Notes under the pieces: model-generated
The model's input: only the letters and a program-made list of their open reading frames with translations
Told to the model about the DNA's origin: nothing
Databases searched by the model: none
Part shown: one piece after another, positions 1 through 36,374 of the stretch
How the letters are laid out: the number at the start of each line of letters is the position of its first letter
How positions within the stretch are numbered: position 1 is the stretch's first letter
Source: Rhodothermia bacterium
GTDB taxonomy: Bacteria; Bacteroidota; Rhodothermia; Rhodothermales; UBA2364
Direction of reading: 5' to 3'
DNA length: 36,374 nt
Assembly: GCA_017303715.1 (NCBI GenBank)
Contig: JAFLBZ010000011.1
Coordinates: 1-36,374, forward strand
Program-made: the position numbers and the translations under genes

Positions 1-154
<154 letters not shown>

Positions 155-178
155 CTAAAATTTGATAATTACAAGGAC

Positions 179-2299
179 TTAGTTCCCACTTGCTTGTGCA
201 ATCACCTCGTCGGCCACCGATTTCGGGGCTGCTTCGTAATGGTCAAACTGCATAGAGTAGTTCGCACGACCTTGTGTAATAGAACGCATTTGGGTGGAAT
301 AGCCAAACATATTGGCAAGAGGTACGTGTGCTTTAATCACTTTAACGCCCATACGCTCTTCCATATTCATGATTTTACCACGACGGCTATTCAAGTCACC
401 GATAACATCTCCCATGTACTCTTCGGGTGTTGTCACTTCAACGTCCATAATTGGCTCCATGAGGACGGGGTTGGCTTTGCGAGCGGCTTCACGAATCCCC
501 ATCCGACCTGCAATCTCGAAGGAGTTCGCATCAGAGTCCACATCGTGGAATTTTCCGTCGAACAAGCGAGCACGCAGACCCTCCATTGGGAAGCCAGCAA
601 GCGGGCCACGATCCAATGCAGATTTCATGCCCTTCTCGACAGGCCCAATAAATTCTCTTGGGATACGCCCCATCGAGATATTGTCCACAAATTCAAAACC
701 AGTTGAACCAGCGTTTGGGCTAAGTTCAAAAGTGATTTCTGCAAACTGACCTTTACCACCCGATTGTTTTTTATGGGTATAGGTGTGGGTCACATTTCCG
801 CGAATGGCTTCACGGTAAGCAACTTGTGGCGCACCGATATTGGCCTCTACTTTGAACTCACGCTTCATCCGATCCACGATGATTTCCAAGTGTAGTTCAC
901 CCATACCAGCAATGATAGTTTGCCCTGTTTCTTGATCGGTCGAGACACGGAAAGTTGGGTCTTCCTCCGCCAATTTAGAGAGGGCAATCCCCATCTTCTC
1001 AACGTCCGCTTTGGTTTTAGGCTCAACGGCAATCCGAATTACAGGCTCTGGGAACTCCATGTTCTCAAGCACAATCGGGTTGTCTGGATCGCAAAGGGTG
1101 TCTCCTGTACGAACATCTTTTAGCCCTACAACTGCCGCAATATCACCAGCAGAAATGAAGTCTAAGTCTTCTCGCTTGTTGGCGTGCATTTGGAGAAGTC
1201 GGCCCGCACGTTCGTCTTTTTCGGTTGAGGTGTTCAACACTTTAGAACCTTTCATCAACTTTCCGCTATACACCCGAACGAAAGTCAACTTACCCACAAA
1301 TGGATCGGTCATGATCTTGAAAGCAAGCGCACTAAAGGGTTCGTCTGGCGTAGTTTTGCGGATCATTTCCTCATCGGGCTCTCGGAGGGCATGTCCTTTA
1401 ACTTCTTTCACATCCACTGGACTGGGCAGAAAATCTAAGACCCCATCCAATACAGCCTGTACACCTTTGTTCTTGAATGCTGTACCACAGAAAACTGGAG
1501 TAATTTGCATGGCAAGAGTCGCTTTACGAACAGTTGTTCTAATTTCTTCGTCGCTAAGTTCTTCCCCATCCAAGTATTTCATCAGTAACTCATCGTCTTG
1601 CTCGGCCACCTGTTCAAGTAGATGAATCCGCCAATGACGTGCCGTGTTTTTGAGGTCGGCTGGGATTTCGATCTCGTCGTAAGTTGCGCCTTGGGTGTCG
1701 TCATGCCAAATGATTGCTTTGTTCTTAATGAGGTCAATCACCCCTTTGAACATCGCGCCTTCCCCAATTGGATATTGTACCGGTACTGCATTTGCTTTCA
1801 ACCGATCTTTCATCATTTTGAGCACGTTTTCAAAATCAGCTCCGGTGCGATCCATTTTATTAACAAACGCAATCCGTGGAACTTGATATTTATCTGCTTG
1901 GCGCCATACCGTTTCTGATTGTGGCTCAACGCCACCCACCGCACAGAATAGCGCCACTGCTCCATCCAATACGCGGAGCGAGCGCTCAACCTCTACCGTA
2001 AAATCAACGTGGCCGGGCGTATCAATAATATTAATCCGGTGGGTTCCTTTACGGCGTCCGGACTTGGCGTCTTCGATGTCTTTCCCCCACATGGTGGTGG
2101 TAGCAGCAGAAGTAATGGTGATACCTCTTTCTTTTTCCTGCTCCATCCAGTCCATTTCTGCGGCTCCTTCGTGTACTTCACCAATTCGGTGTACACGACC
2201 GGTGTAAAACAGAATACGCTCGGTTGTTGTCGTTTTTCCGGCATCAATATGGGCCATGATACCGATGTTACGAACATTATCCAGCGAATAACCTGACAT
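179..2299 (-). CDS. fusA: Elongation factor G
   Basis: EF-G is the GTPase that drives translocation of tRNA and mRNA on the ribosome and, with RRF, recycles ribosomes. The 706-residue product has normal family length. The N-terminal G domain shows the P-loop [12 protein letters not shown] (about residues 16-27), the G2 region [10 protein letters not shown], the G3 motif DTPGHVDF and the G4 motif NKMD. It is followed by EF-Tu-like domain II, and the later part contains GMGELHLEI and the C-terminal GYSTQMRS region typical of EF-G domains III-V. It lies 49 bp downstream of rpsG and 51 bp upstream of tuf on the same strand, consistent with co-transcription. No truncation or unusual insertion is visible. 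Confidence 0.98.
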
Positions 2300-2348
2300 G
2301 ATATATATTGTTTATTTTCGTTTTATCAATGTTAATTTTGGAGCCGTC

Positions 2349-2870
<522 letters not shown>

Positions 2871-2898
2871 TTATCCTCAGAACTACTGTATCGGCAGC

Positions 2899-3315
2899 TT
2901 ATTTTTTCTTGCCACCTTTTCCGGCTGGAGTTGCGGCTTGGCCCGGCTTCGGACGCTTCGTTCCATACTTGGAACGCGCTTGTCTCCGCCCATTTACACC
3001 TGCCGTATCTTGCGCACCCCGTACAATATGATACTTAACACCCGGAAGGTCTTTTACACGACCACCACGTACCAAAACAATGGAGTGCTCCTGAAGGTTG
3101 TGACCCTCGCCGGGGATGTACGCAATGATCTCTACTTGGTTTGTCAGCCGCACTTTCGCCACCTTACGCATAGCCGAGTTTGGCTTCTTAGGAGTTGTTG
3201 TGTACACACGGGTACAAACACCTCGGCGTTGCGGACAGCTACTGAGCGCCGGAGACTTGGTTTTTTTGATTTTTGGACTACGTCCTTTCCGGACAAGTTG
3301 TTGAATCGTAGGCAC
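2899..3315 (-). CDS. rpsL: 30S ribosomal protein S12
   Basis: S12 sits at the decoding centre of the 30S subunit and affects fidelity and the streptomycin response. The 138-residue protein has the canonical segments [32 protein letters not shown] and [17 protein letters not shown]. Lys43 and Lys88, the classical streptomycin-resistance positions, are both the wild-type lysine. The C-terminus is longer than the 124-residue E. coli protein and ends in a basic Gly/Pro/Lys tail ([19 protein letters not shown]), as in several Bacteroidota-type S12 proteins. It is the first gene of the str operon; the 335-bp AT-rich region behind it should hold the operon promoter. Confidence 0.98.
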
Positions 3316-3650
3316 GTTTACCTCTCTTATTGGTTCTTGCTACTCATGTTTTGATGCATCAAAAAATGCGTATCTGGCTTTTTGGTCCAGACTTCCAAAA
3401 TACGGCTTCTTAAAATCATTTAGCAACCTTAGAGCCCGCATTCTCCAAAAAAACATCTTCTTATCCACAAAAACTACACGAAAATAAAATTTTATTCAAT
3501 ATTCTGGTATATAACAATATATCAAATATATTTTCTTTCTTTTTTTATTGCCACCAATATAGAGGGCTATCCTATAGGCACTTTAGACTACTTTCAAAAA
3601 TCCCCATTCGTAAGATGCACGACACCAGCAGCATACTTTAGCATATACTT
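3316..3650. other. AT-rich intergenic region upstream of the str operon
   Basis: About 335 bp lie between the first codon of rpsL (minus strand, leading left) and the end of the glycosyltransferase gene (minus strand, arriving from the right). The 3480-3550 part is very AT-rich with many T and A runs. This is where the str-operon promoter must lie. I see no ORF with gene-like character, no tRNA and no strong U-tracted hairpin. Several T-rich stretches on the minus strand resemble the Bacteroidota -7 box (TAnnTTTG) only loosely, so I do not assign a promoter. Confidence 0.5.
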
Positions 3651-4778
3651 TTAAACCTGACGTACCGCCTTGCAACGATCCAGCCAACGCTGAACGGTTT
3701 GTGACAACAAATTTGGATTAAACTCTAATTCTGTACATTTTTTTGCTTGTTCAATATAATCCGGCAAATGCTTAAGATTGTGTTGCAAGCAAACGGCTGC
3801 TCGGTTATGTATTTTCCAATTCGCCCCGAGATGCTCTTGTTCAGTTTGGCCCGGCGTTGGGACCAAAACCAAGCCAGAGATACCCAAAACCACATAGTCC
3901 ATCAAACTCGAATATCCTGAACGAGAAATAACCACCTTAGCGGTTCTAAGTAGGTGCTGAAGATCTACCCCATCTAAGAACGGAATGGTACGCACATTTT
4001 GGTTATGTCCAAATCCTTGTTTATCGGGCCTTCCCTCCACAATCCACAACGGAAGCGGGAGTTGAGGGGCCACCTTAATGAGTGCATCTTGGAACATGGT
4101 GCGCTGCGGCTCAGGCCCGGAAAGTACTGCAGCCACGAAAGGTTCATTAATTTCGAGCCGTTTGTCTATAAACCCCAAAGGTTTAGGCTCGCCAGCAAAT
4201 CGCGAAAGGACTCCTATCCAATCTACATGTGGAGCATGTTTGGAAGTCTGTTTTGGTAAAGGGAATCGGTGAAGCAGGTCTCCAGCAAGCCGGAGGTTAG
4301 GATCATCCGGCAACCACCAGTCGGAAAAAGGGCGGATAATTTGTTTATGAACACGATATGCGGTTAGGTGAAACGCTTCGAAGGGCTTAGGTGGCAGAAC
4401 AGCTATTTGGTGGCCAATAAATGCGGACGGAATACCCGACAGCCACATCCCGAATCGGCTATCCGAGACCACACCATCAAATGGGGCATTATGATGCCAT
4501 TCTCGAAGGATTCGGTGTTCTTGGGCAACGGTTCGGATCACATGGGGGACTTGTGAATAAATGGCGACCAAGCTATTTTTACGTCCATAGCGGATGTTAT
4601 AGCCGGGCAATTCTCGTACCTCTAATGTGGGAAAGGTGCGTTTCAGCACTTGTAAGGCGTCGCCGTCTGATGCCAAAACGACCTCAGCACCCTCATTATG
4701 CAATGCTCGAATAACCGGAATGCTCCGAGTAGCATGACCCAGACCCCAATTTAGGACGGCAAAGAGGATGCGTGGCAT
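3651..4778 (-). CDS. Glycosyltransferase of the MurG-like / GT28 C-domain type (Glyco_trans_1_3-like)
   Basis: Likely a GT-B fold glycosyltransferase that uses a nucleotide-sugar donor; acceptor and product are unknown. The N-terminus MPRILFAVLNWGLGHATRSI carries the GxGHxxR motif found at the start of MurG-like and related transferases. The C-terminal half has VVISRSGYSSLMDYVVLGISGL and PTPGQTEQEHLGANW, which match the donor-binding region of GT28-type enzymes (the S/G-rich loop, then PxxxQxEQ). At 375 residues it is of normal length and has no signal peptide or membrane span, so it is probably cytoplasmic or peripheral. It is a single gene, divergent from the outer-membrane protein gene at 4880 across about 100 bp. 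It is not true MurG, because the neighbouring mur/fts cluster is missing and the sequence is divergent. Confidence 0.8.
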   Translation of the reverse strand: MPRILFAVLNWGLGHATRSIPVIRALHNEGAEVVLASDGDALQVLKRTFPTLEVRELPGYNIRYGRKNSLVAIYSQVPHVIRTVAQEHRILREWHHNAPFDGVVSDSRFGMWLSGIPSAFIGHQIAVLPPKPFEAFHLTAYRVHKQIIRPFSDWWLPDDPNLRLAGDLLHRFPLPKQTSKHAPHVDWIGVLSRFAGEPKPLGFIDKRLEINEPFVAAVLSGPEPQRTMFQDALIKVAPQLPLPLWIVEGRPDKQGFGHNQNVRTIPFLDGVDLQHLLRTAKVVISRSGYSSLMDYVVLGISGLVLVPTPGQTEQEHLGANWKIHNRAAVCLQHNLKHLPDYIEQAKKCTELEFNPNLLSQTVQRWLDRCKAVRQV

Positions 4779-4879
4779 ATTTATTATTGCGTGCTTGTGA
4801 ATGGCCGTTTGCAGTGTTATACTACAAGAAAAGATAGCCTAATAGCACATTAGGTTAGAGGAAAAAGGAACCTGCGGGT

Positions 4880-6922
4880 ATGCGAATTCTCTTTATTTTG
4901 TTTTTAGGAAGTCTGCTTGGTTGCGTCCCATTTGGTTGGGCACAGCCTAATTTACGATTGGTGAACGCCGATACCCAAGTATCTAAGATTGCATTTCGTG
5001 GACATTCCTTCCCCGAAGAACAGTTATTGGAGGTAATTGCCACACAAGCGCCTACGGCTTTCGATCGGTTGGCGCCTTCATGGGCGAGCCGTCTTGCTTT
5101 TCGGGAAGTGAGACAATTCCCCTTCAGTCCATACGAAGTACAAAAAGACGTTATCCGCCTCCGCCGATTTTACCAGCGAAATGGGTTCTTGTCGCCACGG
5201 ATTTTATCGCAATTTGACTTTGACCCTCAAACCAACCAGATTAAGGTATTTTTCAATATTTCCGAAGGCCCACCATTAACGATTCAAGAGATTTTGTTTT
5301 ATGGGCCAGATGGTCGGGATGCTTTTTACCAATTTCCGGAGGCCTCCCGAAGTGCATGGCGTGCCTTTAGAGCGCCTTTTATTCAACAATTTGGCGAACG
5401 TTTTTCGGAGTTGGCCTTGGCCCAATTTCGTGAGCGTGCCGTTAGATGGATGAAAGATGAAGGCTTTGCTTATGCCCAACTCCGTGATGTGACGGTGGTA
5501 GATACCTTGGCCAATCTTGCTGATGTAACCATGTATATCGCTCCCGGCCCACGTTGCTCGTTCGGCAAGGTTCGGATTACAGGGTTGGAACGCATCTCGG
5601 AAGAGACCGTCCGAAACTTGCTTACATTTAGCGAAGGTGACCCTTTTTCTTATCGTCAATTAGAAGAAAGTAAAAGACAAATTTTTGAATCCTCACAATT
5701 CCGATTTGCCCTTTTTAGCATTCCTGTACAGTCTTTATCCGAGAATGTAGATGTGGTCTTTGAGGTACGCGAGGCCAAGTTGCGTTCCGTAAGTGGTCAA
5801 TTGGGTCTTTCTTCCGACACCGGCCCCCGGATCGAGGGCAAATGGGAAAACCGCAATTTCTTGGGCAATGCACGCACATTAACCGCACAGGTGACGGTAC
5901 AGCCCGGAGACTCTTTGGGCATCTTCAGGAGTTATCCGATTGAAAAAAAATATCGAGGTTCTTTATCCTTCCGACAGCCTCATTTTTTTTACCGCAAGTT
6001 GTCCGTCCTAACCCAACCTTACGTCGAGTATCTTAACGATTTTTTGAATACCCCACAGACCTCTTGGGGGGTAGATACGTCCTTTCTGTTGAGGCTCTCC
6101 CAGTACCAAAACTTAAATTTAGCCTTTAACTTTTCCCGTGTTAAGGCAGACCCAGCAACCCTACTGGCTTCCGATCAATACAACCAAGCCTCGTTTGCAC
6201 TTTCCGGCACATTGGGTAAGGTGGACAACATCTTATTCCGTACACGGGGATGGCTCATCAAGCCTTCGATTGTCCTGAGTGGGCGACCCGGGATTTTGCC
6301 CAATGCCCCAAAAGTGCTTATCTCTGATCTTAATTATTTAAAAACCTCCTTAGAAGGGACGGCCTATACGTTACCCTTACAAGAAAAGGATACTCTACCT
6401 GCTTTTTTACAACGAGTGTCACTCAATGTTAGGCTTTTTGTTGGAAAAATGTGGGCTGCGGATAGCTTATATGAGAGTGACAAATTTTATTCAAGGTATT
6501 TTAGGTTGCTGTATTTTGGGGGCGGAGACCGTGATGTTCGTGGATGGCGGAACAAATATTTAGGCCCCCGTGCCCCAAGCGACCAGTTTTCCCCAATTGG
6601 AGGTACTGGAAAAATCACGGGTAATATCGAGACCCAAGTTCCCCTACCCAACCTTAATAGCTTACGCGGTGTAGCCTTTCTGGATTTCGGAAATGTCTGG
6701 AAAGATCAACTTTATTTAAATCCGGCCAAGTGGAAATATGGGACGGGTGTAGGCATACGTTTTTTGGTAGCAGGCTTCACAGGCGGAGCTGATTTAGGCA
6801 TCAAGCTCAATCCAGACTTCGAAGACCTTCACAACATGGAAGGCAATCGTTGCAAATGGTATGACGTACTCGGCCCTTGTAGCCCATTGAGCCTCCACAT
6901 TCAGTTTGGACAAACGTTCTGA
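4880..6922 (+). CDS. BamA/TamA (Omp85) family outer-membrane protein
   Basis: Probable Omp85-superfamily protein, either an outer-membrane protein insertase/translocase or a TamA-like partner. After an N-terminal signal (MRILFILFLGSLLGCVPFGW) come POTRA-like repeats: residues about 30-110 (VSKIAFRGHSFPEEQLLEVI), about 125-220 (IQEILFYG) and about 230-305 (FGKVRITGLERISEETVRNLL, with SEGDPFSYRQLEESKRQIFE). The remainder, about 310-680, is a surface-antigen barrel with GGDRDVRGWRNKYLGPR, which carries the conserved RGW element of the Omp85 barrel, and it ends in phenylalanine as outer-membrane barrels do. At 680 residues and roughly three POTRAs it is shorter than canonical BamA (five POTRAs, about 800 residues) and closer to TamA. 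The signal also contains LLGC, a lipobox-like sequence; cleavage after WAQ is the alternative. No other Bam or Tam gene is adjacent. Confidence 0.87.
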   Translation: MRILFILFLGSLLGCVPFGWAQPNLRLVNADTQVSKIAFRGHSFPEEQLLEVIATQAPTAFDRLAPSWASRLAFREVRQFPFSPYEVQKDVIRLRRFYQRNGFLSPRILSQFDFDPQTNQIKVFFNISEGPPLTIQEILFYGPDGRDAFYQFPEASRSAWRAFRAPFIQQFGERFSELALAQFRERAVRWMKDEGFAYAQLRDVTVVDTLANLADVTMYIAPGPRCSFGKVRITGLERISEETVRNLLTFSEGDPFSYRQLEESKRQIFESSQFRFALFSIPVQSLSENVDVVFEVREAKLRSVSGQLGLSSDTGPRIEGKWENRNFLGNARTLTAQVTVQPGDSLGIFRSYPIEKKYRGSLSFRQPHFFYRKLSVLTQPYVEYLNDFLNTPQTSWGVDTSFLLRLSQYQNLNLAFNFSRVKADPATLLASDQYNQASFALSGTLGKVDNILFRTRGWLIKPSIVLSGRPGILPNAPKVLISDLNYLKTSLEGTAYTLPLQEKDTLPAFLQRVSLNVRLFVGKMWAADSLYESDKFYSRYFRLLYFGGGDRDVRGWRNKYLGPRAPSDQFSPIGGTGKITGNIETQVPLPNLNSLRGVAFLDFGNVWKDQLYLNPAKWKYGTGVGIRFLVAGFTGGADLGIKLNPDFEDLHNMEGNRCKWYDVLGPCSPLSLHIQFGQTF

Positions 6923-7054
6923 GCCATTCATCATGGATTTTCACACCAGAACCTCTTCATTTATTTCAGAAAATTTTGTGTGACCAATCCCGCATTTCCT
7001 TTGTGGATTGTACCTTAGCATCCACCTTAAACCTCTATCTATAACACAACTGAC

Positions 7055-7891
7055 ATGAGCAATATCCAATGGGTAGAAGCCGGTACGTTTACCGACATCA
7101 AATACCACAAAGCCGAAGGGCTGGCCAAAATCACCATAAACCGTCCTGAAGTCCGCAATGCGTTCCGGCCCGAAACCGTGAAAGAACTGCGTTTGGCGCT
7201 CCATGACGCCCGCGAAGACCACGAGATTGGCGTTGTAATCCTTACGGGGGAAGGACGAGAAGCTTTTTGCTCTGGCGGCGACCAACGCATTCGTGGGGAT
7301 GCCGGATACAAAGAAGCCGGAAACGAAAAGGTGATGCGGCTTAATGTCTTAGACTTTCAGCGGGAAATTCGGACGTGTCCGAAGCCTGTCATCGCAATGG
7401 TGGCGGGCTGGGCTGTGGGTGGCGGGCACGTTCTACACGTCCTTTGCGACCTGACCATCGCCGCCGATAATGCCAAGTTTATGCAAACAGGCCCCAAAGT
7501 AGGTTCTTTTGATGGCGGCTACGGCTCCAGTTATTTGGCACGAATTGTTGGGCAAAAAAAGGCACGTGAAATCTGGTATCTCTGCCGTCCGTACAATGCC
7601 ACTGAAGCCTTGCAAATGGGCTTGGTTAACAAGGTGGTTCCATACGAAGAATTAGAAGCCACAACCGTAGAATGGGGGCGCGAAATTATGCAAAAATCGC
7701 CTTTAGCCATTCGCTTGCTCAAATCTGCCTTGAATGCCGACTGCGACGGGCAAGCCGGTTTGCAGGAATTGGCGGGAAATGCAACGTTGTTGTTTTATAT
7801 GACGGAAGAAGGCCAAGAAGGCCGGAATGCCTATAACGAGAAGCGGAAACCAGAATTTGACAACCCAGATCGCTTCCCACGCCGCCCTTAG
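7055..7891 (+). CDS. menB: 1,4-dihydroxy-2-naphthoyl-CoA synthase
   Basis: MenB catalyses the intramolecular Claisen (Dieckmann-type) ring closure of o-succinylbenzoyl-CoA to 1,4-dihydroxy-2-naphthoyl-CoA in menaquinone biosynthesis. The 278-residue protein is a crotonase-fold enzyme of normal MenB length. Diagnostic motifs are [13 protein letters not shown], the oxyanion-hole region [40 protein letters not shown], and the C-terminal [18 protein letters not shown] tail seen in MenB. It is monocistronic here: no other men gene is in the window, the preceding gene is the Omp85 protein 132 bp upstream, and a strong hairpin follows. It implies a menaquinone-based respiratory chain. Confidence 0.96.
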
Positions 7892-7910
7892 TCGGTCAAC
7901 CACCATACGC

Positions 7911-7941
7911 AAAAGGCCACCCAACAACGAGTGGCCTTTTT
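7911..7941 (+). terminator. Bidirectional intrinsic terminator between menB and the GH97 gene
   Basis: A perfect 10-bp stem, AAAAGGCCAC (7911-7920) and GTGGCCTTTT (7931-7940), encloses a 10-nt loop and is followed by T. Because the stem begins with A's and ends with T's, it yields a U-tract in both directions, as expected between convergent genes (menB ends at 7891, the GH97 gene at 7964). Confidence 0.9.
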
Positions 7942-7963
7942 GGTCATCATCACCGATCATCTA

Positions 7964-10072
7964 TTAGTTAAGCGGCATTAGGCTAATGGCTGCTCCACCA
8001 CCCGCCGCCAATTTTAGGGCGAGCATTTCGCCTTTTTTAACGGTCATCTTACGGATATTGACCACTTTGGGTTTTTTCTCCCAATGCGCCCCCTCCCCAT
8101 CTTCATAAATGATGGCCGTGAATGTTTTCCCAGCCTCCAAAAAGTCCAGGTTTATCGCAAAGGTACGCGCATTTTCATCGGTGATGCTCCCTATAAACCA
8201 ATTGGGGCTGTTTTTTGCTTTTCGGGCAATGGTCAGATAGTCGCCTACCTCCGCATTCAAAATACGGGTATCGTCCCAATCCACCGCTACATCTCGGATA
8301 AACTGAAAAGCGGGATTGCCCTCATAGTTTTCCGGCAAGTCCGCCACCATCTGTACAGGGCTGTACAGGGTAACGTACAAGGCAAGTTGTTTGGCTACGG
8401 TTGTATGAACCCGTTCCTCTTGTTTGTATTGATCGAAGGTGACATCAAAAATGCCCGGTGTATAGTCCATTGGCCCTCCCAAGAGCCGTGTAAACGGCAA
8501 AATGGTTTCGTGTTCGGGCGGGTTTCCACGGCTCCACGCATTAAACTCGTTTCCACGCGCCGCTTCGGAGGCCATCCAATTCGGGTATGTCCGGTGAAGT
8601 CCTGTTGGCCGGACGGGTTCGTGGGCATCTATCATCACCTTGTGTTTTGCGGCGGCTTCAACGGCGCGGATGTAGTGATTCACCATCCATTGCCCATCGT
8701 GGTGTTCTCCACGCGGAATAATTTTCCCGACGTATCCGGTTTTCACGGCATGGATGCCATGTTGCTTCATGTATGCGAATGCGCCATCCATTTGCCGCTC
8801 ATAAGATGTAACGGCCCCCGAAGTCTCGTGGTGACCCACAATTTCCACCCCTTTGCTACGCGCATAATCGGTCACGGCTTTGATGTCATAGTCTGGATAA
8901 GGCTTTGTAAAATCAAACACTTCGTCTTTCCATTGACCATACCATTGTTCCCATCCCATGTTCCAGCCTTCTACCAAGACGCCCTGAATGTTATTGGCTG
9001 CGGCAAAGTCTATGTAGCGCTTGGTGTTCTCGGTGGTTGCCCCATGTTTTCCAGTAGGATTTAGGCCCTGAGCCGAGCCAGCATCTTGCGTTCCGGCATA
9101 GTCCCAAGTTGACTTTCCGAGGTGCATTTCCCACCAAACCCCGACGAACTTCATCGGGCGTATCCAAGACGTATCTTCGTATTTGGATGGTTCATTGAGG
9201 TTCAAAATCAATTTGGAGGATAGCAAATCGGCTGCTTGATCACCCAATAAAACAACGCGCCAAGGTGTTTTAAAGCCCGGTTTAACCACTGCTTTGTTCA
9301 CCAAATCCGGCGATGGGGCTAGCATGGTAGAGAGTTTGAGTGTGCGATGATCCACATGTAGCTGCATCGCCGGAAAATCTATCAATGCGGCTTCATGAAG
9401 GGCCATATGCCAGCCATTCGCCATTTTGAACGTCACAGGCGTTTGAACCGATTGGCGGTCGTGGAGGTTCATCGTTCCGATAGAGGTCTCCGTCTCGCGA
9501 TACCATGTATTTTCGATTTCGCTTACACGGGTTGTGGCGTATAAATGCTCATTAGAGTCCCAATCCCCCGGAATCCAAAATGCCTTATGATCTCCCGTAA
9601 GCTGGAACGTCGTGAGTTCGTCGGTAATGGCAATATCATGCCGATAACCCTCTTTCGGAAACTCATAACGAAAACCGAGACCGTTGTCAAACACCCGAAA
9701 AATCACCTTAAGCAAAACTCCCGAATGGTGCTTAAGCGGAAAAACAGCTTCATTGTAGTGGTTTCGGATCTCCTTAACTTCCCCCCATACGGGTTTCCAA
9801 GTTTCATCAAACGAATTACGGAGGACAGCCCCCGCCATCGAGAACCCATTCTTGAGCACCCCATCCCGAAGTGCAAACCCCAATCCCGATTTTCCTAAAA
9901 CAACTTGGTTTCGATAATGAACACGATAAGAAGGCGTTCCATCCGCCGAAATCATGAATGTAACCTGTACCCGTTTGTTTGGAGATGTGACCCAAACCGA
10001 GGATTGTGCCAGAGTTGGTATCCAAACCCCGAAAAAGACGAAAAACATCCCTATAATTGCTTGTTTCATCAT
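7964..10072 (-). CDS. Secreted glycoside hydrolase family 97 (SusB-type alpha-glucosidase)
   Basis: GH97 enzymes are Ca2+-dependent alpha-glucosidases or alpha-galactosidases of Bacteroidota, usually periplasmic. I start at the Met codon at 10072 because it gives a clean signal peptide (MMKQAIIGMFFVFFGVWIPTLAQS); the frame is open to 10183 but that extension lacks signal character. The mature protein has the N-terminal beta-sandwich (SVWVTSPNKRVQVTFMI), then a TIM barrel with GVLVEGWNMGWE, GHHETSGAVTSYE and MIDAHEPVRPTGLHRTYPN, and a C-terminal sandwich. The Glu residues in HHETSGA and AHEPVRP correspond to the base-side glutamates of SusB, and VKTGYVG stands where retaining GH97 members have an Asp nucleophile. 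I therefore infer the inverting alpha-glucosidase subgroup. It has about 702 residues, normal length. No susC/susD or other glycosidase is adjacent. Confidence 0.92.
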   Translation of the reverse strand: MMKQAIIGMFFVFFGVWIPTLAQSSVWVTSPNKRVQVTFMISADGTPSYRVHYRNQVVLGKSGLGFALRDGVLKNGFSMAGAVLRNSFDETWKPVWGEVKEIRNHYNEAVFPLKHHSGVLLKVIFRVFDNGLGFRYEFPKEGYRHDIAITDELTTFQLTGDHKAFWIPGDWDSNEHLYATTRVSEIENTWYRETETSIGTMNLHDRQSVQTPVTFKMANGWHMALHEAALIDFPAMQLHVDHRTLKLSTMLAPSPDLVNKAVVKPGFKTPWRVVLLGDQAADLLSSKLILNLNEPSKYEDTSWIRPMKFVGVWWEMHLGKSTWDYAGTQDAGSAQGLNPTGKHGATTENTKRYIDFAAANNIQGVLVEGWNMGWEQWYGQWKDEVFDFTKPYPDYDIKAVTDYARSKGVEIVGHHETSGAVTSYERQMDGAFAYMKQHGIHAVKTGYVGKIIPRGEHHDGQWMVNHYIRAVEAAAKHKVMIDAHEPVRPTGLHRTYPNWMASEAARGNEFNAWSRGNPPEHETILPFTRLLGGPMDYTPGIFDVTFDQYKQEERVHTTVAKQLALYVTLYSPVQMVADLPENYEGNPAFQFIRDVAVDWDDTRILNAEVGDYLTIARKAKNSPNWFIGSITDENARTFAINLDFLEAGKTFTAIIYEDGEGAHWEKKPKVVNIRKMTVKKGEMLALKLAAGGGAAISLMPLN

Positions 10073-10494
10073 GGTACTGTTTTTAGTGCAACAAGAAAGG
10101 TTGATGTAGATCAATTTACAAGACGTTGTTACGTCAATGTCGTAAACCCTCTGAATTTTCGGTGCAATAGCCAAGAAGTCCAATTTTCAAGCACTTCTCA
10201 CAACACCACTATGCGATATGTTCAAGGGTCTTAACAATTATATAATGAAAACTGTTGCGCACAGTTCATGCACCTGATTGCCCAAACAAAGTTCATGGAT
10301 TGTAAACCACGAACCCAGTTGGTCGTTAAGAATCCGTTCATTGTTCACCATAACACGGGCTTTGGATTGTATTTCCGAAATCAATCTGCGTAACTTATTG
10401 ATTCCTTCCTCCATTATCGCGGCAAAAACTTTAAACGGTATCCCCTACCTCAAGATACTGTTCCACCCGATATGGCGCATAAGCGCTTAAAAAC
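10073..10494. other. Divergent intergenic region between the GH97 gene and rnc, with inverted repeats
   Basis: This 422-bp region should hold the promoters of the GH97 gene (minus) and rnc (plus). It contains an inverted repeat GACGT-TGTT-ACGTC at 10123-10136, about 50 bp upstream of the GH97 start, and a second one AACTGT-TGCGC-ACAGTT at 10250-10266. Both are candidate regulator binding sites; no regulator gene is nearby. A 70-codon plus-strand frame at 10278-10490 has no family resemblance and I do not call it a gene. Confidence 0.5.
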
Positions 10495-11307
10495 ATGAAC
10501 TTGCCCAGACCTGCTCCTATTTTTAAGGCCATACGCAGTTTGTTTAGACGTCCGGTTGCGCCTCATCCCCCACCTGTTGCTGTACAGCCCGCCCCAAGTA
10601 CGTCGCCGGTGGATAGGCTCGCACTCGAAGAAATCTTGGATACCCCCATCCAAAACCTGTATTTATTCGAGATGGCCCTCCGCCACCGTTCCATCCTCCG
10701 GAACGAGCCTTCGCGGATATTGGAATCCAACGAGCGTTTGGAGTTTTTGGGAGATGCAGTTCTGGGAATGATTATTGGCGAATATCTCTATCAACGATTT
10801 GCCGATAAAGACGAAGGCTTTCTAACCCGAACCCGTGCAAAATTGGTGAATGGGGAAGTGCTATCTATTTATGCCCGCCGGATTGGCCTAAATCATTTCA
10901 TCCTCATTAGCCGAAACATGGAAGATGGTGGCGGACGCAATAATACCACCATATTGGCCGATGCCTTCGAGGCCCTTATCGGTGCATTATATTTAGACCA
11001 AGGGTATGCCGCTGCACAACGCTTTGTCCTGCGGGTTATTGTAGAACATGCCAGTTTTGACGAATTGGTGCAACAACAGCAGAACTTTAAGAGTCAACTT
11101 TTAGAATATGTTCAATCTAAAGGATGGCCACAACCGGACTACCGCTTGGTCGCAGAAGAAGGGCCGAGCCATCAACGCATTTTTACGGTTTGCACCTATA
11201 TACAAGACAAGCCGATGGGTCAAGGAACGGGGGCTTCTAAAAAACAGGCAGAGCAACGCGCCGCCGAGCAAGCGATGGCTTATTTCAATTCGCTGATCGC
11301 TTCCTAA
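10495..11307 (+). CDS. rnc: Ribonuclease III
   Basis: RNase III cleaves double-stranded RNA in rRNA processing and mRNA decay. The 270-residue protein has an extra N-terminal 45 residues rich in Pro/Arg. The endonuclease domain follows (about 45-175) with the signature NERLEFLGDAVLGMIIGEYL and the second acidic cluster DAFEALIGALYLDQG, which together hold the Mg2+-binding Glu/Asp residues. The C-terminal double-stranded RNA-binding domain (about 195-265) shows FKSQLLEYVQSKGWPQPDY and GASKKQAEQRAAEQAM. It is a single gene, and its last 23 bp overlap the end of the convergent gene at 11285. The usual Bacteroidota neighbours acpP-fabF are not next to it. Confidence 0.96.
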   Translation: MNLPRPAPIFKAIRSLFRRPVAPHPPPVAVQPAPSTSPVDRLALEEILDTPIQNLYLFEMALRHRSILRNEPSRILESNERLEFLGDAVLGMIIGEYLYQRFADKDEGFLTRTRAKLVNGEVLSIYARRIGLNHFILISRNMEDGGGRNNTTILADAFEALIGALYLDQGYAAAQRFVLRVIVEHASFDELVQQQQNFKSQLLEYVQSKGWPQPDYRLVAEEGPSHQRIFTVCTYIQDKPMGQGTGASKKQAEQRAAEQAMAYFNSLIAS

Positions 11308-12172
11308 GGTCTCCTTTAGCATGACGTCCTACTTCTACGCCCAACGTTATCCCTCTCCCCCCATCGTGCCGTACTCCAGCCAACGCCCATCCTTGCGTAT
11401 GGCCTTTTATTGGCATAGCATTGCTGCATAAAATAGAAATGGGCCATTTTTCCAAGTTGTACCGAATCTCCCATAAAAAGTCTGTCAAGAGAGCAAAATT
11501 CTGGACGTTCTCACCATCAACCCGTACAAAATACACTCCATGCTGCATGAGGGCTACCTTGAACTGCCACCACCGCCATCTTCCCGATCCCTCCACACCG
11601 AGAATTAACCTATCGCCTCCATCAAACACAAATTTAACCTCATCGCCCCTTTCTCGAATCTTTAATGGTCTCAAGTTCTGATACGAAACAAGCCCACCAA
11701 GGGATATTGGCCCTCCGACGGGTCTTTCGTATCTATACCTCACCTCCAGACCGTCTTGCCCATCCGTAAGGGCTTCTCCCGCCTGCGGATAAAACGTTTT
11801 GCGGGGTGGCGAAAGGTCTTTTTGCAGAATAAAGGAAATTGAATGTAGCTTTTGTATCCACGTAAGACCCATAATTGCGTTTTTAAAGCCGAAAACGTGT
11901 TTCGTACCATTGGTGTTTGCAAATTTTTCGTGACCATACCCCAACGCAGATTCAACGACCCAGCCTCTTTTCAACGGTAGTACAGCACCTACATTGCCAT
12001 CCCACCGCAGGATATCCCCATCAAGGGCATAGCGGCTCCCCAATGCATCATATGCAGCATGAACCTTCCCATAACGCCCTTGTAGCGACACTTTTTGCCC
12101 AAATACACATGCCCCACCTGCAAAAAAATAGAGACTAAAAACAAGACCAAGCCTGACAATTTGAACTTTCAT
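11285..12172 (-). CDS. Exported outer-membrane beta-barrel-like protein of unknown function
   Basis: I do not recognise a specific family. The 295-residue product begins with a signal peptide (MKVQIVRLGLVFSLYFFAGG, cleavage probably near VFGQ). The rest alternates hydrophobic and polar residues with many aromatic, Gly and Arg residues, such as GLEVRYRYERPVGGP and WALAGVRHDGGRG, a pattern typical of small outer-membrane barrels. It lacks the C-terminal aromatic residue of classical barrels (it ends KRSAN). Its 3' end overlaps the 3' end of rnc by 23 bp in convergent orientation. Upstream is a 400-bp gap to the divergent transglycosylase gene. Confidence 0.65.
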   Translation of the reverse strand: MKVQIVRLGLVFSLYFFAGGACVFGQKVSLQGRYGKVHAAYDALGSRYALDGDILRWDGNVGAVLPLKRGWVVESALGYGHEKFANTNGTKHVFGFKNAIMGLTWIQKLHSISFILQKDLSPPRKTFYPQAGEALTDGQDGLEVRYRYERPVGGPISLGGLVSYQNLRPLKIRERGDEVKFVFDGGDRLILGVEGSGRWRWWQFKVALMQHGVYFVRVDGENVQNFALLTDFLWEIRYNLEKWPISILCSNAMPIKGHTQGWALAGVRHDGGRGITLGVEVGRHAKGDLRKRSAN

Positions 12173-12610
12173 TAAACTTCACCCAAATCTATTCATCCAA
12201 GTTGTACGATCATTGATAAACATTGTCCATAATTATGGTTTAATCGGCGTGTACATTATTGTTTTATCCTAACAAATAAAGTACACCTCCAATAAAAGGC
12301 ATGATTTTGGCGTTGTATGATACCATATAGGTCATGCTCCCCCCAAATTAGGTTAAATTAACGACTCGTGTTCGTTAAGTGACGATAACCAAACAGGGAG
12401 TGCCTAAAAGAGTATTCAAACAAAGAGGAAGAATCTTTGAATTTATTTAAATTTTATGAATAAAAGCGCTTCCATTCTTATTACGAGCTGCTTGGTGTGT
12501 GAAATTCACCGTATTGAGGCGCTATTTTTTTTATACTCTTAGCTTTAGTACCACCACAGAACCCACCAGCTTTGTGTATGCTAAGCCAAAAACAGAGAGG
12601 AGTGAAAAAG
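12173..12610. other. Divergent intergenic region with an inverted repeat and a LacI-like half-palindrome
   Basis: About 440 bp separate the barrel-like gene (minus) from the transglycosylase gene (plus). It is AT-rich and holds an inverted repeat TTAACGA-CTCGTGT-TCGTTAA at 12358-12378 and a LacI/CcpA-like sequence TAAAAGCGCTTCCA at 12461-12474. The stretch 12481-12600 is open in several frames, but no protein family is recognisable there beyond the possible upstream extension of the following gene. Confidence 0.45.
12461..12474. promoter_or_regulatory. LacI/CcpA-family-like operator upstream of the lytic transglycosylase gene
   Basis: TAAAAGCGCTTCCA matches the LacI/GalR-family consensus TGNAANCGNTTNCA at all but one of its fixed positions. 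It lies about 110-150 bp upstream of the possible starts of the transglycosylase. One-mismatch hits are expected roughly once by chance in a window this size, so this site alone is weak. Confidence 0.25.
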
Positions 12611-14782
12611 GTGAACCGAACAAAAATTTTAGCATGGTTGTTATGTCTAAGCCCAACAGGTCTGGTCTTTGCACAACAACCCAAAACAACCCCATTGGCT
12701 ACACAGCCTGAATCCACTACACTATCGGTAGAAGGAAGGCTGTATCGAGCCATACAATCCACATCAGTGGATGAAAGTATAGCCTTAGATGAGCAAGACC
12801 GCAAAATTGCAAAAATCTACCGCGACTACGCACGCTTCTTGGATTTAGACCGGAACAAAGAGCGCAACAAAGCAGACGGAATTTTACGGAATATTGTTGC
12901 AGAACTTCAAACTTTGTTAAGAGAGCCGGGAATTACAGACCTTATGCCCTTCCGAGATATGTATCGGACGGCGATTAGGACAACCAAAGAGTTCTACGGG
13001 AAAGTAGATCCATCGCTGGTTGCCGAGAATGATGAGGTTTTTGAACTCCGTGCAGAAGTGATTGCAGAACTTGAAACCGACGACGATTCTAACCTACTTG
13101 AAAATGTGAATGCGCCGTCCCAGCTCGGTCTGGCTCCCGTTAATACGGTATTTCAGATGGATCTGGAACGCCCCGTTCTTCGGGCAATTTCGTCGCTTAG
13201 CCGTAACAAAACGCATTTCCGGACGGTTCGCACCCGTGCAGACCTCTACTTCCCGATGATCGAACGTATCTTGCAAGAAGAAGGCTTGCCGGATGAAATC
13301 AAGTACCTCGCAGTTGTAGAAAGCGCCCTCAACCCGCGTGCCCAAAGTTGGGCGGCGGCGGCAGGATTGTGGCAATTTATCCCTGCCACGGGTGCTGGAT
13401 ACGGGCTAAACATTAATGCTTCGATAGATGAGCGACGGGATCCTGAAAAAGCCACCCGTGCCGCCGCACGCCACCTTCGTGATCTGCACCAAATGTTTGA
13501 TGGAGATTGGCAATTGGCACTTGCGGGTTATAATTGCAATCCTTACCGTGTGAAAAGGGTTCTGGAGCAAACCTCCCAACGTTTAGGCCGTAAAGCAACG
13601 TTCTGGGAAATCATGGACAAACTGCCCCGCGAAACCAAGAACTACGTCCCTCTCTTCATTGCGACGTACCTGATCATGAACAACCAACAAGCGTTCGATC
13701 TCGGTGCGTATCCACAAGCGCCTACGTATGAATACGATGTTGTGCCCGTACAAGGTGGAGCCACATTAGACGCCGTAGCTGAAAAGTTACAAGTTCCCGT
13801 AACACACCTCCGTGCGCTTAATCCTGAACTCAAAACGGACAGAACCCCTACTTCCGTCTCGGCAACCTTTATGCCAGACCGGATACTTCTTGGCAATGGC
13901 GAAATGCCAGAGCAAGGGTATTTGTTGCGGGTTCCTAAAAACACAAGTACCAACTTGGGTGAACTTGCGCTTGGGCAATCGCTTCAGGTAAGCTACGGAA
14001 GTCGCGTTGGTAATATGGCCCAGCGTTTGGAGAACCCACTTGAAAGTTTGGCTGCCGTTTTGCCTTCCTCGCGCGACCGCGCTCGCTCTAAGCCAGAACC
14101 TAAGCCCACGACCTCGAAACCCGATAGCGGACAACCAAGTTCAGTTTTCGCCAACCCAACAGATGTGGCTACCGCTGTGGCTACCCCTGCGGCTACCGCT
14201 GCAACTCCAATGCCAAGTGTTGCAGCTATTGCGGACTTAACGCCTGCGCCTCCTAAATCCAAAATCAGCAAGCCGATACCAAAGCCTCAAGAGCGCCAAG
14301 TGGCTGCTCCAAAGGGCAAACGGCAAGTTCACCGAGTGAAATCCGGTCAAACCCTAAGCCAATTGGCCGCACAATATGGCGTTGAGGCTTCTGACATAAA
14401 AGAATGGAATAACTTGCGTCACAACCAAGTGAATGTTGGACAACGCATTGTAATCTTTTCGGACACCAAACCAGAGGAACCGGGCGCAACAGAAGTGGCC
14501 GCATCACGCGAGAGCAACAAGCGCACCAGTTCTAAAGCCAAAACCTCTACCGCAGCGCCTGCTTCGCACCGTGTTGCCAAAGGAGAAGGTCTTACAAGCA
14601 TTGCTCGTAAGTACGACCTGACCGTTGCCGAGCTAAAGGCCATGAACAACCTAAAAGGCAGTACCATCCAGCCCGGTGATATCCTTCGTATCAAAAGCAA
14701 CGCAAAAACTGCCGAGAGCAAGGCAAAGCCAAAGAGCAATAAAAAAGAAAAGCCAACGACCACCAAGAAAAAACGCCGTTAG
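12611..14782 (+). CDS. Membrane-bound-type lytic murein transglycosylase with three LysM domains (MltD-like)
   Basis: It cleaves the glycan strands of peptidoglycan in the periplasm, giving 1,6-anhydro ends. After a signal peptide (KKVNRTKILAWLLCLSPTGLVFAQ) and an alpha-helical region comes an SLT domain at about residues 205-345. It has the catalytic Glu (E237 in VVESALNPRAQS), GLWQFIPATGAGYGL and the family motif ALAGYNCNP. C-terminal LysM modules, which bind GlcNAc, lie at about 375-425 (divergent), 575-620 (HRVKSGQTLSQLAAQYGV) and 655-700 (HRVAKGEGLTSIARKYDL). They are separated by Pro/Ala/Thr/Lys-rich linkers, and the tail is Lys-rich. I chose the GTG at 12611 because GAGAGGAG lies about 8-9 bp upstream and the signal peptide fits; an ATG at 12572 in frame would add 13 residues. 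Confidence 0.92.
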   Translation: MNRTKILAWLLCLSPTGLVFAQQPKTTPLATQPESTTLSVEGRLYRAIQSTSVDESIALDEQDRKIAKIYRDYARFLDLDRNKERNKADGILRNIVAELQTLLREPGITDLMPFRDMYRTAIRTTKEFYGKVDPSLVAENDEVFELRAEVIAELETDDDSNLLENVNAPSQLGLAPVNTVFQMDLERPVLRAISSLSRNKTHFRTVRTRADLYFPMIERILQEEGLPDEIKYLAVVESALNPRAQSWAAAAGLWQFIPATGAGYGLNINASIDERRDPEKATRAAARHLRDLHQMFDGDWQLALAGYNCNPYRVKRVLEQTSQRLGRKATFWEIMDKLPRETKNYVPLFIATYLIMNNQQAFDLGAYPQAPTYEYDVVPVQGGATLDAVAEKLQVPVTHLRALNPELKTDRTPTSVSATFMPDRILLGNGEMPEQGYLLRVPKNTSTNLGELALGQSLQVSYGSRVGNMAQRLENPLESLAAVLPSSRDRARSKPEPKPTTSKPDSGQPSSVFANPTDVATAVATPAATAATPMPSVAAIADLTPAPPKSKISKPIPKPQERQVAAPKGKRQVHRVKSGQTLSQLAAQYGVEASDIKEWNNLRHNQVNVGQRIVIFSDTKPEEPGATEVAASRESNKRTSSKAKTSTAAPASHRVAKGEGLTSIARKYDLTVAELKAMNNLKGSTIQPGDILRIKSNAKTAESKAKPKSNKKEKPTTTKKKRR

Positions 14783-14834
14783 CCGTATATCGCTTTAACG
14801 GTTTAAGTTGAAGGTTTTTGTTTTCCAAATACGT

Positions 14835-14870
14835 AAACGGTCTTTTGTTTTAAGCAGGAGGCCGTTTTTT
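14835..14870 (+). terminator. Intrinsic terminator after the lytic transglycosylase gene
   Basis: An 8-bp stem AAACGGTC (14835-14842) pairs with GGCCGTTT (14860-14867), with one G-U pair, across a 17-nt loop and is followed by TTT and further T-rich sequence. It lies about 50 bp after the stop at 14782. Confidence 0.8.
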
Positions 14871-15102
14871 CTTTCAGTTTAGCTCCCCATACCCCGTTCA
14901 GCGGCATTCACTCGTATAATATTTTATTGATTTTGCTTTTTTACTGAAAGAAATTATTTAAATTGAAAGCGTTTCCACAAGAAGTTTACTATACTGAAAA
15001 CACAACATTCATCTGCTTTTCTGTATTCAGCATAAAGCCTTACCTCTTGCGGAAACATCATGCCGTGAAACTCGGCTTTATTAACCGTAAAACGCCAATT
15101 TT
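14871..15102. other. Promoter-bearing intergenic region upstream of gdhA
   Basis: Together with the terminator before it, this fills the 320-bp gap between the transglycosylase gene and gdhA. It is AT-rich around 14920-15010, includes a full-consensus LacI/CcpA-like operator at 14964-14977, and shows no gene-like ORF. The gdhA promoter is expected here. Confidence 0.5.
14964..14977. promoter_or_regulatory. LacI/CcpA-family-like operator upstream of glutamate dehydrogenase
   Basis: TGAAAGCGTTTCCA fits every fixed position of the LacI/GalR-family operator consensus TGNAANCGNTTNCA (ten fixed bases). By simple base-frequency reasoning a perfect match is expected about 0.03-0.04 times per 36 kb. 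It lies 125 bp before the gdhA start codon. This suggests carbon-source control of glutamate dehydrogenase; the regulator is not in the window. Confidence 0.45.
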
Positions 15103-16509
15103 ATGTCTGACATCAGTTTTTTAGCGCAAGTCAACCGCATGTTTGAAAAAGCGGCGGTACATACCAAACATCCGAAGGGTTTATTGGATCAGATCAGGAT
15201 TTGCAACAGCACGTATGCCATGCAGTTTCCCTTAAAGCGCGATGATGGCTCCATCGAGGTCATCAAGGCTTGGCGTGCAGAACACAGCCAACACAAAACA
15301 CCAACCAAGGGCGGAATCCGTTATGCGCCCAATGTTAATGCAGACGAGGTTACGGCTCTGGCCTCTCTGATGACGTATAAATGTGCCATTGTGGACGTCC
15401 CTTTTGGTGGCGCAAAAGGAGGCATTTGTATAGATCGTCGCAAATACTCGGAGGCCGAGTTAGAGCGCATTACACGCCGTTACACCTTCGAGTTGGTCAA
15501 GAAAAACTTCATCGGGCCGGGTATAGATGTTCCGGCTCCCGACTATGGTACGGGCGCAAAAGAGATGTCGTGGATTTTGGACACCTATAATTCCCTCACC
15601 AGCGACTCATTAGACGCCTTGGCCTGCGTTACTGGAAAACCAGTAGGGCAAGGAGGGGTGCGTGGACGCAAAGAAGCGACCGGACGCGGCGTATATTTTG
15701 GATTGCGTGAAGCTTGTTCGAACGCTGAAGACATGGCAAAACTTGGCCTCACCCCCGGAATTGCAGGCAAGACTGTGATTGTACAAGGCTTGGGAAATGT
15801 GGGCTATCATGCTGCCAAATTCATCGAGGAAGGCGGTGGCATTATTGTAGGTCTTGCAGAATACGAGGGCGCAATCTATCGGTCACAAGGCTTGGATTTG
15901 GAAAAGGTAGTCCAGCACCGAAAAGAAACCGGCTCCATTCTTAATTTCCCCGGAGCGGAAAACATAGCAAACTCGCAAGATGCTCTAGAATTGCCCTGTG
16001 ATATTTTAGTTCCTGCGGCCCTCGAAGCGGTGATTGTGGGTGAAAATGCAACCCGCATCCAAGCTAAAATCATTGCAGAAGGTGCAAATGGACCCATTAC
16101 CGCTCATGCAGACACCATCTTGAACGAAAGAGGGATTATGGTCATTCCTGATGTATTCTTGAATGCCGGTGGCGTTACGGTCTCTTATTTTGAATGGTTG
16201 CGCAACCTGCAACATGTACGCTTCGGGCGCATGAGCAAGCGGTTTGAGCAAAATATGCAAACAAAAATGCTAGAAGCCATCCAGACTTTAATTGGCAAAA
16301 AATTAGATACGCAGTTGATAAGCGATGTGATACACGGTGCAAGTGAGGAAGATTTGGTCAACTCTGGATTAGAGGATACAATGATCAATGCCTATAATGA
16401 GGTTCGGGCAATTTCAAAGCAACACCATACCGACCTACGCACGGCAGCCTTCATCAATGCCATAGACAAAGTGGCAGTTTCGTATTTAGAAATGGGGATT
16501 TTCCCTTAA
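15103..16509 (+). CDS. gdhA: Glutamate dehydrogenase (Glu/Leu/Phe/Val dehydrogenase family)
   Basis: It interconverts glutamate and 2-oxoglutarate plus ammonia, linking nitrogen and carbon metabolism. The 468-residue protein has the substrate-binding [17 protein letters not shown], the catalytic-lysine segment [19 protein letters not shown] and [17 protein letters not shown]. The Rossmann domain carries [16 protein letters not shown] (GxGNxG) at about 225-240, followed by the conserved [15 protein letters not shown] and [19 protein letters not shown] cannot assign NAD versus NADP specificity with certainty; the acidic residue position after the Gly-rich loop (GLAEYEGAI) leans towards NAD. It is monocistronic with a terminator behind it. 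I use gdhA as the general symbol. Confidence 0.95.
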
Positions 16510-16534
16510 CGCACGTTAAATAGTGGCTTTTGTG

Positions 16535-16565
16535 GCCGTTGTCGGATGAGGCAGCGGCTATTTTT
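16535..16565. terminator. Hairpin terminator shared by gdhA and the prmC operon
   Basis: GCCGTTGTC (16535-16543) pairs with GGCAGCGGC (16550-16558) over 9 bp (two G-U pairs) around loop GGATGA and is followed by TATTTTTAT. The T-run serves the plus strand (gdhA); in the other direction only the AT-rich flank follows, so termination of prmC there is less certain. Confidence 0.7.
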
Positions 16566-17427
16566 ATGCCCAGCCCCCCCATACCAGTCGTGGCCTTTCG
16601 GTTAGATCGTTCATGACCGCTACATCGTGGAATCCATGACTTTGCATGTAATCTTTCACCTGATGAGCAAAATCGGTATGGCATTCCATAGCCAACCAGC
16701 CGTTTGGATTAAGCATGGTTTTGGTGGAATTGATCAAGGCGTGGTAAAAACGGAGCGGTTCCCCATCGGTAAAAAGTGCCAAATGTGGCTCATAGGCGAT
16801 CACCTCTTTTTGGAGTGTGTGTGCTTCTTCGCGTAAAACATACGGTGGGTTGGATAAGATCAAATCGAATGGCTGCGTAAAGGATTCGGGGAAATGCGGT
16901 GCAAGCATATCTGCGTGTATAAAGTTAACCTCAAGGCCATTTTGTTCTGCATTTTTATGGGCTACTTGTAAGGCAGGTGTACTAATGTCGCAAGCCACCA
17001 CCTCCCAATCAGGCCGTAGGCTCTTCAGCCCCAGTGCAATACAACCGCTTCCCGTTCCCACATCCAAAACACGCATATAGCGTTTATTTTCAAAAATGGG
17101 ATGCAAGGCTAACCAATGGGTTAACCATTCTGTTTCGGGTCTTGGGATGAGGACACTCGGATTTACCGCTAAGGTAAGCGACAAAAAGGGGACACTTCCT
17201 AAAATGTATTGGAGTGGCTCATGCTGCATCCGACGCGACAAAAGGGCATAAAAAGCGGTGATACACGCTTTATTTGGCGTTTCGTCCATGCGGGCCAGCA
17301 AATTGGCGACCGGCCACCCTGTAAGATGCACCCACAACCAACGAATCTCGGCTTGGGCTTCGGTGGGGTCAAACCCTTTTTCGCATAATTGGTCAAGGGC
17401 TTCTTTAGAGAGCGTGCGGTAGGTCAA
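16564..17427 (-). CDS. prmC: Peptide chain release factor N5-glutamine methyltransferase
   Basis: PrmC methylates the Gln of the GGQ motif in release factors RF1/RF2, using S-adenosylmethionine, to increase peptide release. The 287-residue protein has the helical N-terminal domain, then the hinge (PSVLIPRPETEWL), the SAM-binding motif VLDVGTGSGCIALGL and the catalytic NPPY motif (DLILSNPPYVL), followed by FTDGEPLRFYHALI. The PRPETE and NPPY combination is specific to PrmC. Its first codon overlaps the stop of the upstream vWA gene by 4 bp (17424-17427), so the two are translationally coupled. Confidence 0.96.
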   Translation of the reverse strand: MTYRTLSKEALDQLCEKGFDPTEAQAEIRWLWVHLTGWPVANLLARMDETPNKACITAFYALLSRRMQHEPLQYILGSVPFLSLTLAVNPSVLIPRPETEWLTHWLALHPIFENKRYMRVLDVGTGSGCIALGLKSLRPDWEVVACDISTPALQVAHKNAEQNGLEVNFIHADMLAPHFPESFTQPFDLILSNPPYVLREEAHTLQKEVIAYEPHLALFTDGEPLRFYHALINSTKTMLNPNGWLAMECHTDFAHQVKDYMQSHGFHDVAVMNDLTERPRLVWGGWA

Positions 17428-18461
17428 CGTATGGTGTTTGGTTTAGGCTGTTTTCTACGGTCTGGTATCAGCCATTCGATGAGCAAGAGCAACAAAGCAA
17501 AACCCAAAGGCCATTGGTATTGTTCTTGATAAGCGGCAAATTTTGCCGTTCCAAATTTCGTCTTTTCCATTCCCGCCAAGACATCGCTAAAATCCGTTAG
17601 ATTGCTGGTGGTGCGTGCTATTCGGAAATAGGCTCCATCTTTACCAAGGTCTTGTAGCGACGCCTCTTCTAATTTTGTAACCACAGGTTGGCCACTCCGA
17701 TCTGTTTTCAGCCCATTCGTCCGTTGACCATTTTGATAGGTAGGAATGGTTACGCCCTCGGTCTCGCCAACTCCAGCAGTAAAAATGGAGATTCCCGCAT
17801 CGGCTGCTTTGCTACGTAATGCGTCCATTTCTCCACTGTGGCTTTCCCCATCCGAGACCACCAGTAAAACCTTGCTGCGGTTTCCTTTAGAGTCCTTGTC
17901 CGTTCCCTTCATGTTAAATGCCTTAATCACCACTTCCAACATTCGGTCGTACTGCGTACCTTGTATGGGCATCTGATCCGGCTCCGAGATTTCCAAAAAC
18001 AATTTGAGGGCGTTATAATCCAAGGTTACGGGGCATTGTAAAAAAGCATCCCCTCCAAAAAGGATCAGCCCAACGCGGTCGCCATTGAGTTTATCCACCA
18101 ATTTGGTTAGTTCAAACTTGGCACGTTTCAGACGATTTGGAGCAACATCCTCCGCCAGCATAGAGTTAGAGACATCCAGCGCAATCATCAAATCTACCCC
18201 TTCCCGCGAGACCTCCCGAACTTTTGTGCCTATGCGCGGTCCCGCCAGAGCAATACCCAACAAGAGAATTGCCAAGGTGTAGATGGTAGCTTTCCAACGC
18301 CGCCTTCGGGTGCTGATCCCATCCGTAAGGCGCTCCACCAAGTCGGGGTCTCCGAAGACACGACGTGCCCGCTTTCGTTGATATGCCATCCAGAAATAGG
18401 CTGCAACCACAACGGGTACGGCAAACAAAGACCATAAAAAGGCAGGATGTAACCAATCCAT
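17424..18461 (-). CDS. vWA-domain membrane protein, BatA-like
   Basis: A membrane-anchored von Willebrand factor A protein of the BatA/BatB type (Bacteroides aerotolerance operon). Hydrophobic segments at about 5-25 and 58-76 frame a basic loop (KRARRVF, STRRRRW), as in BatA. The vWA domain runs from about 88 to 300 with the MIDAS motif D96-V-S98-N-S100 and the later SDGESH. A C-terminal span (WPLGFALLLLLIEWLIP) precedes a short basic tail. Many Bacteroidota have a moxR-DUF58-batA-batB-batC-batD cluster. Here the gene stands alone with prmC, so the partners must lie elsewhere or be absent. The 345-residue length is normal. BatB is the alternative assignment; the two are close homologues. Confidence 0.85.
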   Translation of the reverse strand: MDWLHPAFLWSLFAVPVVVAAYFWMAYQRKRARRVFGDPDLVERLTDGISTRRRRWKATIYTLAILLLGIALAGPRIGTKVREVSREGVDLMIALDVSNSMLAEDVAPNRLKRAKFELTKLVDKLNGDRVGLILFGGDAFLQCPVTLDYNALKLFLEISEPDQMPIQGTQYDRMLEVVIKAFNMKGTDKDSKGNRSKVLLVVSDGESHSGEMDALRSKAADAGISIFTAGVGETEGVTIPTYQNGQRTNGLKTDRSGQPVVTKLEEASLQDLGKDGAYFRIARTTSNLTDFSDVLAGMEKTKFGTAKFAAYQEQYQWPLGFALLLLLIEWLIPDRRKQPKPNTIR

Positions 18462-18565
18462 TTTTTACAGGGTAAGCACTTAATAGATTAACAATAGAAA
18501 CTCATCTGAAGCGATAGGGCGTTTGATAGACCATCTAAGCCTTGATCAGTCTATAACGTAACGTC

Positions 18566-19972
18566 TTAGAGCAAGACGGAATGCCCACGCTCCGGAATTT
18601 CCACATTTTGGAATCCATTTGCCATAAGCGACGCTTGGAGTAATTTTTGGCGCTCTACCTCACCATGCACCAAGAAGGTTTTCTGCAAGCGATCCCGATC
18701 TAAATTGCCCAAAAATGCCAACAGTTCTGGCTCATCGGCATGTGCTGAAAGCGACGAAAGGGTCACCACTTCCGCTTTACGGATGTAATCTTCCCCGAAA
18801 ATACGTACCACAGGCTCTTTGTTAATAAGACGGCGACCCAAGGTATGCTCGGCACAAAACCCGACCATGAGTACGGTGGTTTTGGGATTGCTAATGTTGT
18901 TGCGCAGGTGGTGCAAGATTCTTCCCGCCTCGCACATGCCAGAGGCCGAGATCACCACCATAGAACCGCGTTGTGTATTCAGTCCTTTGGATTGATCTAC
19001 CGATCGTACATAACGCAACTTCTCGAAACCGAATGGATTCTCATCTTCGCGAAGGTATTGCCGCGTCTCTTCGTCGTAGCACTCTGGATGAGACTGAAAG
19101 ACAGCGGTGGCACTTACAGCAAGAGGACTATCCACATACACCGGAATGCGTGGTAACTCGCCTTCGTTCCACAATTGGTCTAAAGCATATACCAATTCTT
19201 GGGTACGCCCTACGGCAAATGCCGGAATGAGGATTTTCCCACCTCGGCTGGCAGTATTCCGAATAATTTCTGCCAAAGCTTCTTTGGTCTCGGTTGTGGG
19301 AGCATGGGTTTGTCCGCCGTAAGTGGACTCCGTGATGATCCAGTCGCAATCCTCCATTGCTTTTGGGTCTTTAATAATCGGGCGACCTGGGCGACCAATA
19401 TCTCCCGTAAACCCTAAGCGTTTTTCACGCCCGCCTTCTTGCACCTTTACCACCATAGAAGCAGACCCAAGAATGTGTCCGGCGTCCCGATATTCCACCG
19501 AAACACCCGGAAGCGGCGAAAAAGGGGTATCATAGCCCACCGAGATGAATTTTTTGAGCAACTCTTCGGTATCGGCTTGTGTATAAAGGGGTACAATTTC
19601 TGGTCCTTGTGGCCCACGTCGGTTTTTGTTGCGCTTGTTTAGAAAAGCGGCATCAGATTCTTGGATGTAGGCAGAGTCCATGAGCATAATCGCACAGAGA
19701 TCGTAGGTGGCATGTGTGGCATAGACCCGCCCCCGAAAGCCTTCCTTCCAGAGCTTTGGCAGAAGCCCCGCATGGTCTATGTGTGCATGAGAAAGCAGCA
19801 CTACATCAATCTCGGAAGGCGTAAACAAAAAGGTTTGGTTAATGTGGTTGGCCTCTTCACGTCGGCCTTGGAAGAGACCACAGTCCATCAGGATATTATG
19901 GCCGCTCTCCAGTTGGAGCAAGTGCATCGAGCCTGTAACGGTTTGAGCGGCTCCACAAAAGGTAAGTTTCAT
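18566..19972 (-). CDS. MBL-fold RNA-processing nuclease with beta-CASP domain (CPSF/YSH1-like)
   Basis: A metallo-beta-lactamase-fold ribonuclease of the beta-CASP group, presumably acting on RNA. I place the start at 19972 (MKLTFCGAAQTVTGSMHLLQ), the canonical N-terminus; an upstream in-frame ATG at 20044 would add 24 unrelated residues. The metal-binding motif is LSHAHIDHAGLLPKL. Further metal ligands are in DAGHILGSASM, the beta-CASP domain spans about 190-380 with WIITESTYGG and ISASGMCEAGRILHHL, and the C-terminal part has SSLSAHADEPELL and LVHGEVERQ. About 468 residues, standard size for the bacterial 'MBL fold metallo-hydrolase' group. Bacterial members near this type are RNA exo- or endonucleases; the substrate is unknown. 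Confidence 0.9.
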   Translation of the reverse strand: MKLTFCGAAQTVTGSMHLLQLESGHNILMDCGLFQGRREEANHINQTFLFTPSEIDVVLLSHAHIDHAGLLPKLWKEGFRGRVYATHATYDLCAIMLMDSAYIQESDAAFLNKRNKNRRGPQGPEIVPLYTQADTEELLKKFISVGYDTPFSPLPGVSVEYRDAGHILGSASMVVKVQEGGREKRLGFTGDIGRPGRPIIKDPKAMEDCDWIITESTYGGQTHAPTTETKEALAEIIRNTASRGGKILIPAFAVGRTQELVYALDQLWNEGELPRIPVYVDSPLAVSATAVFQSHPECYDEETRQYLREDENPFGFEKLRYVRSVDQSKGLNTQRGSMVVISASGMCEAGRILHHLRNNISNPKTTVLMVGFCAEHTLGRRLINKEPVVRIFGEDYIRKAEVVTLSSLSAHADEPELLAFLGNLDRDRLQKTFLVHGEVERQKLLQASLMANGFQNVEIPERGHSVLL

Positions 19973-20077
19973 ATGCAATCTATATGATAAAACAAAATAA
20001 TCAAAACAAGATAGGCGTCTAAGAAGGTTTGAAGATAAACACATTATCCCAGAACTTCCGCATAACGATTAGGATAT

Positions 20078-21289
20078 TTATTGCTCCGCTATGGGCATAG
20101 TGAGGCGCATAGCGGGTACATGTCCCAACATTCTTCTTGAATACAAGTATCGCCCCCGCTCGTATGCACTAAAGTCCGAGTTTTCGGGGTTCATGCTGTT
20201 TATTTGGACACGCGATGACGAATGAATAAACCGACCGCCTCCGATCCACATGCCCACATGGATAACCCGTTCACGGCTGTTGGAGGTGGCTTTTTTGCCA
20301 AAGAACAAAAGATCCCCCGCTTGGAGTTTAGAGAAGTCCCCTTTGTCGTCCACCAGAACACCTTCACGCGCTTGTTGAGAGGCATCCCGCTGGAGCATCA
20401 GACCATTCATTTCATAGATGGTTTTCGTAAAGCCACTACAGTCCACCCCTTTTGTCGAGGTTCCACCCCAAAGATAAGGAACCCCCATTAACCGCTTTGC
20501 CGAAGCCACCAAAGAAGTTGTTGTGGCGCGGGTTTCCGCCTGCCACGTAGCATAGTTTGTCACCTCTGTATTATGGACGTATCCTTTTCGCCCATCGGGA
20601 TAGGTTACCCGAACATAACCTGCCTCCTCGCCCTCAAACCCCAAGACATTTCCAAAAGTAAGGTCGGAGACAGGCTCACTTTCGGTGTTCGGTTGCGCAA
20701 GCGCAAAGCCATAAGGACGGAGGTAAATCACTTTTGGCGTCAATTCATATGCTTTTTGGGCTTCTGATGTAATGCGATGTAAAGCACCTCCTTCCACCCA
20801 AGCCAGATAGCCATCCGGCGTTTGCACCCAATACCAATAATCTTGTGCCTTAAGCACCCGAACCACTTGTCCCAACAGGACTTGTGTTGCCATTTCGCCA
20901 GCATGTTCGGGCTGATAACGGAGGTTGATGACCGCATTATTCGCGATTGCCCATGTTTTTTCTCCCACACTGGCGTTGGGCAACAGTTGCAGACTATCGG
21001 TAATAGCAAAGTCGATCCCACTTAATTTTTGCAACAAAGCGGTTTTGGCGTTCGGAAGATTGGTTTCCCCTCTCAAAATCCATTGTTTGCCCTGCGCCAC
21101 AAGTTCCGTCTTAAAGTGTGCAACCCGCCCATCCGGCGCAAACGTTTGCTTGATGTCCGAAAGAGCCTCCAGAACAGCCATTGGAGGAGCAGGTAGAACC
21201 GGAGCAAGAGCAGGCTGGGGGCTGCGACAACCGGCCAACATTGCCATTAAACCCAATCCATACAAACGTATTCTGTGAGAGATAGTCAT
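20078..21289 (-). CDS. SH3b-NlpC/P60 lipoprotein, probable peptidoglycan endopeptidase
   Basis: A likely gamma-D-glutamyl-diaminopimelate-type endopeptidase for cell-wall turnover or recycling. The N-terminus MTISHRIRLYGLGLMAMLAGCRSPQP shows a lipobox LAGC, so the protein is probably a lipoprotein. Bacterial SH3-like segments occur at about 115-185 (INLRYQPEHAGEMATQVLLGQVVRVLKAQDYWYWV region) and about 190-250 (GYVRVTYPDGRKGYVHNTEV). The C-terminal NlpC/P60 domain at about 255-395 has the nucleophile Cys284 in KGVDCSGFTK, and the catalytic His in VIHVGMWIGGGRFIHSSSRV. The 403-residue length matches DUF-type SH3-NlpC/P60 proteins of the YkfC kind. Gene order: 256 bp upstream of it lies the divergent sigma factor gene. 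Confidence 0.9.
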   Translation of the reverse strand: MTISHRIRLYGLGLMAMLAGCRSPQPALAPVLPAPPMAVLEALSDIKQTFAPDGRVAHFKTELVAQGKQWILRGETNLPNAKTALLQKLSGIDFAITDSLQLLPNASVGEKTWAIANNAVINLRYQPEHAGEMATQVLLGQVVRVLKAQDYWYWVQTPDGYLAWVEGGALHRITSEAQKAYELTPKVIYLRPYGFALAQPNTESEPVSDLTFGNVLGFEGEEAGYVRVTYPDGRKGYVHNTEVTNYATWQAETRATTTSLVASAKRLMGVPYLWGGTSTKGVDCSGFTKTIYEMNGLMLQRDASQQAREGVLVDDKGDFSKLQAGDLLFFGKKATSNSRERVIHVGMWIGGGRFIHSSSRVQINSMNPENSDFSAYERGRYLYSRRMLGHVPAMRLTMPIAEQ

Positions 21290-21544
21290 TATAGTCTTGG
21301 TGTTTTATTGATTCCGCCCATTTTGTTTCCACTACAATTAAGTTTGAAAATAAGGAATTTATATAGGCGTGCATCAAATTTACTATTTTCCCGTTCATTG
21401 TTTTTGCCAAACCCTGTTGGTTATACGGCTTAGCAAGCCTATTTAGCCTTTTAGCGTGCAAAAAAAAGACCATACTATACGGGATCGGTTGTTTTTTTCT
21501 TAGATTCCCCTTATGAGCAACCCTCTCCCCCAGCACAGATACAC

Positions 21545-22171
21545 ATGACGGAGCAAAAACCCACAAGTCAATCCCCAACACCCTCGGCATCGAGCGTACA
21601 GGATCGTACGTGGGTAGCACAAGCCCTTGCCGGAAACGAAGCAGCCTTCCAGCGGCTCATGACCAAATACCGAGAGCCTATTTGGCACCATATCCGAAAA
21701 ATGATCCGCAATGAAGAAGAAGTGGACGATTTGGTGCAGGAGTCTTTTATCAAAGCGTTTTCCTCCTTAGGTTCATACGCCACACAGTATGCCTTTTCCA
21801 CTTGGTTGTATAAAATTGCCACCAACCACACCATAGACTACCTCCGAAAGCGCCGCTTGAAGACCATCTCGATAGACAAGCCCGTCCAAACCAAGGATGG
21901 CGAGATGGAATTGGAAATTCCAGATGTTGAATATCGGCCAGACCGCCACATTGTGGAAGACCAACGAAACCGCATTATCGGAGAAGCCATTGCAAAATTA
22001 CCCGAAAAATACCATAGGGTTATTGTGATGCGTCATCAACAAGAAATGAGTTACGAAGACATCGCAGACCAATTGGGCTTGCCGCTTGGAACCGTAAAAG
22101 CGCATATTTTTCGTGCACGGGAAATGCTGTATCGTTTTCTCAAAGACAATCGTGCTTCTTTAGATTTCTAA
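21545..22171 (+). CDS. ECF RNA polymerase sigma factor (sigma-70 family)
   Basis: An alternative sigma factor that directs RNA polymerase to a stress or envelope regulon. Region 2 at about 32-100 has RNEEEVDDLVQESFIKAFSS and FSTWLYKIATNHTIDYLRKRR. Region 4 at about 145-200 has LPEKYHRVIVMRHQQEMSYEDIADQLGLPLGTVKAHIFRAREML, a helix-turn-helix. The N-terminal 30 residues are Ser/Thr/Pro/Gln-rich. At 208 residues it is normal for ECF sigmas. No anti-sigma factor with a ZAS domain follows; instead a small membrane protein gene starts 24 bp downstream. The target promoters are not known from the sequence. Confidence 0.93.
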   Translation: MTEQKPTSQSPTPSASSVQDRTWVAQALAGNEAAFQRLMTKYREPIWHHIRKMIRNEEEVDDLVQESFIKAFSSLGSYATQYAFSTWLYKIATNHTIDYLRKRRLKTISIDKPVQTKDGEMELEIPDVEYRPDRHIVEDQRNRIIGEAIAKLPEKYHRVIVMRHQQEMSYEDIADQLGLPLGTVKAHIFRAREMLYRFLKDNRASLDF

Positions 22172-22195
22172 ATAAACCTCAAAACAAACCCTACA

Positions 22196-22621
22196 ATGGT
22201 TGATATTCCTGCTACCTCCAAACCTGCCAGTTCTCTCGGCAAAAAAATAAAACGCTACCTGATCATCACCGCAATATTAGCAGTGGTTATCTTTGGTAGC
22301 ATTTTCGCCATTGCCACATTTGGTTATTATAGCGATGGCTTCCGTGTAGGCAATGTTATTAAGATGAGCCACAAAGGGTTTGCCTTTAAGACATGGGAGG
22401 GTCAGTTAGACCAAGGGTACATTACCCAAGAACCGGGTGGTATAAATACAAGAATATGGAATTTTTCGGTGCATAACAAAGACGAAAACGTGCGCCGTTT
22501 AATCGAAAAAGCCATCACCGAAAACAAAAAAGTTAAGTTGTACTACAAGGAAAAGTTTATGGACGTTTTCTTCCTTGGCGAAACCCGCTATTTTGTTTAT
22601 TCCGTTCAAGAAGTCCGATAA
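22196..22621 (+). CDS. Small single-span membrane protein, family often mislabelled '6-phosphogluconate dehydrogenase'
   Basis: A 141-residue protein with one N-terminal membrane span at about 24-45 (YLIITAILAVVIFGSIFAIA) after a basic K/R segment, and a soluble remainder with FRVGNVIKMSHKGFAFKTWEGQL. From memory, this type occurs across Bacteroidota, often carrying an unsupported 6-phosphogluconate dehydrogenase name; it shows no nucleotide-binding motif and is far too short for that enzyme. I infer a periplasmic domain on a single anchor. The gene starts 24 bp after the sigma factor stop, so the two are probably one operon. This raises the possibility that it works with or downstream of the sigma factor, but it has no anti-sigma motif that I can see. 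Confidence 0.75.
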   Translation: MVDIPATSKPASSLGKKIKRYLIITAILAVVIFGSIFAIATFGYYSDGFRVGNVIKMSHKGFAFKTWEGQLDQGYITQEPGGINTRIWNFSVHNKDENVRRLIEKAITENKKVKLYYKEKFMDVFFLGETRYFVYSVQEVR

Positions 22622-22695
22622 AACGAATTTTGAAAAACAGCTTATGCGTTTAACGTATTTGTCTTTACCTCAGTAATTCCGATATATCGCATGAA

Positions 22696-24762
22696 TTAGC
22701 GGATGAGCGTAATGCGTTTCGCATAATTCGTCGGCGTATTTGGGCTTTGGAGGCGCACCCAATAATGCCCTGCGGCTACATTCTGGAGCGAAAGAGAGAG
22801 GTCTATGGTCTGCTGTGCCTCCACAAATCCACGAAACAAGGTCTTGACCTCTTGGCCCCAAATGTTAAACAAGGTAAGACGCACCTCGCCCGAAGTTGCG
22901 GCTTTAAACCGGAGTCTCGCTTCGTTGGTAGTGGGGTTTGGAAAAACCTGAAACAAGTCCTCTGTGAATGGCTTAAAGGGTGTCTCCAAGACCGTCGCCG
23001 TAATAGGGGAAGCCAAATAAGGCTGTAAAAGATCCATCTTCCACTGGTGTACCGAGACCCAATCATCTTTGAGAATACCACCTGTATCACCGGAGTTTGG
23101 GTTCCACGTCCAATACGTCCATGATTGTGTTCCGCCCATATAGGCCAAAACGGCTTTTATCCATTGCAGCGCTTTACCACCATAGGCATTCTCTTCTTTA
23201 ATGCCAAACTCCCCAAGCAGGATGGGGGCGCGGTTTTCTTTAAACAAAAAGCCCCAGCGCTGATCCCAAATTGCAGCCATGTTTTGCGGGAAAGTGGCTT
23301 CATTGAACCATGTTTGCACATAAACTTCCGGGCCGTAATCGTGAGGAGAATACACCAATTTTGCGGGATTGACGTTGAGCGGGTAATTTTTTGCGCCTTC
23401 CAAATTGCCGCCCCACCAGTAGGATCCGTTATAGTTTTGAACGCCCTCAACAATAATTAAGACATCGGGATGAACCGCCAAGATGGCCGTTGCTGCTCGC
23501 TCTGCGGCCTTATTCCAATCGGTTGCCGCATTACTATTCCCCCATGTGGCGCTTCCGTGCGGCTCGTTGTCTAAGTCGAAGCCAATAACGGTACTGTTGT
23601 TTCGATAACGATTGGCCAGCGTTACCCAGTCGGCAATCCATTGTGCCTCCGAGAAATCCGAGAGGTACCACAAGTCTTCATTTAGAAAGTTATCGGCTTT
23701 TCGGGAGTGGTTGTCCAAGATCACTTTTAGGCCCTGTTTTCCGGCTTCTTCTATGATCAGGTCTAATATTTGAAGCGGCGTTTTACCCTGCAAGGGTGCG
23801 TTCATCGGTGATGTCCCATCGTAGGCATCTACACCAGAGAAGGTAATACCACTGGCGGTTGCCCCCGACTTTAAGATGTGGTTTCCCCAAGGTAAGCGCA
23901 ATGAATTGAAGCCCAAGAATTTAATTTGCTTGAGCATACTCCTGTAGTCTCGCGACCACAAGCCATGCGGCGAAGCATTACTTGTCTCGAATCCAAACCA
24001 GTTGATCCCCGTCAGACGAATAGCTTGGTTGTTGGCATCTATCAAGTTGCTGCCGGATACGCTCAAAAAGCCCGTTGCCGTGAGGGGTGGATTTACGGAT
24101 GTATTGCGTACCGTTACGCTCACCTCGGCTGCATTCACTATGCCGGAAGTGGTTCTCAGGCTCGCTGTTAGGGTAAAAACCCCGTCAGCTAACAGTGTGG
24201 TGTTCCACTGTACTTCGTAAGGCGCAACCGTATCTTCGGCTCCGATGGCGGCGTTGTTGGCAAAAAAGGTAACGCCTTGTGCATTTTCTCCGGTGATACT
24301 TGCCGAGAGCGTGACCGTTCCAGAGACGATGGCTCCATTTGTGGGCGCGGTGATCTGGATGGTGGGTGTAGCGGATTGCACGCCGTTAAACGTACAACTT
24401 GCGCCATTAAAAGTACATGCGGTGGGATCGGGACGGGATCCGGTGTAACTGACCTGAAAGCCTACTAAAGTACTACTGCCCGCATTGATTTGGCTGTTCC
24501 ATCCGGCGTCGCGCACCGTAAAGCGGTTTCCGGCCTGCGCCCACTGACCATTCCATAAATTGACCATCGCACCCGCAAGATCAAAACCCAAGACCCAGCC
24601 TTGGATGGCCGTACTCCCATTGTTTTGGATTACAATCTCGGCAGTGTAACCGCTTCCCCAATCGTTGGTGACACGATATTGAAAGGCAATTTGCGCTTGT
24701 GTGGCTACAGGAAGCAAGAATTGAAGCAACAAGAATAAGAAACCAGTAAAATAACACTTCAT
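22696..24762 (-). CDS. Secreted GH5 cellulase with CBM2, Ig-like and T9SS sorting domains
   Basis: A likely endo-beta-1,4-glucanase exported by the type IX system. Signal peptide: MKCYFTGFLFLLLQFLLPVA, cleaved near TQAQ. Next is a CBM2-type cellulose-binding module at about 24-125 (NDWGSGYTAEIVIQNNGS and GWVLGFDLAGAMVNLWNGQW with exposed Trp, then GFQVSYTG). A bacterial Ig-like domain follows at about 132-222 (IQITAPTNGAIVSGTVTLSA). The GH5 TIM barrel at about 230-590 has the acid/base Glu400 in DLDNEPHG and the nucleophile Glu518 in LLGEFGI. The C-terminal T9SS type A domain at about 605-688 has FQVFPNPTTNEARLRF and ends with KRITLIR. At 688 residues it is full length. It stands alone between convergent and divergent neighbours, with no other cellulase gene nearby. 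Confidence 0.94.
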   Translation of the reverse strand: MKCYFTGFLFLLLQFLLPVATQAQIAFQYRVTNDWGSGYTAEIVIQNNGSTAIQGWVLGFDLAGAMVNLWNGQWAQAGNRFTVRDAGWNSQINAGSSTLVGFQVSYTGSRPDPTACTFNGASCTFNGVQSATPTIQITAPTNGAIVSGTVTLSASITGENAQGVTFFANNAAIGAEDTVAPYEVQWNTTLLADGVFTLTASLRTTSGIVNAAEVSVTVRNTSVNPPLTATGFLSVSGSNLIDANNQAIRLTGINWFGFETSNASPHGLWSRDYRSMLKQIKFLGFNSLRLPWGNHILKSGATASGITFSGVDAYDGTSPMNAPLQGKTPLQILDLIIEEAGKQGLKVILDNHSRKADNFLNEDLWYLSDFSEAQWIADWVTLANRYRNNSTVIGFDLDNEPHGSATWGNSNAATDWNKAAERAATAILAVHPDVLIIVEGVQNYNGSYWWGGNLEGAKNYPLNVNPAKLVYSPHDYGPEVYVQTWFNEATFPQNMAAIWDQRWGFLFKENRAPILLGEFGIKEENAYGGKALQWIKAVLAYMGGTQSWTYWTWNPNSGDTGGILKDDWVSVHQWKMDLLQPYLASPITATVLETPFKPFTEDLFQVFPNPTTNEARLRFKAATSGEVRLTLFNIWGQEVKTLFRGFVEAQQTIDLSLSLQNVAAGHYWVRLQSPNTPTNYAKRITLIR

Positions 24763-24995
24763 GGTTATGGAGGGAAAAGAGGAAAAAAACAGAACAAAGG
24801 AGAGGCTCAGAACGGGAAAGCATTATAGGCGAAAGCCGAACAGAAAACAAGAAATAAGCGGCAAAAAAAAGCAGATAAAGTCCCTTGATGCGGACTTGTT
24901 TTGAAGCCGGAACATGGCGTCCGGCATAGGGTTGGATGGTTTTTCTTCCGAAAACGCGCCAAAATTCGGAAGTCGCCTTGTTTTTCGATAAAGAT

Positions 24996-26222
24996 ATGCC
25001 GCGCAAAGAATTATTCCTGTTATTGACCCTCTCTACGGTCAACCTGATGCACATTGTGGACTTTATGATTATGATGCCATTGGGCGATCAACTGATGCAT
25101 CATTTTGCTGTTGGGCCACAGGCGTTTAGCATGTTGGTGAGTGCTTATACCCTCAGCGCCTTTGTTTCGGGCTTGTTGGGTACACTTTGGTTGGATCATT
25201 TTGACCGAAAAACGGCATTGCTTATCCTGTATGTCGGGTTTTTGTTTGGGACGTTGGCCTGCGCCTTTGCACCTACCTATGGCTTGTTACTGGCAGCGCG
25301 TGTATTGACCGGCGCTTTTGGGGGGATTATCGCGTCCTTGGTTTTGGCCATTGTGGGGGATGTTATCCCAGAGGAGCGACGTGGCCATGCGATGGGCGTA
25401 ATCACCGCATCGTTTTCGTTGGCGTCTATTGCTGGCGTCCCATTGGGATTGCTGTTGGCCGCTTCCTATTCATGGCACGCACCTTTCTGGATGTTAGGTT
25501 TGCTGGGTTTACCGCTTTTCTTCTTTCTGTATGTACAAATACCGCCCATGTCGGGGCATCTTCATATTGCTCGGATGCACCGTCAACCACTGGCTGGCTT
25601 TTCGAGCGCTTGGGCGAATCCGCGCCAACGCCTAGGATTGATGTTCATGTTTACCATGAGTGTGGCACATTTTATGGTGGTTCCCTTTATTGCCCCCACC
25701 ATGATTGCAAATGTAGGGCTATCGCAGCAAGAGATCAGCTATATTTATGTGGTCGGTGGTATTGCAAGTGTGCTTACAGGGCCTTGGATTGGTAAAATGG
25801 CAGATCGGTTTGGTAAAGGTCGCGTCTTTACCATTTTCATTTTCTTGTCTATTCTCCCCATGATAGTCATCACCAATATGGGCAAGACACCTTTGTTATG
25901 GGTTTTGATAATGGCTGCTTTCTTCTTCATTATTTCGGGTGGCCGTTACATTCCGGCACAGGCGACGGTTACGGGCTTGGTTGCACAACACGAGCGGGGT
26001 CGGTTTATGAGTTTACTTTCGGCAGTCCAAAATTTGGCTACAGCCTCGGCAACCTTACTCTCGGGCGCAATCATTACACGCCATTCAGATGGCTACTTGG
26101 CCAATTACCCGACCGTTGGGGTGCTTTCTACGGTTTTTTTGGTGGTGACGTACCTAATTTATGTTCGTCTTGGACGGGCACAAACGACAAAGACCACCAA
26201 GGTACAAGCCGCTGTCGTATAA
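24996..26222 (+). CDS. Major facilitator superfamily transporter
   Basis: A 12-span-type drug/sugar efflux-like MFS permease in the inner membrane. I choose the Met at 24996 (MPRKELFLLLTLSTVNLMHI) because it places the first span right after a short basic head; an upstream frame start at 24936 adds 20 polar residues. Hydrophobic segments recur through 408 residues. The loop between spans 2 and 3 (LDHFDRKTALLILY) and its counterpart in the second half (GKMADRFGKGRVFTIF) match the MFS G-X-X-X-D-R/K-X-G/R-R/K motif. The substrate cannot be read from the sequence. It ends 2 bp before the stop of the convergent gene at 26225. Confidence 0.88.
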   Translation: MPRKELFLLLTLSTVNLMHIVDFMIMMPLGDQLMHHFAVGPQAFSMLVSAYTLSAFVSGLLGTLWLDHFDRKTALLILYVGFLFGTLACAFAPTYGLLLAARVLTGAFGGIIASLVLAIVGDVIPEERRGHAMGVITASFSLASIAGVPLGLLLAASYSWHAPFWMLGLLGLPLFFFLYVQIPPMSGHLHIARMHRQPLAGFSSAWANPRQRLGLMFMFTMSVAHFMVVPFIAPTMIANVGLSQQEISYIYVVGGIASVLTGPWIGKMADRFGKGRVFTIFIFLSILPMIVITNMGKTPLLWVLIMAAFFFIISGGRYIPAQATVTGLVAQHERGRFMSLLSAVQNLATASATLLSGAIITRHSDGYLANYPTVGVLSTVFLVVTYLIYVRLGRAQTTKTTKVQAAVV

Positions 26223-26224
26223 TA

Positions 26225-26569
26225 TCACCAATAAGACCAACTGTGGATTTTTGAATGGTATCGTAAATACGGTGGATCAAAGCCTTTGACAAAGGTTAAG
26301 GAAAAGTGTTTTTCGGATATTTTGCGGTATTCTGGATAGAGGGCTTCGTAGGGCTTTATCGGGTTTAGTGTGGCCAGTAATGCCCAATTATCTTCCTCTG
26401 GCAAGGCGAGAAGTTGTCGTTGCCAATTTTGCGGATTACGTGCAAAGGTGTTACCGTCACGTATTTCTTGATAAAACCAAATTTCTATCGAGAGATGTTG
26501 CCCTATCCAAACCAAGCAAATCGGGAGGAGGAGTGACAGAAGAACCAGAAATATCTGTTTTTTATACAT
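26225..26569 (-). CDS. Small membrane-anchored protein of unknown function
   Basis: I do not recognise a family. The product is about 114 residues from the Met at 26569 (MYKKQIFLVLLSLLLPICLV); an upstream start at 26593 would add 8 residues. One hydrophobic segment at about 5-25 anchors or exports it. The rest is soluble, rich in aromatics and Asn/Pro, and ends LRYHSKIHSWSYW. It is convergent with the MFS gene with a 2-bp gap and has no terminator between. Coding status is supported by the signal-like N-terminus and a clean frame, but it is short and could be lineage-specific. Confidence 0.6.
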   Translation of the reverse strand: MYKKQIFLVLLSLLLPICLVWIGQHLSIEIWFYQEIRDGNTFARNPQNWQRQLLALPEEDNWALLATLNPIKPYEALYPEYRKISEKHFSLTFVKGFDPPYLRYHSKIHSWSYW

Positions 26570-26877
26570 GCCTAATTTCGGATTGATGTGCATAGGTAAA
26601 CGTGCGTAATGGGTTAATCAAGTCGTGACTATGACAGGTGTTAGCTTTTATACACGCCTTTGATGTAGAAAATCTCTTGTTGGCGCAACGGAAAGAAAAT
26701 CAAACCAATTTCAAAATATCAAATCTTTTAATAACAATGATTTAATGCCACCTCCACCCTTAAGGACGGCGTTAATACGGCGTTCATCAGCGCTTTTGCG
26801 TGCTTGAAGTCTCCGGCCTGACCTACATATTTTTGTGTACTTGAGGTCTTCTCCCTAACGGACGGTGTTAATGCCGT
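26570..26877. other. Intergenic region with one copy of a 25-bp dispersed repeat and internal short repeats
   Basis: About 310 bp without a recognisable gene. It contains one copy of a 25-bp sequence that recurs at 35309-35333 (see repeat entries). It also has two copies of GGACGGYGTTAAT, at 26764-26776 and 26860-26872. No tRNA or long ORF is visible. The right end leads into the terminator of the TonB-receptor gene. Confidence 0.5.
26599..26623. repeat. Dispersed 25-bp repeat, copy 1
   Basis: The 25-bp sequence beginning AACGTGCGTAATGGGTTAAT is found again at 35309-35333 with one mismatch (A versus G at position 10). Both copies are intergenic, in the same orientation, and about 8.7 kb apart. 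In both cases the element lies close to the start of a gene-poor stretch. Confidence 0.75.
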
Positions 26878-26882
26878 ACAAA

Positions 26883-26917
26883 AAACGGGTACACTGCATC
26901 AGCCAATGTACCCGTTT
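26883..26917 (-). terminator. Intrinsic terminator of the TonB-dependent receptor gene
   Basis: A perfect 11-bp stem, AAACGGGTACA (26883-26893) with TGTACCCGTTT (26907-26917), around a 13-nt loop. On the minus strand it is followed by a T-run, which suits the gene ending at 26940. Confidence 0.9.
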
Positions 26918-26939
26918 GCTTTTGATAAATCCGTTCGGA

Positions 26940-29936
26940 TTAGAAGTCGAACGTCAGACGGAGCGTGCTATAACGTCCAACCACTGGAGCGCCATAGAAT
27001 TGGCGAACTTGGTTATCTGTCACGTTCTGAACCAATGCGTCTAAACGCAAACGCTTGCTAAACGCATAGCCTGCACCAAGATCCACCAAATAATAATCTT
27101 CTACGCCAATATCATCAATCTTGCTGGATTCATTGTTGTAAGGCTTTGGCAAACCACCCAAATATGGTCCTGAAGCAATGGCAAAGCCTTGATTATAGCG
27201 GAAAGAAAGATTGGCGGAGAAGCCGTTCTTCAATCGGTAATCGCCACCTAATTTCACCTTCATTTGGGGTGCATTCATTGCCAAATACAAGCCACTTCCG
27301 GGTTCATTTACTTCCGACTCATCGAAGAAGTTATCGGACGTATAAGACATATTAGCAAAAAGGCTCAATTGGTCGCTTGCAATAAACCGAAGTGACGTAT
27401 CCAAGCCCCAGTAGCTTACATCCCCGAAGTTACGATAGGAGAGCATGAGTTCCGGCATTTTACCCACACCCGGATTGTTTTCCTCCGGCTGTGCAATGGC
27501 CACAGGAATACGAGCAAGAGCATTATTTTGGTTGGCAAAGCCTACAATAAGCCCTGCGACTTGTGCGGACGGAATACCCAATTGTGTGAGAGCGCCTTTA
27601 AGTTGTGGATTCGCCTCGATGGCGGCGGCCAATTGTGTGGTTAGGTCTGTTGTAAAGTTTTGTGCCAGAAACAGCGGGGTTTGCATAAGTAATGGCCCTA
27701 CGAAGTCTTTTTTCTTGGAATAATAGGCATCAACCGCCAAGAGGAGTTTCCCGCCAAAGATTCCTTTATAGCCCAATTCGATGGTTTGGGTTTTCGTTTG
27801 TTTCAGGGGATCAACATCTACGACGCCATTCACTGGTAAGGCTTGCCCTGTTTGCACGTTTACCATCACCATGAGCGCATCCACACCACCATTGACCTTG
27901 GTAGCGGCTGGTGCGAGCAACTGTTTCAGGGTTGCCACGGTTGCTTCGTTCACCTTTTGAGCGCCCAATGCTTGGTTAATTAATGCCGCCAGATTGGCAT
28001 TTGGCGTAGCGTTCAGACCGGGGTAAATGAGGTTCCCATAGAGTTCGCCATAATTCAAGCGGCCTGCGGTATCAGCACCACGGCTCCAAGGCAAAAGACT
28101 GGAAGCCACTACGCCACCCGGATAAGCGGCATTCCGTTCAAAGGTAAAGCCTTCGTATGCCCCTCTACCCCGAACCACAGCCGTTCCGAACGCCCCAAAA
28201 CTGGTTTGTCCAGCGGGGATGTCCAAGAAGAGCGAGTTGTTTCCGGGAGAGGAAAAGGCTTGGTTGAAGGTTGCACGAACAGAAGAAGTATTATTGGGTT
28301 TGAAGACAACCGCCAAACGTGGAGAAACGGAAAAGGCTCCGATGATGTCGTTGTAGTCTCCGCGAGCTGCAAGCGTGAAGTCCAATTTCGGAGACAACGC
28401 ATATTGGGCTTGGGCGTATGCCCCTGTTTCCATGATCGCATCGTTTTCTTCGTTACGGCCATAGATGGTTCCATCGGTATCTGGGATGGTGTATTGCATG
28501 TCCGCACCATAGATAATGCGAAGTTTTTCCGATGGCCGGCTGTCGTTTTGAACTTGGGCGTTCCACTTTTGCGAATGGTCATAAACAGTCCCTTCTTGTC
28601 CCGTAATCACGTTTCCGTTGCCATCCAAGCGGCGACGGTTAATAATATAGGACTGGCCGTGGTTGTTGCGGTTAAGCGAGGCGGCAGCAAAGAAAGAACC
28701 AGATTGAAAGCGGACTTGCCCATAAGTATAACCAAAGTCAATTGCTTGCAGGTTCCCAATGCCAGACATATACGTACCGGAAGAAACCGAATGGCCACCA
28801 TTTACGATCAGTGCAGATTTGCCACCCAACTTATATTCAACCATTCCGTTTAGGTTGAGCTTGTAGGTATCGTAATCACGAGGGACGTCACGGAGCGCCT
28901 GAAGTGCGGTTTGCGTATAGCTTCCCGTGACATCGGTAACGGCAGATTGGTCTTCATTCAGGGCATAGGCTTTAAGACCTGTTCCATCCGGCAAAACGAC
29001 CACTTTATCGCCAGTCGTGTCTAATTGGATAAAGTCTTGCGGCGCCATTACATCCATCGTAAAGTCTTTTGCCTGTGAGTATTGTCCGGCAATTTTATAG
29101 CCCAATTTGTTGCTGGAACTAACACCGGCATGTCGCCAAGCGGCTGCCATTGTAGATTGCTGTCCACCTCCCAATGCAACAGTGGTTCCTTTGTGATCGA
29201 AGGGGTTTTTGGTGATAAAGTGAACCACACCCGCATCTACACCAGGGCCATAGAGCGCAGATCCCGGACCGCGCACAATTTCTACTCGCTCTAAATCTAT
29301 GTTAGAGATGGGCATCATGCTATGGGCATTGGCATTCAAAGAAGCGATTGCTCCTTGACGATAATCTATGAGGGTATAAGCCGCTCCCGAAAAAGCATTG
29401 TTAAAACCGCGTAGAACCACTTCGTAGCGATCCACACCCGTTTGTGCCATATCCACGCCTTCGACATTCCTCAAGACAGCCGCAACGCTTGGTGTTGCTT
29501 GGTTTTGCACTTCACGAGCATCCAACACCGAAACCGATGCAGGAGCATCAAGAATTTTCTCGGATTGGCGCGATGCAGAAACCACCACTTCATTCAGTGT
29601 ATTGCCAGCATCTGCCAACGAGAAATCTAAGGTTACAGTTTGGCCAGCGGTGAGCGTAACCGTTTGGCGAATGGTTTGGTAGCCCACATAGGTAACGCTC
29701 AGGTTGTAGCTACCAGCAGGTACACTAATACGGTATCTACCGTTTACATCGGTAGCCGCGCCCGATACCACATCGTTATTGGTGGCCTTCAGCAAAGATA
29801 CCGTAGCGCCAATAAGCGACGTACCGTCGCCCGCATCTTTTACGGCTCCTTGAAGGATGGCATTCTGTGCAAATCCTGTACTGACTGAGATAAGCAGTAC
29901 GAGAAGCACAAAAAGCGGTCTAAAGCATTTTGCCAT
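26940..29936 (-). CDS. TonB-dependent outer-membrane receptor with N-terminal carboxypeptidase-regulatory-like domain
   Basis: An energy-coupled outer-membrane importer; the ligand is not assignable. I start at the ATG at 29936 (MAKCFRPLFVLLVLLISVST) because GGAG lies 6 bp upstream; the frame would allow 29942. After the signal peptide, a CarboxypepD_reg-like domain (about 25-110, ILQGAVKDAGDGTSLIGATV) is followed by the plug (about 115-240, LNEVVVSASRQSEKILDAPA, RVEIVRGPGSALYGP). The roughly 750-residue barrel ends in YSTLRLTFDF with a terminal Phe. The total of 998 residues is normal for Bacteroidota. Two Ala/Leu-rich segments at about 640-690 and 764-804 are unusual for a barrel. There is no SusD gene beside it, so it does not look like a SusC/SusD polysaccharide importer. 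Confidence 0.93.
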   Translation of the reverse strand: MAKCFRPLFVLLVLLISVSTGFAQNAILQGAVKDAGDGTSLIGATVSLLKATNNDVVSGAATDVNGRYRISVPAGSYNLSVTYVGYQTIRQTVTLTAGQTVTLDFSLADAGNTLNEVVVSASRQSEKILDAPASVSVLDAREVQNQATPSVAAVLRNVEGVDMAQTGVDRYEVVLRGFNNAFSGAAYTLIDYRQGAIASLNANAHSMMPISNIDLERVEIVRGPGSALYGPGVDAGVVHFITKNPFDHKGTTVALGGGQQSTMAAAWRHAGVSSSNKLGYKIAGQYSQAKDFTMDVMAPQDFIQLDTTGDKVVVLPDGTGLKAYALNEDQSAVTDVTGSYTQTALQALRDVPRDYDTYKLNLNGMVEYKLGGKSALIVNGGHSVSSGTYMSGIGNLQAIDFGYTYGQVRFQSGSFFAAASLNRNNHGQSYIINRRRLDGNGNVITGQEGTVYDHSQKWNAQVQNDSRPSEKLRIIYGADMQYTIPDTDGTIYGRNEENDAIMETGAYAQAQYALSPKLDFTLAARGDYNDIIGAFSVSPRLAVVFKPNNTSSVRATFNQAFSSPGNNSLFLDIPAGQTSFGAFGTAVVRGRGAYEGFTFERNAAYPGGVVASSLLPWSRGADTAGRLNYGELYGNLIYPGLNATPNANLAALINQALGAQKVNEATVATLKQLLAPAATKVNGGVDALMVMVNVQTGQALPVNGVVDVDPLKQTKTQTIELGYKGIFGGKLLLAVDAYYSKKKDFVGPLLMQTPLFLAQNFTTDLTTQLAAAIEANPQLKGALTQLGIPSAQVAGLIVGFANQNNALARIPVAIAQPEENNPGVGKMPELMLSYRNFGDVSYWGLDTSLRFIASDQLSLFANMSYTSDNFFDESEVNEPGSGLYLAMNAPQMKVKLGGDYRLKNGFSANLSFRYNQGFAIASGPYLGGLPKPYNNESSKIDDIGVEDYYLVDLGAGYAFSKRLRLDALVQNVTDNQVRQFYGAPVVGRYSTLRLTFDF

Positions 29937-30010
29937 ATACATCTCCGTTTTGGGGTCTATATTGTGTTTGGGTTGGGTTCAGGCAGGTGGGTCTCCTGAA
30001 TGAGTGCGCG

Positions 30011-30025
30011 TGTAAAGCGCTTTCA
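30011..30025. promoter_or_regulatory. LacI-family-like palindromic operator upstream of the TonB receptor
   Basis: TGTAAAGCGCTTTCA contains the 10-bp perfect palindrome AAAGCGCTTT. It resembles the LacI/CcpA operator TGAAAGCGCTTTCA: one half-site fits fully and the outer bases of the other half deviate. It lies 75-90 bp upstream of the receptor start codon, a reasonable place for an operator. Confidence 0.4.
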
Positions 30026-30113
30026 TACGACTAAAAATAACAAGAACAATGTGTTAAAGCAATGTAGTCTTGTAAAAGAAAAAAACATTGCCCTTTACCA
30101 CCGACAAACGGCT

Positions 30114-30848
30114 TCAGTTACCCACTTGTGGTAAGAAAGATAGGTCAATATGGTAGTCTTCCGGACTCTTTGGGTCAATGAAAACCGTTAGGGAGTCTTC
30201 GTTCAGGTAATCAGTGGGGTTATACCAAATGTAATCGCTTTTGAATTGATACACTTTTTGGTCTCTGGGGTTTTGCCATTGTGCCCAAATTACATAGGGG
30301 CTTCGTCCGTTAACCCGCAAACTCGTATCGAAGGCCACTTGTTCGATTTTCGCCCTGACTTTCTGGCCACCAACTTGCAAGGACTGCGCCATTTTTTTCT
30401 TCCGCCACATAAAGATCAACCCGCCAAGGCCAAGTGCTGTGAAGATCGTGCCCAAAGTTCCAAAAATACCCGGAAACAACCAATTTGTCCAGTCTGAAAT
30501 GCGGGCATTGTTCGGATTGCTCGGTTGATACTTCACCGTAGCCTTTTCTCCGATGTGGTAGGATGGCGGCGAGGAGAATACATCACCTGTTACCTCGTAC
30601 ATTTGCCCATCCCGTGCCCGGAAGGCAACAATGGGGGCTGCGCTTCCTTTGGAACTTCGGGCCATGTCCACGACTTCACCTTCTGCACGAAGAGCTGTTG
30701 TCGAAAACTGGTAAAGATCGTAGCCAAACCAAAGGCCGACCAACATAAAAGGTAAACCGATAAGGGCAAAAATGCCCCAAGTCCAGCGGAGTGACATGTC
30801 TTGTATCGTTTGAAGTGCATGTGTTACGAGTAAAGGTAAGTGCTTCAA
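30114..30848 (-). CDS. DUF3592-like membrane protein
   Basis: Function unknown. The 244-residue product has two membrane spans, at about 22-45 (WGIFALIGLPFMLVGLWFGYD) and about 120-150 (WLFPGIFGTLGTIFTALGLGGLIFMW), separated by a soluble loop with RAEGEVVDMARSSKGS and YHIGEKATVKYQPSNPNNARI. The pattern of a span, an EGxVV beta segment, 'GEKVTVxYxPxNPxxA', and a second span is the hallmark of DUF3592 proteins. The C-terminal part repeats an RVNGRSPYVIWAQW segment. An internal Met at 30797 is an alternative start. The gene lies upstream of the receptor gene on the same strand with a gap of about 178 bp that contains the LacI-like site, so co-transcription is doubtful. Confidence 0.75.
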   Translation of the reverse strand: MKHLPLLVTHALQTIQDMSLRWTWGIFALIGLPFMLVGLWFGYDLYQFSTTALRAEGEVVDMARSSKGSAAPIVAFRARDGQMYEVTGDVFSSPPSYHIGEKATVKYQPSNPNNARISDWTNWLFPGIFGTLGTIFTALGLGGLIFMWRKKKMAQSLQVGGQKVRAKIEQVAFDTSLRVNGRSPYVIWAQWQNPRDQKVYQFKSDYIWYNPTDYLNEDSLTVFIDPKSPEDYHIDLSFLPQVGN

Positions 30849-30957
30849 ATGGATAAATCAAGGCAAGTGAGCATTTGGTAGCTGCTAAATTGGCTGGTAG
30901 CGAAAGATCGGTATGTGTTGTATATTCCCTTGCTTTTTACAAATTTGCCCAATCCAT

Positions 30958-32691
30958 ATGCGCATCGCTCTGGCTCAGATAAACCCTATTATTGGCGACC
31001 TCTCCGGAAACGCTCAAAAAATTACGGAGACCATTCAAAAGGCCGCAAAAAACCAAGCCGATTTGGTCATCTTCTCGGAATTGGTCTTGTGTGGCTATCC
31101 TCCAATGGATCTTTTGGATAACCCTTTGTTTGTTGATGCCTGTGCCGCCGCCTTACAACAAATTGCCCGTGATGCTCCCAAAAATATAGGGGTTATTTTG
31201 GGAACTCCAATTCGCAATCCAGAACCAACCGGAAAGCGGCTTTATAATGCAGCGGTCTTATTGGAGGACGGAAAAATTGTGGCACAAGCCCATAAAGTAT
31301 TGTTGCCCACCTACGATGTATTTGACGAATACCGTTATTTTGAGCCGGCTGACGTTTGTACGCCCATCACTTGGCGCGGCATCCGTTGGGGGTTACACAT
31401 TTGCGAAGACATGTGGAACAACGAGGCATGGGCGCAATTCCACCTTTACGACCGTAATCCCATTGACGAGTTGGCGGCTTTGGGCGTGGATGTATTTGTG
31501 AACATTAGTGGTTCACCCTATTCCCATCAACAATCGCAAACCCGCGATCGCCTTATTATAGAAAATTGCCGTGAACATCAGAAGCCTTTTCTCTATGTGA
31601 ACCAAGTGGGAGCCAATACCGAGATCATCTTTGATGGCGATTCGTGCGCCTTTGATGCGACGGGAAACATGGTCTTGGAGTTACCGCGCTTCGAGGAAGC
31701 CCTCGCCTACCTCGACATGGATTTACAGACCAAACACCTAACGCCCACTCATCCTAAAACAGCCCTTGGTGAAACACCAGACCGTATCCGCAATCTGCAC
31801 GATGCCTTGGTTTTGGGCATTCACGACTATTTCCACAAATCCGGCTTCTTCAGAAAAGCACTCATTGGGCTTTCGGGCGGGATAGACTCGGCGGTAACGT
31901 GTGCCTTGGCCGTCAATGCCCTTGGTCCGGATAAGGTGATAGGGGTAACCATGCCTTCTAAGTATTCTTCTTCGGGTTCTGTTTCCGACTCGGAGGCATT
32001 GGCACGTGCAACAGGCATCGAATTTCTCAATATCCCCATTGTTCCAGCAGTCTCGGCCTTTGATGACATGTTGTCCGAAGCCTTTAAAGGTCTTAAGCCT
32101 GATGTAGCGGAGGAAAATATTCAGGCAAGGGTACGTGGAACAACACTGATGGCTTTGTCCAATAAGTTCAATCATTTATTACTCACCACGGGCAATAAGT
32201 CCGAAATGGCCGTTGGGTATTGCACCCTTTATGGCGATATGAATGGCGGTTTAGCGGTGCTTTCCGATGTGTTTAAAATGGATGTATATGCACTGGCTAC
32301 ATACATTAACCAGAAAGCCGGACGGGAAGTAATCCCAACCTCCACCATCCAAAAAGCACCTTCTGCCGAGTTGCGTCCCGATCAAAAAGACCAAGACTCC
32401 CTCCCACCTTATCCCATCTTGGACGAAATCCTCCGGCGTTATGTAGAGGAATGGCAAGAACTCGAAACCATTGCGGAGGAGACCGGATACCCTTATGATA
32501 CCATCTCGGCAATGCTCCGAAAAGTAGATGCGAATGAGTTTAAGCGGAAACAAGCTGCTCCGGGATTGCGGGTTACACGTAAGGCATTTGGCACGGGGCG
32601 TCGTTTGCCCATCGTGATGCGTTGGGACCGACGATGGGCTTCGGAATTGACAGGCGCAGACAAAACCGACCCGCCAGAAGCATGGGAGTGA
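30958..32691 (+). CDS. nadE: Glutamine-dependent NAD+ synthetase
   Basis: It converts nicotinic acid adenine dinucleotide to NAD+ with ATP, taking ammonia from glutamine. I start at the ATG at 30958 (MRIALAQINPIIGDLSGN), the standard N-terminus; 15 residues further upstream are open but unlike the family. The N-terminal nitrilase-type amidase (about 1-265) has the catalytic triad segments FSELVLCGYPP (Glu), AHKVLLPTYDVFDEYRYF (Lys) and LHICEDMWNNE (Cys). The synthetase domain (about 280-577) has the PP-loop LSGGIDSAVTCALA, the ATP-binding TTGNKSEMAVGYCTLYGDMNGG, and SAELRPDQKDQDSLPPY. The 577-residue length is that of the two-domain bacterial form. It is monocistronic on the evidence here. 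Confidence 0.96.
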   Translation: MRIALAQINPIIGDLSGNAQKITETIQKAAKNQADLVIFSELVLCGYPPMDLLDNPLFVDACAAALQQIARDAPKNIGVILGTPIRNPEPTGKRLYNAAVLLEDGKIVAQAHKVLLPTYDVFDEYRYFEPADVCTPITWRGIRWGLHICEDMWNNEAWAQFHLYDRNPIDELAALGVDVFVNISGSPYSHQQSQTRDRLIIENCREHQKPFLYVNQVGANTEIIFDGDSCAFDATGNMVLELPRFEEALAYLDMDLQTKHLTPTHPKTALGETPDRIRNLHDALVLGIHDYFHKSGFFRKALIGLSGGIDSAVTCALAVNALGPDKVIGVTMPSKYSSSGSVSDSEALARATGIEFLNIPIVPAVSAFDDMLSEAFKGLKPDVAEENIQARVRGTTLMALSNKFNHLLLTTGNKSEMAVGYCTLYGDMNGGLAVLSDVFKMDVYALATYINQKAGREVIPTSTIQKAPSAELRPDQKDQDSLPPYPILDEILRRYVEEWQELETIAEETGYPYDTISAMLRKVDANEFKRKQAAPGLRVTRKAFGTGRRLPIVMRWDRRWASELTGADKTDPPEAWE

Positions 32692-32873
32692 GGAGTGGCC
32701 AAATAGGAGACAAAGCGATGCGGGTGTTTAATAAAAACAATCCCTCATCCGTGTATTTTATTGGGTCTCACTTTTGCATTTTGCTCATAAGTATGCTACC
32801 TTAAGAGAAGCGCCCTCTTGCGTTCAGTTTTTATTCACCCCACTTATTTTCTCGTCTTAAGGGAGGTCTAATT

Positions 32874-33492
32874 ATGAGTCTCGTTGATCGTGCAAAAAAA
32901 CATCTTGCTTAGCCCCAAAGCCGAATGGGAAGTTATTGATGGCGAATCTTCCAACATGTCGTCTTTGATCGTCAGTTATGCGCTACCTTTCATGGTACTG
33001 GGAGCCATTGCTGGTGCTATTGGTAGCTCGGTTTTTGGTGTTACCGTACCCTTTTTAGGAACAATTAAAACACCTTGGTTACAATCCATGATTACCGCTG
33101 CGGCCACTATCGTAGTTGCTGTGGTGATGCTATACATTTTGGCCTTTATCGTAAACTTTTTTGCGCCCAATTTTGGGGGCGAAAAGAACGACAACCAAGC
33201 GGCCAAATTGGTGGTATATGCCTCTACGGCGGGCTGGGTTGCCCAGATTTTTGGCATTATCCCTGCGGTTGGTGGTATTATGTCATTCGTAGGTGCAATC
33301 TATGGCATTTATTTGTACTATTTGGGCCTGCCCACCCTGATGAAAAACCCGCAGGATAAAACCATTATTTACATGATTGTGGTAGCTATTGCAGCCATTG
33401 TCGTGAACATGGTTCTCGGCGGGGTTATTGTTGGCGCCATTGTAAGCGCCTTTGGATTTGGCGCGGCGGCTGCCGGAGGTTTGGGCATGTAA
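32874..33492 (+). CDS. Yip1-family membrane protein, start out of frame with body at an A7 tract
   Basis: A multi-span protein of the Yip1/YIPF-type fold in the inner membrane; function unknown. The clear start is the ATG at 32874, with GGAGG at 32862-32866, 7 bp upstream. That frame reads MSLVDRAKKHLA and stops at 32912. The body, in the next frame, runs to 33492 and continues as NILLSPKAEWEVIDGE, which reads smoothly from MSLVDRAK if one A is removed from the seven A's at 32894-32900. The body has five hydrophobic segments, such as MVLGAIAGAIGSSVFGV and FGIIPAVGGIMSFVGAIYG, and about 200 residues. A TTG at 32884 is the only in-frame start in the body's frame, but it is 17 bp from the ribosome site. 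Either a sequencing or assembly error or a real slippage signal is possible. Confidence 0.8.
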
Positions 33493-33514
33493 TTCCCCCA
33501 AACCGATCAAAAAG

Positions 33515-33542
33515 AAAAAGGCTCCGTTTGGGGCCTTTTTTT
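33515..33542 (+). terminator. Intrinsic terminator of the Yip1-like gene
   Basis: An 11-bp stem AAAAAGGCTCC (33515-33525) with GGGGCCTTTTT (33530-33540), including one T-G pair, around the loop GTTT, with two further T's. It lies 23 bp after the stop codon. Confidence 0.9.
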
Positions 33543-33660
33543 ATGAGGCACTGAATGCAAAGAGGTGAATGCCGCTGGCGCTCAGAAAGACCTTCCTTTG
33601 GACAATGGTGACGAGTTCTTGGAGGCCCACTTGCAAGGGATTGGGATGCATCCTTCAGGA

Positions 33661-33775
33661 ATAGGTTTTTAAATAAGATGGGTATGTTTTTAAATTGTCC
33701 GCCGCTTAGTTCTTAGGGTATGGAAAGGAAGGCCAATAGCCCTTCTTCGGGGGAGGAAGGGCTATTAAAGCTATA
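33661..33775 (-). repeat. 115-bp hairpin-bearing repeat, copy 1 (downstream of the 92-residue gene)
   Basis: This segment aligns end to end with 34446-34562 at very roughly 75-80% identity, counted by eye. Shared blocks include AATAAGATG, CTTA-GGTATG, AAGGAAGGCCAA and GCCCTTCTTCG. Copy 1 holds a perfect 11-bp stem AATAGCCCTTC (33735-33745) and GAAGGGCTATT (33756-33766). It lies about 75 bp beyond the stop of the minus-strand gene at 33850, so it is in that gene's 3' region and may act as a terminator or RNA structure. Confidence 0.75.
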
Positions 33776-33849
33776 TAAACAAATTATTGTACCATGATGC
33801 AGAAGCCTTGTACGATGTCTTGCACACTAAGGCTGTGGCTGAAGGCTCC

Positions 33850-34128
33850 TTAAATCAAGGAGGCCAGCTTTAGGTTAACAACCATTAAAATGATAAATAA
33901 AAGAATATAAATCATTAAATCATACTTGTAATTACCAGTCATTGATCCTTTCCAAGCGTCTGGGATTTCTTTGGAAAGCAGCATGGAAAGGGGAATAAGC
34001 ACAATCCATGGAAATTGGGCAACATCCATCCCCGTTTTATGGCCGGCAATCATTGGCCAAATCATTGGCCAAACAAAGGTTAATAGCACTAACAGAAGGT
34101 GGAAGTAGGTTATTTTGAACTTTATCAT
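33850..34128 (-). CDS. Small integral membrane protein of unknown function
   Basis: A 92-residue protein with three hydrophobic segments, at about 8-28 (FHLLLVLLTFVWPMIWPMIA), 38-52 (QFPWIVLIPLSMLL) and 70-92 (YDLMIYILLFIILMVVNLKLA). I do not recognise a family. The gene is AT-rich relative to the rest of the window and is preceded by a 19-bp tandem duplication that ends 11 bp before its start codon. It is followed by the 115-bp repeat element. The second membrane-protein gene at 34646 has the same downstream element, which suggests a common origin of the two units even though the proteins are not obviously homologous. Confidence 0.65.
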   Translation of the reverse strand: MIKFKITYFHLLLVLLTFVWPMIWPMIAGHKTGMDVAQFPWIVLIPLSMLLSKEIPDAWKGSMTGNYKYDLMIYILLFIILMVVNLKLASLI

Positions 34129-34138
34129 GGTTTTTAAT

Positions 34139-34176
34139 TGTTTAAATTCATGTTATGTGTTTAAATTCATGTTATG
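34139..34176. repeat. Perfect 19-bp tandem duplication upstream of the 92-residue membrane protein gene
   Basis: The unit TGTTTAAATTCATGTTATG occurs twice back to back with no mismatch. It ends 11 bp upstream of the start codon at 34128 (minus strand), so it may duplicate part of a promoter or 5' untranslated region. It is AT-rich and contains an AAATTCATG motif. Confidence 0.9.
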
Positions 34177-34445
34177 ATAAACTATTTAGGTAATGATTGC
34201 TTGCAAACTGCACGAGATGCGTCACATAGCCTAAGTGATTCGATATAATGATATTCAGCTGCTGCCAAGCAAATTGGTGTTCCAATTACAGTTTCTATCG
34301 GTCCAAAACAAGCATTGTATTATTATCATATTTTTTATTGAATTGAATTTACAACTTTTTCAAAACCATGCCAATATCCTTGTACTTATTTTTTATCAAA
34401 ACGGTGTTTTTTAGCAGATTGATTTCAATGTTTTTTGGATTAAGG

Positions 34446-34562
34446 TTGGGTTTTTCAATAAGATGAGCGTGTTTTCAAGTTGTTTGCCACCTTTTTCTTA
34501 AGGTATGCCAAGGAAGGCCAAAAGCCCTTCTTCGTTGGTAAGGAAGGCTCTTCAAGCTTTGT
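34446..34562 (-). repeat. 115-bp hairpin-bearing repeat, copy 2 (downstream of the 138-residue gene)
   Basis: Colinear with 33661-33775. The conserved stem is less perfect here: AGCCCTTC (34523-34530) pairs with GAAGGCT (34543-34549) with one bulged C. It lies about 85-200 bp beyond the stop at 34646, so the two minus-strand genes each carry this element behind them, at similar distances. Confidence 0.7.
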
Positions 34563-34645
34563 GAATATCCCTAAATCATCCTTCTGTTTAGATGCTTACA
34601 GCGCCTGAACAGGGCAAATGGGGGCATTTGCCATAGCACTTCGCA

Positions 34646-35062
34646 TTAATTTACCGCTGCGTTGTGTTGCTTGTATGCGTAATAGAAAATTGCACAGATC
34701 GCAAGCGCAAGTGCCCATGCAAGTAAGGGGCGGGTCATATAGCCAATTTTCATATCCAATATAATAGAGCCACTCCATAAGAGTAACAAAGACAATAATG
34801 TTGTAATAATAGTACCAACAAGCAAGTAGTAGTCTTTTGCTTTAAGATATGGGATTGCGGATATGAAGGCCACCGAAGCAATCCAAGAAGCCCATACATA
34901 CGAAGCATGAAAAACATCTAATGGTTCAAAACTCCATCCGAGATCGGCCCATTTGGCAAAAAAACTCCAACCGGCAAATAGTCCTGCTATTCCTAAGCCA
35001 ACCATCGTTATTCGCCTAAATATGATTTCTAGCCCCTGACCTTTTATTAAGTTGTTAGACAT
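34646..35062 (-). CDS. Small four-span membrane protein of unknown function
   Basis: A 138-residue protein with hydrophobic segments at about 18-36 (ITMVGLGIAGLFAGWSFFA), 52-70 (SYVWASWIASVAFISAIPYL), 77-97 (YYLLVGTIITTLLSLLLLWS) and 108-128 (MTRPLLAWALALAICAIFYY). The start is the ATG at 35062 (MSNNLIKGQGLEIIFRR). I do not recognise a family. It is followed by a perfect 8-bp hairpin at 34613-34632 and then by copy 2 of the 115-bp repeat. Confidence 0.65.
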   Translation of the reverse strand: MSNNLIKGQGLEIIFRRITMVGLGIAGLFAGWSFFAKWADLGWSFEPLDVFHASYVWASWIASVAFISAIPYLKAKDYYLLVGTIITTLLSLLLLWSGSIILDMKIGYMTRPLLAWALALAICAIFYYAYKQHNAAVN

Positions 35063-35602
35063 GGTTGTTTTGGTTTTATTTATTCTGGATTGGTCTTAAT
35101 GTACAACCATTATAAAATTTTTTCAACACTTTTATACTGAATATTTGAGCAACATGTGTTTTTTGCAACCCTTTTTTGTCAAGAATAGTTCTTTCAATAG
35201 GTTAGAGAATTTTGGGCTTGTTATAAAAACTGCACGAAACGGCGCTTTAGTGGCCACACATCCAGAGCAGGCATTGGGCCAGCCATTAACTTAAAAGGAT
35301 TTTGCTTTAACGTGCGTGATGGGTTAATCAAGTGGAAGCCTGCAAAAGCCCGTCATGGCCTGAAGAAAAATCTTCTCGCCTATGCTGCGGATGTCCGATG
35401 GGACGAATCATAAAGACACACAATCGTGCGTCCCATACATCCAGCACTTCAAGGCAATTCGCCCTCATTCATCGAAGACCAGTGGCTGAGCCAAGTCGAA
35501 ATTTATCCTTGCTCCGGCGGATTTTCCTAAGGATCGCCCTGCCAACACATCATACCAATAAGATAGAGGCGATCTCAACGTCACAAACGTCATAAGATAA
35601 TT
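35063..35602. other. Gene-free region with the second 25-bp dispersed repeat
   Basis: About 540 bp between the 138-residue membrane gene and the partial gene at the right end. It is AT-rich at 35063-35220. It contains the 11-mer AAACTGCACGA (35227-35237) shared with the upstream region of the other small membrane gene, and copy 2 of the 25-bp repeat. An 87-codon plus-strand frame at 35332-35595 lacks any protein character and I do not call it. Confidence 0.5.
35309..35333. repeat. Dispersed 25-bp repeat, copy 2
   Basis: Starts AACGTGCGTGATGGGTTAAT and differs from copy 1 at 26599-26623 by one base. Same orientation, about 8.7 kb apart, both intergenic. Confidence 0.75.
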
Positions 35603-36374
35603 CTACTCCCACTCAATTACCGAGACCTCGAAGCGGTTAAACGTGGTATGTCCTTTTTTGAGTTCGGTAAGCAGGCTTCCGGTAAAGGTTTGACCAACGC
35701 GGAGTGGCGGCGAAGAAGCACCGCTCAGAAAAAACGTCTCTTTGCTACCAACCTCCGAACCAGCGACATCAAAAAAGACCGTGCGTAATTGCAGCGTGCG
35801 AACAGACTGTGGGCCGTTGTTTTTGACGACCAATTCTATCCAAACATTTCGCGTATTTCCCAAGCCCGTGGTGCGGGTGTTCCGCAATCGGGCGTCTAAC
35901 GAAAAACCATTCGGTTTAGGAATGTCCCACTTCAGGTTTAGCGGTGGGTCTAATCGGTATTCTTGCGGTACTGGCTCCAACTCGGCCTCGACAACACTCA
36001 TCAGGATTTCGGAGACGGGTGGTGCTTTTTGTGCTTTATAGTGCAAGATGTCCGTCGGAACCACCTCGCCAGGTCGAACATTGGTTTCATATTCTGGCAA
36101 GACCTCCTCAAACTCGGTAAAGAGGGTTTTCCCAGCAGCGTCTAAGGCTTTGATCTGTACCTTTAGCTTCACCATTTCCTTGCTCTTGGAGGAAAAATAC
36201 CCGCGTAAGACATAAGAAAACGCTTCTTCATAAGGTGTCAGCACCGATTTTTGCGTCTCGAAAGTGATGGGATATGCGCCAAATGCTGCTTTTACCGGAA
36301 TTATGAGGTCATCCGTAGCGGTTGTGACATCGCTCCCATTGGTGGTTTGCGGGGATTGAACCTTCCCCTTTGTG
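35603..36374 (-). CDS. Partial protein of unknown function (5' end beyond the right edge)
   Basis: The minus-strand frame stays open from 35603 to the right edge, about 257 residues, so the gene starts outside the window. An internal GTG at 36244 is not its start, since the preceding codons continue the same style of protein. The visible part has beta-rich segments (VKLKVQIKALDAAGKTLFTEF; VWIELVVKNNGPQSVRTLQL; RFEVSVIEWE). This repeated style suggests a FxLYD- or DUF-type beta-sandwich repeat, often on an exported protein. No signal peptide can be judged. I do not name a family. Confidence 0.7.
   Translation of the reverse strand, partial: TKGKVQSPQTTNGSDVTTATDDLIIPVKAAFGAYPITFETQKSVLTPYEEAFSYVLRGYFSSKSKEMVKLKVQIKALDAAGKTLFTEFEEVLPEYETNVRPGEVVPTDILHYKAQKAPPVSEILMSVVEAELEPVPQEYRLDPPLNLKWDIPKPNGFSLDARLRNTRTTGLGNTRNVWIELVVKNNGPQSVRTLQLRTVFFDVAGSEVGSKETFFLSGASSPPLRVGQTFTGSLLTELKKGHTTFNRFEVSVIEWE

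Follow-up and report, generated by a model that had tools for sequence, protein, structure and literature searches.

The repeated element described here is best read as part of a terminator/promoter module that a single bacterial genus recycles between operons, with an AATTC microsatellite as its seam; we put the probability of this reading at about 0.6. The repeat family and its anatomy are well supported. The two copies that lie in the window, i.e., the whole 36,374-nt stretch of DNA analysed, are a half view of a longer unit, and the window version of that unit is decayed. In the following, coordinates refer to the window and the minus strand is the gene direction; W1 denotes copy 1 and W2 denotes copy 2. 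G000 is the window's own genome (62 contigs, 4.35 Mb), a relative of UBA2364 within Bacteroidota Order II, while G001 and G002 are two congeners.

W1 and W2 share an ungapped 86-nt repeat (33664-33749 and 34449-34534) with 81% identity, and a gapped match over 111 columns with 79% identity (33664-33772 and 34449-34558; E = 1.6e-19 in a whole-genome search). Their local score of 100 compares with a maximum of 33 in 5000 shuffles and of 24 in 2932 random window segments. The colinear homology proposed in the first-pass annotation is therefore real. The perfect 11-bp stem that it described in copy 1 is present within 14-nt arms, and the two small proteins, which it held not to be clearly homologous, indeed give no alignment (92-aa and 138-aa ORFs). 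Its view of the segments as 3' elements of small membrane genes does not hold: minus-strand ORFs of 92 and 138 aa do lie in front of them, but most of the conserved part is the upstream and promoter region of the next gene. The copies have the same orientation and are 785 bp apart. W2, about twice as long as W1, extends to ~34337; the following unit on the minus strand has its upstream region and putative promoter in the left part of W2 (Table 1).

Table 1. Features of the extra segment and its two module copies
Feature	Position	Strand	Remark
Extra segment, lacking in both congeners at the site with the same flanking genes	33543..35600		GC 0.399 vs 0.473 for the window
Copy 1, half of the upstream region, without promoter part	33664..33734	-	
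Copy 1 hairpin, terminator-like	33735..33766	-	perfect 11-bp stem, without U-tract; downstream of the 92-aa gene
92-aa hydrophobic protein	33850..34128	-	orphan
Gene remnant	34182..34310	-	open frame of 42 residues with 4 Cys, ending in a stop but lacking a start codon; 5' part lost beside the promoter
Two AATTC units	34340..34349	-	short counterpart of the (AATTC)4-21 arrays
W2 promoter-like motif, TTGGCA-N17-TAAATT (TTG-N20-TAnnTT)	34346..34374	-	spacing matches the genus's 7 array loci
Copy 2, conserved upstream region	34375..34519	-	34337-34468 is 78% identical to C3b
Copy 2 hairpin	34520..34553	-	imperfect; downstream of the 138-aa gene
138-aa hydrophobic protein	34646..35062	-	no relative found other than a disrupted C8 paralogue (40%)
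Promoter-like motif, TTGAAA-N17-TACATT	35098..35126	-	ahead of the 138-aa gene
Separate interspersed repeat of ~430 bp, degenerate copy	35272..35578		near the right end of the extra segment

Neither of the two small proteins, whose membrane-spanning character is a by-eye judgement, has a Pfam or NCBIfam match above cut-off. Among the other 243 genomes of the class, the 92-aa protein has one weak match (30%, E = 3.7e-4) and the 138-aa protein has none; no relative of the latter was found on a plasmid or viral contig either. Behind its disrupted paralogue in G000 (C8, 32644-33042) stands a separate, strong AGCCCTTTC hairpin (z = -4.87), and no promoter module was seen within the stretch read there. 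The ~430-bp interspersed repeat has ends like TATTGAG...CTCAATA and ten further aligned copies in G000; with the window's degenerate copy as query, no match was listed in G001 or G002.

Within G000, a search with copy 1 finds the window pair, two stem-sized matches on contig C3 and weaker, chance-level matches, while copy 2 yields partial matches to three more copies, all on C3. A C3 copy used as query recovers the three C3 copies, W2, the W1 hairpin and a promoter-side copy on C40. Thus, the outcome that the first-pass annotation would have taken for a simple duplication, i.e., these two copies only, is not what the genome holds: the hairpin side occurs in three more copies, of which one has half a hairpin, and the promoter side in one more. 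When 60 relatives were searched with copy 1, all matches outside G000 were weak and partial. Read in the gene direction, the full unit of the C3 copies consists of a gene end, the hairpin, the upstream region (~110 bp between hairpin and promoter), the motif TTGACA-N17-TAAATT, (AATTC)13-14, a leader with GGAG, and ATG. In W2, the promoter motif and two AATTC units remain ahead of a truncated gene, and W1 retains the hairpin with half of the upstream region. The promoter is also lacking in C3a, which terminates the C3 array.

Arrays of (AATTC)4 or longer occur at seven loci in 3 of the 60 genomes searched, all three belonging to one genus; the other 57 genomes, of the same order, have none. At 7 of 7 array loci, the array starts inside the TAnnTT (-7) box of a TTG-N20-TAnnTT motif, and W2 carries the same promoter motif, likewise fused to its AATTC units. 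The arrays comprise 14, 13 and 10 units in G000, 21, 11 and at least 8 (contig end) in G002, and 4 in G001. W2 and C84 of G001 have two units each, and the -7 box of C84 is TGAATT, not TAnnTT. At all six loci with visible downstream DNA, the array is placed between the putative promoter and the predicted start codon. Its length differs between 97%-identical C3 copies (14 vs 13 units) and between the G002 and G001 versions of one operon (21 vs 4), a variation between paralogues or species and not within a strain. Promoters are motif matches throughout, and a sigma-70 scan stayed near the shuffle level (C3, 11 vs 13.4; window, 9 vs 6.4, s.d. 2.6). A search for array plus promoter in named genomes returned four stretches, of which one is the G001 contig and three, in Ignavibacteriae, Sulfurovum and Flavobacterium, have only 3 units and are presumably chance matches. 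Among open-licence papers, judged from titles and the starts of abstracts, we found none on this array or genus.

At the only two clear chimeras, homology switches between upstream module and leader at the AATTC array, within 5 bp. This comparison comprised 10 units from the three genomes, with 110 bp plus promoter as the upstream block and the 110 nt after the array as the leader block; seven units entered the leader matrix, which omits W2 (truncated gene), C24 (contig end) and C54 (no array). Local scores were employed in place of a percent-identity matrix with free end gaps, because shuffles reached ~74% in the latter. Shuffled local scores had a mean of 17.5 and a maximum of 34 for upstream blocks, and a mean of 15 and a maximum of 31 for leaders. 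C56 and C59, both from G002, score 212 upstream and 20 in the leader, and C104 and C84, both from G001, score 166 and 16. Across genomes, C59 and C3c score 18 upstream and 72 in the leader, and C84 and C3c score 17 and 66. C56 and C104, which carry the same operon in the sister species, reach 98 and 187. At C59, the upstream homology stops 4 nt past the array and the leader homology begins 3 nt before it; at C84, the leader homology begins with the first base of the array, and that of the upstream block stops 5 nt past it. A short-read misjoin is unlikely at C84, because its array measures only 10 bp. Some doubt as to misassembly remains for G002, where the arrays are longer and contig C24 ends inside one. 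Two units fit the clustering by genome less well. The C24 upstream block, from G002, is nearer to the G001 loci (57, 52, 46) than to C56 and C59 (37, 39), and that of C40 is weakly like the other G000 upstream blocks (39, 39 and 52, with the C3 copies and W2). Together with the narrower leader claim, these exceptions slightly lower our confidence in the module reading.

The proteins encoded behind C56 and C59 are unrelated, and so are those behind C3b and C3c, although the upstream modules of the latter pair are identical. The C59/C3c match covers the leader and the start of the signal sequence, while the mature proteins are unrelated. The idea that the leader travels with its cargo was rejected, since different mature proteins share leader and signal-sequence start. 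It follows that promoter module, leader/signal module and mature protein each appear to be exchanged to some extent, the array being the joint between the first two. That C84 has the same operon type as C3c is supported further downstream, where the 181-aa gene is matched at 70% over 535 bp.

Signal peptides, lipoboxes and protein types were assigned by eye, apart from a few Pfam matches. On C3, one unit precedes genes for a 428-aa lipoprotein-like and two outer-membrane-like proteins (one sub-threshold OMP_b-brl match), the other for a 90-aa exported and a 208-aa lipoprotein-like protein. The C40 unit precedes genes for a small exported Cys-containing protein and a 218-aa lipoprotein-like protein, which matches the 208-aa protein weakly (39% over 41 residues). 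The operon of G001 C104 and G002 C56 encodes a 155-aa exported protein, a 6-bladed beta-propeller protein (DUF5128) and a 204-aa protein, and G002 C59 a 282-aa Cys-rich lipoprotein-like protein. The neighbours found elsewhere, which are genes for lipoprotein-like, outer-membrane-like and small exported Cys-containing proteins, thus contradict a family of structured RNA 3' ends behind small membrane genes, one of the possibilities first raised. In the cargo scanned with Pfam and NCBIfam, the sole match above the cut-off was the 6-bladed beta-propeller of the G002 operon (DUF5128, DUF4934), and the 155-aa protein had no plasmid match. The small cargo peptides, which we take to resemble NVEALA-type peptides, have no Pfam match. 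On the 3059-bp contig C92 of G001, two transposase-type ORFs (DDE_Tnp_1 and DDE_3) flank a cargo relative.

The three-gene operon sits at different genomic sites in the sister species, a single event. Between G001 and G002, it is 90% identical over 2519 bp, and its surroundings differ. The hairpin half of the module abuts, in G002, a cNMP-binding (PF00027, CRP-like) gene that is cut after 42-47 codons, its remainder having been sought within a 9.5-kb stretch; on G001 C19, where the stretch concerned lacks the operon, the same gene is intact. Two identical 118-bp direct repeats border the operon in G001 (4456-4573 and 7386-7503 in the numbering of the operon's own stretch), and a 75% relative of this repeat lies downstream of the C84 unit. 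Cassettes may have been moved by such neighbouring repeats, which measure 118 bp in G001 and ~430 bp in G000. At the sites of the extra segment of the window and of the C3 array, both congeners instead have 34-35 bp and about 256 bp, respectively, between the corresponding neighbours. G001 and G002 are 85% identical in one 2.1-kb stretch, compared with 75-76% to G000; because they are nearer to each other than to G000, a gain in G000 and one loss in the ancestor of G001 and G002 are equally likely. Of the earlier suggestion of a duplicated cassette or a mobile or recombination-associated element, the duplicated and cassette-like nature holds, and an association with recombination is probable.

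The same upstream module before unrelated genes within a genome would also be expected of a self-moving, MITE-like mobile promoter, with the hairpin as one end, the AATTC array as the other and a transposase acting in trans. This would fit the half-hairpins at two left borders (C3c and C56), and likewise the relatives of the 208-aa lipoprotein gene, which are found both with a module nearby (C3, C54 and, weakly, C40) and without one in the visible stretch (C11 at 53 kb and G002 C36). However, we noticed no terminal inverted repeats or target duplications when inspecting the copies by eye, and the end copies W1 and C3a break off at different points inside the module. We consider a self-moving element unlikely.

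That the window holds nothing more than a local tandem duplication is suggested by the common orientation and the 785-bp spacing of W1 and W2, and by their mutual identity of 77%, compared with 63-67% to the C3 copies. The C3 copies are 96-99% alike, and since identity within both groups exceeds that between them, we infer that each array was amplified in place. Yet further copies exist on C3 (three) and C40 with different genes, and the array switch is present in two other genomes. Local duplication therefore accounts for the pair but not for the family, and as a full explanation it is distinctly unlikely.

The hairpin is a characteristic of the repeat family. In W1, its 14-nt arms are 93% complementary with 4 nt between them and fold with -20.2 kcal/mol (z = -4.17), whereas the W2 hairpin is weak and imperfect (z = -0.98). 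The exact stem GCCCTTC-N3-12-GAAGGGC occurs at three sites in the 4.35-Mb genome, each of them a family copy, and a generic genome-wide terminator stem was rejected on these grounds. Looser relatives of the hairpin were noticed by reading on C8, C11 (at 53 kb) and C40. Over six hairpins, 88.7% of cells are paired as opposed to 45-61% when the pairing is slid. The covariation looked for in the first-pass annotation is there in that 3 of 11 stem pairs changed on both sides, but it is weak, as a slide of -3 yields the same number of such pairs and 43 of 500 shuffles have at least as many. These values lend weak support to a maintained stem. TTTTTC follows the stem in C3a and C3b, while W1 and W2 have no U-tract, and a terminator pattern scan restricted to loops of 3-8 flagged none of these hairpins. 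Most likely, the hairpin is predicted to end transcription of the upstream operon. A stem specific to the family, some covariation in it, and the better folding of W1 and C3 than of shuffles would also suit a structured 3'-end RNA family, i.e., a regulatory 3'UTR or sRNA defined by the hairpin. We consider this very unlikely, as the homology runs on through the promoter, C3c and C56 retain just half the hairpin, the W2 hairpin is weak and the element has no Rfam match: window positions 33400-35300 gave one sub-threshold match, outside the element, and the seven loci gave none up to an E-value of 0.1.

A chromosomal integron array, in which cassettes carry attC sites, would resemble the same-strand small ORFs that are each followed by an imperfect inverted repeat, but was rejected as hardly credible, since 0 of 3 genomes has an integron integrase over the TIGR02249 cut-off and the repeat carries the promoter-like region of the next gene. 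Weaker tyrosine-recombinase matches occur in 3 of 3 genus genomes and in 14 of 14 control genomes. Five G000 contigs (C2, C6, C19, C32 and C55) each have an ORF of 115-143 aa within about 7 kb of the contig's low end that matches just the C-terminal part of tyrosine recombinases.

Mobile promoters are reportedly homologous promoter regions that stand before genes lacking mutual homology within a single genome. The present loci are alike in that closely similar promoter regions precede unrelated genes within a genome; by this definition, such pairs are C56/C59 (212 upstream, 20 leader), C104/C84 (166, 16) and C3b/C3c (identical upstream). Unlike mobile promoters, the module includes the terminator-like hairpin of the previous operon and ends in a pentanucleotide array, where module and leader switch. 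An excerpt of PMC8049555 cites Matus-Garcia et al. 2012 and van Passel et al. 2014 for mobile promoters. For Moraxella catarrhalis uspA2, excerpts of PMC4679880 and PMC7302503 describe (AGAT)n repeats of variable number in the 5'UTR, between the promoter and the start codon of a surface protein. The AATTC array likewise appears to lie between promoter motif and start codon and to vary in copy number. In contrast, these excerpts concern a single locus with a measured mRNA effect, whereas our seven loci are known from sequence alone, and here the array coincides with a module junction. The vlhA lipoprotein gene family of Mycoplasma gallisepticum also has variable repeats at the promoters of lipoprotein genes, as the lipoprotein-like genes do here. 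There, according to an excerpt of PMC6258824, (GAA)n lies ~40 nt upstream of the transcription start within one gene family, and that excerpt describes no shuffling at the repeat. TAACTGA heptamer arrays (MacGregor 2015, PMC4679880, excerpt) are short direct repeats upstream of start codons, as are ours, and are also found in five Bacteroidetes; they have another unit and precede many unrelated genes, and no shared promoter module is described in the excerpt. Taken together, the module resembles mobile promoters and uspA2-type repeats, and differs from these in its inclusion of the hairpin and in its seam array.

We infer promoter activity, terminator activity, recombination as the cause and the spread of the module from the DNA sequence, and propose the following mechanism for the recycled terminator/promoter module. 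The genus would reuse the module as an intergenic unit ahead of exported-protein operons. The hairpin would end the upstream operon and be followed by the ~110-bp upstream region and the TTG-N20-TAnnTT promoter; the array, beginning in the -7 box, would form the start of the 5'UTR. Copies would have been amplified locally, as in the C3 array and the window pair. Homologous recombination at a common AATTC tract, or gene conversion stopping there, could then join the genome's own promoter module to different leader/signal-sequence modules. The length of the tract may also tune expression. In the window, the unit would have decayed, with W2 reading into the truncated gene and then the 92-aa gene, and with W1 as a leftover terminator plus half an upstream region. 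That the microsatellite is a working seam, at which repeats let resident promoters capture new leader/signal modules and exported proteins while their length tunes the captured gene, is a tentative proposal that we consider possible rather than probable. Bacterial microsatellites are known mainly as length switches. If the proposal is true, a repeat that also acts as a promoter/leader exchange boundary would link phase-variation repeats to gene capture.
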